The notes beneath the pieces were generated by a model that was given only the letters and a program-made list of their open reading frames with translations, was not told the origin of the DNA and ran no database searches. Position numbers and translations under genes: made by a program. A stretch of 64,000 bases of DNA from Hyaloraphidium curvatum (Eukaryota > Monoblepharomycota > Hyaloraphidiomycetes > Hyaloraphidiales > Hyaloraphidiaceae). Location of the stretch: positions 496,001-560,000 of the forward strand of contig JAIVFI010000023.1 in NCBI GenBank assembly GCA_025558095.1. Direction: 5' to 3'. Shown piece by piece: positions 1-64,000 of the stretch; position 1 is the stretch's first letter, and each line of letters starts with the position of its first letter.

Positions 1-546
1 TGAGCTGCAGGCATTGGTTCTCGCGACCGCTGCGGCGGCGTTGGCTTCAGATCGCGAAGCAAATAGCCATTCGAAAGACCCACGTCAAGCAGAACTCGCA
101 GACTCCGCAGCCGTACGCCTGCCACTTCACGCCAACCCGCTCGCCGACCTTGCACACCGTGGGATCAACGTGACTCCCAACCTTGACCACGCAGCCAGCG
201 CCCTCGTGTCCACCGATGCAGGGAACGGCGAAAGGAAGATCGCCTTCGACGAAGTGCAAGTCGCTGTCTGCAGTTGGTGGAAAGACGGAGATGAGCTTTA
301 TGATGGACGCCCCTCATCGTCGGCCGCCCAGTCGGCAGAGAGGCGCTGCCACCACGACCTGGTCGCGCAGTTCATGGCAAACTCACGGCAGACGCCGGAC
401 ATGACCACCTTGACGAGCACCTCGTCCGGTCCCGGTTCTAGAACGGGCGCCTCCTTGATGACGACGCGTCCATTTGGCTTCGGATCCTCAAGAATGGCAA
501 TCTTCTGGGTCGCCGGAACGGCCTCCGCTGCCTCTCCGCTCGGCAT
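1..546 (-). CDS. zinc-type alcohol dehydrogenase, N-terminal part (runs off the window)
   Basis: Medium-chain alcohol dehydrogenase; this family oxidises alcohols with NAD(P)+ using a catalytic and a structural zinc. Exons read on the minus strand: 546-387, 267-84, 29-1, with introns 386-268 (GTGAGT..CTGCAG) and 83-30. Joined, they give the GroES-like fold: MSGVC-HSDLHF (first zinc Cys, the usual C-H-T/S-D motif), then GGHEGAGCVVKVG, KVGERVGVKW and the start of the structural-zinc Cys cluster (CGVCEFCLTGRENQC). Splicing restores the family's unbroken motif across both junctions, which supports the exon calls. The NAD-binding Rossmann half lies beyond the left edge. The first residues are short and non-hydrophobic, so it is probably cytosolic. 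Closest to yeast-type ADHs; the substrate is unknown. Confidence 0.85.
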
Positions 547-709
547 TTCACCACGAAAGAATGAACGAGAGAACGACTAGATGCGTAACTTTGGGCTCGC
601 GGCGTGCAGTTGGCGGAGGGAAGTGTCACGGAGGAGTTGTCTCCCAAGTCGAGTCGCGCGGGTCGCGCGCGGCGCGCGGTTGTGCTCGGACTCTCCTTGG
701 TCCACCTAG
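547..709. promoter_or_regulatory. short divergent intergenic gap
   Basis: This gap separates the start of the minus-strand alcohol dehydrogenase from the start of the plus-strand ACT protein, so both promoters must lie in about 160 bp. No TATA box or operator is obvious. Confidence 0.3.
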
Positions 710-1090
710 ATGCCAATACGAATTCAACTCATCGATGGCGAATTCTGCATATCGCGCCTTCCGCCGGACGCGTCGGTGCCAGCGTGGGCGGATTCCCGGA
801 GGTTCAGCTCCATCGCGCGAACCGCGGACGAGTTATCCATCTTGTGCCCAACGAACCAAGTCCCCGATGACGTGAAGAAGGAGCCGGACTGGAAACTGAT
901 GAAGCTCGTTGGACCGTTTGACTTCAACGAGATCGGGATCCTCTCTTCGCTGCTCCAACCCCTCGCCAAAGCCGGAATCTCGATCCTGGCGGTCTCTACC
1001 TTTGATACGGACTACATTCTCGTCAAGAAGGACAAGTTGGACGCGGCGATTGAGACTCTGAGCCCTCACGCAACAATTGAACGGGAGTAA
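710..1090 (+). CDS. ACT-domain protein (ACT_7/CASTOR-like)
   Basis: Single-exon protein of 126 residues. The C-terminal half (about residues 60-126) has the pattern of an ACT-type ligand-binding domain: WKLMKLVGPFDFNEIGILSS, then LLQPLAKAGISILAVSTFDTD and YILVKKDKLDAAIETL. This arrangement (F..TGIL-type turn, 'AGISI..VSTFDTDYILV') is typical of small stand-alone ACT proteins often annotated as amino-acid-binding or CASTOR-like. Such domains usually bind small effectors such as amino acids; no catalytic domain is fused. The start is the first in-frame ATG and gives the usual family length. The specific ligand cannot be read from sequence. Confidence 0.8.
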   Translation: MPIRIQLIDGEFCISRLPPDASVPAWADSRRFSSIARTADELSILCPTNQVPDDVKKEPDWKLMKLVGPFDFNEIGILSSLLQPLAKAGISILAVSTFDTDYILVKKDKLDAAIETLSPHATIERE

Positions 1091-1603
1091 CCAAGGCGCG
1101 CTGATGCTACACGCTTGCCACGGGAATGCCTGGCGCAGACTGGGAGCTGGCGGTCATCCAGTCGTAGCTTCGTGCTTCTTGCAATACATTTCGCGCTCTG
1201 CCGAGGACGCAATCGAGGGTGATTTGAATTTGATCACGAGAGGGGTGCGCGGCTAGGCGCCGCCGCGTCGGAACCTCCACTTCCGATCCTTCTTTTCTGT
1301 CCTCTCCACGCGCTTGGGGGGCCTAGCGCGCCAGGTGAGGATCATGGTGCTTCACATCTTTCCCATTCGTCACGATTCGTGGGGCAATCTTGCCCACTTA
1401 TCGCTATTTGCGGGGCTCCGGGACGATGACAACGGATGGATAGGGGAGCGTAGAACTCGCCCTGCTGCTTCACGCGCGGGCGGCGATGACCGAGGAAAAT
1501 TACTTGATCTTATCTTGACCGGAGCCGGGATGGGCGCATGAGGCGGAGGATACCTCTTGGCGCCGAGCTACGCGTCCTGACACGCGTTTTCGCCCAGGGC
1601 ACC
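1091..1603. other. intergenic, no gene seen
   Basis: About 510 bp between the ACT gene and the HMT1-like start. The open frames here are short and show no family pattern. It presumably holds the ACT 3' end and the promoter/5' leader of the ABC transporter. Confidence 0.5.
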
Positions 1604-4600
1604 ATGGAGGTCGACCTCCTTTCGTCACCGCCGGCTGCCGACACGGCCATCGCAGCCCTCCCTCGACCTCCCCTATCTCTACTGGCACCCGTCATCCTCA
1701 TCTTTGCGCTACCCGTGGCAGCCCTTGTGTCACGGTGGAGCTCGAAGCCGCTGCCAAGGCCCACCGACTGGCCGGCATGGCTCGGTGCCCTGCCGCGTTA
1801 CGTGACGAAGGGGCCTCGATTGAACCGCGCATACATGGCTGTTGTGGCCCTTGTTATTGGCGTTTTGCTCGTGGACGCGGGGAGCTACCTCAACCGGAGC
1901 GGGTTCCTCGACAAGCCGTGGGTTGCTGATTCGCCTTTCCGGCGCCTGTTGCTTGCTGACGCGGAACCGGACCACGTGCCACTTTCTTTGCCGCGGCAGT
2001 TACGATCTGATCAAGGTCGTGCTGTACCTCTTGGCTTGGCTGGCCGCCTTCGGGATCTTTTTCTTGGAGCTGAGGGCAGTGGACGTGGCGAAGTACGAGG
2101 TCAGGATACGGAACGCTGCTCCGGCCGTCGCTGCAGATGCTGCCGGCGAATCCGCTGCTGCTGTCGACGAAGATAGCAATGGAGGGGTGGTCGAGGCCAA
2201 AAAGGAGGTGGTCGAGGCGGCAGAAGACGAAGCCGCCGGTCCGCCAATTTCATCGGCATGGAGGCGCAGCGTCGTAAGTAGGCCCGAGCTACAAGCTCTG
2301 CATGATTCGGGGCGACTCATGTGCCTCAAACCTCAGTTTCCTGCTTTCGTGCTTCTCGCTTTGCTCATTGACGCCCACGGCGTTGTGGCCCTTGCCCTGA
2401 AGCTCCTCCGCCCGAAACCTGACCAGCCGCTGGACTATTTCCACATCGTTCTCTACCTTCTCCGCTACGCCTTGGAGCTCCTTCTCGGAATCCTTATACT
2501 TTCGTCATACTTTGGCCGCGGCGCCGCCGGGTACTCGCGCCTGCCGGACGACGAGGCACCGTCGCCGAAGCCGGACGAACCTCAGGAGTACAGGGACTTT
2601 TGGGGTCGGATGGCTGTACTTTTGCCCTTCCTGTGGCCGTCTGAGTCGCTCTACCGTGGGTTTGCGTCGTCGCGCAGACTGACGCGCCGCTGAAGGCGCG
2701 CCAGTTCAATTCCTCGTCTTTTTCTGCTTCTTCCTCCTTCTGCTCGGTCGGGTCGTCAACGTGCTGGTCCCTCTTCAGTACAAGGTCGTCATCGATGCTC
2801 TGACGCCTGGGCAAGGATCGCCGGACACGCCAAAGACACCATACTTTTGCTGGCTCGCGATCCTGATCTACGTGTCCTTGAGGTTCCTCCAGGGCGGTGT
2901 GGGCCTCTTGTCGGCGACACAAAACTATTTCTGGATCCCCGTCGGGCAGTGGACGACTCGGAAGGTCTCGGTGGACGCGTTCGCGCACCTGCACTCGCTG
3001 GGAATGCAGTGGCACGTCCAGCGCAAGACGGGGGAGACGCTGCGCATCCTCGACCGCGGGACCTCTTCGATAGTATCGCTCCTGAGCTACATCCTCTTCA
3101 ACATCTTTCCCGTTTTCGGTTCGTTCCGCCGCAGCTGCTTAGAGGAATTCGGCTGACTTTCGTCTTGACCACCAGTCGACATCGGGATCGCGGTGATCTT
3201 CTTCGTGGTCCAATTCGACTGGGTGTTTGGCGTGATCGTGCTCTCCACCATGGTGCTCTACATCCTCTGCACCGTCATCGTCACCGAATGGCGGACGCAG
3301 TTCCGCAAGGACATGATCGACCTCGATAACGCGAGCCGGTCGCTCGCCGTGGACTCGCTGCTCAACTTCGAGACCGTCAAGTACTTCAACAACGAGGACT
3401 ACGAGGTCAAGCGCTTCGACGAGGCCATGCAGCGGTTCATGGTGGCAGATCGCAAGAGCCAGGCTAGCTTGAACGTGCTGAACCTGAGCCAGAATCTCGT
3501 CATCACTCTTGGGGTGTGTTCTATCGTCTTCCGCCAACCAGCCCTTACGTTCCTGACGCCCACACTTCTCAGCTGCTGGCCGGGAGCCTTCTCGCCGCCC
3601 GCGAAGTCGTCGACGGGACACTCACGACAGGGGATTTCGTCATGTTCTTGACGTACCTCACCCAGCTGTACGGCCCGCTCAACTTCATGGGAACCTACTA
3701 CCGGCTCATCCAGCAGAGCTTCATCGACATGTGCGTGCTCTGGTTGACGTCACGCAGTCGTAGTGTTGACGAGATCTTCCAGGGAGAAACTGATCGAGTT
3801 GTTCAAGGAAAGGCAGACAGTGAAGGACAAGCCGAACGCCAAGGAAATCAAGTTCGACAAGGGCGAGGTCGTTTTCGGTTGGTTCTGCCGAATCGAGGCT
3901 CTCCTGTTCAGTTGCCAATCACTCGTTCGTTTTCAGAGAACGTCTCCTTCTCCTACGATCCCCGCCATCCGGCCCTCAAGAACGTCTCCTTCCGGATACC
4001 GGCGGGCAAGACGGTCGCCCTCGTCGGGCACTCGGGCTCGGGCAAGACGTCCGTCACGCGGCTCCTGTTCCGCTTCTACGACGTCAACTCGGGCCGCGTC
4101 CTCGTCGACGGCGTCGACGTGCGCGACGTGACCCAGAAGAGCCTGCGGGCCGCGATCGGCGTCGTGCCGCAGGACACCGGTGAGCACATTGCGCGCAGAA
4201 CCGTCGGGTACGGGAGCTCATCGCCGGGCGCGCGCAGTGCTCTTCAACGACACCATCATGCACAACATCCGCTACGGCAAGCCGTCCGCGACGGACGAGG
4301 AGGTCATCGCCGCCGCCAAGGCCGCGCAGCTGCACGACCGGATCATGACCTTCCCGGACGGGTACAACACCAAGGTCGGGGAGCGCGGCCTGCGGCTCAG
4401 CGGCGGGGAGAAGCAGAGGGTGGCGATCGCGCGGACGATGCTAAAGGATCCCACCATCATCATCCTCGACGAGGTGCGGCCGGACCGCGATGGCTCTGCT
4501 TTGCGGGGTAATGATCATGGCACTCGGACAGGCGACCAGCGCGATGGATTCGATCACGGAGCGGGCGATCCAGGAGAGCTTCAAGGAGCTCTGCAAGGAT

Positions 4601-4940
4601 CGCTCGACGCTCGCGATCGCGGTGAGTTGCGCGCCCTTTCAACAACTCTGATGTGCTGCTCACGCGGTCACGACAGCATCGGCTCACGACGGTGCAGGAC
4701 GCGGACGTCATCATCGTGCTCAAGGAGGGCGAGATCGTGGAGCAGGGCCCGTTCGACGAGCTGATCAAGCGCGGGCCGGGAGGGCACTTTTACGAGCTCT
4801 GGGAGACGCGAAAGAAGGCCGAGGAAAGCGGGGCCGCCGACAAGCCCGAGGAGAAGAAGGAAGCGCGGACGGAGAGGATCGGCGGACACGGAGGCCACGG
4901 AGGCGGCCACGGAGGGCACGGAGGGGGCCACGGACGGTGA
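1604..4940 (+). CDS. hmt1-like: HMT1-type vacuolar ABC half transporter
   Basis: Ten exons: 1604-1947, 2000-2655, 2705-3118, 3176-3513, 3573-3730, 3783-3877, 3937-4179, 4238-4473, 4532-4621, 4677-4940 (2,838 nt, 945 aa; all introns 49-59 nt). The start ATG sits in a strong CACCATGG context. An N-terminal multipass extension (about residues 1-330, with an acidic/Ala-rich loop) precedes the core ABC membrane domain, as in ABCB-type heavy-metal-tolerance (HMT1) and ATM1-like exporters. The nucleotide-binding domain has Walker A GHSGSGKT (about 699), signature LSGGEKQ (about 803), Walker B IIILDE followed by ATSAMDS, and the H-loop histidine in AHRLTTV (about 858). The [12 protein letters not shown] and [10 protein letters not shown] motifs are restored by splicing. 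Members move glutathione or phytochelatin conjugates and cadmium into the vacuole. The His/Gly-rich tail is described separately. Confidence 0.93.
4876..4937 (+). repeat. His-Gly coding repeat at the transporter C-terminus
   Basis: The last ~20 codons of the HMT1-like gene are an imperfect repeat of GGC/GGA-CAC units encoding [19 protein letters not shown]. Histidine-glycine tails of this kind bind divalent metals in other proteins, so a metal-sensing or chaperone role on the cytosolic side is possible. This is inference from composition only. Confidence 0.75.
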
Positions 4941-5009
4941 TTTCTGGTTGGAACTGTGTCAAAGAGTGCGGATAGATACCACGGTTATACGACTCCTTTC
5001 TGTGAACGC

Positions 5010-6390
5010 CTAGATCTTCTCCTTTGCCACGCGCCGGTCGTCCATCCTCGACAGGATCAGCTTCTTGGAGTTGTCCCCCGCCCCGATGGCCCACCAGTTG
5101 TCGCACTCCTCCCTCGAGCTCTGCCACAGCCTGTGCCCCTCTGCCCTCCTCAGCTTGTCGAACTCGGCGAACGCCTTCGACACGTCGTCCCCGCACGTCC
5201 TGACCAGGTTCCCCAGCACCGCCCCGTCCACCAGCGCCGTCACCGCGCCCCGCCCCAGGTACGGGTAGCACGCGTGCGCGGCGTCGCCGATGAGCAGGAT
5301 GCGCGGGTGCGGGTTGTAGCTGGGGATGGGGGCGATGTCGCGCAGCCGCCAGATGGGGTAGTTGTCCGTGGCGAACTCGAAGGCGCGGGCAAACTGCGGG
5401 AAGGCGGGGTGCTCCGTGCGGCAGCGCTCGATGCCGACCTTGAGGCGGTCGGCGGGGGGCATGTCCTCGATCTGGGCGTAGCCGGGGTGGTTGGCGCGGA
5501 ACCAGGCGTCTGGCGAAGGGGCGATCAGGGCCGTCGAAAGCAGCCGGATCGCGGAGAAACCCACCCCGGACCTCGAGGAAGATGCACAGCTCGCCGTCGA
5601 GCAGCGGGAAAATGCCCGCCACGCTGTCCTTGGCCAGGCTGGTCGTGCTCTGCCCGTACGCGACCATCTCCCGGATGTCCTGGACCAGCTTGTCGTCCGC
5701 GTCCGCGGGGATCTTGGCGATGCAGTAGATGGAGCAGATGTCCGACACCAGCGGCACGCTGTCCGGGAAGTATCGCTGCCTGAAGCTCGAGTTGTTGCCG
5801 TCCGCCGCCACGACGTAGTCGGCCTCGGTCTCGTGCCCGTTTGTGAACCTGAGCTTCACCACCTCCCTCCCGTCCGCGGCCTTCCCGAGCTCCCACGACG
5901 CCAGCGTGTGGTTCCACCTCACGAACCCCTCCGGCAGCCCCTTGCTGATGATGGACAGCAGGTCCCTCCGGCGCACCTGCGGGATGTACTGCCCGGCCGG
6001 CCCGCTCTCCCTCGACCAGACCACCGACCCGTCCCCCCCCCTGACGTACATGACGCGGTTGATGGGCCGCTTGACGGCGTCGACGAGCGCCTCGACGCCC
6101 ATCCCGCGGTCGCCAAACACCTCGGCCCACTTGGCCTTGTTCCCCAGCGAGAGCGAGTACTGCCCGCCGGGGGCCTGCTGCACCGACGCGCGGGCCTCGT
6201 AGCATTCGATGTCGAAGGAGGTGCCGCAGTGCCGCGTGAGGGAGAGGCCGGCGGCGAGGCCGCCTGGAAGTGGGGGAGGTGGCGGGAGACAGCGGGCGAC
6301 ACGGGGGTTAGGGGATGGACGGGGCGGAGGGGGAAGGGGGGACGCACCGGAGCCGGCGCCCATGATGACGATCTTGGGTTTCCTCGACAT
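5010..6390 (-). CDS. FAD-dependent aromatic-type monooxygenase
   Basis: Exons 6390-6348, 6263-5565, 5509-5010 (introns 84 and 55 nt). Splicing rebuilds the dinucleotide-binding motif: IVIMGAGSG joined to GLAAGLSL gives the GxGxxG of the first Rossmann strand. The second FAD motif GDAAHACYPYLGRGA lies near the C-terminus (the GD..P type of flavin hydroxylases), and a central stretch reads VVAADGNNSSFRQ (the DG motif). This places it in the PHBH-fold class A flavoprotein monooxygenases (salicylate hydroxylase / zeaxanthin epoxidase-like). These use NAD(P)H and O2 to hydroxylate small substrates; the substrate cannot be deduced. No signal peptide. Its 5' end faces the alpha/beta hydrolase at 6553 across 162 bp, so the two may be co-regulated. 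Confidence 0.88.
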
Positions 6391-6552
6391 TCTTGCGCGC
6401 TCGATGTCGCGACGGATCGGAGACGGGCGAGGACTTTTGCGGGAACTGGAGGCGGGGTCTGAGAGGTGGACTTGCCTCCGCTCGTCGTCCGGCCGGTTCT
6501 GCCGCGGATCAACCAGAGGGCGAAATCAGGGTCCTTCAGGGTGCCACACGAG
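6391..6552. promoter_or_regulatory. shared divergent promoter region
   Basis: A 162-bp gap lies between two head-to-head genes (monooxygenase minus, alpha/beta hydrolase plus). The plus-strand frame extends upstream to 6466, but the 6553 ATG fits the protein family better. No recognisable operator is seen; the call rests on geometry. Confidence 0.45.
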
Positions 6553-7437
6553 ATGACCGACGGCACTGTCGCGCTGCCGGACGGGCGCACTGTCGGCTAC
6601 CGCGACTTCGGCCCCCCCGGCGGCGCCCCCGTCCTCGTCTGCCACGGCGGCCCCGGCAACCGCCTCCAAGCCGCGGTACTGGCCGCCGGCGCGGCCCCGC
6701 ACGGGATCCGCGTCGTCGGCATCGACCGGCCCGGCTATGGGCTCTCGTCGCCCCGGCCCGGCCGCACGATCGCGGACTTTGTCCCCGACGCGCTGGCCGC
6801 CGCCGACCGCCTCGGCATCCGCGCTTTCCACGCGCTGGGCGTGTCGACCGGCGGGGCCTACGCCTTGGCGCTCGCCGCGCTGGCCCCCGATCGCGTGCTC
6901 GGGGTGGTAACGCAGTGCGCCATGACCGACATGCGCGACCCGGCGTCGCGCGCGTCGATGGGGGAGGTCAACCACGCCGTCTGGGGGGCGGCATCGCGCG
7001 GGGCCGCGATCGCCGAGGCGGAGCGGGTGTTTGGTGCCGACGGATCGGGCATGCGCGGGCTGCTGTCGACGGTCCCGCTGGCGCCGGCCGACCTCGAGGC
7101 GCTGGCGGCCCTCGCCTCCGCCGATCCCGCGGCTCTGCAGGCCGACGCCGCGGCGTCCTTCGCCCACGGCGTGCAGGGGTACGTCGACGACCGCCTCGCC
7201 GACGGTCCCGGGTGGGTCTCGTTCGACGCCGCGGCGGTGCGGTGCCCCGTGGCGGTGGTCCACGGCGACGCGGACGCGATCGTGCCGCTGCTTCAGGCCG
7301 AGCACACCGCGGCGCTGGTCCCGCATGCGGAGCTCCGCGTGGTGCCGGGCGGGGGGCACTTTAGCGTCTCGGAGGGGGGGTTGGCGGCCCTGGTGGATCT
7401 GGTCCGGCAGCAGGCCGGGAGCGGGCGGGGTGCGTGA
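6553..7437 (+). CDS. alpha/beta hydrolase
   Basis: Single exon, 294 residues from the chosen ATG. An upstream in-frame ATG at 6466 would add 29 residues with no family resemblance. Features: VLVCHGGPGNRL (oxyanion HGGP motif), GIDRPGYGLSS, the nucleophile elbow GVSTGGAYALAL (Ser in G-x-S-x-G), a late Asp in VVHGDADAIVPL and the catalytic His in PGGGHFSVSE. All three members of the Ser-Asp-His triad are therefore present in order. The class covers esterases, proline-iminopeptidase-like and haloperoxidase-like enzymes; the HGGPGN start most resembles the proline-iminopeptidase/esterase group. No signal peptide. It is divergent from the FAD monooxygenase at 5010-6390. Confidence 0.88.
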   Translation: MTDGTVALPDGRTVGYRDFGPPGGAPVLVCHGGPGNRLQAAVLAAGAAPHGIRVVGIDRPGYGLSSPRPGRTIADFVPDALAAADRLGIRAFHALGVSTGGAYALALAALAPDRVLGVVTQCAMTDMRDPASRASMGEVNHAVWGAASRGAAIAEAERVFGADGSGMRGLLSTVPLAPADLEALAALASADPAALQADAAASFAHGVQGYVDDRLADGPGWVSFDAAAVRCPVAVVHGDADAIVPLLQAEHTAALVPHAELRVVPGGGHFSVSEGGLAALVDLVRQQAGSGRGA

Positions 7438-7631
7438 AGGCACGGCGGTGCCGGAGCAGCTGGAATCACGTTCGTCTTGGGTATCGTGCGTAGTTTACAT
7501 CATGGATCGTTTTTTCTCGTGTCGTGAGGAAGGCGCCCGTCTCCCGCCCATTCTCGGTCCGATCGCCCGTCTCCTTTCTGCCAGTCGTCCGATCCTCGCT
7601 ATCCGCCCTCCATCCGCCGGAAAACCAACCA

Positions 7632-8438
7632 TCAGCTCTGCACGGCACAATCAGTCACCCACCGCGCGGCCGGAAGCGCGGCGGAACCCACCCTCCCGCC
7701 CCAACCCCCCGAGATCCTCCGCAGCGAATCGCTGATCCTCCTCGCGTGCTTCGTCGCAACCCTCTTGAGCTGGCTCGTGGGGCTCCTCCTCTCATCCCTT
7801 CCCTCATCTCCAGCTTGCTGCCCCCGGGACCCGTGCGCGGCGATCTCGGAAGCCGGCTCGGTCGGCGGCGTCGACGCCTCCCACGCCGCCCTGACCTCCC
7901 CCCGCTCGAGCATCCCCTCGAGCCGCGCGGCGGCCGCGAGCAGCGTGCGCGAGGCGAGCGTGTCGGCGCTGCCGGGCTCTTCCTCTTCCTCGTCCTCCTC
8001 TTCGGCGGCGGGGTGCGAGGTGGCGGGCTTCTCGCCGGCGGCGGCGGTCCCCCCGTCCTCGGCGGCGCGCTCCTCCGACGCGCGCTCGGGAGACGTGGAG
8101 CCGCCGATGCCCCCGTCGATCGAGCCCGCCTTGCCCCGCAGCGCCCCCGCGCGTCCGTCGGCCCCCGGAGCGTCCTGCTTCGACTCGGGCGGCGCGGCGT
8201 CGGCCGGAGCCGAGAGATCCTCCACGCGCGCCCAGCGGAGCTCGAACGCCTTGACGCACACGCGCGTGCAAAAAGTGGTGGAACGAGGCGGGACGGGGCG
8301 GGTCAGCGGCGCGGCGCGGGAGGAGGGAAGCCGCGGGCGGGAAGTCACCTGCACGACCACCTGGGCGAAGCCGGCGGGCTCCGAGGGGTGCGCGGGGAGG
8401 CGCGGGAGGGGGGCGGTGGGCGAGGATGGGGCGGACAT
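7632..8438 (-). CDS. hypothetical low-complexity acidic protein
   Basis: Open frame of 268 codons read from the ATG at 8438. Not recognised. The N-terminus is Pro/Ser/Ala-rich (MSAPSSPTAP..) and a short cysteine pair follows (FCTRVCVKAFELRWARVEDL). There is an acidic run (EEEDEEEEE) near the middle and a basic end with RRISDSLRRISGG. The stretch 8361-8265 could be an in-frame intron (GTGACT..GTCAAG with a GCTGAC branch-like site), which would remove the cysteine pair. Base composition matches its neighbours. Coding status rests on frame length and on avoiding the AT-hook gene next door. A nuclear or scaffold role is only a guess, so no function is assigned. Confidence 0.45.
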   Translation of the reverse strand: MSAPSSPTAPLPRLPAHPSEPAGFAQVVVQVTSRPRLPSSRAAPLTRPVPPRSTTFCTRVCVKAFELRWARVEDLSAPADAAPPESKQDAPGADGRAGALRGKAGSIDGGIGGSTSPERASEERAAEDGGTAAAGEKPATSHPAAEEEDEEEEEPGSADTLASRTLLAAAARLEGMLERGEVRAAWEASTPPTEPASEIAAHGSRGQQAGDEGRDERRSPTSQLKRVATKHARRISDSLRRISGGWGGRVGSAALPAARWVTDCAVQS

Positions 8439-8634
8439 TGCGGGAGGGTGTGGGGAGTGGGGGGATGTTGGAGGTTGGTGGTGGGGCGAGTTTCGCACCG
8501 CTGATTCGGCCCGGCGATCGTCGCCCCGCAGAGCGAAAAAAGAGGACGCGCAGAACACGGAATGGATTCGTCCAACGGCACAAAGCGGCGCAAAACTGCA
8601 TCGAGATCCCCTCCCCGTCCTCCGATCAACCCAA

Positions 8635-10050
8635 TCACACCTCCTCTTCCGCCTCCCCGTCCTCCCGCTCGGGCAACCCCGCAAACAGGTCCTCCTCGTT
8701 CATCCCCTCGGGCAGCACCAGCGGGTCCTCGTGCTCGTGCATCGGCGACCCCGTGCGCGACCGCATCGGGGACGGGCTCCTGCCCGGGGACGGGAACCGC
8801 GCGGGGGACTGCGACGCCGTGCGCAGGCCGGCGGTGAGCTCCGGGGAGGGCGTCGCCGGGGGGCGGGGTTTGGGCGGGCGGCCGCGGCGTTTCGGCGCCG
8901 CGGAACCGGGGTCGGGGGAGGGGAGGGAGGGGCGGGGTTTGGGGGGGCGGCCGCGGCGCTTGGGCGCGTCCGCGGGGATGGGGGCGTCGCCGGCGGGCGC
9001 GAGGGAGGACTTGGGCGGGCGGCCGCGGCGTTTCGGGGCCAGTCCCGGGGGAACGAGCGACGCCTTGGGCGGGGACCGCCGCTCGAGGGGTTCCCTTTCC
9101 GAGGGAGGGGTCTTTTGGGGCTTCGGGGGGCGGCCGAGGCGGCGCCGCACGACCGCGAGGCCCTCCGGGGCGGGGGTGAGCCGCGTCGCGGAGCGGGGGG
9201 TCGGGGCGGCGGAGGCGTCCTTGCGGGGACGGCCGGGCTTGCGCTTGATCACGGCGGGGAGCTCCAGCGGGGGTGTGGGGGCGCGCGCGCGGGCGGGGGA
9301 GGCGGCGGGGCGGGGCTTTGGCGGGCGGCCGGGCTTGCGCTTGACCACGGGGGGTTCCTCCTCGATCTCCTCGTCCTCCGAGGCGGGCTCGGCGGGCTTG
9401 GCGGGCTTGGCTGCCTTTGGCGGGCGGCCGGGCTTGCGCTTTGGCGGGGCCGAGGCGGGGTCGGGGCTCGCGGTGCGCTCCGGGCTGGCCCTCTTGGGCG
9501 GCCTGCCCCTGCGCTTGGGCGGTGCGGGTGCGGGTGCGGGCGAGGGGTGCTCGATCTCCTCGGGCTCGGCAGAGGGGCTGCGGCGCGGCAGGCGGCCCCG
9601 GCGGGGCGGGGAGGCGGGGGCGGGCGCGTCGTCCTCGTCGGCGGGCGGGCTCCCCGGCTCCCGCGCGGCCCGCGGCGGCCGGCCCCGCCGCTTCTTTGCC
9701 GGCGGCACCTCGCGCGCGGCCTCCGCGGCGTCGGCGGCCCCGCGGCCCACGGCGGCGTCCAGCGCCCGCTTGACCCGCCCCGCCGCCCTCGCGGCGTGCA
9801 CCACGACGCCCCCGCCGCCCTCCCTCACCGCCCGCACCGCCGCCGCCAACGCGCTCGCGCCCGCCGCCGTCTTGCTGAACATGGCGTGGAAGTGCTCGCG
9901 CGCCTCGTCCACGAGGAACGCCGCGGCGTCGCCGTCGAGCCCCGCAGAGAGCATCGCGTCCGCCGCCGCACGCAGCTCCGCGTTGCCCGGCTGCTGCGAC
10001 ACGAGGAGCGCGTGCAGCGCGGGGGCGGTGAGGCCCCTGACACCGGACAT
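8635..10050 (-). CDS. multi-AT-hook protein
   Basis: Single exon, 471 residues. An N-terminal Ala-rich helical region of about 115 residues is followed by an array of AT-hook motifs with core GRPPK/GRPRK: about nine good copies plus one degenerate (RRGRLPRR). Two flavours occur, PKRRGRPPK and VKRKPGRPPK/IKRKPGRPRK, spaced 15-35 residues apart by Pro/Ser/Ala linkers and one acidic stretch (EDEEIEEEPP). AT-hooks insert into the minor groove of A/T-rich DNA, as in HMGA and chromatin remodeller subunits. The C-terminus is acidic (EREDGEAEEEV). It is probably a nuclear architectural protein. The start ATG at 10050 was preferred to 10104 because the extra 18 residues look like leader sequence. No catalytic domain is seen. 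Confidence 0.85.
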   Translation of the reverse strand: MSGVRGLTAPALHALLVSQQPGNAELRAAADAMLSAGLDGDAAAFLVDEAREHFHAMFSKTAAGASALAAAVRAVREGGGGVVVHAARAAGRVKRALDAAVGRGAADAAEAAREVPPAKKRRGRPPRAAREPGSPPADEDDAPAPASPPRRGRLPRRSPSAEPEEIEHPSPAPAPAPPKRRGRPPKRASPERTASPDPASAPPKRKPGRPPKAAKPAKPAEPASEDEEIEEEPPVVKRKPGRPPKPRPAASPARARAPTPPLELPAVIKRKPGRPRKDASAAPTPRSATRLTPAPEGLAVVRRRLGRPPKPQKTPPSEREPLERRSPPKASLVPPGLAPKRRGRPPKSSLAPAGDAPIPADAPKRRGRPPKPRPSLPSPDPGSAAPKRRGRPPKPRPPATPSPELTAGLRTASQSPARFPSPGRSPSPMRSRTGSPMHEHEDPLVLPEGMNEEDLFAGLPEREDGEAEEEV

Positions 10051-10480
10051 GGCGGATATGTGGGGGGCACGGGGGCGAAGGGATGCAGCTGCCCTTCGAG
10101 ACAATCAAGCCCGCCCCCGCCGATGATACAGGCCAAATTGGCCAAATTGCTTGGATGCGGCAAGATAGGCATCTACGGATCAGAAGACGGCATCGCATCC
10201 GCGGCCTTTGTGGTCCGGGATCAAGACCTCTTTAGGGCCATGACGCGAAGGTGACCGGTCCCGGCGGCCACATCCGTGCCGCAGCGTACGCATCGCATCC
10301 ACATCGCCATCAACTTTGCATCGATGTCGATGATTAGCTACCCGAAACCCTGCCTGCTGATCGGCGCGAGGGAAGTCAGTCAGTGAAACGACCGCCACCA
10401 GCCCGTCTCCGTCAGGGCCGTTCTCTTGCGCGTGCCCTGGGGCGCGGACGGGCCCGTGGCCCGCTGGGGCAGAGAACGAT

Positions 10481-12571
10481 ATGTTCGAGAGTGCAGACGA
10501 GTGCTTTAGCCGGGGCGTCAAGTTCGCGACCGGCGATGGCATGGCCAAGAACTTTGTGGAGGCAGTCAAGTGGTTCCGCAGGGCGGCGGACAAGGGCCAC
10601 GCGGAGGCGCAGCTCAGCCTCGGATTCCTCTACGGCATCGAAGAGGATGTTACCCAGGACTACGCCGAGGCCGTGCGGTGGTACCGCAAGGCGGCCGATC
10701 AGGGAAACGCGACGGCGCAGAACAACCTCGGGCTCTGCTACCAGAACGGCTTGGGCATTGCCCAGAACTCTGCCGAGGCCGCGCGATGGTACCGCAAGGC
10801 GGCCGACCAGGACTATGTGCTCGGACAGTACAACCTCGCACTCTGCTACGAATACGGCACGGGCGCTCCCAAGGACCTGCCCCCATGGCGCTGGAGCTGT
10901 ACCGGAAGGCGTCGGCCCAAGGAGCAGAGGAAGCGACGGCCGGCCTCGAGAGGATGCAGGCAGCCATGGTCGCGGCGCAGGATGCGGAAGCCGAGGCCCG
11001 GCGCCGCCGGGAGGAGGAGCTGGCCCACGAGCGGGAGAAGCTCGAGCTCCAACGCCGGCGTGCGGAGGCGGAGGCGGCGAAGCGGGAGCGGGCGGCGGCC
11101 GACGCGCGGCGAAGGCTGGAAGCCGAGGCCGAGGCGCGCCGCCGTCGGGAGGAGGACCTGGCGCTCGAGCTCGAGAAGCTGGAGATCCAGCGGCGCAGGG
11201 CGGAGATCGAGAGCGAGGCCAAGGCGAGGGAGCTGGCGCAGCTGGCCGAGAGGTTGAAGCTGGAGCAGCAGCTGGCGGCGCTCAAGGTCGACGGCACCCG
11301 AATGCCGGGCGACGGATCGGCCCGAACCGCTGTTCCCAGCCCTCCTGGAAGCGCGGGCACGGATCGCACGCGGGTCGAGGACACCAAGGGCAACAAGGCC
11401 TACCAGTACCGCGGGCTGGGCGGGGCGACGATCCGCTACGCGCCGCCCGAGTTCTTCGAGGACGAGCCGCAGCGCAAGGCATCGGACGTGTGGACTTTTG
11501 CGATGATGTGCTACCCAGTATTCTCGCGTGGACGGGATCCGTACGACCACCTCAATTCCGCGCCAGCAGTCGGTGGCCGCGCATCCAGCCCGTCAGTCGC
11601 CTCTAATCGAGAGCCCCCCAGATCATGAAGGCCATATTCCGTGAGGAGCGGCCGCCGCGGCCGAATGGGGTCCCCGACCCCGTGTGGGAGCTGATGGTTT
11701 CGTGCTGGGCCGAGGAGATTGGTCGCGGTCGCGACGGCCCTGAAGCGCGCTGCGGAGCAGCCCGCCGTGCAGAAGCCTGCATCGGTCGCCGACCAGGCAT
11801 CCGACTTGGACCCCTCGTCCCCGTACCGCAAGTACGTCGGCAAGGACCTGACGGCGACCCGGCCGCACGCCGCTGCGAAGGGAACAGAGCTCGCCGTGAC
11901 CGTGGGCGATGTGATCCGCCTCATCGATATCAACAGGGACCTCTGGGCCCGGGGCCGCAACGTCAGGACCTGGGCGACCGGGTGGTTTCCCCTCACTTGC
12001 TTCGCCGCCGACACCGGTGCCGCCAAGTCGGACGCCGGGCCCGACCCGTCCTTGCCGTACAAGAAGTACGAGGGCAAGAACCTGACGGTCACCAAGCCGT
12101 ACACGGCCAGCAAGGCGTCGGAGTTGTCGGTTGCCAAGGGCGACGTCGGTGGGTACCATATTGGACGGGCGCGGTGTCACGGCTAGGGCGCTGGCCCGAG
12201 CCGGAGCTGCGTACGACTGGAGGGGAAGGCATAGCTGCTGCAGGACTCTGTCTATGGGCGTGACGGAATGGTGACTACAATGCTTGGAGCCGTCCCCATA
12301 TCCTCTGCGGCAGCGTCCCTCTGACGTAGCCTGCATCCTCTCTGTCCCCTGCATCCTCTCCATCCCTCTCACTCCCGCTGACTCATGCCCATCCTGGTCC
12401 CGAACGGGCGGTGCAGTCCGTCCGTTCACACGCGGGTTTGCTCAAGCCGATCACCCCGCACCCGCAGTCACCATCAACGAGATCAACCGCGACCTCTGGA
12501 CATACGGCACCAACGTCAAGACCCAGCGGTCCGGAAGATTCCCCTTGACCTCGTTCTCGGCCACCAAATGA
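10481..12571 (+). CDS. mosaic gene: Sel1 repeats, coiled coil, kinase C-lobe remnant, two SH3 domains (frame-broken)
   Basis: Residues 1-135 are Sel1-like repeats (AVKWFRRAADKGHAEAQLSLG, AVRWYRKAADQGNATAQNNLG, AARWYRKAADQDY...). At 10880-10884 a run of five C breaks the frame: the repeat continues (MALELYRKASAQGAEEA) only in the next frame. A charged coiled coil follows (10950-11290), then a protein-kinase C-lobe piece: YRGLGGATIRYAPPEFF, KASDVWTFAMMCY, then after a probable intron (about 11570-11632) MKAIFREERPPRPNG and VWELMVSCWAEE. No N-lobe, HRD or DFG is present. Two SH3 domains end the gene: 11833-11997 (LTATRPHAAAKGTELAVTVGD..GWFPLTCF) and 12067-12571, the latter split by a clean 319-nt intron 12149-12467. 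The joint between kinase and first SH3 could not be resolved. Either a decaying gene or one with an assembly indel. Confidence 0.6.
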
Positions 12572-12734
12572 GCAAGAGACCGGGGTGTATTGGACGAGCG
12601 GGCATTCGAGAGCATACTAGACGACCACGCTGTATGCGCACTGTACGCAAGTAGGACATCGCGGCTGTTCCGCGTGCACGACCCAGCCTGAATTTCATCC
12701 CGTGCAGCGCAACCGAGGGCCCGCGGCGTCCGTC
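12572..12734. other. spacer before the duplicated segment
   Basis: No gene seen. From about 12688 it already resembles the sequence at about 14492 upstream of the second copy (a shared CATCCCGTGCAG stretch), with an extra ~18 bp in this copy. Confidence 0.4.
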
Positions 12735-13222
12735 TAATGCCCTCGTGCTCTATCGCTCTATTAGCATCAAGACACACATCGCATCTACCCCGCGATGCTG
12801 CAGTAGTACAGCGCGTCGACCGGCTGCGCAGGGTACTGCTTCCCCCCCGACGAGAGAGCCTTCTTCGCACGATCACGACTAGCGAACCAGCAATGCGCCC
12901 AATGATCCATCACGGGCACACGGTCTCCAGCGTCACCACCACCCCGAATCCGTTCAGCACCGAAAACAGCGCCACCGAGAGCGTCACCAGGGTCACGTCC
13001 TGATGACGCCGTACGACACGACGACCCCCAGGAACCTGGCGCTGTACCTCCCCGCATCCAGGTACGTCGCGAGCAGGTCCGCGTCGGCGGCCGCGGCGTC
13101 GATCAGCCCGCCTGGGGCGCCGGCGGTGAGCGCCTAGCGGGGGGCCTCGCGCAGGGCGAGCGCGGCGTCGCCGACCAGCCCGCGGATCGAGGACACCTGC
13201 GCGTTGGCCGCCGCAACGTTCA
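12735..13222. repeat. segmental duplication, copy A (pseudogene copy)
   Basis: This 488-bp segment matches 14522-15009 at a constant offset of 1,787 bp with only about five substitutions seen by eye and no indels. On the minus strand it encodes the C-terminal part of the multipass membrane protein and the SDR-tail-like fragment. In copy A a Glu codon (GAG in copy B) is TAG at 13136-13134, so the membrane-protein fragment carries a nonsense mutation. Similarity stops abruptly near 13222, leaving the fragment without the rest of its gene. Confidence 0.88.
12785..13136 (-). pseudogene. truncated membrane-protein C-terminus plus SDR-tail fragment (copy A)
   Basis: The minus strand reads the end of the membrane-protein family (DADLLATYLDAGRYSARFLG, VVVSYGVIRT, then stop), followed in another frame by VTLVTLSVALFSVLNGFG..VTLETVCP and by an SDR-like tail (GKQYPAQPVDALYYCSIAG). 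It is broken upstream by the TAG at 13136-13134 and has no 5' gene portion, so it is very unlikely to make protein. Confidence 0.75.
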
Positions 13223-13373
13223 AGGTTGGAGCAGAGCGCTTCGTGAATTGGGTCGACATTAGAAGGAATCTCATGACTAACACTCGAGTACATGCACCAT
13301 GCAGCAGTAGCCCACAACTGGAGCCGAAAACTGGAAGAGCCTATCGTTCATTCTTTGACGTTGGCCTGCACCG

Positions 13374-14132
13374 CTACAAGCTCAACTGAGCGAAGTTGAG
13401 CTGAGACTTTGAGATCCCCAAGTGCTTCGCAAGGCGAAGCCGACGGTTTCGGGACCGAGCTGAATGTTCCCCATCTTCTGCTTCCGAATCGCTAGGATCG
13501 TCCTGGTAGAACTGGAGAGCCTTTTTCGATTTGTCCGAGTTCCAGATGTTGACGGTCCCATTCGGCAGCGTCTCGTTTCCGGCCACGAGCAAGTTTGCAA
13601 TTGCGATGCTCTCTGCCCACGGCTGGTCAAGAGCGTTGCGCCCTCCCGCGTCCTTCGGCCACACGATTCGATCATCGCGGCCCAGCAAACTGTTCGCGTG
13701 GAGGACTCGAAGGCGATCGAAGCCAATGTCGAGTGCTCCGACCTTGGTGTCCAGGGCCACGACCTTGGTGTCCAGGGCCGCGACCTTGTCTTCCAGGGCC
13801 GCGACCTTGGTTTCCAGCGCCGCGACCTTGGTTTCCAGCGCCGCGATCTTGGTTTCCAGCGCCGCAACCCTCGTGCCCAACTCTCCGACCTTGGCCTCAA
13901 GTGTACCGAGCTTGGAGCCGACCCGTGCCTCGAGTTCGTTGAGGGCGGTCTTCAGCCGAGCGTCGCTCCTCGCTTCAGACTCTTTCAGCGCGGTGTCCAG
14001 CCGGGCGTCGGTCCTCGCTTCGAGTTCCTGGAGGCGGTCTCCGAATCTCGTCTCAAGCGCAGCGAGGGCGGCCGTGAACCACGCCGGCGCCACGGCGTCC
14101 AGCGCAGCCAACGGCACATTTGCTGCCTCCAT
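13374..14132 (-). CDS. heptad-repeat coiled-coil protein
   Basis: Single exon, 252 residues. After an Ala/Leu-rich start (MEAANVPLAALDAVAPAWF), residues 25-130 form a long predicted coiled coil built from seven-residue units such as ALETKVA, ALEDKVA, ALDTKVV, with repeated LEAR/DARL units before them. A globular-looking stretch follows (DRLRVLHANSLLGRDDRIVWP, AESIAIANLLVAGNETLPNG, VNIWNSDK), then a basic end (RSRNRRLRLAKHLGISKSQL). No known domain is recognised. The perfect heptad periodicity suggests an oligomerising or scaffold protein. It sits between the two copies of the 488-bp duplication, so the region between the copies carries at least one intact gene. Confidence 0.7.
   Translation of the reverse strand: MEAANVPLAALDAVAPAWFTAALAALETRFGDRLQELEARTDARLDTALKESEARSDARLKTALNELEARVGSKLGTLEAKVGELGTRVAALETKIAALETKVAALETKVAALEDKVAALDTKVVALDTKVGALDIGFDRLRVLHANSLLGRDDRIVWPKDAGGRNALDQPWAESIAIANLLVAGNETLPNGTVNIWNSDKSKKALQFYQDDPSDSEAEDGEHSARSRNRRLRLAKHLGISKSQLNFAQLSL
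13737..13880 (-). repeat. 21-bp coding minisatellite (heptad units)
   Basis: About seven tandem 21-bp units, roughly 'gaccttggtttccagcgccgc' on the plus strand with changes at a few fixed sites. Because 21 bp is seven codons, each unit encodes one coiled-coil heptad (ALETKVA type) of the gene at 13374-14132. Unit gain or loss would lengthen or shorten the coil without breaking the frame. Confidence 0.85.
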
Positions 14133-14521
14133 GTCTGCAGAACGACAAGTGGTCGCCGCGGCGCGAAAGGAGGGGACGTGTTAGTCCGGCAGAGTGTAGC
14201 GAGCGACCGGGCGCGGGTCCGCGTGAGGCAGAAGCACCCGCTACTCACCGAACTGCGCCGTCCTAACCGCGGTCTTCGCTCGTCTTTGCCGTAGTCGGTC
14301 TCCTGCCTTTGGTTCCTGCGCGGGCTCGGCGCAATGGCGACCGGACCGCGGGACTGCACCGCCACCAGACTCAAATCAACCTGCACTCCTTAGCCGGTAT
14401 AGAAATGTGGATCCAATTCGTAGGGTCGAAGCAAGCGCAAAGAAGAACAGCGACCACCGAGAACAATACGTAAGGAGGGACGTCGCGACCGCAGCCTGAC
14501 TTCCATCCCGTGCAGTCCCTC

Positions 14522-15009
14522 CAATGCCCTCGTGCTCTATCGCTCTATTAGCATCAAGACACACATCGCATCTACCCCGCGATGCTGCAGTAGTACAGCG
14601 CGTCGACCGGCTGCGCAGGGTACTGCTTCCCCCCCGACGAGAGAGCCTTCTTCGCACGATCACGACTCGCGAACCAGCAATGCGCCCAATGATCCATCAC
14701 GGGCACACGGTCTCCAGCGTCACCACCACCCCGAATCCGTTCAGCACCGAAAACAGCGCCACCGAGAGCGTCACCAGGGTCACGTCCTGATGACGCCGTA
14801 CGACACGACGACCCCCAGGAACCTGGCGCTGTACCTCCCCGCATCCAGGTACGTCGCGAGCAGGTCCGCGTCGGCGGCCGCGGCGTCGATCAGCCCGCCT
14901 GGGGCGCCGGCGGCGAGCGCCTCGCGGGGGGCCTCGCGCAGGGCGAGCGCGGCGTCGCCGACCAGCCCGCGGATCGAGGACACCTGTGCGTTGGCCGCCG
15001 CGACGTTGA
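14522..15009. repeat. segmental duplication, copy B
   Basis: Partner of 12735-13222, without the nonsense codon. It is continuous with the rest of the membrane-protein gene (to 16149), so copy B is the source-like copy and copy A a partial duplicate. Confidence 0.88.
14572..14700 (-). pseudogene. SDR-tail-like fragment downstream of the membrane-protein gene
   Basis: The minus-strand frame VMDHWAHCWFASRDRAKKAL then GGKQYPAQPVDALYYCSIAG-stop closely matches the final exon of the intact SDR at 16415-17654 (CWVVSGTGGEAKQYPA, APINALDYCSIAG-stop). No start codon, Rossmann part or splice-linked exon is seen for it here. It looks like a stray copy of a terminal exon. The same fragment occurs in copy A near 12785. 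It could also be a 3' exon used by the neighbouring gene. Confidence 0.55.
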
Positions 15010-16149
15010 CCAGGTCCACCAGCGCAACTGCGGCGACGTAGAGGGGGTACACGACGTAGACCGCGGGGAGGCAGGAGAATGCGAGGACGTTGGCGAGGCC
15101 GCAGGCCACCGCGACGCCGGCCGAGATCAGCTGCGACCGCGCCGTGTTGAACCATCCGATGCGGCCGCGCCAGGCGGTGGCGAGGTGCGCGTGCAGGTCC
15201 ATGAAGAGATCCCGCCGCCGCGGGTTGCGGGAGAAGGGGGAGCCCGAGTCCAGGGCGGCACGGTACCGGTCCACGATCTCATCGAGCGCGCGCTTCATCG
15301 CTCGGTGCGCTACGCGGTGCGAGACGTCGAGCAGGGGCACGTTGGTGGAGAAGCGGACGACGCTGACCGTGAGTGTGTAGGACGTGATCGCGAGGAGGAG
15401 CAGGGCGGCGGAGGCGGCGGACCAGGGCGTTCCCCACGCGGCGGCAGCGGTGGCGGGGGAGACCAGCGGGGTCCAGTAGTGCAGCAGGCCGCAGAACACG
15501 ATCACGGCGAGTTTCGACGCGGCCTCCAGAACGCGGAGGAGGCCCGCGCGCCGCGCGATGCCGCTGGCGCAGCGATCGGCCGCGCACGGGCACAGGGGGT
15601 CCTTGGCGTCGTGATCGAGGAGGGGATGAATTTCGCCGAGCTGCCCGTCGACGAGCTGGATCCAGCGGGCCAGGACCGCCGCGCCGTGCCTGGAGAAGTC
15701 GTCGCCGCCACCCGCCGCTGCCACCGGGTCGTGGCGTACGCCGCAAACAGCGCCACGCCAAAGGTGGCCGAGAACATGCTGGAAAAAACGGTTGCGGTGC
15801 CCACGGCGAGCTGCGCGGTGCCGAAGCGCGCGCGGCTGAGGACCCACGGGATCGCGAGCACGGCCGGCTGCGCGACGTTGATGAGCGCGCCGCGGAGGAG
15901 CACGGGGCGCGCCCACGGCTCGAATGCGACCTGCAGCGCAAACATCCGCGCCAGCAGCCGGGACCGCGCAGCCAGCGCCGAGGTGAAGGCGGACAGCGTG
16001 AGGGGCGACGCGGCGCGGGCAGCATCGGCGGGGTCGGGACCGGCCCCGGGACGCGCGGGCAGCAGGAGCAGCCACTCCTCGGGAGACAGTGATAGGGCCC
16101 TGGCGGGGGCCGGAATGTCCACCGAGGTGGAGTCCTTGGCGGCCTCCAT
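14697..16149 (-). pseudogene. multipass membrane protein of unknown family, frame-broken (paralogue 1)
   Basis: Starts at the ATG at 16149 (MEAAKDSTSVDIPAP) and reads EEWLLLLPARPG, ALQVAFEPWARPVLLRGAL and ARFGTAQLAVGTATVFSSMF in one frame. At about 15715-15735 the homologous protein continues in another frame (DDFSRHGAAVLARWIQ), with no room for an intron. That frame runs through several hydrophobic segments and the motifs VVRFSTNVPLLDVSHRVAHR, DLFMDLHAHLATAWRGRIGW, LVDLVNVAAANAQ, ending at 14780 (VVVSYGVIRT). The expected last helix (SVALFSVLNGFGVVVTLE) lies in a third frame down to 14697. The paralogue at 30179-31724 keeps these parts in one frame. The family is not recognised; function unknown. 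Confidence 0.65.
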
Positions 16150-16414
16150 TGGATCGACGACTCGACGAGGCGATGGAATTCTCAGGAAGCTTCCGCCGCC
16201 AAGAACCAACGACGGGCGGGAGACGGTCCTTCATCTACAGATAAAATGCACTGGCGGACTGCCGCGAACCAAAGTAACAGGAGCGGCCGATCGTTTCTCT
16301 GGTGATAGCAATATGCTTGGCATGCACACCTGTGTTCCACCAGATCGACTCCTGTAGCAGTCCCAGTACGGACTGCTGACCTCAGACTTCACGGTCCAGT
16401 GATCCCCGTACTCT

Positions 16415-17654
16415 CTAGCCCGCAATGCTGCAGTAGTCCAGCGCGTTGATCGGCGCAGCCGGGTACTGCTTCGCCTCGCCCCCCGTGCCCGAGACGACCC
16501 AGCACGTGCCCCGGCACTTCTCGTCGTCCTCGATGGTCATGATGTACGCGTCGATGAGCTTGTCCATCGGGGTCCTGCGGCGGGATCGGGTCAGGGATCG
16601 GTGCGGAGTGAGGCGTCGCGTCGGGGGCAGCGATTCGACCGCCGTCGGCGTGCCGACGCCGCCGATCTGGGTACCCACCATCCGCCGAGGGTCTTGACGG
16701 CGTTGGCAAAGAACGGGTCCTTCTCGACGAGATCCTCGGCCGTCTTGATCCCCTTCTGCGGACGGGAGCGGGGGCTCAGCTTCTTGCCTTCGGTTCCGTG
16801 CACCGCCGAAGCCGCACCTCGGCGAACCGTCCTTTCGTGAATATGGGGGTGAAGGTCATCCCTGGGAGCTGCAGAAATCCACCGTACATGAGGTCCTTTG
16901 TTCGAAGTGTCGATTTGCACCCACAATTGCGTTGTACCGCGCCTTGCTCTTGCCGCGCGCGCGCTGGTCCATCAGAAACTGGGAGTTCGTCGTGAACATG
17001 AGCTGCGCGGCCTTGGTCGTCGCGTCTAAAAGGCCCCCATCAGTGAACCCGCTCCTCCTGCCCATGGCGCGCCTCACAGCTCATGCACGGGTGGTTCGTG
17101 ATGGCCGCCAGCGACGACGTCACGACAAACACCCCCGCCTTGTCCTCTTTGAGCCAGTGCGTGCTCGCCAGCCTCCCCAAGACCATCGTCCCGACCAGGT
17201 TGCCCTGGATCCCCCTCTCCCACTCCCCGTCGTCGGGCTTGTCCAAAAGCCGGAGCCAAGCCTGACACGAGAAGCCGGCGTTCGCGACGACGATGTCCAG
17301 ACCGCCCAGCCGCTCCGCCGCCTCCGCGAACGCGGCCTTGACCTCGTCCTCCTTCCCGGCGTCCATCTTGACGAACGACAGCGCGTCCTCGCCCGCGCCG
17401 AGCTCCGTGCGGAGCTGGGAGAGGACCTCCGACGCGAGCTCCGCGTTCCTGTTGGCCACGACGACGCGGGCGCCTTTCTCGAGGAGGCGGCGGGTCAGCG
17501 CGAGGCCGATGCCCTGGAATCGAGGTATTCGGGCCGGGAGCAGAGGCGTGGAGCGGAGAGCACGTCAGCGCTCCGGACGGCCCGGGCACGCGCGGGAGGG
17601 GCGAACCTCGGTGCCGCCCGTCACCAGCGCGGATTTGCCCTTGATCTCGAACAT
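16415..17654 (-). CDS. short-chain dehydrogenase/reductase (SDR)
   Basis: Six exons: 17654-17607, 17513-17078, 17025-16925, 16868-16818, 16755-16679, 16574-16415 (873 nt, 290 aa; introns 93, 52, 56, 62 and 104 nt). The cofactor motif TGGTEGIG is formed by joining exons 1 and 2; VVANRN follows, then DIVVANAGF (NAG motif), VVTSSLAAI (catalytic Ser about 149/150) and YATTKAA (Tyr162/Lys166), where the tyrosine codon is created exactly at the exon 2/3 junction. A PG motif (NAILPGMTFTP) appears after splicing exons 3/4. These are classical NAD(P)-dependent SDR features; the substrate is unknown. The C-terminus has an unusual Cys-containing tail (CRGTCWVVSG..ALDYCSIAG) that recurs nearby as pseudo-exons. 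Confidence 0.9.
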
Positions 17655-18009
17655 TATCGCGGTCTTTCGCGGGCAGATGAGGGGAATGCGCCGGTGCAGG
17701 AGATGGGTGTGGATGTTTGGTCGGGCCGCCGCGGCGCCGCCACCGTCGCGTCACTTTGGGCCACCCACCCGGCGAGTCAGACTCCGCGGATCAGGAGATT
17801 CGCGAGGGGACGTTGCGGGACTGCGTTGAGGAAGCGACGAGCGGGATTCGACCGGCGCCGTAGCGGGGCGTAGCGCCCTCTTGGCGTGTCTCCCACCCGG
17901 ACCCCCGTGTCTCGCCTCCTTCCCTCCCTCTCCGAGGACACCGTCCCGGCCACTCGGCCCTCCGTCGCTTGCCTATCCTATCCCCTTTCCTCCGCACGCA
18001 CATCCCACC
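17655..18009. promoter_or_regulatory. divergent intergenic region, SDR / 2OG oxygenase
   Basis: 355 bp separate the head-to-head SDR (minus) and dioxygenase (plus). It is C/T-rich just upstream of 18010 (CCTCTCC, CTTTCCTCC), a composition common upstream of fungal start sites. No specific element is recognised. Confidence 0.4.
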
Positions 18010-19228
18010 ATGCCCTCCGGGGACCCTCCCGCCTCCGTCGAGGTCCCCTGGAACGACGCCCTGCCCACCGCCTCCCTCCCCCGCGTCGACTTCTCCCTCC
18101 TCAGCTCCCCGGACCCCTCCATCCGCGCCCCCGAGCTCGCGAAGCTGGGGGAGGCCGCGAAGACGGTGGGGTTCTTCCTGCTGGCCAACCCGCCGTTTGG
18201 CAGGGGCGAGGTGGCGGAGCAGTTTGACCTGGCGGAGGGGCTGTTCAAGCTGCCGGCTGAGGAAAAGGAGCCTTACAACATGGGCGTAAAGGGCGAGTTT
18301 GCGGGGTACAAGACGCAGGGTCAGATGCTGCTGGGGCCCGACGGGAGGAAGGACATTAACGAGAGCTATCAGGTTCGTCGTCAGCGGGGGTACTGCCCCA
18401 GTCCTTTGTGCTGACGCACCGCTTTTCAAGATCCGCAAGTTCGTCAACGGCGACGGCGGCGACCAGCCCGCCTTCCTCGAGGAGAACAAGGAGAGCATCG
18501 AGCGCTTCCAGCGCAAGTGCCACTCGACGTGCCTCTCCCTCCTCCGCTCCCTCGCCGCCGTCCTCGGCATCCCCGAGGACCACTTCGACCCGCTGCACCG
18601 GTACGAGGCCAAGTGCGGCTCCGTGCTGCGGTACGTCCGGTACCCCGCGCCGCCGCCGGAATCGGAGGACGATCCCGAGGGGAGGAGGATGGCGCAGCAC
18701 ACGGATCTGGGGACCATCACGCTGCTGTGGAGCACCGAGGGGGTGGGGGGGCTGCAGGTGCTGAGCCCGCAGGGGGAGTGGGAGTGGGTCAAGCCGCAGC
18801 CGGGGTGCGCTATTGGTGGGTTGTCCGCGGCGGTTGCGGCCATGCGACTGACGGGGAGGCTCTGACAGTCAACCTGGGGGACTCGATCGCCGCGTGGACG
18901 GGCGGCGCGCTCAAGAGCAACCTGCATCGCGTGGTCAGGCCGCCACCGGGGACGCCGCAGGTGGGCAGGTACACGGTTGTCTACTTCGTCCGGCCAGAGG
19001 TAGGCTTGCAATTCGTCGATGGCCGGCCCGTTGCTGATCGCCGGGCAGGACGACGTCCCCATGTCGCCGATCCCCGGGTTCGGCGAAACGGACCCGGCGC
19101 AGCCGGTCAAGACGGCCAAGGAGTGGATCAGCAACCGGGTCAAGAACCTGATGGTCAAGAACGACGGGGGCAACTGGAAGGAGTTCGAGAAGGGGGCCAA
19201 GTGGGCGGGGCAGGAGGCCAAGAACTGA
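18010..19228 (+). CDS. 2-oxoglutarate/Fe(II) oxygenase, isopenicillin N synthase-like
   Basis: Exons 18010-18372, 18431-18815, 18869-18999, 19049-19228 (1,059 nt, 352 aa; introns 58, 53 and 49 nt). The N-terminal DIOX_N pattern is visible (LPRVDFSLLSS..LGEAAKTVGFFLLANPP, GLFKLPAEEKEPYNM, GYKTQGQ). The jelly-roll core gives the iron ligands H-x-D in MAQHTDLGTITLLW (about 211/213) and the distal His in SNLHRVVRPP (about 269), and the 2OG-binding Arg is expected nearby (GRYTVVYFVRP). The family hydroxylates, desaturates or cyclises small metabolites. The last exon is a charged tail (KTAKEWISNRVKN..KWAGQEAKN) not seen in most members. The start ATG is in ACCATGC context. Substrate unknown; no secondary-metabolite cluster is visible beside it. 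Confidence 0.9.
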
Positions 19229-19286
19229 ACGGGCATTCGAATGAGTTTTGTTATCCTCCGAGCGCACAACATGCTGCTCCTGGCAA

Positions 19287-19747
19287 TCATCCGTGAACCT
19301 GGCTTCGGCCCCCTCCGTGCGGCATCGTCGCAGCGCCGGTCCCACGCGCTGTTGCGCGGCATCGATCAGTGCCAATCGCCGAAAGAACCGACCGGGACCA
19401 ACATTGGTTGACCATGCCCGGCGCCGCCCTGTCTTTCGGGTTGTTCTTCGACGCTTTTGTAAGCGGCTGCACTTCGCCTTCCTTCAGGATGAACTCGATG
19501 ACGTCCGTGGAGTTGCTGGTGCCGAAGACGCTGTCGAGGACGGCCTTGGAGGGCCGGGTCGCGATGCCTTCGGCGCCTCCGGTCGCATGCTCGAAGACGT
19601 CAAAGACTGGGGGCGGAAGATGAGGTCGAGAAGCGCGTTAGCCGGCGAGACGGTCCCACGCTGCACGACCTCGACCATCGGAATGCTCTTGTCCTTGCGC
19701 CACTTTTCCACCATTCCGCGGTTCACCAGCACCTCGAAGAGCGGCAT
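19287..19747 (-). CDS. Rtc3/SBDS-type small protein
   Basis: Exons 19747-19660 and 19606-19287 (408 nt, 135 aa; intron 53 nt). The joined protein begins MPLFEVLVNRGMVEKWRKDK, SIPMVEVVQLFDVFEHATGG, and continues AEGIATRPSKAVLDSVFGTS, STDVIEFILKEGEVQP. This is the FYSH/SBDS N-terminal fold as found alone in yeast Rtc3 (Hgi1), a stress-related RNA-metabolism protein. The C-terminal ~45 residues (KASKNNPKDRAAPGMVNQ...) are less family-like, so a second intron or an earlier end is possible. The full three-domain ribosome-maturation SBDS is not present, so this is the stand-alone form. Confidence 0.82.
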
Positions 19748-20129
19748 GTTGCCCTCCTTTCCTCCTTCCGTCTGCTTCGGCTTCCAGATGACTGGACGAA
19801 CGCGAGCGCGGCATAATGAGCCCGGGCCCTTTGGCGGCCGTGGAGCACGCTCAACCGACCGCGCTCGATGTCTTCTCCACGGTTGGTCATGTTGACGACG
19901 TGTGGCAACGACGCAGCTCGGCGGAGTGGAGCGAAGGTGTTCGGGAAGTTTGCGTCCGATGACGTGGCTAAGCAAGCCTCCCGTTGGCGGCGCGCCAGAA
20001 AATGCTCGTTGGTGATCGCTTAGATTGCACGTCAAATCATCTTCTCTCATTCATGCCAGCCAAGTAGGTATCGTACACATAAAGCCAGCGCCCGTGTCCG
20101 CCATGCCCGAGCTCCCCTCCCACGCTCCA
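19748..20129. other. intergenic, no gene seen
   Basis: 382 bp between the Rtc3-like start and the stop of the large coiled-coil gene. Only short unstructured frames are present. Confidence 0.45.
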
Positions 20130-23100
20130 CTACGGCCCCTTGCCGGCCCAACCGGCCCAAAACTCCAACAGCTGCTCCAGCCTCGTCGGATCCTTCATAA
20201 TATGGCTCGCCTGCGCCGGCTGTAGCGCCTTGACTTCCCGCGGCGGGGCGCCGTCGACGACGGCCAGCAGGCTCACGGAGTTCCCGTTCCCGACGGGCAG
20301 GAGAAAGTACTGCACGTCCTTGACCGTCCCGACGTACTTGGTCTCCACCTTCGGCTTGTCCGCCGGCGACTGCTGAGCAGCCACGGGGTTCGCCGCCTGG
20401 GCCGGTTGCTGCGCGACCTGGTGCGAGACCGGCATGACCTGCTGCGGCTGCACCGGCGAAGCCGACCCCGCCGCTGGCACCCTGGCGGCACTTTGTTGGC
20501 TGGGTGCCGCAGTCTGCTGGGTGGCGACGGCGGCCGAGGAAGAAGAAGCCGGCGCGGCCTGCGGAGCGGGGAGCACGCTCGCGGTTGCAGCGCGCACGGC
20601 GTTGGGCAGATGGTTCCTGTTGGGCGAGCTCTGCAGCGGGGCAGGGAAAGATACCGGCGCCGAGTCCACGCGCGTGAGCTGTTTCCCGACCCCGGCGGCC
20701 TGCCCGCCTAGCTGTGCAGGCGCCACCTGTGTCGGGGCGGGGAAAGTCTCCGATGCACGCCGCTGGATGGCAGCGTGGGCCTGCGCGGCGGCCTGCGCGG
20801 CAGGCTGCGCGGCGACCGGCGCCGTTTGCGCGCCGCCGACCTGTCCGCGCGCCGTAAGCTCGGCGTTGAGCTGCGCGTTCTTTTCCCTTGCCTGCTGCAG
20901 CATCCCCTTGAGCCTCTCCGCGACCGTTCGGAGCTCGCCGTTGTCCTTCACGAGATCGTTGATCCTGCCGCTGTAATCCAGGATCGTCGCGTTGGCCTTG
21001 TCCAGGTCGGCAGTGAGCGACTCGATCCTCGTGACCGTGCCGTCCCGGTTCAAAGCCTGCAGCAGCTCGACCGCCCGATCCCGCTGCTTCTCGGCCTTCT
21101 CGCGCTCGGTCGCCGCCGCCGATAGCTCCGCTTCCTTCTGCACCAGCTGCGCCACCGCCTCGGCCAGCTTCTTCTCGGCCGCCTCCGCCGTGGTCTCCGC
21201 CACGTCGAGGCGCCGGTCGAATTCGCGCTTGTCCGCCTTGTACTGCGCCGACTCTTCCGTCCACAGGTCAATGGCCTGCATCAGCTTGGCGCGAAGCTCG
21301 GAGTTCTCCCCGTCCAGCTCCGCCTTCTGGGCCGTCGCGGCCTCGAGCTCGCGCCGCGACTCCTCCAGCGCGGCGCTGATGTCCACGACGGAGCTGTGCA
21401 GCGCGGCATTGCGCTTGCGCTCCGCGTCCACGGTGCTCTCCGCGTGCTTGAGGTCCTTCTTCGCCTTGGCGAGGTCGAACCGGGCCGAATGGAGCTCGTG
21501 CTGGAGCTGCGCAACGTCGGCCTGCAGCGCCCTGTGCGACGCCCCGTCGGCCTGCGAGGGCTGCGCGTCGGCGGCGGGCGGGGCGCCCGGATGCAGCGCC
21601 CTCTGCGCCAGCACCTCCTTCTCCGCCTCGGCCTGCCTCGCCCGGTCCTCCAGCACCGCGTTGTTCCCCTCGGCCTCCTTGAGCTTCCTGTCCAGGGCGC
21701 CGCAGCGCACCTCGAGCTGCTTCATGTGTTCCGCCCCCTTGCGGGCCGCCTCGACCGCCGCCCGGGCCGCAGCCGCCGCCTGGATCGCCCTCTTGTCCGC
21801 GGCCACGACGTCGGCTTCGGCCCGCTCGGCGCGCTCCCTCGCCCGCACGAGCTCCGCCTCGAGCTGCTCCCTCTCTTGCCCGCCCCCGCCCTCGCCCAGC
21901 TCCCCCTCGAGCCTCTCCGCCCGCGCCCTTTCCCTTTCCAGCTCCCCCCTCAGGCTCTCGACCGTCCTGGCCGCCTTGCGCAGCATCGCCGCCTGGCTCT
22001 CCACCATCCCCTTCATCTCGGCGTCGCCGTTGCCGCCGTTGGCGGTCATGTGCCGCTCCGCGACCTCGGCCCTCACCCTCCGCCGCGACTCGGCGAGCTC
22101 CCCGCGCAGCTCCGCGTTCTCGGCCCGCAGCCGGTTCACCAGCGCGTCGAACGCCTCGACCGCGCTGCGCGGCGGGCGGGCACCGTCCCACGTCCATCCC
22201 GCCTCCTCGAAAAGCCGGCGGTCCGCCGCGTCGGGGGCCGGGCCGTCGGCGGGGCCGGCCCCGCGGTGGTACGCGCACAGCTCGCCCGGCTGCGAGACGG
22301 GGAGCTTGCACGGGGGGCGGCCGCGGTTGCGGGGGGAGCCACAGACGTGCGGGGCGGCGGGGTGGCTGTGCGGGGTGGGGGTGGGGGGGACGGGGGGCGA
22401 GTCGGCGCGGGGGAAGTAGAGGGGTTCGGGTTTGAGCGGGAAGGGGGAGGCGGGAGGGTCCAAAGGCGACGTTGGGGGGCCGGGAGCGGGAGCGGGCGGG
22501 TTCGTGAGGACGGTGGTGGCGGGCGAGACGGGCGACTGGGGCTCGGGTGGCGGTGCGAGGTCCGGAGGGAGGGGGGGAGTTGTTAGCCGAGGAGGCGCCT
22601 GGGCCGGCGGGGTTGTCCGTGCGGGCGGCGGGGTCAGCGCCTCCACCAGCGCCGACGCAGCGGCCGCGAGCGAAGCCGTCGGTGCCGCCGGCGGGGCAAC
22701 CGAGGTCCCGGGGTTCGGAACGTGCGCCGGCGTCGGCGGCAGGATGAGCACCGGGCTGCTGCCCGTCGAGGAAGGCCTCTGTGCCGGCAGCGCGGGCAGC
22801 GGCGGTGCGCCGAGCGACGCGCTCGACGGGCGCTGGTTTGCGATGGGCGGCCGCGGGGTAATCGGCGCCGCGGCGGGGGGCGAGGTGTCCACGACGAGCA
22901 CCGGGCGCGGTTTCGCGGGCCCGGCGGCCGATGCGCCGTCCGGTTTCCCGGGCTGCGCGTCCGCAGATGCCGGCCCGTCCAGTTTCGGCTTCTTCGGCAC
23001 GGTTTTGTCCGCGTCGCCCGCGGGGGCAGGCCTCTTCGCGCCGAGCACGGTCAATGCCTCCCCCGCATCCCCCCCGCCCCTGTCCGGCTCGGGCGACGGC

Positions 23101-23480
23101 GGGTCGAGGTCGATGACGACCGGGGGCGGCCGTTTGGCGGGTGCATTCGGGAGCGGCGCCGCCCCGCCGCCCGCCTTGGGAGCAGACGGCCCCGCGCTGC
23201 CCGCCCGGCTGCTCCCCGCCGTCCCGCCCGCCGGCGGGTTCGAAACCGCCCGGACCTCCGCCTTGGCCGCGTTCACGGGCGCGCTGAGAGCGCCATTCTT
23301 CGCGTCGGGCGCCCCGCGCAGCGCATTCTCCGCCGTCGCGCGCTCCGCCGTGTCGAGCGCCCCCGTCTGCTCCCCGCCGCGGTCCTTCACGCCGACGACC
23401 GACGGCGTGCGCCGCGCGAGGAACGCCGCGTTCGACGCATCGGACGCGTCGAGCGCCGCCGCGAGGCCGCCGGGCGCCAT
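20130..23480 (-). CDS. large coiled-coil protein with a Cys/His zinc-like motif
   Basis: Single exon, 1,116 residues from the ATG at 23480. Residues 1-390 are disordered and Pro/Ala-rich, with basic patches (KKPKLDGP) and repeated acidic-proline blocks (PVVIDLDPPSPEP, PVLVVDTSPP) that resemble SUMO-interacting-type hydrophobic-acidic patches. A compact motif follows (VCGSPRNRGRPPCKLPVS, GELCAYHRG) with C-x9-C-x10-C-x2-H spacing, like C3H fingers of the zf-C3Hc3H type. Residues about 450-850 are a long coiled coil (MLRKAARTVESLRGELERER, LRAKLMQAIDLWTEESAQYK). The C-terminal 250 residues are Gln/Ala/Pro-rich with a small folded-looking end (GTVKDVQYFLLPVGNGNSVS). A chromatin- or SUMO-linked scaffold is plausible; no enzyme domain is seen. 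Uninterrupted by introns, unusual for this window. Confidence 0.8.
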   Translation of the reverse strand: MAPGGLAAALDASDASNAAFLARRTPSVVGVKDRGGEQTGALDTAERATAENALRGAPDAKNGALSAPVNAAKAEVRAVSNPPAGGTAGSSRAGSAGPSAPKAGGGAAPLPNAPAKRPPPVVIDLDPPSPEPDRGGGDAGEALTVLGAKRPAPAGDADKTVPKKPKLDGPASADAQPGKPDGASAAGPAKPRPVLVVDTSPPAAAPITPRPPIANQRPSSASLGAPPLPALPAQRPSSTGSSPVLILPPTPAHVPNPGTSVAPPAAPTASLAAAASALVEALTPPPARTTPPAQAPPRLTTPPLPPDLAPPPEPQSPVSPATTVLTNPPAPAPGPPTSPLDPPASPFPLKPEPLYFPRADSPPVPPTPTPHSHPAAPHVCGSPRNRGRPPCKLPVSQPGELCAYHRGAGPADGPAPDAADRRLFEEAGWTWDGARPPRSAVEAFDALVNRLRAENAELRGELAESRRRVRAEVAERHMTANGGNGDAEMKGMVESQAAMLRKAARTVESLRGELERERARAERLEGELGEGGGGQEREQLEAELVRARERAERAEADVVAADKRAIQAAAAARAAVEAARKGAEHMKQLEVRCGALDRKLKEAEGNNAVLEDRARQAEAEKEVLAQRALHPGAPPAADAQPSQADGASHRALQADVAQLQHELHSARFDLAKAKKDLKHAESTVDAERKRNAALHSSVVDISAALEESRRELEAATAQKAELDGENSELRAKLMQAIDLWTEESAQYKADKREFDRRLDVAETTAEAAEKKLAEAVAQLVQKEAELSAAATEREKAEKQRDRAVELLQALNRDGTVTRIESLTADLDKANATILDYSGRINDLVKDNGELRTVAERLKGMLQQAREKNAQLNAELTARGQVGGAQTAPVAAQPAAQAAAQAHAAIQRRASETFPAPTQVAPAQLGGQAAGVGKQLTRVDSAPVSFPAPLQSSPNRNHLPNAVRAATASVLPAPQAAPASSSSAAVATQQTAAPSQQSAARVPAAGSASPVQPQQVMPVSHQVAQQPAQAANPVAAQQSPADKPKVETKYVGTVKDVQYFLLPVGNGNSVSLLAVVDGAPPREVKALQPAQASHIMKDPTRLEQLLEFWAGWAGKGP

Positions 23481-24094
23481 CGCATTGCAGGCCGCGGGGG
23501 AGTGGATTGGCGCGATTCTGGGAGCGAGGTGCGCGCTGTTGAATCCCGCTGATGTACCTCGAATCAGACCCCTGCAAACACCGTCGCCGAGAGCCAACCA
23601 GCATTCGCACGCAAAGAAAACGGCAAATCTTTAGAAGAGAGTTCATTCGTGGTGGCCGTCGTTGTCGGCGGGCGGGAACTGGACGCACTCCCCGCGCCCC
23701 GAAGCACCGATCTCTTTCCGACCCCTCAGGGCATCCATCGGGCGGACTTTGCGCGAGGAGGAAGAAAATCACGTCAATCATCCGCAAGATATTGCTATGC
23801 TACTGACTAGCTACCCCGACGCACCGCCGCCCAAAGAGCGTCCGCCGACGCCTCCAAAATCAGCCCCACCCGAACGGCCCAAGACGCCTCGTACCGCCGA
23901 CGCGCCGCTCAGGGAGGGGGACACTTGCTGCCCTGCGCACGGCATCAGCCCCGACCGACGGCTCCCCCGGGGCGGTGCTACCCACCGTGCAGCACCTGAG
24001 CACGTACGACACCTCGGCGGTGCACCTCCCCCCCGGGCCCCTAGGCACCGCCCCGCATCAGCGCCCCGCGTGGGGCAGAAGGGGCGGCGAGGAC
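23481..24094. other. intergenic, no convincing gene
   Basis: Roughly 610 bp between the coiled-coil gene and the small Cys-rich gene. Open frames on both strands are Pro/Arg-rich shadows of GC-rich sequence without domain patterns. Confidence 0.45.
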
Positions 24095-24363
24095 CTACCC
24101 GGTGCAAGTCGTGCCGACCTGGGTGCACGGGTTGCCGGGGGTGCCGCCGGAGCAGGTGACCACGGCCTCGCGGCCGCACTCGTTGGTGAAGGGGGGGTTG
24201 CACGAGGTCTGGCTGGGGTGGGGACGGGCGCGTCGGCGGTGCCCGTGCGACGGGAGGGGAAGCCGGGGGAGTACCCGGTAACGCATTGCTGGGCGTGGGC
24301 GCCGGCGACCAGGGCGACGAGGAGGAAGAGGGCGAAGAGGAGGGGGAAGGTGGCGCGGGGCAT
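24095..24363 (-). CDS. small secreted cysteine-rich protein
   Basis: Exons 24363-24275 and 24212-24095 (207 nt, 68 aa; intron 62 nt with donor GTACTC). The N-terminus is a clear signal peptide (MPRATFPLLFALFLLVALVA, then GAHAQQ). The mature chain is about 43 residues with six cysteines: QQCVTGQTSCNPPFTNEC, VVTC, GNPC and TTC. Small secreted six-Cys proteins in fungi include hydrophobin-unrelated effectors and defensive or cell-wall peptides; the spacing here matches no class I recognise. The splice join was chosen because it keeps frame and brings the first two Cys close. Function not assigned. Confidence 0.65.
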
Positions 24364-25039
24364 GGTTGCTTGCGTGGTCAGGTGCGGGCGGGTAGGTCGG
24401 TGGGCTCCTCCGGGAACCAGGGGGTTTTATGGTGCTGCTGTGGTGGTGGTGATCCTGGATCGCATGACGTCGTCGCGCCGGTAACCTCCAAACTTGCATG
24501 TGGGAAATATAAACGAGAGATCCTCGCGAGCATCGTATTATCGTCGAGTGGCGTCGCTCGTGCGGTGCGGGGGGAGTCAACCCGTGGCATGCTCCGATCG
24601 ACTCGTCACCGAATCTGGATCTTCCGCTGCTGCGAAGCCCCAAAACCCCCCGTACCTCCATTAATCCGACGCGCGAAGTAGTTGGTCTTGAACTGTCGAT
24701 GTCCGGACATTGCTCGGTCCGGCAGATCCCAGTTCTCGGCGCGGGCAAGGCCGCACGATGACATTGCGCCGGAACTGATCGACGAGCCGGAGAACTGCAG
24801 TCGAACAAATCTATGGTCTAGTGGCTCTACAGGTCTAGAATCTATGCCAACGAAACCGCGGTCGGCGTCCGCAACCGGCACCGGGCTCGGCGCGTTCCAA
24901 ATTGTCAACAGGTGCACGAAAAATGCCCGCAAAATCCCCTGCTCGAGTCCATCCGGGGCCCTCTCCGGCCAGCCTCCCACGAGTCCGTCGTGAGAGCAAA
25001 CCAGGGTCAAGTCCGGTCCTGATCATCTCCAGCGACGCT
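24364..25039. other. intergenic, no gene seen
   Basis: 676 bp. It is less GC-rich than its surroundings in the 24490-24900 part. Frames up to ~134 codons on the minus strand lack any family pattern or codon signal convincing enough to call. Confidence 0.45.
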
Positions 25040-25735
25040 TCAAAGCTCGTCGTCCAGCCCGGCCACCATCCTCTCGCACCACCGCTCCACCGCATGCCAC
25101 ACGAACCACACCGCCCTGCACGCCCCCACAAGGGGCAGCAGCGCTGCCGCGAACCCCATCCTGCGGGCGAAAAGCGCCCACCCCCTCGCGCGGTCCCACA
25201 GCGGCTCGCTCCGCTGCTTCCTGCCGCCGCCCACGGGGTACGGCGGCGGCGGGATGGCGAACGGCGCGAGGCCGACAAAGTCGCGGATGAGGAGCAGCGT
25301 GCCGGCGAGCACGAACAGCGCGGCGCCGGCGGGGGCGGCGGCGGCGTGCGTCTTGGCTGCCAGCCCGGCCAGGGGCGCCGGGGAGAGGAGCGACGACAGC
25401 AGGGAGAGCAGCAGGGCGACGGGGTAGCCCGCCAGCAGCACCGCCAGGACGACGGCGGCGGCGGCGAGCGCCGTGCGCGCGGTCGGCGACGCGGCCAGTC
25501 GGAGGCGCGGATCCCTGCCCGCCCACGGCTGCAGGCACACCTCGCAGCGCAGGCGCGCGGCGGGCGACGAGCGGCGCCATGCCGACAGGCAGGAGCGGTG
25601 CACGGAGGACAGCGAGCCGCGGCAGCCGCACGGCGTCAGCAGGGGGTCGGCGGGGGAGGGCTCGTCGTCGCGGCAGATGCGGCACGCCGCGGCCTGGTCC
25701 GCACCCGGCGGTGGCGGTACGGTCCACACGAGCAT
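25040..25735 (-). CDS. MARCH-type RING-CH membrane E3 ligase
   Basis: Single exon, 231 residues from the ATG at 25735. A longer frame to 25873 adds a less likely leader. Residues 17-70 are a RING-CH (RINGv) finger with the C4HC3 order: C18-x2-C21, C36-x-C38, H46-x2-C49, C64-x2-C67 (ACRICRDDE, TPCGCRGSL, VHRSCLSAW, RCEVCLQPW). Three or four hydrophobic segments follow (TALAAAAVVLAVLLAGYPVA, GAALFVLAGTLLLIRDFVGL, MGFAAALLPLVGACRAVWFV). This is the MARCH/Doa10-like layout: membrane-anchored E3 ubiquitin ligases facing the cytosol at ER or endosomes. It is much shorter than Doa10. The short acidic C-terminus ends in GLDDEL, which resembles an ER-retrieval-type terminus; this may be coincidence. 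Confidence 0.85.
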   Translation of the reverse strand: MLVWTVPPPPGADQAAACRICRDDEPSPADPLLTPCGCRGSLSSVHRSCLSAWRRSSPAARLRCEVCLQPWAGRDPRLRLAASPTARTALAAAAVVLAVLLAGYPVALLLSLLSSLLSPAPLAGLAAKTHAAAAPAGAALFVLAGTLLLIRDFVGLAPFAIPPPPYPVGGGRKQRSEPLWDRARGWALFARRMGFAAALLPLVGACRAVWFVWHAVERWCERMVAGLDDEL

Positions 25736-26292
25736 GGCGGCGGCGGGGAGCGGAGCGGAATCTCCGTGCGCCGGGGGTTGGGGTGTGGCGCGGAGGCAAG
25801 CTCGCGCAATCTCCGGGCCATCCCGCATCAACCGCGTCCCGGATGACGTGTCCACGTCCCTCACGGCGGGCACCGAAATGATATCTGGTGGAAGCTCCGG
25901 AACCTGATTTGCATCTCGCTTGGTTTTCCGTCTCGAAAATGGTCACCCGGTGGGGACCAGAGCTGGCGCCCTCTTGAAGCCGACACCGGAACCTTCAGCT
26001 CGTCCTCCATTCCCGCGAATCTCGAAGACCGCGTGCATGAAAAGAACTCAGGAAGCTATCCGTTCGTTTTCCATAAGATTGGCGAGCCGGCGAGCGGGAT
26101 GCGGCGATCGCCAGACGCGGGCCGGAGTTCGGCCGATTCCGCCGCTTGCCGCAACACACGCCTCCCACACATCGAATCGCGGCAGTCGCCGCTCGTCCGC
26201 GTACGCTGGAACAGCGCACTCTAAGGCAAACGAGGCCGCGCGATTGAAGGGCCATTGAGCGGGGCAGGCCCTCGAATCCTTACGGCGCCGCG
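25736..26292. promoter_or_regulatory. divergent intergenic region
   Basis: 557 bp between the minus-strand RING-CH gene and the plus-strand hypothetical at 26293. No gene or clear element is recognised. Confidence 0.35.
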
Positions 26293-27306
26293 ATGGACGG
26301 CCCGACGGACCTCTTCAACGCCCCCTTCTCCCCCGCGACCCGCGCCGCCATCTCCTCGGGGTTGGAGCTCCTGGACACGTACCTCGCCCACTTCAACTCG
26401 CGCCGCCCCGCCGGGCAGACCTCGACCCTCGCCTTCCCCCTCCTCCTCCCGCCCCCCGCCCCGGCCCTCCTGGTCCCCTCCGTGCAGGCCTACGCCGACG
26501 CCGACGCCAAGGCCCTCGCGCACCTCACCTCCCGCGGCTGGGGCTACTCCCTGTGGCACTCGCGCCGCATCGTCTGCGCCGGACCGCACAGGGTCGCGCT
26601 GGACATCGAGTTCGGGAGGTACGCCCCCGACGGGGAGTGCTTCGGCGCCGCGAGGTCGCTTTACGTTGCTTCGAGGAGGGAGACGCCCGGGGAGGGGGAG
26701 TGGGGCATCCAGCTCCGCGGGACGACGGCGGGGGGCGCGATATGGGGCACCGCGGCGCCCGAGGCCGATTCGGAGATCGCGAGGAGGGTGCGGGAGAGGT
26801 TTCCGGACAATGCGGTCACGGTTCCGGAGCGCGTGCGCGGCGGGGGGCCCACCGACCCGACGGAACCGCAGCTGCACCCTTCGTACCCCGCCGCGGACCC
26901 GGAGATCCAAGCGTGCGTGCGCGCGCTGGTGGATTTCGCCATCTCGGGGCGGGGGGAGCCCTCGCTTTTTGCGGAGCGCGAATCGCGCCTCCTCCCCCCG
27001 CGCGGCCAGCTCGTCACCCTCTCCCATACGGACTTCCCGCCCCCTCCCAGATCCGAATCCAACGTGCCGTACGATCTCGCGGTGCGCGTGCCCTTCCCCG
27101 GGCCGGACTCGGCCTTCGTCGACGTCGCGCTGCGCCATTCCGCCCCGCGCGCGGTGCTCGGTTATCCGCTCGGCGGGGAGGACGGGGTCGGGGGGAGGAC
27201 GGAGAGGGCGGTGCTGGTGCTGAGGAAGGGGAAGGAGGGGTGGAGGGTTGCGGCGCGGTGCGTGGTGGATGGGGGTGCGGAGGGCACGGGCGAGGGAAAG
27301 CTCTGA
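26293..27306 (+). CDS. hypothetical protein, two-part alpha+beta
   Basis: Single exon, 337 residues. Not recognised with certainty. It begins MDGPTDLFNAPFSPATRAAI and contains SGLELLDTYLAHFNSRRPAG, RGWGYSLWHSRRIVCAGPHR, VALDIEFGRYAPDGECFGAA, SLYVASRR and, near the end, a second block with VPFPGPDSAFVDVALRHSAP and VLVLRKGKEGWRVAARCVVD. The pattern of curved strands ending in 'vl.r..gWrV.a' twice over is reminiscent of NTF2/SnoaL-like folds, possibly as a tandem pair; this is a weak inference. No signal peptide or membrane span. Good start context (GCGATGG). Confidence 0.6.
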   Translation: MDGPTDLFNAPFSPATRAAISSGLELLDTYLAHFNSRRPAGQTSTLAFPLLLPPPAPALLVPSVQAYADADAKALAHLTSRGWGYSLWHSRRIVCAGPHRVALDIEFGRYAPDGECFGAARSLYVASRRETPGEGEWGIQLRGTTAGGAIWGTAAPEADSEIARRVRERFPDNAVTVPERVRGGGPTDPTEPQLHPSYPAADPEIQACVRALVDFAISGRGEPSLFAERESRLLPPRGQLVTLSHTDFPPPPRSESNVPYDLAVRVPFPGPDSAFVDVALRHSAPRAVLGYPLGGEDGVGGRTERAVLVLRKGKEGWRVAARCVVDGGAEGTGEGKL

Positions 27307-27613
27307 TCTGGCCGAACGAATGACTGAGGAATGCATGACGAGCTAGCCCGCACAAAACTCTTCCGAGACCTGATGCCGAATCCCGCGGCATCCTGGTTTG
27401 CGGAGCTCGTCCGCCGCGGCGTCGGCGCGCGCGAGGCCCGCGACGGCCTCGTCCTCTGCGGGGGCGGGATCGGGGCGTCAAAATGGCGAGGAGCTCCCGC
27501 GCAGAGAGCCTGAAGAGCTCCGGCGCCCGACGAGGCCATGGCGGGAGCTGCGGGAGGTGCAGAGCACCTGAGTTTCTGGGAGACGCCAGGAAACACGCGT
27601 TCGCTCGAAGAGC
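27307..27613. other. intergenic between two same-strand genes
   Basis: 307 bp containing the terminator of the upstream gene and the promoter of the downstream one; no gene is seen. Confidence 0.4.
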
Positions 27614-28858
27614 ATGTCCTTGCCGAGCACGGTCGCGGCCCTTACCGCGTCTCTGCTTCATCTATCCGACTCCGCGGCGAACCCGGTGCGGAGCGCCTCT
27701 CTCGCTGCGCTCATTCTGGACAAGGCCGGGAACGAAGCCGCGCGAGCGTCGGGAGCGGCAGGCATCCTCCGCGGGGCAGAGGGCACCGCGGAGCAGATGC
27801 GATCCGATGCGGGGATCCACATCGCGAGCGTGGCAAAGACGATGACCGCCGTGCTGGTGTTCCAAGCGGCCGAGGAGGGGAGGCTCGGGGACGCGGGCAT
27901 TAATGCGACGCTTGCGTCCACCTTCGTACTTTCTCCGGACATTCTGAAGAAGCTCTATGCGGACAACTGGGATATCGTGACGGTCCGCCATCTGCTGACG
28001 CACACGAGCGGGCTCCGGGACGGGCAGACGGACGACAGCGCCCACACGGCCGTGGAGCTCGGTTCGGCTGCGCCAAACTCGCTCATCGGACGCCGGAACG
28101 CCGACATGGCCGCGCACATGGCCGCGCTCGCGGCGGGTAGCGTTCCGGACCCGGGCTTGAGGACGAAAAAGGCATGGCGGGTGTGGGATCCCGAGTGCAT
28201 TGAGGATGCCGAGGCGGGGATTCTCAACCATTTCCTCGTTCACGCGGCGCCGGGCGGTCCTATGTTCCCGGCAGGGCAGGGATTCCACTACTCGGACACG
28301 GCCTTTGCGATCCTCGCGCTCCTCGTCGAGAAACTACTCGGCGAACGGTACGCGCGGCTCCTCCGAACCCGAATCTTCGCACCCCTCGGCATGCATTCCA
28401 CATTTCTCGACGAAACGTCTCCACCCGACCCTCTTGACGCTGATGCCGTTATTTCCGACCCGTGGGTCGGATCCGTGCCCGTTCTCACCTCCGGAATCAG
28501 CCTCTCGAACGACTGGGGAGGCGGCGGGGTGGTCTCAACCCCGGAAGACCTGTGCCTCTTCATCTCTGGCCTACTCAACGGGAAGCTCTTCTGGCGCCGC
28601 GAAACCCTGGACCTGATGCTCGCCCCCGCGACGCCCCCCGGGCTCCCCGCGCGGTTCTCCGCGGTCGGCTGCGGGATCTTCCGGTTCGCGAACGGCAGGG
28701 GGCTGGAGATCCTGGGCCATACGGGGGCGTGGGGTGCCGCGATGCTGGGCTTGCCGGCGCTGGGGCTCTACATTGCGGGAACGGTCAACCTCAGGGCGGT
28801 GGGGGATTGGGCGGTCCGCGTCGCGGAGGAGCTTGCGGACCTTGTGGATCCCCGGTAG
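27614..28858 (+). CDS. beta-lactamase-fold serine hydrolase (class C type)
   Basis: Single exon, 414 residues. Penicillin-binding/beta-lactamase-like fold with the nucleophile in S-x-x-K: HIASVAKTMTAVLVFQAAEE. VRHLLTHTSGL is the characteristic loop after it, HYSDTAFAILALLVEKLLG supplies the Tyr of the Y-x-N/D box, and LEILGHTGAWGAAM gives the third box (HTG in place of KTG). All are in the right order and spacing. Fungal members act as esterases or D-amino-acid/peptide hydrolases rather than antibiotic lactamases. No signal peptide is visible, so it should be intracellular. Absence of introns is compatible with a bacterial origin but not proof, since several neighbours are also single-exon. 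Confidence 0.9.
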   Translation: MSLPSTVAALTASLLHLSDSAANPVRSASLAALILDKAGNEAARASGAAGILRGAEGTAEQMRSDAGIHIASVAKTMTAVLVFQAAEEGRLGDAGINATLASTFVLSPDILKKLYADNWDIVTVRHLLTHTSGLRDGQTDDSAHTAVELGSAAPNSLIGRRNADMAAHMAALAAGSVPDPGLRTKKAWRVWDPECIEDAEAGILNHFLVHAAPGGPMFPAGQGFHYSDTAFAILALLVEKLLGERYARLLRTRIFAPLGMHSTFLDETSPPDPLDADAVISDPWVGSVPVLTSGISLSNDWGGGGVVSTPEDLCLFISGLLNGKLFWRRETLDLMLAPATPPGLPARFSAVGCGIFRFANGRGLEILGHTGAWGAAMLGLPALGLYIAGTVNLRAVGDWAVRVAEELADLVDPR

Positions 28859-29379
28859 AAGGACACACCTTGTTACGCCCGTTAGATGCCCGGCAGTGTC
28901 CACTGCTCCTTTGTCGGCCATTCAGGCGTAAGCTGACAAGCAACCTGTTACTTGCTTCGGATGTTGCGGCATTGGCCCGGGGCCAATAGCGGCCACCCTT
29001 CCAACCCCAAATCCGGGAATCAAAGCACGTCGACGGCAAATAGAGCGCGAAAAGTAACGACGCACGAACCGCACCTCGTCGCTCGAGACGATACGCAGGT
29101 TCCCTGCGAATGAACGAAGGTGTGGCAAGCGGGCTGTGCCCGCGCGGCCGGCCAGGCCCGATCATCGCGAATGCGCGCACCTGTACTTGCCAGGGGACCT
29201 CTAAAGGGTGGATGCAGATCACGACTGCTTCTTCGGGGCGGAGTTAGGCAACCTCGCCGGAGCCGTGAAGACGATTGGCCGCTTTGTAATCACTGGACCC
29301 ATCGTGAACCCGCCCGGGCAGGTGCGCTCTCGAAAACCCCCGACTGATCATCCCCCAGAGAACGCTCCTCGCACCCACG
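28859..29379. other. intergenic, no gene seen
   Basis: 521 bp between the beta-lactamase-fold gene and the secreted Cys-rich gene. No tRNA-like or coding pattern is recognised. Confidence 0.45.
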
Positions 29380-30018
29380 ATGGCCCCCGTTCTCCGCTCC
29401 CCGGTGCTCGCCTCCCTTTTCCTGCTCGCCCTCGCGGCGCTCGCGTTGGTGCCCTCCGCGCGGAGCTTCCGCTGAAGCTAACCCCGGCCGCTTTCTCCCT
29501 CGGTCACTACTCCCCGCCAGTTGGGCCGCACCGGGTCCCGCCGGCGCCGAGCTCACCGAGCGCGCCAGCTGCGCCGAGTGCGAGGTGGACGAGTATTGTG
29601 CGCCTTTCCCGCAGCTGGCCGGCTCGTCCCTGACCCTCCGTACCCCGCAGGCGAGTTCGGGGAATCCGGCGGCGTCTCCTGCGTCCGCTACCTCGACTCG
29701 CACTCTCTCTACAAGCGCTATCCGGCGCCCTCCTGCGGCTCCCTCGGCGAACCATGCTGCCCCGGCGTCACGAAGTGCAACTCCGGCCTCGGGTGCACCA
29801 ACTCGATATACAGCTCGGGCGTCTGCAGCTGCGGCGGATATCTCGAGGTTTGCTGCGGTGGCTCCACCTGCAATGAGGGCGCATGCGTGGTCGGCAGCAC
29901 CTGCTATTGCGGGGAGAAGGATTTTGCGTGCTGCACGCCGGGCCAACCGTGGAGCAGCGGGCCGTATTGGGACTTTGGGTGCTACAACAGCACTTGCGTG
30001 GACCACCTTTGCAACTAG
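29380..30018 (+). CDS. secreted cysteine-rich protein
   Basis: Exons 29380-29444, 29521-29597, 29651-30018 (510 nt, 169 aa; introns 76 and 53 nt, the second with a CTGAC branch). Signal peptide MAPVLRSPVLASLFLLALAA, then LAWAAPGPAG with likely cleavage. The mature chain is dense in cysteines: ASCAECEVDEYC (the last Cys codon is created at a splice junction), GGVSC, PSCGSLGEPCC, TKCNSGLGC, GVCSCGGYLEVCCGGSTC, STCYCGEKDFACC, YNSTCVDHLC, about 24 Cys in all. The repeated C-x6-CC / C-x5-C pattern resembles knottin-like or dickkopf/EB-type modules of extracellular proteins. Function unknown: a cell-wall or surface-adhesion role is possible. Confidence 0.8.
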
Positions 30019-30178
30019 CCCGATACTCCGTGATTCGTGTCTGTTCCTGTTGTTTGTTTCCGTGAGTTATGTATTGTCGGAGGGACCTTTTCGTGGTTTG
30101 CAGGGGTCTGGGCAAGAATGGAGGCCGGTCACAAGTCAGGCTTTGGTGTATTTACGTCGTGAAGGAAAACAACGTTCA

Positions 30179-31724
30179 TCAAAAGTCCTTGATCGTGCAG
30201 ATGGTTTCCATCGTCACAAACACCCCGAGCCCGCGGAGCACGGACCACAGCCCAACCGTGAGCGTGACGACCGCGATGCCCAGGCTACGCAGCGCCCCAA
30301 AAGTGACAACGAAGCCCAGCACCCTCGCGCGGAACCGGTCCACGTCCGCGTAGATGCCAAGCACCGTGAGGTCGCCGTCCATGGCGCTCAGCATGGCAGC
30401 CGAGCCGGGGACGGCTACGGCACGCCGGCGGAGCTCGCCGAGCTCTCTCGCTGCGTCGAGGTATAGGGATCGCAGGGATTCTATCTGCGCGTTGGCAGCG
30501 GCAACGTTGATCAGGTCCACGCCGATGACGACGCTCAGGATGTAGGCGAAGACAACGAGGTAGATGGCAGGGATGCAGGAACAGGCAAAGACGTTGATGA
30601 CCGCCAGAAGAGCCGTCGCACCGGCAAGAATCGCGTGCGAAACCGACACGTTGTACGTGCGGATCCGAGTTCGCCACGCCAAGGTGTAGAGTAGGTGGAG
30701 GTCCATATACGGTGCTGCAGCCGATCCATTGGGATCGGTCCATATTCCGTTGCCGTCCACGGCACTGCGGTACCGCGCGAGCACGTCCGAAAGCGAAATG
30801 CTCATGGCGCGACGTCCGACGCGGCGCGAAAGCTCTAGCAGAGCTACGTTGGTGGAAAAGCGGACGAGTGAATAGATAACATGAAACAGAATAGCACAGA
30901 CGGCGAGGGCGGCGAAGGGAGCCGACCACGGAGTCGTCCACGTTCGCCACGAAATCCCCGGGGATGCAAGCGGCGTCCAAAAGTACGTAAATGATCCGAA
31001 CGTCGAGATGACAAACTTGTAGACGGCTTCGGCGATGCGCTGGATCCCAGCGCGCCGCGGAAGATTACCGGCGCAGCTCGACGCCGGACAGGGGCACAGT
31101 TCGTCGCCGGGCACGTGCTCGAGCAACTTGCTTTTCGTTGGACCGAGGATCCCCGAGGTCCTTTGGATCCAGCGGGCCAATCCGGCGGCGCCGTGATTCG
31201 AAAAGTCTCCCGCCGGCTTTCGCGGTGGTGCCTGGGGCCCCGGAACGGCCTTGGCCGCGGCGGGCGCGCGTCCGATGGAAAGAGACGACAGGTAACTGGC
31301 AAACAAGGTGATCCCGACCGTGGCGACGAAGAAATCCAAGGTGAGGGTCGCCGTTCCGACGGCCAGCTGCAGCGTACCGAAACGGCCGTCGTTGAACAAC
31401 CAAGGCACAGGCAGCAGCGCGACGAACGAGCAGAAGAGCACGACGCCGCGCAAAAGGGCGCGCCGGGCCAGAGGCTCCAGCGCGACCTGCAACTTGACCG
31501 ACAGGGCAAATGGCGGCGATTCGGAAGCCAGCGCCGCCGTGAAGGCGTCCAAGTCGAGCGGCGTGGCACCATCGTCGCGGAGGCTCGCGGGCAGGATCCG
31601 CCGGCGGCGCCGCACCGGACAGCGAGGGCTGCTGCAACGGCCGAGCTGGCAGCACGACCAGCCAATCTGCAGCGCTGAGCAGCGGCGCTGGACCGCCGGT
31701 GTCTTTGTCCCCTGGTGGGTCCAT
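30179..31724 (-). CDS. multipass membrane protein of unknown family (paralogue 2)
   Basis: Starts at the ATG at 31724 (MDPPGDKDTGGPAPLLSAAD, WLVVLPARP). The body lies in another frame from about 31610 (LPASLRDDGATPLDLDAFTA) to the stop at 30179. A 37-nt GT..AG stretch could join them, or there is an indel. About eight hydrophobic segments are visible: VLFCSFVALLPVPWLF, LQLAVGTATLTLDFFVATVG, WSAPFAALAVCAILFHVIY, AILAGATALLAVINVFACSC, IYLVVFAYILSVVIGVDLIN, ALRSLGIAVVTLTVGLWSVL. Conserved with the copy at 14697-16149: GAA.LARWIQ, a loop with CPCPASSC/CPCAADRC, RFSTNV.LL..S.RV..RAM, MDLH, INVAAANAQ. Function not recognised. The Cys-Pro-Cys loop could bind metal; that is speculation. Confidence 0.7.
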
Positions 31725-31865
31725 TTCCGTGCCTTGGGAGACAGGGAGGAGAGACCCAAAGTCAGAGTTCACCGCGGACTCCACACACTGCGATTGCACC
31801 AATCCACCAAATCGATGATGCATTCAGTGTCGCGATAAGGATACGTTGATGTCGACAGACTATAG

Positions 31866-33909
31866 CTACTGTGCCATCCTCCCCAAATCCCCTCTCAATC
31901 CTTCGGCATCCGCGGCAACCGAGAAGACGAACCGATCCGGCCTGATGACGAGGAACCTCGCCCGCGCGGGCCTGCTCCCCGCAGCCCAGCTCCACCAGGC
32001 TGCAGGAGACAGCCACGACCACCATCCACGCGGCGCGAGCAGTCCCAGCTCGGCATGCACCCGCGCGGGATCGTAGCCTTCCTTAGCGGCGCCCGCGGGA
32101 AGCTGCTGGGGATCCTGCACCACCGGGAGCACGCCGTCCACGTTGGGATCAGGCCCGAGGGCCAGGCCCGCGACGGTGACCTCGGCTTGCTTCCAGTGCG
32201 GAGCCGAGGATGCGAGCGCGGCTCGGGCGTCCTCGATCGTCTTGCGCACGAAGCCCGCGTCCCCTTCCCCCTCGGCGAACACCGCCAGCACCACGAACCG
32301 CACCCTCTCCCCCTCCCCCGACAGGCCAAACAGCGCATCGTCCAGCCTCTCCGCCTTGCCGGCGCATGCCACCCAGACCTGCGGCACCATCCAACCACCT
32401 TTCCCGTCCACGAACCACCCCTTCCCCCCGGCGCCGATCCCCGGCGTGGCCGCGTTCCCGTCCTTGCCGTCGTACCGCGGCAGCGGCTTGAACCGCATGT
32501 GCTCCAGGAACTCCCCCGCGGGGGATACGAACCGCACTAAGGACGCGATCGCGGCGTCGCGGACCGCCGCCAGCAGCGGTTGGCGCAGGGTGAAGAAGGT
32601 GCCCATGGCCGCCGAGACGGCCATCATGGAGCGGGTGTGCGGGCCGCGCTCGGCGGCGTAGCTGTCGAGGAGGTCCGCGGGGGAGTCGGGGGTGGAGAGG
32701 GCGAGGGAGAGCTTCCATGCGAGGTTGAAGGCGTCGCGGATGCCAGAGTTCATGCCCTGGCCCACTGTTCGAAGGTCAGAAGACGTGCAATGCGACCGTT
32801 GCAAGAGACCCACTGAACGGGCCCATGGTGTGGGCAGCGTCGCCGGCAAGGAACAGGCGTCCGAACCTCCACTCCCTGGCGATGCGCATGTCGAACCTGT
32901 ACAGCTGGCTCCGCAGCACGTCCAGCGACGACCACGGGTACTCGAACTCCTCCCCCTTGTAGCGCAGCCTGAGCATCCCGTGGCGGTCCACGATTTGCTT
33001 GACGAGCTCGATCGAAGCTTCGGGGTACGGCACGTCGTCCGCCTTGTCGCCGAGCAGCTTGCGGGCTTCTTCGGCGTCGCCGGGGGGGATGAGCCATTCC
33101 CAGCGGTACTGTCGGTCCGAGGGCGGTCCGACGCGGGAGGCGATCGACGGGCGGGACGGGTCGCAGATGAAGCGGAACTCGGGGGGAAAGAAGAGGTCGT
33201 GCACTTCGGAGGGCGAGAGGGTGTGCGGCGAGTGAAGGAGGGGAAAGTCGGGCGGGGGCGGGCGCACGGTCACCGAGATGGTGATCCACGCCTCCGGGTA
33301 GCGGGCGCCTTCCATCTCGACAAGCCCCTTGAGCACCTGATTCCTCACGGTGCCGGTCTTTCCATCCGACCCGACGACGAACTTGCACCTGACGACGCGC
33401 TCCTCCGCATCCGGCGCATCCGTCGGCCTGAAGTAGACCCGGCAAGGGTGCTCTTCGCCCGCTGCACCGCCGTCCGAGAAGCCCTCGATGCGAGTCACCT
33501 GCTGGCCGCGGAGAAACGCCCCCTTCCCCCCCGCGCGCGCCGCGAACTCGTCCGCCAGGATCCTCTCCAGTATCGGCTGGTGGAAAAACTGCAGCGCCCC
33601 GTGCCCGTTTCCCAAATCGCGCGTCGACTTGAGCCTCAGGAACTCTGGTTCCCCCGGCGCCGCCCGCGCGTGGTACGTGACCGCCGCGGGCTCGTGGCAC
33701 GCGTTTGCCACGACGGTGTCGCGCAGCCCGAACGCCTGGTACAGCCGCATCGCCTCGTCGTCGAAGGAGAAGGCGCGGGGGACGGTGGGTATTTCGGCAT
33801 CGCGCTCCAGGACCAGCGTGCTCACGCCGTGCGACGCGAGGAACACGGCGAGGGTGGCGCCGACGGGGCCGCCGCCGACAATGACGACGTCGTAGGCCTC
33901 GGCGGACAT
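31866..33909 (-). CDS. FAD monooxygenase, phenol hydroxylase / MhpA type
   Basis: Exons 33909-32814 and 32764-31866 (1,995 nt, 664 aa; intron 49 nt). FAD motif 1 is YDVVIVGGGPVGATLAVFLA; the DG motif appears as VVGSDGKTGTVRNQ; FAD motif 2 is RLFLAGDAAHTMGPF, and the splice completes it as MGQGMNSGIRDAFNLAWKL, the typical class A aromatic hydroxylase signature. The C-terminal thioredoxin-like domain expected of phenol 2-monooxygenase/MhpA proteins is indicated by length (GVLPVVQDPQQLPAGAAKEG, FLVIRPDRFVFSVAADAEGL, the 'RPD..V' motif). Role: NADPH-dependent ortho-hydroxylation of phenolic acids, probably cytosolic. The class II aldolase gene begins 3' of it on the same strand order (34111-35436), consistent with a small aromatic-catabolism pair. 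Confidence 0.9.
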
Positions 33910-34110
33910 GGCTTTCAAGGCTTCGGGTGGGAGGAGACGCACCGAAGCGCTCAACACGACCATGCAACACAGCCAAGCGCGCCAATCGAGGTTCTTCCGC
34001 CGGCCACCAAAACGGACGTCCGACGTCCGACATGCGGCGGTGCCACATCCGTTACAACACCAATTTGATTGACACTACTCGGCACACGCGGCCGGATGCT
34101 TCGGTACCCT

Positions 34111-35436
34111 TTACAGGACCGACCTGACCTTGGCCAGGATCTGCTCCTGCTCCTCCAGGATGTTCCTCCTGATCTTGCCGTCCTTGCCCACCGTCAGGCG
34201 CGCGTTGGGGATGAACTTGGGGTCCGCGGGGTCGATCTCCTCCTCGTCGACTGCGATGCCCGCGGGGTCAGCATCCCGAAACTCGCGGCGGCAAGCCGCG
34301 GGGGACCCACGGAAGTCGGCCTCGCGCTTGAGCAGGTTGTGGAAGTAGGGCTGGAAGTTGAGCCACCCCGCGAACCTGGACCCGACCACCTCGCGCGTGA
34401 CGCACGCGGTGTGGTGGTCCAGCTTGATGGTGGAGCCGCCGGCCTCGGCGAGGATCTGGCTCTGGGCGCAGTTCTCGGCCGACATGAACCACCTCCCCGC
34501 GGCGTCAGCCGCGGCCGCAATCGACAACGGGGCGGCCGACCCACCAGACCATCTCGTCCACGGTCTCGCCGACGGTCAGCAGCCCGTGGTTCTGCAGGAT
34601 CGCGAGGTTGCAGTCCTTGCCCAGCGTCTTTGCGATCTGCTTCCCCTCGTTCGAGTCCAGCACCACGCCGTCGTACTGGTTGTGCAGCCGCTGGCGCTCG
34701 TAGAAGGCGCACGCGTCCTGCGAGATGGGGTCGATGGTCCTGCCCTGCGCGGAGAGGGTCTTGCCGTACATGCTGTGCGTGTGGACGATGGCGTTGACGC
34801 GCTCGAGAGAGGCGTAGATGCCGGCGTCTGGGGTGGGGGTTAGGTTACGGAGGGGGGGAGGCGGCGGGGGGGGACGTACGGATGGCGAACCCGGCCGAGT
34901 TGATGGGCCTCGACCCGTGGATCACCTCGCCCGACTGGTTGAGCAGGCAGAGAGATCCTACAGTGATGTCGGTGAAGTGAAGCGCGAACGGGTTGATCCA
35001 GAAGCAGTCCGTGAACTCCGGGTCCCTCGCGCTCATGTGCCCCGCGACCCCCACGTCCATCCCCGCGTGCCCCAGGACCCTCAGGCCGGCCGCCAGGCGC
35101 TGCTTGATGTGCAGGCGCTTGTCCTCCACCGTGGGGAAGAACCGCGCGGGCTCGTCCCACGGGTACTGCAGCTGCTCCTTGAGGAGGGTGGCCTGGTCGG
35201 TGGCGCTGCGGGAGACGTAGCCCGGGTTGGCCTGTGCGCGGGGTGGGGGGAAAGTGCCGGAAGAAGCGAGGGGAGGGGCGTGGGTGCGGGCAGGCGGCGG
35301 GAAGCGGGCGTGGGAGAGGTGCCGGTGCGGAAAGGGGAAGGTGTCGGCCCGTGCCCGGGGGAGCAACGGCGGCCGGGCGAGCGGGACGGACCTTCTTCCG
35401 GGCGGCTTCGGGGAGGTGGCCGCCGTGCTTCTTCAT
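34111..35436 (-). CDS. class II aldolase/adducin-family protein
   Basis: Exons 35436-35392, 35231-34880, 34827-34545, 34492-34111 (1,062 nt, 353 aa; introns 160, 52 and 52 nt). Motifs of the family: GVAGHMSARDPEF (the G-x-x-G-N/H-S/M-x-R/S type loop), IHGSRPINSAGFAI-HAGIYA, NAIVHTHSMYGKTLSAQGR (metal-binding H-T-H), QNHGLLTVGETVDEMVWW (second metal histidine in NHG). Splicing creates VWWFMSAENCAQSQ, as in other fungal members. Such proteins are Zn-dependent aldolases, epimerases or decarboxylases, or catalytically silent adducin-like proteins; all three metal-site histidines appear present here. It lies just upstream (in transcription) of the FAD monooxygenase, about 200 bp apart. Confidence 0.9.
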
Positions 35437-36235
35437 GGCTGCGGGCGCTCGAGGGGCGTGGGGGGCAGTCTCTTAGGTTGGAAGCGTGCCTGGAAAAATA
35501 GCCGGGCGCCGGTGGCGGAGGAGAGATACCCAGGACAGGAGAGAGCGGCCACAGTTCCCGGCGGACTTACGCGGCAAGAATTGCTGGGCAGCTAGTATGG
35601 AGCGTAATCCGCTTTCGTTGGACGGGATTCGCGCTGGCCGACGGTCCGACCTTCCTTATCACGCCTGAAGGCCGCAGTCCTTCCTCACTCGGCGACTCTG
35701 CATTGCGGTTTCCATCCGGACGCTCCAAGAACGGCGTATCTTCGAGGTAGTGGCCTTACCGAAGCGTCCTACCCTACGGATGTCAACTGGGGATAGCAGG
35801 GTTACATGACGAGGATCCGCGATGACTCAACGGCGCGCGGGTCCCTGTCCCCAACCCTTCCTCCGTCCCCGATCCCCGGGCCTCCGGCGCGGCAAAACGG
35901 CCCGGCCGGTGCGGTAGCTGCTGTTCGGTGATCAGACGAGGCGACCGGCGCCCCGCCCGGCTATTGAGGCGCCGGCCAGGCGAGGGCCCTTGCCCTGGTC
36001 CGGCTAGGGACCTCCCCCACTCCTCCAGCGATTGGAGGTGAAGCGGGGCCTCGGACGCGCCGCGGCCACCGGGACGTTGGCATTGGAGGCGGCATCCGCC
36101 GATCCCCGGCACGACCGGCCCCGGCGGCGTTGGTGACCTGGCACAGCCCGTGTCGTCAACGCGGGGGCATTTTGGTGCGGGGCTGAAGGAGGACGCGATC
36201 CCTCTCCCTCTGCCCGCCCCCGCGACACCGCGGGC
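35437..36235. other. divergent intergenic region
   Basis: About 800 bp between the minus-strand aldolase and the plus-strand kinase. No gene seen; frames on both strands here are antisense shadows of the kinase leader. Confidence 0.4.
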
Positions 36236-39232
36236 ATGGCGGCCGCGCCCGGGTCGCCGCAGATGGCGCCGCTCGGCGCGGGGTTCGCGGGGCTGCACGT
36301 GTCGGGGCCGCCGACGCCGCCCGGGGAGGGGCACGCGGGGGGGCCGCCCGCCCTCGCCCCGCCGCCCCCGCAGTTCGGCGCCGCGTCGATGCCCGCCGGC
36401 AACGCCGCCGCCATCGCGCAGATGGCCGCCGCGCGCATCGCCGCGCAGCAGGCGCAGAACGCGCAGAACGCCGCCGCCCCGCCCGCAGCCGCCGCGCAGA
36501 GGCACCAGCAGGCAATCAAGGACCGCATCCTGCAGGAGGTGCTCACAGGCAGCGCAAACAAGGCCGCCATGGGCGCCGCAGCCGCCGCAGTGGCGCAGGG
36601 CGACGCCGGGCCCAACCTGCAGCACCGCGTGTTCTCCACGCCCGGCCAGCTGCAGCCGTCGCTCAAGAAGAACCAGAACGAGATGGTCGGCAACTGGGTC
36701 CTGGGCAAGGTGGGATGCCATGCCCGCGCACGGCCGGGGCTCGCTTCTGACGGCGATTTCCCCCCCGGGACGCAGACCATCGGCCGCGGCTCCTTCGCCG
36801 AGGTCCGCCTCGCCCGCAACATAAAGACCGCCACGCCCGCGCAGCTCGGCAACCCGTCCGCGCCCTACACCGCCGTCGTCAAGATCACCAACCTGCTGCA
36901 GCTCCACGACCCGCAGATCCAGCGCGTGCAGCTGCAGCGCGAGATCGCCACCCTCATGGAGCTCGGGGACCACCCGCACATCGTCAAGGGTGATTGGATG
37001 GCGTGTGCCGGGGTGTTGGCCTTTCTGACGCGTACTCCCCCTCCCCCGCTTGCTTTGCGCCGCCGCCGTTCGCCTCGTGCCGCTTCGGACGTTCTCGCTG
37101 CGCTCGCCTGCTCGCTGCCGCCCGCGCAGTCCTCGACGTCATGCAGTCCCCCTCCCGCACCTACCTCTTCCTCGAATACGTCGACGGCATGGAGCTCTAC
37201 GACTTCCTCAAGGGCCAGCCCAGCGGCCACGTGCCCGAGGACATCGTGCGCCTCGTCACGTGGCAGCTCCTGGGCGCGCTCGAGTACATGGCGGGCAAGA
37301 ACGTTCTGCACAGGGACATCAAGCTGGACAACGTGCTGCTGAACAAGAAGGGGGACGTCAAGATCATCGACTTTAACCTGGCGACGTTCGTGGAGAAGGG
37401 GAAGACGAACCTGACCGAGGCCGTCGGCTGCGTGGTAAGCATCGTTGGCGGTGCCCGGGCAACAACTTGTGGCTCACCGCGACCGATTGGCAGCACTATG
37501 CCGCGCCGACGATCCTCGCGTGCGCCATCACCAAGCAGCCGTACGCCGACGAAGGCGGCTGGCCGGACGTATGGTCGCTCGGCGTCGCCGTGGGTCCCTC
37601 GCTTGCCGCCGGACCGAACCGACTTGACGGCCACCCCGTCGTCAGATCTTTTCCCTCCTCCAGGGCGTCTTCCCCTTCCGCTCCACCAACGCCCTGCGGC
37701 TCCTCCAGGAGATCAAGGCCATGGCCGATTCTGGCGGCCTCCTCTACCCCGTCCCCCTCTCCCGCCCCTGCCGCGACTTTGTCTCGACGATGCTGAACCC
37801 GCGCGCCCGCCCCACCGCATCCGACATGATGCGCCATCCCTGGATGGCGGGCCTCTCCAAGGCCCCCGAACCCGCGCCGCCCTCCCCGGCGCTGCAGCCC
37901 GTCCCCACCCCGGCACCGCAGCCCGCCGCGCAGCCTGCAGAGTTCAAGCGCCCCGCGCTCCTCCGGCCCTCCCTCGGCGGCCGCACCGCGACGTCGAGCG
38001 CGGTGCCCACGCTCGCCTCGTTCAAGAACCAGCCGCAGCCCGCCGGCCCCGCGCAGGTGCAGCCCTCTGCGGACGCCCGCATCGCCTACGCCACGGGCCA
38101 GGCGCAGGCCGCGCAGCCGCAGAACGGCGGCTACCCGACCGCCCCGGGCGCCGTCCGCCCCAGGCTGCAGCCGCGGGCAAACACCTCCTCCGCCGTGCCG
38201 ACCCTGCGCACCTTTGCCGCCAACGCGGGCGAGTTCAACGACCCCGCGGACGGGACCATCGCCGCCGAGGCGGAGCAGCGCCGCGCCGCGGCGCAGGGGC
38301 TCCCCGCGCCGCCGCCGCAGCAGCAGCAGCAGCAGTACTCGCTCGTGCGGCAGCAGTACGGCACCGTGGACCGGCCGCAGCTGGGGCAGAGGGCAAACAC
38401 GACGAGCAACGTGCCCACGGTGGCGGGGTACGGCGCGCGGGGCAACACGGCGCGCATGTCGGGCGGGATCACGGCGATGGACCTCGTCGCGCCGTCAAAG
38501 AGGCCGTCGGGGAGCCTGGCGATGGACGTGGCGCCCGCGCAGGCGCAGGCGGCGGTGATCGGGGTCGTGCCCGCCCCCGGGGCGCCGTCGCCCGCGGGCG
38601 TGCCGGGGCAGCAGGGGGGGAACAGGATGGCGGTGGACTTCCTCGTCGGCGCAGAGGCGCAGCGCGCCTACGGCGCCCCGAACCCCGAGATCGCCGTGTT
38701 CCCCCCCGGCGGCTCCTTCAACCCCACGCACCGCCCCCCCGCCCCCGCGCCGCACCCGGTCTCGTTCCAGCCCGTCCCGCACCCGCAGAGCAAGCAGCCC
38801 CTGCACCTGCAGCCCCCGCGCCCGCAGCTCCAGCCGCGGAGCATCAGCAGCAACGCCGTGCCCACCCTGCGCAGCTTCCTGGCCAAGGCGTCCGCGGCGG
38901 CGCTCGACACGGACAGCATGGACACGTCGTCGGCGACGGATTCGGACTCGGAGGTGGCCGGGGACGAGGCGCCCGCCCCCGCGCAGAGGCCCAACCCGCT
39001 CAGGAGGAGCAACACCACCTACGCGGCGGCCCCCGCGGCGAGGCGCGACGAGTTCTTCTACTCGCAGCCGCCCGCGCGCAACGATTCGGGGTACGGGGCG
39101 AGCAACGGGTCGCTGCCCAAGGGGGGGTACGGGTTCCCGCCGCAGGCGCCCGCGCAGGGGCAGCCGCCCGCGCAGGAGGGGCAGCAGCAGCGGCCGGGGA
39201 CGCCGGGGTCGGAGGATATGATGGAGTTCTGA
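36236..39232 (+). CDS. Ser/Thr protein kinase with long disordered tail
   Basis: Exons 36236-36709, 36776-36989, 37130-37434, 37494-37589, 37646-39232 (2,676 nt, 891 aa; introns 66, 140, 59 and 56 nt). An Ala/Gln-rich lead of ~150 residues precedes the kinase domain: G-loop TIGRGSFAEVRLA, Lys in AVVKITNL, helix-C Glu in QREIATLMEL, hinge FLEYVDGMELYDFL, catalytic loop HRDIKLDNVLLN (about 290), then DFNLATFVEKG, AAPTILACAI, DVWSLGVAIFSLLQGVFPF and the C-lobe end RPTASDMMRHPWM. It resembles CAMK/SNF1-like fungal kinases. Two deviations: DFG is DFN (about 310-312) and APE is APT. The ~500-residue tail is Pro/Gln/Ala-rich (QQQQQQ at about 38315) and carries several copies of an NTSSAVPTLxxF-like motif. 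Likely a regulatory kinase; substrate unknown. Confidence 0.9.
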
Positions 39233-39418
39233 GGGTGTATACTAGGAGAGTAACTTGCGGAATGATTATGCGCGTGGAACGCGAAAGGAGGGGTTGCGAA
39301 AGAGTGGCGCTTCTATCCTGGCCCGTCGAGTCCAGCAGTATCACACGAAGATCAGCACGTGCCCTACGTTGCCCTCCAGCGTCTCCATGTCTTTGCGTCC
39401 GCGCGTCCGATTGGGTGC
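39233..39418. terminator. convergent 3' region (kinase / Sub1)
   Basis: Tail-to-tail gap of 186 bp between the plus-strand kinase stop and the minus-strand Sub1 stop; it should hold both polyadenylation sites. No canonical AATAAA is seen. Confidence 0.35.
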
Positions 39419-39844
39419 TCACACCTCCTTCGCGGCCTCGACCGCGGCCCCCGTCGCCGCGACCAGCGCGTGGAACTGCGCTTCGGTCAGGCTGATCCCC
39501 TTCTTCCCCGGCATCTCGTTGCCCGACGCCTTGTCCTGGTAGTACTTTGGCCGGGGGTCAGCGGCATCGGGGGCCAGCGCCGGCGGCGGTCGGACCTCGC
39601 GGATGTCGAACAGGAGCGTCCCTTTGTACCTCCGCACGGAAAGCCGCTTGCGGTCTCCGAGCGAGAAGTACGCGCCGTCCGCGTCCTTCTTGGGCGTCGG
39701 CGTCGCGCTCCCCGGCTTGGGTTCGGCCGACTCGGACTTTGCGCGCGCCTTTTTCGGGGGCGGCGCCTCGTCGGCCTCGGGGTCCTCGTCGTCGGGCTCG
39801 GGAGACTCGGCTTTGGCGCGCTTCGGCGGGATTTTGGGGGCCAT
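39419..39844 (-). CDS. SUB1: PC4/Sub1 transcriptional coactivator
   Basis: Exons 39844-39596 and 39544-39419 (375 nt, 124 aa; a 51-nt intron that is in-frame and stop-free, so the unspliced frame is also open). The N-terminus is basic/acidic and disordered (MAPKIPPKRAKAESPEPDDE, PPPKKARAKSESAEP). The C-terminal ssDNA-binding fold reads YFSLGDRKRLSVRRYKGTLL, FDIREYYQDKASGNEMPGKK, GISLTEAQFHALVA, the canonical PC4 pattern (IREYY..GE..PGKKGISL), which only appears after removing the intron. PC4/Sub1 binds single-stranded DNA and supports RNA polymerase II transcription in the nucleus. Length and order match fungal Sub1 proteins. Confidence 0.92.
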   Translation of the reverse strand: MAPKIPPKRAKAESPEPDDEDPEADEAPPPKKARAKSESAEPKPGSATPTPKKDADGAYFSLGDRKRLSVRRYKGTLLFDIREVRPPPALAPDAADPRPKYYQDKASGNEMPGKKGISLTEAQFHALVAATGAAVEAAKEV

Positions 39845-40384
39845 CGCGGGTGGAGAACGCGTTGCTGGCGAAGGGGTCGCGCGTCCCGGCAGGACGCGGG
39901 CTGATCTCCTGTCCGGCGTCAAGGCCGGAAAAAGGATCGACCAAAGATATGGATGCAGACGACGAAGGGCAGAACATCTGACACGCGTTTGATGCCGTCA
40001 ACTTCAACTCGGGATTGGACCAAGCCACACTTCGGCATCCCAATCCGAGCGAACAACAGCGAACAGCGGCGATCAAGCCCTCCTACCACCAGCTACATGA
40101 TTGATCAACGCTACCTTCTAGCACACGTGGATAGCTTGCCGGAGGGACGCGTCGCGAATCCAGTGGGCGATCTTGCATGACTTCGGGCCGCCGCAGCTTG
40201 GCTGATTCTGGGCGTCGTGGCAACCTTCAAAGCAGAGCTGCGTTGCTGAGCGTTGACCTACTGTCTACAATGATAACGCCGAGCCGTTGATGAACGACAA
40301 ACATTGGATCTTTCGATCGAATCCCCGACGTCTCCCGCACCAGCCTCAACTGCCACATCCCTCACACCGACTCGACTTGCAACG
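39845..40384. promoter_or_regulatory. divergent intergenic region
   Basis: 540 bp between Sub1 (minus) and the repeat protein (plus). Noticeably less GC-rich from about 39940 to 40380 than the flanking coding DNA, as expected for a promoter. No element is identified. Confidence 0.4.
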
Positions 40385-41181
40385 ATGTCGGACGAGTTCA
40401 AGGCTCCCGCGCGCCAGGTTGTCGATGACACCGACGAGTTCATGAAGGAGTTTGCCAAGACCGTGGCGGGGAAGCCGGCGGCGAAACCCGCACCTGACGC
40501 TGGAGCACTTCCCCCCGGGGTCGGCCAGCCCCGCCAGGTCGTCGACGACACCGAGCAGTTCATGAAGGACTTTGCCCGGACCGCCGGCGGGAGGCCCGCT
40601 GCCCCTGCCGCTGCCCCAGCCGAGCCTCTTCCCGCTGGCGTGGGCCAACCGCGCCAGGTCAAGGACGACACTGAGGAGTTCTTGAGGTGACCGGACGCCA
40701 TGCAACCCGTGGGGACCATCGTTTACGCCGTCCAATACGCAGGGAGATTGGCCGCTTCACCGGCAGCAAACCCGTCTCGGCCGCCGCCGCGCCCGCCCAA
40801 ACCCCCGAAGAGCAGGAAGCGTTTCTCCGCCAGCTGGCCAAGGAGACCGGCGTGCGGGTGTCGCTCCCCACCGCCGGGGCCGAGGTGCCCAAGGCCGCCG
40901 AGCCGGCAAAGCACGGCGCGCTGGACGGGCTGCTGGGCAAGTTCAAGCACTCGGGGCCCGTGACGGACGCGTCCGAGCTGGGTCTGTCGGGGGCCAAGGC
41001 AGCTCAGGCGGCGCCGATCGGCGCCGAGGCGGGGCACGCCGCCGCTCCGGCCACTCAGGCCAAAGCGCCCGCGGCAAAAGAGCACAAGGGGCTCTTCGGA
41101 GGCATGTTCAGTGGGTCGTCGCACGTCGCGGACGACCCGGCGAAGCTCCTTGCCGAGGCAAGGCGCGGCGGCGCGAGCTGA
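40385..41181 (+). CDS. repeat protein with QVVDDT units
   Basis: Exons 40385-40686 and 40743-41181 (741 nt, 246 aa; intron 56 nt). Three tandem ~40-residue repeats open the protein: ARQVVDDTDEFMKEFAKTVA, PRQVVDDTEQFMKDFARTAG, PRQVKDDTEEFLREIGRFTG (the third is completed by splicing), each followed by an Ala/Pro linker (GALPPGVGQ, EPLPAGVGQ). The rest is Ala-rich with short helices (EEQEAFLRQLAKETGVRV, GLLGKFKHSG, GLFGGMFSG, DPAKLLAEARRG). Not recognised. The acidic-amphipathic helix in each repeat could be a binding motif. No signal peptide or membrane span. The linkers are low-complexity, but the repeat cores are well kept, which argues for selection on the protein. Confidence 0.75.
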
Positions 41182-41757
41182 GGGTGCCTGCGGGGTGTCG
41201 GATGGATGGATTCGGTCGTCGACGGGGAAAACATGTGGGCGATGTTATGGGAAATCGTTGAGGAGCGGTGTGTAATGGAGCAATGTTAATAGGTATCAGC
41301 GTGCTTCGCTTCGGGCTTTGTGGAGACTTCATTTCTGCCTAAGCAATCGTGAAGATGTGTCTACAATCTAGTGAATCAGCCCGATTAGGTTTTCCGCCCA
41401 GGCGGAAGACTTCGCGCCAACAGTGTTGGCGGTGGTGCAGCACGCGCCGCGTGTACGACGTTCATCACAGCGGTCCGCGGGCCGAATCCAGCAGGAAAGG
41501 GTGCGGAGAAAACGGCAACACTTCTCGGCCCTTTGGCAGCTACAATTGCTGAAATTGGCGCTTTTGGGATCGAGGACGGCTCGACTCTCTGGTCGTGGTG
41601 TCCCCAGGCGCTGCTCCTTTTGCCGACCGCAGCCGCACGCCGCACGCCGCTGTGGTGGACGGCCAGCCCAACAGTCGTCCTCGCAGCCGACCAATCCTCA
41701 AACATCACGCGCCGTGATTTGGACTAGCCGGCGCAGGTGTGGCACACCCGAGACAGA
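41182..41757. other. intergenic, no gene seen
   Basis: 576 bp between two plus-strand genes; the 41230-41400 part is relatively AT-rich. Frames here are short and without pattern. Confidence 0.45.
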
Positions 41758-43671
41758 ATGCCGCTCGCAGCGCGCCCCTTGCTGGCCACTGGATTTCCCC
41801 GCATCCCTTCCATCCGCCGCACATCGACGCTGCAAATTGCCCGGCACGCCGTGGTCTTGCCCGAAAATGCCTCCCCGGACGAAGAGTTCGACGTTGTCGT
41901 CGTCGGCTCCGGTGCAGCCGGCAGCGCTGCCGCCCTCGCGGCCAAACACTCCTCGCCCGACGCGTCGGTGCTCGTCCTTGAAGCCCTTGCGAAGCCGGGC
42001 GGCACCACCGCCAAGTCGGGCGGCGTGGCATGGCTTCCGGACAACGCGCTCATGCGGGAAAAGATGCTCGCGGGCGGCCGCGAGGACAGGGCGGCCGCTC
42101 TCAGGCTCATGGCGCAGCTCGCCTTTCCGGACCGCTACCGAGCCGACGCCCCCGACCTCGGAATCGGCGCCCGCGCGCACGAGGGGCTCGAGGCTTTCTA
42201 CGACGCCGCCGGTTCGATGAGCACTGCCCTCGCGTCCGACGGTACCCTGCCGCACATGGACATCATGCCTGCACGGGATTATTCGGCGCACCTGCCCGAC
42301 AACCTGCAGCCCCTCGGGAGGTCGCTCATGCCCGGACGGCCGCCGCTGGAGCGCCGGATGGTGGAGGCCGTGTTCGCCGCCCTCAAGCTGCTCCGGGGGC
42401 CCGTGGAGGGCTGGCTCGGCCGCGCTGTGCCTGCGACCAAGATCATGAACTTCGCTTGGGCACCCGCGGCCCGGTTTGTCGCGGGAGGGACGGGGCAGGA
42501 CCTTATCAAGCAGCTCCACGCGGCCCTGCGCAGGAAGGGCGTCGAGGTGCGCACCTCCGCCCCCGCCGACGCGCTCTTGGTCGCACCAGGCACACCGGTC
42601 TCCACCCCACCGACCGTCGTGGGAGTGCGCACGGCAAACGGCTGCACAATCGCCGCCAGGGGTGGGGTGGTCCTCGCCACGGGCGGCTACGCTCACGATC
42701 GCGCCCTCCTCGACGCCCACGGCATCGCAGCCGACGCGACCTGCGCATCTCCCGGCTCCGTCGGCTCCGCGGTGCGCCTTGCATCTGCGGCGGGGGCGGA
42801 AATGGGGCTGATGGGCGAGGCGTGGTGGGCGCAGTCTATCCTCGAGCGCGCGCTGGAGCGGTCCAATGGGGAGCGCGGACCGGCCGGGATGGAGGCAACC
42901 GGGACGATCTTCTTCATGCGGGGGAGCAGCATGCTGCTCGCGGATGCGGAGGGGAAGAGGGTGGTGAACGAGAAGGCGCCCTACCACGACCGATCCCGTG
43001 TGCACGCGTCGGGGCCGGGCAGGAGGCTGCTGCTGCTCGTTGCGGATCGCGCGGCGGTGGACGAGGTCGGGAGCGATGGGCTGCTGACGCTGCCGCAGGA
43101 TCCGGCTGATCCGGTCTACCTGCATGGGCAAACCGTTGGCGAGATCGCTTCCGCCGCCGACGCCCGCCTGGCCGAGCTGGCGGCGAGGTACCCTGCTTCC
43201 CCCGCAGCCACCTTCAGCTTCTCGCCCGACTTCGCGACCAACCTCGCGGCTACCGTTGAGCGATTCAACGCCATGGCCGCCGCTGGCCGCGACGCCGACT
43301 TTGCCCGTGGCGAAACCCCCGCGGAACAAGACTGGGAAGGGGTCGCCGTCGACACCGCCCGCGGGATCAACCCCACCATGCACCCCCTCGTCCCGCCCTA
43401 CGTCGCGCTGTTCGTTTGCCCCGCGATCCTCGACACCAAGGGCGGCCCTGCGACGGACGCCTCGGGGAGGGTGATCCACGCGGCTTCCGGGGAGCCAGTT
43501 GTGGGGCTGTATGCCGCTGGGAACGCGGCGGCATCGAGGGCGGGGGAGGCGTATTGGCAGGCTGGGACGACGATCGGGCTGGCCATGGTGACGGGCTGGA
43601 TAGCAGGAGGACACGCGGCGGGGCTGGCTGCGGGGGCGCGGGAGAGGGGGCCAACCGGGGAAAGGAGGTAA
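41758..43671 (+). CDS. FAD-dependent dehydrogenase (fumarate reductase / 3-ketosteroid dehydrogenase-like)
   Basis: Single exon, 637 residues. FAD-binding_2 family: FDVVVVGSGAAGSAAALAAK (GxGxxG), VLEALAKPGGTTAKSGGVAW (the GGT..SGG loop of KstD/fumarate-reductase flavoproteins), VVLATGGYAHD (GG doublet), and the C-terminal FAD motif GLYAAGNAAA then YWQAGTTIGLAMVTGWIAGG. The family removes or adds hydrogens across C-C bonds (3-ketosteroid delta-1-dehydrogenase, fumarate/urocanate reductase). The N-terminal 35 residues (MPLAARPLLATGFPRIPSIR, RTSTLQIARHA) are Arg-rich and free of acidic residues, like a mitochondrial presequence. The start at 41758 was chosen over 41737 because the latter adds only seven residues. 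The esterase gene follows 220 bp downstream on the same strand. Confidence 0.9.
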   Translation: MPLAARPLLATGFPRIPSIRRTSTLQIARHAVVLPENASPDEEFDVVVVGSGAAGSAAALAAKHSSPDASVLVLEALAKPGGTTAKSGGVAWLPDNALMREKMLAGGREDRAAALRLMAQLAFPDRYRADAPDLGIGARAHEGLEAFYDAAGSMSTALASDGTLPHMDIMPARDYSAHLPDNLQPLGRSLMPGRPPLERRMVEAVFAALKLLRGPVEGWLGRAVPATKIMNFAWAPAARFVAGGTGQDLIKQLHAALRRKGVEVRTSAPADALLVAPGTPVSTPPTVVGVRTANGCTIAARGGVVLATGGYAHDRALLDAHGIAADATCASPGSVGSAVRLASAAGAEMGLMGEAWWAQSILERALERSNGERGPAGMEATGTIFFMRGSSMLLADAEGKRVVNEKAPYHDRSRVHASGPGRRLLLLVADRAAVDEVGSDGLLTLPQDPADPVYLHGQTVGEIASAADARLAELAARYPASPAATFSFSPDFATNLAATVERFNAMAAAGRDADFARGETPAEQDWEGVAVDTARGINPTMHPLVPPYVALFVCPAILDTKGGPATDASGRVIHAASGEPVVGLYAAGNAAASRAGEAYWQAGTTIGLAMVTGWIAGGHAAGLAAGARERGPTGERR

Positions 43672-43893
43672 ACAGTCTGATGCGTAGACCAATACAAGCT
43701 GTGCGTTTCCCTTCAGGGATTCGTGAATCAATATCCTTACGCGACAGGCTTGTTGGGTGCCCGGCGCAGGCTCGGATCGCGGCCGCGTGCGGGGCCCGTC
43801 TCTTGTCCGCAGGACCCCGCCCGCAACTCCCCCTCTAAAACTGCGCCCCTCGAGCGTCCTCCCCTGTATTGCTCCACTGATTTCGATTTCCTC

Positions 43894-44892
43894 ATGGCCG
43901 CGCCTGCAGACGACGCGCCCGCGCTCGTCGGCGGCGTCCACCCCGAGCTTACCTCCGCCGCCAATATCGCGTGGACCTTCGAGTGGCTCCTGTGGCCGAT
44001 GACGCTGTGGATGCAGCGCCGCTTCATGGGTGCCATGGAGAGCGCCCTCGCAGGCTCCATTGCGCGCTCGGAGCCCGCGGTCGAGCTCTCGGAGGTCGAG
44101 ATTGCAGGCCCCGCCGGGCCGCTGAAGGTGCTCGTCGCGCGGCCGGCCGGTGCCTCGGGCCCGCTCGTTCCGGCAATGTGGATCCACGGCGGAGGCTTGG
44201 TGCTCGGCACAACGAACCAGGCCGCGATGCGCTTGATTTCCCTCGCCAAGACCTATGGCTGCTTGGTAGCTTCGCCGGACTACCGCTTGGCGCCGGAACA
44301 CAAGGCCCCAGCCGCACACGACGACTGCTGGGCGACGTTTCGCTGGCTCGCCGAAGGCGCCGGCGGCCTTTGCAAACCCGGTCGTGTCGCACTGGTCGGG
44401 GGCGAAAGCGCCGGCGGGGGCCTCGCCACGTCGGTGACCCTCCACGCAAAGGACGCCGGCATCCCCCTCGGCGCCCAGATACTCGTTTACCCCATGCTCG
44501 ACGACCGCACGTCGCTCCCGGGCGGGAAGGATCCGGAGGGGTGCCGCCTGGTTTTCAACTCCCACGCCCGCTTCGGTTGGACCGCTTACCTCGGCGAAGC
44601 GGCGGGCAAAGCGGACGGCGTGGATGCCTACGCTGTCCCCGCGAGACGGACCGACTTCTCCGGCCTGCCGCCGACATGGATCGGGGTTGGCACTGCCGAT
44701 TTCTTCTGCGAGGAGAGCGTGGCGTACGCCCGCAAGCTCGAGGCCGTGGACGTGCACGTCGAGCTGAGGGTCGTGTCCGGCGCGTTCCACGGCTTCGACG
44801 GCCTGGCACAGGAGGCCGCGGTGTCCAAGGAGTTTACTGCCAGTCTCACGGGAAGTACGCCTTTCCGAAGGCATAGGAGGAGGTCGACTTGA
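43894..44892 (+). CDS. alpha/beta hydrolase-3 esterase (HSL family)
   Basis: Single exon, 332 residues from the ATG at 43894; an upstream in-frame ATG at 43723 adds an implausible leader. HSL-type features: oxyanion motif WIHGGGLVLG, DYRLAPEHKAPAAHDD, nucleophile GGESAGGGLATS (GDSAG type, here GESAG), acid in GVGTADFFCEE and His in GAFHGFDGLA. These esterases hydrolyse short acyl esters. An N-terminal hydrophobic stretch (NIAWTFEWLLWPMTLWM) could dock to membranes. It sits directly downstream of the KstD-like flavoprotein, so a joint role in steroid- or lactone-type substrate turnover is possible but not shown. Confidence 0.9.
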   Translation: MAAPADDAPALVGGVHPELTSAANIAWTFEWLLWPMTLWMQRRFMGAMESALAGSIARSEPAVELSEVEIAGPAGPLKVLVARPAGASGPLVPAMWIHGGGLVLGTTNQAAMRLISLAKTYGCLVASPDYRLAPEHKAPAAHDDCWATFRWLAEGAGGLCKPGRVALVGGESAGGGLATSVTLHAKDAGIPLGAQILVYPMLDDRTSLPGGKDPEGCRLVFNSHARFGWTAYLGEAAGKADGVDAYAVPARRTDFSGLPPTWIGVGTADFFCEESVAYARKLEAVDVHVELRVVSGAFHGFDGLAQEAAVSKEFTASLTGSTPFRRHRRRST

Positions 44893-45129
44893 ATTGTCGG
44901 GGTACCGCCATGCTTTCGGGCTTTGCGGAGACTCCGCGTCGATTCAGGCCCAAACGTATGTGGAGACATATTTAACATCTTTGCTTTGTAAGGAGACATT
45001 CCAGCTATGTCTTGCAGCCTGAGCTTCTTTGGGCAGTTGGTTTGGGGTCCCTCATCGGCGGCGTCAAGCTGCACCGCCACCACCTCCAAATTCCGTTTGT
45101 GAATCACACCGAACACGCACCTTCGAAAA
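44893..45129. promoter_or_regulatory. upstream region of the universal stress protein gene
   Basis: 237 bp, AT-richer than the neighbouring coding sequence around 44960-45010. It should contain the esterase 3' end and the USP promoter. Confidence 0.35.
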
Positions 45130-45820
45130 ATGTCAGCTGAGTCCGTTACTGCTCCTGCTCCGACCGTCGGTGCCGCGGAAGCACCGGGCGCCGGCAAGCC
45201 GCGGACCATCGTGCTCGCCCTCGACGGCAGCGCACACTCTACGTGAGCAGGGATCCCGCCCGCTCCGCGCCGGAAACAGCCTGACGTCCGCTCCCCGCCT
45301 CCGAAAACATCGTCACCGTGCTTCTGCGTGTGCCCTCTGCGCGGCAGCTACGCCCTGCACTGGGTCCTCGAGAACCTCCTCCGCCCCGGAGACAGGCTCG
45401 TCCTCTTCAGCGCCTACGAGGCCGTCTTCCGCGGCCACCGCGGCTCCGACGGCGGCTTCGCCGACGACCTCGAGCGCGAGCACAAGGCCGAGGCGATGAA
45501 GATGCTCGAGGGGATCAAGGCCGAGCTGCACGCCCAGGGGATCGAGGCCGCGGTCGTCGCGCACATGGGCGACCCGCGCGAGGCCATCCTCAGGACGTGC
45601 GAGGAGGCGAAAGCCGACCATCTCGTTGTGGGATCCAAGGGGAAGGGGGCAATCAAGAGGTGCGTCGTTCCGCTGCCGCTGCCCGCGATTCGCTCCTCTG
45701 ATCCTCCCCGCCAGGGCCCTGATGGGGAGCGTCTCGACGTTCGTGGTCACCCACGCGCACTGCGCGGTCACGGTCGTGCGCACTCCCGAGGGCTGGAATC
45801 CCCCTGTCAAGGCACATTAG
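45130..45820 (+). CDS. universal stress protein (UspA fold)
   Basis: Exons 45130-45242, 45348-45659, 45715-45820 (531 nt, 176 aa; introns 105 and 55 nt). The first strand is TIVLALDGSAHST-YALHWVLENLL (the splice joins T to Y), followed by VLFSAYEAV. The end is the ATP-binding G-x2-G-x9-G-S motif DHLVVGSKGKGAIKR-ALMGSVS joined at the second splice, then FVVTHAHCAVTVVRTP. This is a complete single UspA domain of the ATP-binding type, found in some fungi and plants as cytosolic stress-response proteins. The N-terminal 25 residues are Ala/Pro-rich and disordered. The exon phases agree at every join. Confidence 0.92.
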
Positions 45821-45901
45821 TGGAATCGACCAAAGGTCTCGGGCGGAAGCTAATATCTTTGTCTCTAATGATCCAGCAAATCGAAAACACTTGCTGCCAA
45901 T

Positions 45902-47308
45902 TTAAAGCCACGCTCCAGGTTTGCACGGCGGCGGCCTGCTGCACGGTGTGCCGAAGTCCTTGGGCAGCTTGTGCGCCGGTCCGTCCTTCTCCGCCACGCA
46001 CGCCACCTTGTGCTTGGCCCAGTCCTTGGTTTGGCACTCCTTGCTGCAGTACCGCGCCACCATGCACCAGGAGCAGCGCAGGAACTTGACCTTCGTGAAG
46101 GGCGAACCCGGTTTCTTCACGGCCACAGCACTGCATCTGTTGTCGCACAAGTCGAAGTAGTCAAACATGTCCAATTCGTTAGCCGAGACGTCCGCAAACT
46201 CGGCGTCGCCCTCCTGCGAGCCAAAAGCTTCCGGTTCCAGGCCAGCGAGGTCGAGCAGATAGCGCGCCGACTGATCCCTGTAGTTGCACAGCTTGTCCCG
46301 CGAGCGCAGCGCCAACACGGCGGAGGGCGGACGGTCGTTTCGCAGCTTGGCGGCCGAGCGGAGCTCCCGGACGTAGTCCTCGAAAGGCACCGCGAGACCC
46401 TGGCTCTGCTGCACCTTGAGGTGCTCCACCCAGTGCTTCGGCCTTGGGCGGATGACGTCGTCCAGGATCTTTGCAACCCTCGTGAAAGTGCTCAGAGCCT
46501 GCAAAACTTCCTCCGGCATCCGATTGGAGAGATCCTCCTGGGAGCGAACTCGCATCCAGTCAGGCGAGAGGGCAGCGAACAGTGCGATGGCATCAAGCAG
46601 CTCGGGATCCTCCGAGAGGCGGCGCCGCACGCCTCCGCTCATGGTCATCAATGCCAGTATTGCCACGGCGTCCGCGGCGGTCATCCCGAACAAGGCCCCG
46701 TAGACTTCGGTCGCCCACCGTCGCGAGTGTGCATCCGGATGGTCGACGCCGGGGAGCACCGCGCCCTACGCCTCCCTCCTTCCCCGGTCCACAAACACCA
46801 TGATGACCCTGCGCAAGACCGGGCCGGCATCCCGGAACAGGTTGTGGACGACAATGTTCTGTATCTCCTCGGGCACATCGACCTTCTCCTCGGCGGGTGC
46901 CTGAGTCCCGGGCGGCAGGAACCGCTTGAGCAGCCCCCAGTTCCCCCAGTCTTTCCCGTGCAGCACGACGTGGAGGGCCGCGAGCACGTCGCCGAGACAT
47001 CTCTTGGTGACGTGCACATCGTGCTGCGGGACGGCCTCGTAAGGGTGCAGGTGGCCTCCGGATGTGCCGTGCCGCGCCATGACGGCTCCCCCCGGCGCCA
47101 GTGCGGCCGGCGGCGTGCGGGTTCCGTCCAGGAACGCGTAGTATGCCGGCGCGAACTTGCGGCAGGCGTGCGCCGCCAGCGAGTTGGCGAACTTGCCGGC
47201 ATCGAAGGTCCTCCAGAAGTCCGGGCGGCCTTCGTATCCCGGCCCGTACCTCCGCGGCTGCGATTCGGGGCCACTGGATCCCGATGAGCCCGCGACTTGG
47301 CCAGACAT
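45902..47308 (-). CDS. MYND zinc-finger protein interrupted by an in-frame TAG
   Basis: One frame runs from the ATG at 47308 (MSGQVAGSSGSSG) to the stop at 45902, but holds one TAG at 46768-46766 between VLRRVIMVFVDRGRREA and GAVLPGVDHPDAHSRRWATE. A 42-nt in-frame GT..AG stretch ending in that TAG (GTCATC..GCGTAG) could be an unusually short intron; otherwise the gene is a nonsense allele. The middle part is helical with no known domain. The C-terminus carries a MYND finger: CSWCMVARYCSKECQTKDW, AKHKVACV, preceded by CDNRCSAVAV, giving C-x-C pairs plus the terminal H-x3-C. MYND fingers bind proline-rich peptides. Its 5' end is 300 bp from the Csp-like gene at 47609, divergently placed. Confidence 0.7.
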
Positions 47309-47608
47309 TGCCCCTGGCGAGCGATCCCAAGCCGGAGCCGTGCTTGTTGTTTACCGAAGCGCGTCGAGCGGCCAATGAACCCGCCGCCGCTGCAGGCGCG
47401 CCCAGTTGCAAAGGACGTTGGAATCTGCCTCGGAAAAGGTGCTTTCTTGGCACCTGGAGGTTCTGTTTCGCCAGGAGCTGGCGGGTCGCGGGTCGGGCTT
47501 TGATGGACCTGTTCGAGGACCGACACGTCACCATCCGACTCCCCATCGACTCCCCACTCCACCAACTTCCACCGCTCCGCGCCCCTGCTTCCTTCCCTTC
47601 CCATCAAA

Positions 47609-48143
47609 ATGGCCCTGCAGGCGGAACACTACGCCAAGGCCGGCTCCTCCTCCTTCCCCGCCAAGATCTCCGACGTCCCGCACGCCGCGGCACTCGCCGA
47701 GATCCGCATCCTCAACGCCTGCATCGCCGCGTGCACCGCCTGCGCCGATAGGGCCGTCGAGGTGCCCTTTTCTTGTCCTCGCGGTTTTCCGCGCCGGGGG
47801 GAGGGACGAGCTGACCCACCCTCGAACGGCAATGCAGGAAGGAATGAACTGCTGGCGCGACTGCCGCCGCTGCACCGCCGCGTGCCGCGCCATGGCCGAG
47901 TTCGTCAGTCTCAACGCGCCGCAGCAGGTCGCGATGGCCAGGATCGTCGCCGAGTGCTGCGAGGCGTGCGCCGAGGTTTGCGGGGAGGTGGGTGGCTTCT
48001 CCCCCTCCCGGCCCCGGGAACGGTGCTGATGGACCGCCGGACGCCTGGAAAAGCACGCCAAGCACGGGTCGGAGCACTGCAGGGATTGCGCCGAGGCGTG
48101 CAGGAAGTGCGTGGAGGTGTTTGGAGGCAGGAGCATGGTCTGA
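47609..48143 (+). CDS. four-helix-bundle copper-storage-like protein (DUF326), copy 1
   Basis: Exons 47609-47761, 47838-47987, 48054-48143 (393 nt, 130 aa; introns 76, 66 nt; every intron is between codons). Fifteen cysteines lie in helices with C-x2/3-C spacing: NACIAACTACADRA, GMNCWRDCRRCTAACRAMAE, AECCEACAEVCGE, HCRDCAEACRKCVE. This is the DUF326/Csp layout, in which cysteines line the core of a four-helix bundle and bind many Cu(I) ions; in bacteria Csp proteins store copper. No signal peptide is present, so cytosolic as for Csp3. A near-copy lies at 52281-52809. The assignment is by motif pattern; copper binding is inferred. Confidence 0.88.
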
Positions 48144-48315
48144 AGCGGGGTCGCGGACTGGAGAAGATGGAGGCGTCTTTGGATTCCAGGGGCCAGGAGA
48201 CGATCGGGGCGGTTGGACAATTGCAATAGCTTGTCGATCAATGCATTTCAATCTGATTCTTCAAAAGAAAAGGCCTGCCCACGGACCCACCGAAAACTAC
48301 CTCATCGTCGTGTGT

Positions 48316-49137
48316 TCATCTCTTTTTGGAGCCGCATACGGCCTTGTGGCGCTTCCAGTCGTTCCTCTGGCACGCCGCGTCGCAGTACCTTGCGCTGGGC
48401 TTGCATGTGCCCGCGCATTTCAGCAGCGCCAGGTCCTTTTTGCCGCACGCGTCGCACGTTTCGCGCTCCACGGGCTTCGGGGCGCCCGACCCGTCGGCAG
48501 CCGTCGGGTAGATCGTCGCGTACTTGCTCTCCCCCGGGCGCTCGACGGTTATCGGCTTCCCGGGCGGTGGTTGCTCCTCCCTGAACACGACCGCAACCCC
48601 CATGTCGGCCATGCTCCCGAGGTTGTCCCGCGCCAGCGCCAGGTACTCCGCCGCATGGCTCCCCAGCGCGACTCCCGTCTCGGCGGCCACAGTCCCGAAC
48701 CGCACGGCTTCCCTGTATTGCGCGGCCGCGTCGTCCCTCTTTTGCGCCACGTAGTACGCCCGGGCCAGGGTGCAGGCGGCGAGGATCCCCGCCTCGGGGT
48801 CCGAAGTCCTCCTCGCCGCCCGCAGCGCGGCCTTGACGGCGTCGTGCGCTGCAGGCGCGGTCCCAAGCGTGATCTCCTCGTGCGAGAAGGCGCTCCCGAG
48901 CGCGTGCAGCGAGTCGAGGTACATCGCCCGCATGGTCAGCGAGCCGTGGGACGACCCGAGGCCGGCGTCGGCGATGGTCATCTCCGACTGCGTGAGGCCC
49001 TTGGCGACGAAGGCGTCGACGGCCTTGGCGTACGCCTCGGCCGCGCCGCGCGGGTCGCGGTCCAGGATGTAATTCTGCCCGGCGAGCGAGAAGTGCCGCA
49101 GCGCGTCGCGCGCGGCCTGCTTCTGCGCGGCCGTCAT
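48316..49137 (-). CDS. MYND zinc-finger protein
   Basis: Single exon, 273 residues. The N-terminal 200 residues are helical, TPR-like (QNYILDRDPRGAAEAYAKAV, LAACTLARAYYVAQKRDDAA, EAVRFGTVAAETGVALGSHA, AEYLALARDNLG). The C-terminus is a MYND finger: CDACGKKDLALLKCAGTC, SARYCDAACQRNDWKRHKAV-C. Paired C-x2-C, C-x4-C, YC-x3-C and H-x3-C zinc ligands are all present. Such helical-repeat/MYND proteins are common in expanded families in some fungi; the role is presumably protein-protein interaction. Its start faces the F-box-like gene at 49289. Confidence 0.88.
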   Translation of the reverse strand: MTAAQKQAARDALRHFSLAGQNYILDRDPRGAAEAYAKAVDAFVAKGLTQSEMTIADAGLGSSHGSLTMRAMYLDSLHALGSAFSHEEITLGTAPAAHDAVKAALRAARRTSDPEAGILAACTLARAYYVAQKRDDAAAQYREAVRFGTVAAETGVALGSHAAEYLALARDNLGSMADMGVAVVFREEQPPPGKPITVERPGESKYATIYPTAADGSGAPKPVERETCDACGKKDLALLKCAGTCKPSARYCDAACQRNDWKRHKAVCGSKKR

Positions 49138-49288
49138 GAGCGCGGCGGCAAAGGCAAGGGCGGGAACGAGGCGTGGCCTGAAACCGGGGTTGGTTGCGAG
49201 TTTGCGGTTGGGGCGGAGTTGGCGAGTCGCGACCGCGTTTCGCGTTCACCAGTTCCCGGGAAAGGTCACTTCTCGCCGCGGCAGAACG

Positions 49289-49981
49289 ATGGCCAAATCG
49301 AAACGCGCGAAGGCCGCACCCTCGCGGCGCGTCGGCCAGCCGCGGGCCCCGAAAGACGGGGATGCGACGCTCGTCCCGCTCCCCCCGGAGCTGCTCCTCG
49401 CGGTCATGGAGATCCTGGAAGGCCAGGGACACAAGCGCACTTTGCTGGAGTTCCTTTGGGCGTTCAAGGATATGCTCGCGCTCGGGATGGGCCTGCTTGT
49501 CCGGAGCCTCCACCTGCTTGTCGCGACGCTGAGCGAGCTCGACCCCGACCGCCTCCTCGACAAGTTCCGCGGCCTCCTTTCCGTCGAGCTGACACCTTGG
49601 AAGCTTTCGCGCGTCGAGAAGCTCTCCGTGGCGATCTGGGAGCTGGACCCTTTCCACGCGGAGCTCCTGCGGGAGATTGCGCCGCCGCTGAAGGTCCTCG
49701 AGATCCGGGCGACGAGCCGTCCCGGGGTCGAGCGCTTCCTGGATTCCATAGGCACTGCGCCTGGCCGAAGCCTGGCAAGACGAAGAGGAATTCTGAATGG
49801 AGACCGAGGGCGTCGGCATGGTCCCGTTTGGACGGTGGGACATCTCTTTGGACGAGCTGCGGGAGGAGAAGGAGGAGAACGAGGGGGGGTGAGGGGGGAA
49901 GAAGGGGGGAGGGGAGAGGAGGGATCCGCAGATGTAGGGGCTGCGGAGTCCCATTCCTTTTCTGTCAATGTTGAGTTTTGA
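49289..49981 (+). CDS. F-box-like hypothetical protein, C-terminus uncertain
   Basis: Open frame of 230 codons from the ATG at 49289 (MAKSKRAKAAPSRRVG). Residues 28-60 look F-box-like (LVPLPPELLLAVMEILEGQG, LLEFLWAFKDML), followed by leucine-rich helical sequence (LVRSLHLLVATLSELDPDRL, LKVLEIRATSRPG). Beyond about 49750 this frame becomes Gly/Arg-rich low complexity. A neighbouring frame reads ALRLAEAWQDEEEF-stop, and downstream the same frame reads METEGVGMVPFGRWDISLDE, so a frameshift or unrecognised intron near 49750 is likely. Function not assigned beyond possible SCF adaptor. Confidence 0.5.
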   Translation: MAKSKRAKAAPSRRVGQPRAPKDGDATLVPLPPELLLAVMEILEGQGHKRTLLEFLWAFKDMLALGMGLLVRSLHLLVATLSELDPDRLLDKFRGLLSVELTPWKLSRVEKLSVAIWELDPFHAELLREIAPPLKVLEIRATSRPGVERFLDSIGTAPGRSLARRRGILNGDRGRRHGPVWTVGHLFGRAAGGEGGERGGVRGEEGGRGEEGSADVGAAESHSFSVNVEF

Positions 49982-50093
49982 GGCGATCTGAGGTTGCTGC
50001 AGGTCCTCGAACGGGCAGGGCGGGTCCGCGAGATTGCGTGCATGACGCTTCCTCCCAGGCCGCCACCCGCTGTCACCCAACAAACAGAGCGCA

Positions 50094-52140
50094 ATGGGGG
50101 ACGCCGCGGAGGCGCCCAAGCTGGCCACGCTGCCGCACGATGCGCTGTTCCTGATCTCCGCGTTCCTGCCGCCGCCGGACCTGCTCGTGCTGGGCGCGGC
50201 GGGCCGCGTGCTGCGGCAGCGGGTCGGCGCCGACGCGCAGCTGTGGCGGTCGGCGCTGCGGCGGCACTTCCAGCTCGACGCCGCGTTCCGCTCCCTCGAT
50301 TCACTGCTGCCGGGCGGCGAGACGCGGCGGCCATTTTCCGCGACGGCGGGCGACAACTGGTTCCGCTGCCTGTATCTGAAGGTGCTCGCCCGCGCAGGCC
50401 GCTGCCTCGGCTGGTGGATCAGCGACCGCCCGTTCCTCGGCGAGCTGCTGCGCGTGTCGCTGCTGGTGGGCCCCGGCGAGGGCGGCGAGCCGAGCGTGCG
50501 CATCGCCTACAGGCGGGCGCTGGTCGAGAACCTCGCCGCTCCCACCTTCGTCACCTGCGGATCGGTCGTCGTGGGCGCAGACGGCCTGCCGCTGTTTTCC
50601 ACTGGGGGCACGTCAAACCAGGCGCCCATCGGCGTGGCCGGCACATGGACCGCGCTGGTGCCCGTGACCGTCAACGTGCTCAAGGAGCGGCTGTCGTACG
50701 CCGAGATCTTTTCGCTCGTCGTGCCCGACGGCCTGCTGCCAAGGTGGAAAACCGATCCTGCGGTTGCTGATCGTGAGCACGAGACGGCGACATCGGCTGC
50801 GGACGGCAAGGGCAAGACCGTCGTCCGCGCCTCCCCGCCAGACGACGACCCAGCCCTCAAGCCCTTCATGATCTGCCGCGGCACCGCGGCCGCCCGCATG
50901 GCCCGCGCTCCCTCCGTCGCCGACGACGGCGGCGACGACCTCGCCGGGCGCCTCAAGGCCCTGTCGCTGGCCTCGGCAGGCCTGCTCGACCGCGACGAGG
51001 TGCTCCTCAGCCACGGGCCGGACCACCTCGCCGAGCTGCGGTGGTACAAGGAGCTGCACGACAGCGGACGGCCCGGAAGCGGGCGCCTCCCCGGTGCGCG
51101 AGACCGCTCCTTCTGCCCGCACATCTTCTAACCTCGGCGTCGGCCTTCCAGCGACCGACCTCTACAACCCCTCCTTCATCCTGTCCCCCTCCCATTTCGC
51201 CGTGGACTGCCCCCGTTCGTGCCACTCGTACATATCCCACCACCAGGCCTCCGCCGCGGCCGTGCACGGGGTCCGCCCCGGCGACGTCGGCCTCATGTTC
51301 GACCCCTCCTCGCTCCCCATGCACCGGCAGCAGCAGCACCAAGGAGGGGAAGGCGAACTGCTGGAAGACCTGGAGTACGACAGCGGGGAGGAGGAAGGCG
51401 GGGCCGGCGGGGAGAGCCGGGCGGCGCAGCAGGCGGCGGGGCAGCACGTGCCCCATGCGCCGCTGAGCACCGCGAGGGGGCCGGTGTTCCCGGCGAGGTA
51501 CTTCCGGCTGAGGGTGGAGAGGCCGATGTGGCACGGGGCAGGGGAGATGCCGGCACCGGGGGAGATGGGGTGGGAGCCGGAGCTGCTGCAGGGCCTCTGG
51601 GTATCCACCTACAGGTTCTTTTGCCCGCGCTGCCGTTCTTTCCCCGCTGACCGTTCCTCCCCTCGATTGCAGAACCCGCCCCCCCGCCTTCCTCTCCGTC
51701 GTCATCCACCGTTCCCCGTACCCCCACCCCCCGGAGCTCCGCGCCTACAAGCTCACCGGCAACCCCAACGTCCCCCGCGGCGCGCTCTCCTTCACCGCAT
51801 CCATGGACCCCCTGCCCCCGGGCGCCGGCAGCCCCGTGGCGGACGAGGACGAGGAGCTGCCGGACCAGGTGGTGTACCAGCACCTTCCGCCGCCGGGGGT
51901 GAGGGAGAGGGTGAGGATAAGGGGGGTGAGGGCGCGGTTCCCGGCGAGGAAGCAGTTCGCCACGCCCGCGGTACGTTGCCCTCGCAGCCGCGGGGCATGC
52001 GGTGCTGACGTTCGGTGCAGTACCGAAACAGCTACTTCAGCCCGTCGGAGCTGCTGGTCGTGGGCAACGACGAGTTCGTGGTGTTCAGCTACAAGCACGC
52101 GCACATCACTCGGTACAGGAAGATGCCCGCGGACCCTTGA
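50094..52140 (+). CDS. F-box protein, FBXO31-like
   Basis: Exons 50094-51093, 51152-51614, 51673-51970, 52021-52140 (1,881 nt, 626 aa; introns 58, 58 and 50 nt). The N-terminal F-box reads LATLPHDALFLISAFLPPPD..LWRSALRRHF. The middle has the FBXO31 layout: NWFRCLYLKVLARAGRCLGW, RYFRLRVERPMW, LQGLWVSTYRTRPPAFLSVV (joined across intron 2), YKLTGNPNVPRG (compare the KITGDPNIP motif of FBXO31) and a final exon NSYFSPSELLVVGNDEFVVF..YKHAHITRYRK. FBXO31 is a substrate adaptor of SCF ubiquitin ligases that recognises damaged or modified C-termini and cyclin D in animals. The family resemblance is in motif order, not close identity; substrates here are unknown. Confidence 0.82.
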
Positions 52141-52280
52141 GACGGGGGCGGGCCTTTTCACTTTGCATTTGGAGTTGGATTGATAGATTCGTTGCTCGGC
52201 AAGATGCTGATGCTGCTAGGCCCGCCCGAACGTCGCATAGGCCACGGGCAATCCCAAGACGCCCCTCGTCTCCCACCGCC

Positions 52281-52809
52281 TCAGACCATGCTCCGGCCCC
52301 CGAAAACCTCCACGCACTTCCTGCACGCCTCGGCGCAATCCCTGCAGTGCTCCGACCCGTGCTTGGCGTGCTGTTTCGCCCGTTCGGTCCGTGAGCACCG
52401 TTCATCTCCGAGTGGAGAAAGCCACCCACCTCCTCGCACACCTCGGCGCACGACTCGCAGCACTCCGCCACGATCTTTGCCATCGCGACCTTCTGCGGGG
52501 CGTTGAGCGAGACGAACTCGGCCATGGCGCGGCACGCGGCGGCGCAGCGGCGGCAGTCGCGCCAACAGTTCATGCCCTCCTGCCGTGCGGGCGGGATCAG
52601 CCTCCGGCTTCCGGACACCATGCGGGAGGGAGAAGGCAGGGTACCTCGACGGCCCTGTCGGCGCACGCAATGCATGCCGCGACGCACTCCTGGAGGATCC
52701 TGATTTCGGCGAGCGCGGCGGCGTGCGGGACGTCGGATATCTTGGCGGGGAAGGCGGAGGCGGGGGCGGCGGCGGGCGCGTGGCCCGCGTGGCCCGCGTG
52801 CGAGGACAT
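52281..52809 (-). CDS. four-helix-bundle copper-storage-like protein (DUF326), copy 2
   Basis: Exons 52809-52645, 52579-52430, 52370-52281 (405 nt, 134 aa; introns 65, 59 nt), with the same exon boundaries and phases as copy 1 at 47609. The second exon differs from copy 1 at only about six residues (CRRCAAACRAMAEFVSLNAP, QKVAMAKIVAECCESCAEVC), and the third exon encodes an identical peptide. Fifteen Cys are conserved. The N-terminus differs: MSSHAGHAGHAPAAAPASAF has three His and no such run exists in copy 1, so copper delivery or localisation may differ. It is convergent with the FBXO31-like gene (ends 140 bp apart). Copper binding is inferred from the family. Confidence 0.88.
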
Positions 52810-53063
52810 GTCGGCGGAGAAAAGGCGGGCAATGGGGCGCGGCGCAGGGGTTGCGGGGTTGGGGAGCGATTTGGGCACGTGCGGCCGCCCCGCCCCGCCC
52901 GGAACATCTTCGGGAGATCCTGGGTGCACCCGGGTCGGCCGCCTCTCCAAATCTTTGAAGCGCGTCCTTCAGACAGAGCTTCGTTCGACAGAGATCGGCA
53001 TCGCGCCGCTACAATACATTAACTTAGCCCCTGGCGCCCCGGGGCCGGGTATCGACCACCGCC

Positions 53064-56000
53064 TCACTTCCCCCCCGCCGCCTCCGCCGCCTCCCCGGCC
53101 TGCCCGTGCACCTCCGCCCCCTTCTGCGCAGCCAGCGCCTCCCACCCCTCCGGTATCCTCCTGCACGCCCTGATGGCCGCCGCCAGCGCGTTCATGTCGA
53201 TCGGCTTGGAGATGTAGGCGTCCATCCCCGCCTGGAGGCACGCCTCGCGCTCGTTCAGCAGCGCGTTGGCGGTCAGCGCGATGATGGTCGGCTGCCGCGC
53301 CTTGGGGATCTCGTCGCGGATGCGCTTGGTGGCCTCGAAGCCGTCGAGGATCGCTGGCATGGGAGGAATGAGGTCGGGCAGGGCATGTACCTGCGGCGAG
53401 CTGGTACTCACGCATCTGCACGTCCATGAGCACGCAGTCGTACACCTTGTCCGTGATGGCGTTGACACCCTCCAGGCCGTTGTTGGCCACGTCGGCCGAG
53501 AACCCGGCGCGCTTGAGCATCCGCAGCGCGATCTGCTGGTTGATCAAATTGTCCTCCACCAGCAGGATCCGCAGGCCCACGTCGGCCTGCCAGTCCGTCG
53601 AGGGGGTGCGGCTGACGTCGGCGGCGGGCTGAGGGGCGGCGAGCTTGTCGGGGGATGCGTGGTTGGAGCGCGGAGGGAAAGGGGCGGGCTGGGAAGCCGA
53701 GACGGCCTCCCAGGTCTGGTTGGAGCGGGTAGAGGTGGGGCCCGTGCGCACGCCGCGGGCGGTGTCCCAGGCTGCCAGCGCGGCGATCGACGCGGGGTTC
53801 ACGGTGCCGTTCATTGGGGCTGGGCGTGAAACGGGACCGGTCAGCGGCGAACTGGTCCCAAACGGCCGAGGAAGCCTACCGCTCGGCTGCCGCTTCTGCT
53901 TCCTCCCCGCGCTGTCCCTGCTCTGCCTCGCCGGCTCCACCACAAGCACGTCCACCAGCACGTCGAACATCCTGCTCGCGCGCACTGGCTTGGTCAGGAT
54001 CCGCGTAAAGTTGGCCTTGCGCGGGTCGTGCATGTCCAGGTCCTTGCCCAGCGAGGTGAGCATGATGAGCGGGATCCCGGGGTCGATCTTGCGGATCTCG
54101 TCCGAGAGCTCCAGCCCGTCCTGGTCCGGCATCGCCATGTCCAGGATGCACACGTCGAACCGCTTGTTGCTGTGCGCCAGCAGGTCCAGCGCTTCGAGCG
54201 CGTTCGAGACCGCGACCGTGTCCGTCTTCCATCCCAGCAGCTGCAGCGTGAGCACCCTCCTGTTCGTCGACACGTCGTCGACGCAGAGGATCCGCTTGCC
54301 CGACAGCAGCGTGTTCTCCTCCATGTGCTTTGGCCGCGAGATCTCGCTCTCGAGGGCACCCGGTGCGTCGAGCGTGAAGTGGAACGTAGACCCCACCCCG
54401 ACCTTGCTCTCGACCCATATCCGCCCGTTCATCTTCTCCACCAGCCGCTTGGATATGGCCAGGCCCAGGCCGGTGCCCCCGTACCGCCGCGTCGTGGAGG
54501 CGTCCACCTGCGAGAAGCTCTTGAACAGCCTGTCGATCCGCTCGGCGGGGATGCCGATGCCCGTGTCGCGCACGTAGAAGTGCAGCGCGTAGTTCCGCCG
54601 CCGGAGCGGCTGGTCCGACACGGCGAGCGAGGCGGGGCCGTCCTCGGGCTTCTTGGCAAAGTCCGCGAGCACGGGCACCTTCGACATGGTCGCGCTCGCG
54701 CGCTGCAGCCCGGGCCGCTTGGGGGCGCCGTCGGCCGCCGCCGGGGGCGAGGAAGACACCCCGCTCCGGGGGATCGTGAGCGCCTTGGGCGGCGGCGCCC
54801 GCTCCTTGGGCACTGCGACGACGCCAGACTGCAGGGTCTGCGTGGCGGTGTCGCTCCGCCGCCGCTCCAGCTTGGCCGGCCGGTCCAAGGAGTCCTTGTC
54901 GTCAGTCATGCTGATGAGCTCCACGCCCACGACCACCTCCCCGGCCGGGGTGAACTTGACGGCTGGCAAACACTCATCAGCAAACGCAAAGTTGATCCGT
55001 GACAGTCGCCCACCATTGTTCATCAAATTCAGCAGGATCTGCCTCAGCCTCCCCACATCCCCCACGATCCCCAGCGGCAGGTTGGGCTCGAACACGCACA
55101 TGACCTCGATCCGCTTCTCGGCAGCCTTGGCCGAGACCAGGTCCAGCGCCTCCTCAACGCACTCGCGGAGGTTGAAGGGGGCCATTTCGAGCTCCAGGTG
55201 GCCGGATTCGAGCTTGCTGAAGTCTGAGGGGGGTGCGGGGATCAGCCGATGTGGGAGCGGTCCGAGGGGTAGGCCCACCGAGGATCTCGTCAATGATCCG
55301 CAGCAGCGCGTTGCCAGAGTTCTTGATTACGCTGGCAAACTCGCGCTGGTTCGAATTCAGATCCGTTTCCAGAAGAAGATCAGTCTGTGGGTTGGGTGGA
55401 TCAATCAAAGGAGCTTCTTTCCCGGCGACACCATCCCTTCCCAACCCACCATCCCAATGACGCCGTTCATCGGCGTCCTGATCTCGTGCGACACTGGAGA
55501 CAAAAGGGTCAGGCCGTTCCCCAAGGCCGCCAAGCCCCACCCACTGGTCGCCAGGAACGCCGACTTTGCCTGGTTCGCCAGCTCCGCGCTAGCCTTGGCG
55601 CGAATCAGGTCCCGTTCAAACTTCTTCATCGGCGTCACGTCCCGCAGCACCAGCAGGCTGCCGCGGGACTTGCTCTCGTACAAGTCGATCGTCCGCTGCG
55701 AGCGGTGCGGCACAACCAGCTCCATGGGGCCGTTGCCGGTGCCGCTCGGGCCGGGGACGACCAGCTCGGGGCGCAAGGACCGCCGCCGGAGCTCGTTCCC
55801 CGCCGCGTCGCGCGCCTTGGCCTGCTCGACCATGCTCGCGAACGAGGAGCTGATGTGCGTCACGGCGGGGTCCCCGGCCTGCGCCGCACTGCGCTTGTCC
55901 CCCGCGATGAAGAAGTCGTCCTCGTCGTCGTCCGGGCCCGAGAGCGACGGCGACGTCTCCTGCGCCAGCAGCGTCGTCACCGAGACCAGGTAGATCCTGG

Positions 56001-57291
56001 TCCGCTCCGATGTGTCCCGCCCGACCTCGTCCGGGTTCTCGCCCTCCATCGCCCCGCCCATCTCGAGGCGGCCGAGCCACACCCGCCCGCTCTCGGAGAC
56101 GGTGATCTCCTCCGAGGCCGTCTGCCCCGCGTACCGCGATGAGAGAGGGCTCATGGCCTCGAACCGGTCGATGATGCGCTCCAGCGCGCCGTTGAGCAGC
56201 TTCTTGACCGGCTGCCCGATGAACTCGGTGCGGAGCATTTTCAAACGTTCGCTCCGCGCGCGGCGGCGCTCCACCCGCGACGCCATTCGCTCGTCCGGCG
56301 GCGTCGGCGCCGCGGCGGGGGACGGCGACGCCGGCGACGCGGCCTCCGCGGCCGCCGCCGCCCCGTGCGCGAAGCAGATCCTGGTCGCCGCCACGTTCCA
56401 CTCCACGATCCGGTTGGACTTGTCCAGCACGATCACGCCCTCGGGGATGCTCTCGAACACCGTCACGTGGGCGACGGGGACGATGTCCAGCAGGCGCCAG
56501 CGGAAGAGCGCCCAGGCGTACAGCGGGCCCGCGACGGCGAAGCCGATGGGGGCGAGCTCCATGCCAGGGAGGGGCCGGAACAGGCCGAAGTTGTGGAGGA
56601 GGTTGGCCATGAAGGGGATGATGGAGCCGACGACAATGAAGCGGCTCTGCTGGACGTAGATGGAGGGCGCGCGGAAGAAGGTGTAGCGCAGTACCAGGAA
56701 GAGGGCGATCACGACGAGGATGTAGCCGTCTGGAACGGGGACGGTGAGCCGGCGCAACACAACCCACGCGGCAACCCACAAATCGACATGGCGTAGAAAA
56801 CCGGGCCGTATGTCGCCGCCCAGCCCGAGTAGACCAGCTCCCCGTCGACCTGGACCACCTCCAGCGTGATCCAGCACAGGTGGTGCCACTCGTTGGTCCA
56901 GACCAGCAGCAGCGCTACGACCATGGGCGCCGCAATCAGCATCTTGCTGCGGTCCGACAGCACGTTGCCGCTCTCCTGGAGCATGAAGAAGAACCAGGCT
57001 ATGGGTACGCCGGCCACGCCGATGTACTCGAACTGGGGCGGCCGTGCCGACTTAGCAGGCCGACCAGAGGGGCGGACGGCGACCCACCTTGGTCCAGAGG
57101 ATCTTTGTCTCCAGGTCCGGGTAGAAGAGGAACGGCACGATGCCCCAGCACCACGCGCCGGCGAACAGCATCATCCACAGGAACGGCCACGCGCCGGGCG
57201 TGCCCACGCGGAAGCGGTAGGCGAAGACCGCCAGCGCGCAGGCCAAAGTGCCCGACGCGGCGGTCAGCACGATGTACGAGGGATAGAGCAT
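53064..57291 (-). CDS. 7TM hybrid histidine kinase with two receiver domains
   Basis: Nine exons: 57291-57088, 57032-56780, 56729-55545, 55493-55450, 55384-55279, 55223-55014, 54962-53880, 53819-53412, 53353-53064 (3,783 nt, 1,260 aa; introns 50-65 nt). Two introns (55013-54963, 53879-53820) are in-frame and stop-free; their removal restores [12 protein letters not shown] and QPSAPMNG. The first ~240 residues are the 7TM sensor region (HisKA_7TM type), then a PAS-like segment ([20 protein letters not shown]) and His[22 protein letters not shown] (His550). HATPase follows with N (NLMNN), [25 protein letters not shown]. Receiver 1 has [17 protein letters not shown] (Asp941), LTKP; receiver 2 has [32 protein letters not shown] (Asp1161), ISKP. 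Two-component sensor that would signal through an HPt protein. Confidence 0.93.
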
Positions 57292-57915
57292 GGCGGGAGG
57301 GGGCTGTCAGGCGGGGGGCGCGCTGCGGCGGCGGGGCATTCCGGGGACGGCAGCGCGCGGCGTCCCGGCGGCGGAGTCCGGCCCGCGCAGTAGAGGAGGA
57401 GAAGCTTCAAGAGCCGCGACGGCGTCCGGCAGAGGCCGCGCTCAGGTGAAGCGACCGCTGACTCGAGAGTTGGCTGTACGGCCAGGTGGCGTCCGCGCCG
57501 CCGTCGCCAGTCGGCCCTTCGTCATTCGGCGAAGTGGACAACACTGACCGGCTAGCCGGCCGCACTGGCGACAAAATGCACCTTTTGATGTGACTTACAT
57601 TGCTGCTTTCGCCTGCTCTCGAGGTGTCCCGACCGGGTGATTCATCTACTGAAGCTCTCTATGTTCTTGCCCAATCACTGGCCAGAGCTGCCGAGCTACG
57701 GCACCGTCCATCGTATGCCGAGCCCATCCATTGCAGTCAGGCTCCCCTGAACACGCTCGTTTCGCTCCCTGCGGGAGGCTAGGTCCCTGCTGCGGAGCTC
57801 CGACCCAGTCCCTTGAAGTTCGCGCCGCTTCCCGTTTCCGGCCCGCCTCTCGCTTCCTGCGGCCTCATCCTACCCCTTCTTGGCTGTCCGGACGCGCTTT
57901 CAGATCATTTGCGCG
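57292..57915. promoter_or_regulatory. divergent intergenic region (histidine kinase / HAP2)
   Basis: 624 bp between head-to-head genes. No gene seen. It becomes distinctly C/T-rich before 57916. No CCAAT-box regulation can be demonstrated by eye. Confidence 0.4.
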
Positions 57916-58962
57916 ATGGACGGCGCCGGCTCGTCGTCGGGCGGCCCGCCGGCGCTCATCGACCTCCAGACGCTCCTCCACGTCGCCTCGTCGTACCAGA
58001 AGCTCGCCGACGAGGCTCTGGCCGCCGGAAACGTGGAACTGGCGGCGCAGTACCTCGGCAACGCGCAGCAGGTCAACCAGATCCAGCACCTGATCTCGGG
58101 CACGGGCGGCGGGCTCGCGGGGCTCGAGGGGCTGTTCGAGGGGTTCGACAGCCAGCCGCCGCCCGAAAACGCGTACCTGCAGCCCCCCGAGCAACCGACT
58201 TCGGCCAGCAAGGGCAAACGCCGCGCCGAGGAGCCGACGGAGGCGTCCCTGCTCCGCGTGCCGCCCTCCCCGTCCCGCGGCTCGGACTCGGCGTCGGACG
58301 GCGAATCACGCGCGAAGAAGCAGCGCCTCGACGCTTCCGGCTCCTCCGCCTTCACGGACCGCTCGCGGTCCGCGTCTCCGGGGGGCACGCCGTCCGGCCG
58401 CAGGATCAAGGTCGTCGCGGTCGCTTCGGGCGCCGCCACCTACCCCGTCCCCGGCTCCGAAGGCCAGACCACCGCGGACCTGCTCGCCCGGCAGCGTGCC
58501 GCCATCGCGCAGATGCAGGCGGCGATGATGGCACACCGCGCCGCCCTCGCGGCCGCGGGCGGGGCGGAGAGGCCGCCGACGTACGTGAACCCGAAGCAGT
58601 ACGCTAGGATACTCAAGCGGCGGGAAGCGAGGAAGAAGTGGGAGAAGATGGGGGCGGGGGGGATGGTGGGCGCCGACGGGGTGGTGCTGGGGGTACTGCA
58701 GGGGAGGGTGGGGAGGGACAAGGTGCGTCATCTGTGCTCGCCAGGGCTTCCGTTTGCTGATTGCGTGCTGCCATGCTAGACGTACATCCACGAATCGAGG
58801 CACCGCCACGCTGTCACCCGCCCGCGCGGGCCTGGGGGGCGGTTCCTCACGGCCGAGGAGATGGAGCAGCTCGAACGGGAAAAGTCCGTATCGGGGGACG
58901 ACGACGCGGACGGGGATCCGCCGACGCCGCCGCCGAAGCGCAAGCGGCGGGGCGGCGGGTAG
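57916..58962 (+). CDS. HAP2: CCAAT-binding factor subunit A (HAP2/NF-YA)
   Basis: Exons 57916-58722 and 58780-58962 (990 nt, 329 aa; intron 57 nt). The core domain is split by the intron: helix 1 PTYVNPKQYARILKRREARK..KWEKM (HAP3/HAP5-binding), then TYIHESRHRHAVTRPRGPGG and RFLTAEEMEQLEREK (DNA-binding). The DNA-recognition H-x-x-x-H-A..RPRG-GGRF block is intact. Unusually, about 24 residues (Gly/Val-rich, GAGGMVGADGVVLGVLQG) separate the two parts where about ten are usual; a further in-frame 36-nt intron (GTGGGC..CTGCAG) could account for this. The N-terminus is disordered with Ser-rich and basic patches. HAP2 is the sequence-specific subunit of the CCAAT-binding complex that controls respiration and iron genes in fungi. 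Confidence 0.93.
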
Positions 58963-59111
58963 ATGATGGGAAGGTATTTGTATTGCTCTCGCGAAATGAT
59001 GTTTGGTTCTTGCGCAAGAAGCGCCAATCCTGTTGCTGATCCCGCTCTGCATTGTCCGTAGCGCTCGCGGTTTGCAAATGGGATATACCATTGGTCATAT
59101 GCTTACGTTCT

Positions 59112-60240
59112 CTACATAGCAACCACCATTTTCCCCACATTCTTTCCGGCAAAAAGATCCTGCAGAGCGGCGGGCAGGTTCTCGAACCCCTTGCGGCTCT
59201 GGTCGATCTCCAGCACCAGCTTTCCGTCCGCCACCATCTTGGTCAGCGTGCCGATGTGCTTCTCGTTGTTCTCAGGGTTGTCGAGGACCAGAAAGCCCTG
59301 GAACCGGATCCGCTTCATGAGGATGAGGGAGAAGTTGGGGGGGCCGGCGAGGCGCCCCGGGTCACCGCTCTCGTAGCTGCTGATGTTGCCGCAGTAGAGG
59401 ATGCGGCCGTGGAGGTTCATGAGATCCAGGGCGATCTCGAGCGTCTTGCCCCCGACGCTGCGAATCACGTCAGCTTGACTGTACACGGTCGATCAGATCA
59501 CGTACTTTTCAAAGTACTCCTGGATCCCGTTGGGGCAGGCTGCCTTGAGCTTGGCCTCGAAATCGGGGTCCTTGTAATCGACGCACTCGTCGAACCCGAA
59601 CTTCTCCTTGACGAGCTTGCACTTTGCCGGCCCGCCGGCGGTGCCGACCACCCGGCATCCCAGGCTCTTGTACAGCTGGCCCGCGACCGACCCCGTGGCA
59701 CCCGCCGCGCCGGAGACAAGCACCGTCGTCCCGGGCTCGAACTTGCCGGCGCCCTGGTCGAACACGCCCTTGGCGGCCGTCAGGCCGGTTCCGGAAAGCG
59801 TGAGCATCACGGCATCTGTGACCGGGCCGCTGCCGGTGCCGGGTCATCAGTAATTGATCCCAGCATCGCCCCATCGCAGAGGAGGACACCCACTCGACCT
59901 TGGCAAACAGCCGCCAATCGTCGTCCTTGATGACGAACTGGTCCGCCCACCCGAACAGGGCCTGGATCCGGTCACCCCGCTGGTACTTGCTGCTTTTGCT
60001 GTCGACGACTTCGACGATGTGCACCGCCCTGACGACGTCACCCACGGGGACGGCGGGCATGTAACCGTCGCCCGAGATCCAGATGCGCTGCGTGGGGTCC
60101 ACGGAGAACGTCGTCGACTTGACGAGCAGCTCGCCGTCGCCGAGGGCGGGCAGCTCCTCCTCCACGAGCTCAAAGTCCCGCGCCGGGTCGAGCGGGCCCT
60201 CGGGGCGGGCCTTTAGGATGAATTTGCGGCCTTTGACCAT
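59112..60240 (-). CDS. NADP-dependent medium-chain reductase (LTB4DH/alkenal reductase-like)
   Basis: Exons 60240-59888, 59829-59506, 59457-59112 (1,023 nt, 340 aa; introns 58 and 48 nt). A zinc-less MDR: N-terminal GroES-like part (MVKGRKFILKARPEG, STTFSVDPTQRIWISGDGY, PVGDVVRAVHIVEVVDS), then LSGTGLTAAKGVFDQG, the Rossmann motif VLVSGAAGATGSVAGQLYKS, VVGTAGGPAKCKLVKEKFGF, NGIQEYFENVGGKTLEIALD (YFENVGG completed by splicing) and LMNLHGRILYCGNISSYES. Members reduce alpha,beta-unsaturated ketones/aldehydes or NADPH-linked alkenals, a detoxifying role in the cytosol. It has the typical length (~340). The intron donor of the first splice (GTCCTC) is weak, but the join keeps family sequence. Confidence 0.9.
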
Positions 60241-60901
60241 CGCTGGGGCGCTGCAGCGGCGCGATTCGGGGCGTGGGGGGGCGCTGATTTCGGCGGCGGG
60301 TGGCGCCGGCGGGGGACAGTTCCAAAAGAATGTTCTCCTGTTCCGACGCGAGAACCCTAGAAAACGCGAAGCGGCTCATCCAATGTTCCGGCGCACCCGC
60401 AGGCGAAAACCGAGGAGAACGATCCGGAGATTCGGAATCCGGACCGGTACATGCAGCGCGCGAAAGAAGGAAGGAAAAGTGCGACGTCATCATCTCCCAC
60501 TTGACCCGAGTGAATACCGGCAAGTTCTTCGCCTGAGAACCCCTCCGTTCCGCGATCGACCACCACAAGCAACTTCTCCGGGCTCCTTCACCCGCCTAGC
60601 GCAAGAGTGGCATCCGCGCTGCATCAGACGCCCATCTTGCGCACCGTGACAAACTACGATATACTTCTGGTCACATTACGAGCCTACAGTACACCTCTAC
60701 ATTACAGGTATTCGGTTCTCCCTTGCTCGAGATCCACCGCATTATACTTGGCGGCACGGCGCCAGACAGATCCATCCACTTGAATGTTCGGTCATCAGAA
60801 ACCATTCAACCCATAACCTTTGATGCCTCTCTCCTTGATGCTCTGCTCTCTCAGTGTTCTTTTTCTCTCCGATCCAATGCTCGGTCCTCGATCCGGGCCG
60901 G
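60241..60901. other. intergenic, no gene seen
   Basis: 661 bp, relatively AT-rich between about 60650 and 60900. It holds the reductase promoter and the 3' end of the homeodomain gene. No RNA gene or CDS is recognised. Confidence 0.45.
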
Positions 60902-62667
60902 TCATCCGAACCGCGGCACCCCCGGCGGCAGCGGCACCACCGCCAGGCTCCCCGGCGGCGGCCTCGCCCCCTGCCCCGGCCCAGCGTACGGATAGGGCAC
61001 CGCCACCGTGTACGCCGCGTTGCCCGCGAACCGGTTCTCCCCCGGGCTCGCCGAGCGGAACGGCTTGTCCGGCGTCGGCGCCCAGTACACCCCGCTGTCC
61101 CGCAGCCGCGGCGCGGCGGGGATGGGGGCGCCGGCGGGGTACGCATGCAGCGGCAGGGAGGGGGTGTGGAACGAAGGGGGGGTTCCGCCCCGCATGGCGG
61201 GCGACGGCATGCGAAGGTCCAGGGGGGGCGGGGTGCCGGTGAGCGGGGATGCGGGGTCGAACGCGTGTGCACGGGGGGCGAAGGGTTCGCCCGTGCCGCC
61301 GTACAGCTGCGGCGCGGGGAAGGGGCCGACGATGGCGGTCATCCCGGGGTGGGGGGCGGGGAACTCGCCTGCGGGGGTCTGCCCGCGCACGTGCACGAGG
61401 CCGTGCTTGTCGACGTAGCCCAGAAGGTTGCCCGGGGTGGCGGGGCGGGATGACCAGGGGCCCGGGGGAGGGGGACGGGGGTAAAGGGGATGGGGTGCGT
61501 GCACCGGTGCATGCGTGGAAAGCTGCTCCATGCGTGGTACGAGGTTGGGCGACTGGCAAAACAGGGAAAGGATGTAAGGAGCGCGGAAGGCGATGCATAT
61601 GCGTGCCAACAAACCTCGTGCTCCGCGCTCTGGCTCGCCGACTCGCTCGGGCTCGGACTCGGCAGCCTCGCCATGGAGCTCACCGAGAAGTTCGACGCCG
61701 CGCGGTCGAGAGGGTGCACCAGCGGCGGTAGTCCCGACTCCAGGGCGGGCGACGCCGAGCTCATGTCGCTTTCCGCCCGCGCGCGGGACTGCGCTGCCCG
61801 GAAGGCAGCGAGCGAGCCGTAGTCGGCGTACGGCGGCACCGACGCCTCGAGCCCGTGGTGCGACGGATCGGGGTGCGAGCGGGGGGGAATCGAGTTGGCC
61901 GAGGACCCTGCCGACCGCACGGATGCGCTCGACCCGTTGCGGCGGTGCCGCGACGCGGCCTCGTCCCCGGCGTACGGGCCGTACCGGTCCGCCGCGCGGT
62001 TCTGGGCAACGCGGGCCGACCGGCGGGAGGAGGACCGCCGGTCGTCGTACGAGTCCGAGTCGTCGTCCGTGCGTGTGCGGGACTGCCGGCCCTTGCGGGG
62101 GCCCGAGGCCGACGCAGGGCCCGCGCTCCGCGGGGGTTCGTCGGGGGGGGATCCGTGCTCGGGCTCGGCGTCGTCGCTGTGGGACGCATCCTCCTTGCCG
62201 CCCTGTCCCGCATCGTCGCCGGTGGCGAGCACCGCGCTGCGGATGAGGGAAGCGGTCTCCTTGTGCCAGTTGCGCAGGTACTCCCCCGGCAGGTTGTCGA
62301 GGTTGGTCATGTTCTTCTTCTTGCGCGTGTGCTGGAACCACGAGTTGATCTGCTTGAGCGTGCAGCCCGTTTCCCTGGAGACGGCGGCCTTTTCCTCGCG
62401 CGTTGGGAACGGGTTCTTCGCAAAGAGGCGCTCCAGCGCGGCCACCTGGTCCGGGTGCTTCTTTGCGGCGCGTGCCTCGCCCGCCTCGCGTCGCTTGCGA
62501 GCAGAGAACCATCTGCCGACGTTCTGCGGGCTCACGTGCAGCTCCAGCGCGAGCGCCATCTTCGCGTTGGAAGATGGGTTCGGGTTCTCCGCGAAGCGAG
62601 CCTCGAGCACGGCCTCCTCCTCCTCGCCAATCGCTCTCCACTCGTGAAGCACGTTGCTGGCTGACAT
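60902..62667 (-). CDS. tandem-homeodomain protein
   Basis: Exons 62667-61615 and 61552-60902 (1,704 nt, 567 aa; intron 62 nt). Residues 15-62 and 70-118 are two homeodomains back to back: EEEAVLEARFAENPNPSSNA..NVGRWFSARKRRE and HPDQVAALERLFAKNPFPTR..QINSWFQHTRKKKN. Each has the two-helix start, Trp48/Phe49 and the basic recognition-helix end, but position 51 (normally Asn) is Ala56 in the first and His113 in the second. The remainder is disordered: Ser/Arg-rich (DDRRSSSRRSARVAQNRAAD), acidic, then a Pro/Gly-rich tail with aromatic residues (PWSSRPATPGNLLGYVDKHG). Nuclear transcription factor or related DNA/protein-binding protein. It is the first gene left of an apparently gene-poor end region. 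Confidence 0.87.
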
Positions 62668-64000
62668 TTCGGCTTCAAAAATAGCTTAAAGGCACGGAGA
62701 GATGAATTTCGGTGCGGTGTAGCGGCTTGCGCCAAGCAGAGGGGGGATTGCGTCGGGGTGCGCCGTCGAGGGCGAGCGGGGCGAACGACTCCTCCTTGGA
62801 GCGTCCACAAAAGTTGATTCGCAGCAGCTGAGGCGTCGGCAGCGATGGCAGGTGGTGGGCGGCCGGTGCCGATTTCGCGGCCCGCTTCGGTAGCGTCGGC
62901 CGCGACTGCCCCCCGCGCCTCGGCGCCTCCGCCCCGCCCCGCCGGCCTCAGCGCCTCACGCGGCGTGTGCGGCGGTCGCCATCGCGGTCGTTCCTGCGGG
63001 ATGCGGCGAGCGGTGAGCAACGGCGCCGGCGATCCGCGGGCGCCCGCCCGCCCCGACGCGGCCGCGCATCGCCGCGCACGCCGCCGCCGGGGCCGCGGGG
63101 AGCTCCTACCTTTTTTCATTCACGGGTTTCGGAGCGATCCGGCGCCCGGTGGGCCGCCGAGGCCGCAGAGAATAGAATGGAGCAGCCCCGGCCCGCGGGC
63201 TGAGTTCGTTTTTTCTGTCGGTTGCTCTTCATGTGAAACCTCGATTGCGCAGGCATGAAGGGCCATCAGGCGGCGGCACCGCGAGAGACGGAAGCAGTGC
63301 TGGCCGCTGCCTTCGGCGGGCGGTTTTGGGGGTTCTTCTCGTCCCGGGGACGCCGGTAATGCTCGCGAACCCGAACGGCAAGACCGCTGCCGGTCGGCGG
63401 CCGCACAGCCCGACTCCATTTTTTCGCACATTCAGCGAGGCGATCCGCTAGCTGACGGCGATCGGCGGGTGGAGAGGGCCCAATCTTTGCCCGACCGTGG
63501 CCGCGGTCGCGCCGGATGCATCCTTTCGATGACCTGGTGACCCGGGGAGACCGGGCCTTCCCTACCCCGCCGCTCGTTGGACCCTGGCCGTCGGACCGCC
63601 AAGCTCCGGCAGCGGCGCCCGCCCAGCATCACTTGTTCCAATGATCTCACCTATGTCCGCCGTCCATCCACCCTGGCGTGCCCTGGGGGACTTCGGGGAT
63701 GCGGATACTGCGGCACCGCCATAGTCAGGGACGGATGCCGCCGCTCCTCTATACGGCCCTCTCTCCCGCCACCGTACGACCCGCGAGCGGCAGGGTTGGG
63801 ACCTGCCCCTCGTTCCGGCGGCGATCCGGCAACGGGATAGCTCCCCGCCGCAGATGGCGCCCCCGGCGCGCGCCCGATTCGGGGGCCGCGATCCCACCGG
63901 TCCGGACCCTCCGGCCAGGCCTCGGACCGGTATCGACGCCGGGCGTCGGGCTTCACAGATCTGGGGTGCCAATCAGTCCTTTGGTGCTCTCAGGAATGGA
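62668..64000. other. gene-poor end of window
   Basis: 1,333 bp with no supported gene. It would contain the homeodomain gene promoter. The 62850-63100 part is extremely GC-rich with proline/arginine-rich frames on both strands, typical of shadows. No tRNA or rRNA pattern is recognised. Confidence 0.5.

Follow-up and report, generated by a model that had tools for sequence, protein, structure and literature searches.

Storage of copper inside a folded protein is treated in a passage of PMC10155185 as a bacterial device, the eukaryotic counterpart being mainly metallothioneins. According to portions of two further papers, BsCsp3 provides copper to the multicopper oxidase CotA in B. subtilis (PMC9484137) and the gonococcal Csp takes up 15 Cu(I) per monomer (PMC12510493). 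They set a precedent for a Csp that buffers copper or passes it on to enzymes. Two intron-split Csp-like genes, A on the forward strand and B on the reverse strand, were found in a 64,000-nucleotide stretch of DNA (the window) from Hyaloraphidium curvatum, a primitive aquatic fungus placed by NCBI taxonomy in Monoblepharomycota, Fungi. Our main reading, to which a probability of about 0.7 is given, is that the two gene products would be copper stores of the copper storage protein (Csp) family, nearer to the cytosolic Csp3 type than to Csp1, with a remodelled pocket.

The first-pass annotation had described two intron-split genes about 4.1 kb apart and in opposite orientation, and this arrangement was confirmed: the genes are convergent, with their 3' ends facing across a gap of 4137 bp. 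The 15 Cys residues per protein and the equal exon phases also held, all four introns being GT...AG, phase 0 and located at corresponding positions. A MYND-finger gene lies between the two copies, together with an F-box-like frame that scored below Pfam's cut-off.

Table 1. Location of the two Csp-like genes and their parts within the window.
Feature	Position	Strand	Remarks
Gene A	47609-48143	+	3 exons, 130 aa, 15 Cys
Gene A exon 1	47609..47761	+	N-terminus and helix 1; Cys38, 42, 45 of protein A; inside DFJ74DRAFT_770710
Gene A intron 1	47762..47837	+	phase 0, GT-AG; resembles gene B intron 1 (52580-52644)
Gene A exon 2	47838..47987	+	helices 2 and 3; Cys56, 60, 63, 67, 91, 92, 95, 99
Gene A intron 2	47988..48053	+	phase 0, GT-AG; resembles gene B intron 2 (52371-52429)
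Gene A exon 3 incl. stop	48054..48143	+	mouth loop and helix 4; His102, 105, 109, Cys110, 113, 117, 120
Gene B	52809-52281	-	3 exons, 134 aa, 15 Cys
Gene B exon 1	52645..52809	-	N-terminus of its own, MSSHAGHAGHAP..., then helix 1
Gene B exon 2	52430..52579	-	helices 2 and 3
Gene B exon 3 incl. stop	52281..52370	-	helix 4; peptide same as gene A's

A deposited H. curvatum protein, P0001 (hypothetical protein DFJ74DRAFT_770710), is identical letter for letter to spliced gene A, which, together with the GT-AG introns, upholds the claim of intron-bearing genes in a eukaryote. Gene B was absent from a protein database search in which its spliced product was the query and proteins of 0.55-1.75 times the query length were taken; among 107 candidates the sole match at E <=0.001 was P0001. 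Gene B may therefore be unannotated, or annotated with a different structure. No third copy was found when the genome (31.9 Mb in 55 contigs, the window lying on contig C23) was searched in six frames, exon by exon, with PF03860, protein B and TIGR04401. The possibility was considered that the pair is bacterial contamination of the assembly, since the relatives found are prokaryotic. However, both gene copies contain introns, the public model of gene A is spliced identically, MYND-finger genes adjoin on the same contig, and GC3 is 0.92-0.93 against 0.93 in a stretch of the neighbouring histidine kinase, all of which make contamination extremely improbable.

A sequence search of the PDB matched SlCsp3 (E 1.3e-5) and MtCsp1 (E 4.5e-4), and the NCBIfam Csp1 model TIGR04401 gave 44 and 45.7 bits, far below its 100-bit cut-off; the proposed kinship with Csp was thus borne out. 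Against Pfam DUF326 (PF03860) the whole proteins scored 18.9 and 18.8 bits vs. a gathering score of 20.4, which was exceeded by stretches of 21.6 bits in the PF03860 genome search, and P0001 is annotated with PF03860.22 in the protein database. By reading, neither N-terminus has a twin-Arg/Tat signal. The predicted fold of the pair is the four-helix bundle of known Csps, as had been proposed, and the structure search, in which Foldseek returned one match only at E <=0.001, did not place the pair outside the Csp fold. The sub-threshold whole-protein scores with both family models and the single Foldseek match nevertheless weigh against the copper-store reading. In the monomer model of protein A, helices are predicted at residues 25-52, 57-75, 81-103 and 108-128. 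In this model intron 1 of gene A follows residue 51, where helix 1 ends, and intron 2 follows residue 101, where helix 3 ends, so that exon 1 carries helix 1, exon 2 carries helices 2 and 3, and exon 3 carries helix 4. Thirteen of the 15 Cys are at SlCsp3 Cys positions, and the Cys of the pair would face the bundle core. Judged by sequence and modelled fold, both proteins are members of the Csp family and nearer to Csp3 than to Csp1. Neither is classed as a classical Csp3 on its sequence because both lack part of the Cys set of the prokaryotic Csp3 rows, and they were assigned to Csp only.

The pair was aligned with SlCsp3 and 198 prokaryotic rows, namely 119 database proteins (P0121-P0239) and 79 of 80 loci, L074 having been left out with its match on the opposite strand; the rows had been picked by profile or C-terminal Cys pattern and are not a random sample. 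The positions occupied in the fungal proteins by E31, L35, A49, V88 and F124 are Cys in 154, 160, 197, 198 and 197 of the 198 rows, respectively. At positions 31, 35, 88 and 124 taken together, the fungal pair has none of the four Cys, while one or fewer was seen in 0/198 prokaryotic rows. The fungal C60 is matched by Cys in only 7/198 rows, and at C91 the five commonest residues, which do not include Cys, cover 193/198. Position 91 is also Cys in 0 of the 70 other rows of a further alignment, A3, from which no Csp1 Cys counts were taken because the Csp1 rows are ambiguously placed in helix 1.

Position 60 of the pair aligns with SlCsp3 Asp61, MtCsp3 Asn58 and RkCsp3 Met46, residues that, according to part of PMC10155185, act as a ligand where the mouth meets the main core; in the same source SlCsp3 Cys27, position 31 in the pair, is said to bridge copper at the hydrophobic end. 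Positions 35, 88 and 124 would lie at the same end as 31, judging from the up-down-up-down course of the bundle. With MtCsp3 mapped onto SlCsp3 by a constant numbering offset of 3, the MtCsp3 mouth residues Cys 38, 54 and 111 are kept as Cys45, Cys56 and Cys110 of protein A, and the fourth mouth Cys appears to be replaced by Ala49. Three His residues are present in the alpha3-loop-alpha4 region; His102 and His109 match 197/198 rows each, and His105 is displaced relative to SlCsp3 His111. Both copies share the replacement of the far-end Cys by E, L, V and F, the loss of one mouth Cys, the interface Cys and one new Cys.

In the proposed working, the proteins would be cytosolic, and Cu(I) imported by Ctr transporters would enter through the His/Cys mouth and be bound by Cys thiolates in the mid-part of the bundle. 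In bacterial Csp3s the hydrophobic end far from the mouth holds copper; here it would be plugged by E31, L35, V88 and F124, and Cys60 would stand in for the Asp, Asn or Met that serves as ligand between the mouth and the core. The Cu(I) store that we infer is cytosolic, smaller and turned towards the mouth. Because the far end would be plugged and a Cys stands at the interface, about 10-15 Cu(I) per monomer are expected rather than 18-20, with exchange rates unlike those of MtCsp3. The likely role would be copper buffering and supply to fungal copper enzymes, alongside or in place of metallothioneins. The genome holds one copper-fist match, six Ctr stretches on five contigs and three multicopper-oxidase matches, and the fungus therefore probably takes up, senses and uses copper. 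A search for upstream copper-fist motifs with consensus forms gave nothing convincing: gene A had none, and upstream of gene B there was one match to each of two loose forms, where 0.22 and 0.17 were expected.

The same Cys changes could be read differently, the pair being a thiol-rich protein of Csp fold that serves as a general sink for soft metals (Cd, Zn, Ag) or as a redox buffer, with no dedicated role in copper storage. Several Cys that hardly vary elsewhere are missing and two others are new, no copper-related neighbour was seen among the six adjoining frames scanned, and the word DUF326 occurs 31 times in the text of a paper on cadmium-binding proteins of a bacterium (PMC6727835, in part). 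Loss of the four SlCsp3 Cys and of the last helix-4 Cys could bring another metal preference. However, the pair retains the Csp fold, 13 Cys at SlCsp3 Cys positions and the three His of the mouth, and in Csp3s it is Cu(I) that is bound by the Cys core and mouth His (PMC10155185), so that a general sink is considered unlikely and a copper store is preferred. A more far-reaching form of the copper-store reading sees in the pair a eukaryotic subfamily of Csp whose distinct copper-site plan would comprise a plugged far end, a gate Cys and a mouth-proximal, fast-exchange store. The N-terminus of copy B is His-rich and is predicted to start with Ser-Ser-His after Met removal, a possible amino-terminal Cu(II) site. 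It could capture copper or hand it over, in which case the two copies would have different roles. This extension is speculative, and we are inclined to doubt it.

The 116 codons common to A and B include 22 that differ silently and 9 that differ by amino acid, with dN 0.054 and dS 0.394 by NG86 and dS 0.82 by YN00. The low dN relative to dS in the NG86 estimate points to purifying selection on the pair, and at a dS of roughly 0.4-0.8 the recent duplication suggested in the first-pass annotation is not supported. The shared part of exon 1 differs by 4 amino acids and 17/108 nucleotides. Exon 2, for which about six changes had been counted, does differ, the correct number being 5 amino acids (16/150 nucleotides). 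The last exon encodes the same peptide in both genes, as was claimed, though 4/90 nucleotides are changed. Gene conversion, the other history that had been offered, is not needed, because silent changes do not vary significantly among the exons: silently changed codons numbered 4/30 in exon 3 vs. 18/77 in exons 1 and 2 (p 0.30). Amino-acid changes (0/30 vs. 9/86, p 0.11) gave no significant difference either. Only the raw nucleotide changes differed, with 4/90 vs. 33/258 (p 0.028, exon 3 having been picked post hoc) and p 0.037 across the three exons.

Introns 1 and 2 of the two genes are alike beyond shuffles (0/500 and 0/500 as good), as is the 300-base 3' flank (0/200), while the likeness of the 5' flanks is not clear (6/200). 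Because introns and 3' flank are alike, the pair is evidently an inverted duplication at the DNA level, in which a whole stretch was copied; later divergence or replacement then altered the 5' end. Sequence comparison agreed with the claim that the N-termini had diverged.

Two trees were used to place the pair. In a 133-row tree, built after thinning from 25/119 Csp1 proteins, 60/119 short proteins and 46/79 loci together with A and B, the two fungal proteins formed one clade (100/99) on a stem of 1.99 within a Csp3-type group, mainly of Actinomycetota and Chloroflexota, joining near a long row that had been flagged (L088). A 55-row tree was thinned more strictly (28/119 short proteins, 25/79 loci) and excluded Csp1 as well as L088, L047, L032 and L031. 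Here the pair stood beside the short Bacteroidota-type rows P0137 and P0174 with support of 91/81, which is under the starred level, on a stem of 3.84; the root of this tree was drawn at the midpoint and carries no meaning. The pair is divergent, and its placement is unsure because the stem is long and the two trees attach it at different places. No close donor was found with a fungal profile in 1189 genomes of four phyla: 16 matched at E 1e-7, none above 45 bits (7/296, 1/398, 3/194 and 5/301 by phylum, first-look candidates being scored in part), and 3 of the 16 are centres selected for holding a Csp. Plasmid sequences gave no match by tblastn with protein B. With the A1 profile, genome_contigs yielded 36 pattern stretches and viral_contigs 105, with 0 confirmed. 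A profile that included MtCsp1 drew mostly Tat-type Csp1 among the best 120 of 2143 matches.

The gene was probably acquired from a prokaryote long ago, after which introns would have been gained, the inverted duplication would have followed, and the N-termini of the copies would then have diverged. Vertical descent from an early eukaryote or a mitochondrial ancestor, with loss in most fungi, would also accommodate the very long stem in both trees, the want of a near prokaryotic relative in the 1189 genomes and the intron positions fixed in both copies. However, among the matches listed in three protein searches (in two of them the best 120 of 2143 and the best 120 of 7973, most without an organism name), P0001 is the sole row with a eukaryotic name and the other organism-named rows are all bacterial, which makes vertical descent unlikely and leaves ancient acquisition as the preferred origin.

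No publication on a fungal Csp was seen among the papers listed for copper storage or DUF326, and for copper storage together with chytrid there were 0 papers. The kind of protein is already known; what is new is the remodelled pocket, the intron-split pair and its apparent upkeep by selection. On sequence and model, the pair is a believable fungal counterpart of a known bacterial protein type. If this is true, an intron-bearing and selectively kept fungal pair would mean that the Csp device operates in a eukaryote. With its missing and additional Cys, the pair shows natural variation at positions thought to set the copper number and mobility of Csp3, and it would therefore offer a direct test of ideas on Csp3 capacity and exchange.

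Compared with classical Csp3 (SlCsp3, MtCsp3, BsCsp3), the pair is without Cys at SlCsp3 positions 27, 31, 45 and 93 and without the last helix-4 Cys of the prokaryotic Csp3 rows (the SlCsp3 fragment used stops before it). It has Cys in place of SlCsp3 Asp61, a new Cys91, an alpha1-alpha2 connection shorter by 5 residues, and intron-split fungal genes. Unlike the Tat-exported Csp1 (MtCsp1, NGO1701), the pair has no N-terminal twin-arginine and carries the His motif of Csp3; it is set apart from Csp1 by a 100/100 branch in the 133-row tree and by 44-46 bits against the cut-off of 100. The named relatives are short Bacteroidota-type four-helix bundle copper-binding proteins (P0138; Dyadobacter P0131). 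P0138 has the top identity to the pair in the collected set, 46% over 98-99 residues, and shares with it the stretch HxxHGxEHCRDCAEACRKC, but its Cys number 19 when counted by reading, among them the far-end Cys missing from the fungal pair. The short proteins are without the long fungal N-terminus, and the link between helix 1 and helix 2 is 5 residues longer, as seen for L011, L014 and L066. Fungal metallothioneins are short unstructured peptides that buffer Cu(I) by thiolates; the pair resembles them in its proposed job, thiolate buffering of Cu(I), and differs in being predicted to fold as a helical bundle.

The reading frame of gene B, the minus-strand member of the Csp-family pair, remains open 5' of its ATG (window 52810-52968, minus strand), where the encoded residues include RPIARLFSAD. 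No in-frame ATG was found in this open stretch, and the gene B model may lack a targeting peptide or a further exon 5' of the modelled start.

Gene A is flanked on both sides by MYND-finger genes, one per side. Between gene A and gene B, the F-box-like start and the Cyclin_D1_bind stretch occupy neighbouring open frames that are probably parts of a single intron-split gene.

Features neighbouring the Csp-family pair
Feature	Window position	Strand	Remark
MYND-finger gene	45902-46765	-	39.8 bits
MYND-finger gene	48316-49245	-	36.1 bits
F-box-like start	within about 50046-52183	+	19.5 bits, below cut-off 24.3
Cyclin_D1_bind stretch	within about 50046-52183	+	24.5 bits, cut-off 22
Histidine kinase ATPase and two response-regulator stretches	52969-55326	-	immediately 5' of gene B

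The plasmid collection includes gonococcal records (locus L010) that are evidently chromosomes because they are about 2.17 Mb long.

The interface cysteine, Cys60, is common to the fungal pair and seven rows (loci L028, L032, L037, L064, L065, L069 and L073) of the 198 aligned prokaryotic rows, which are a non-random sample. The record titles give Chthoniobacterales, Larkinella, Pseudonocardiales, Methanoperedens and Thermoleophilia as the sources. At the level of sequence, these seven rows are natural parallels to the change in the fungal pair.
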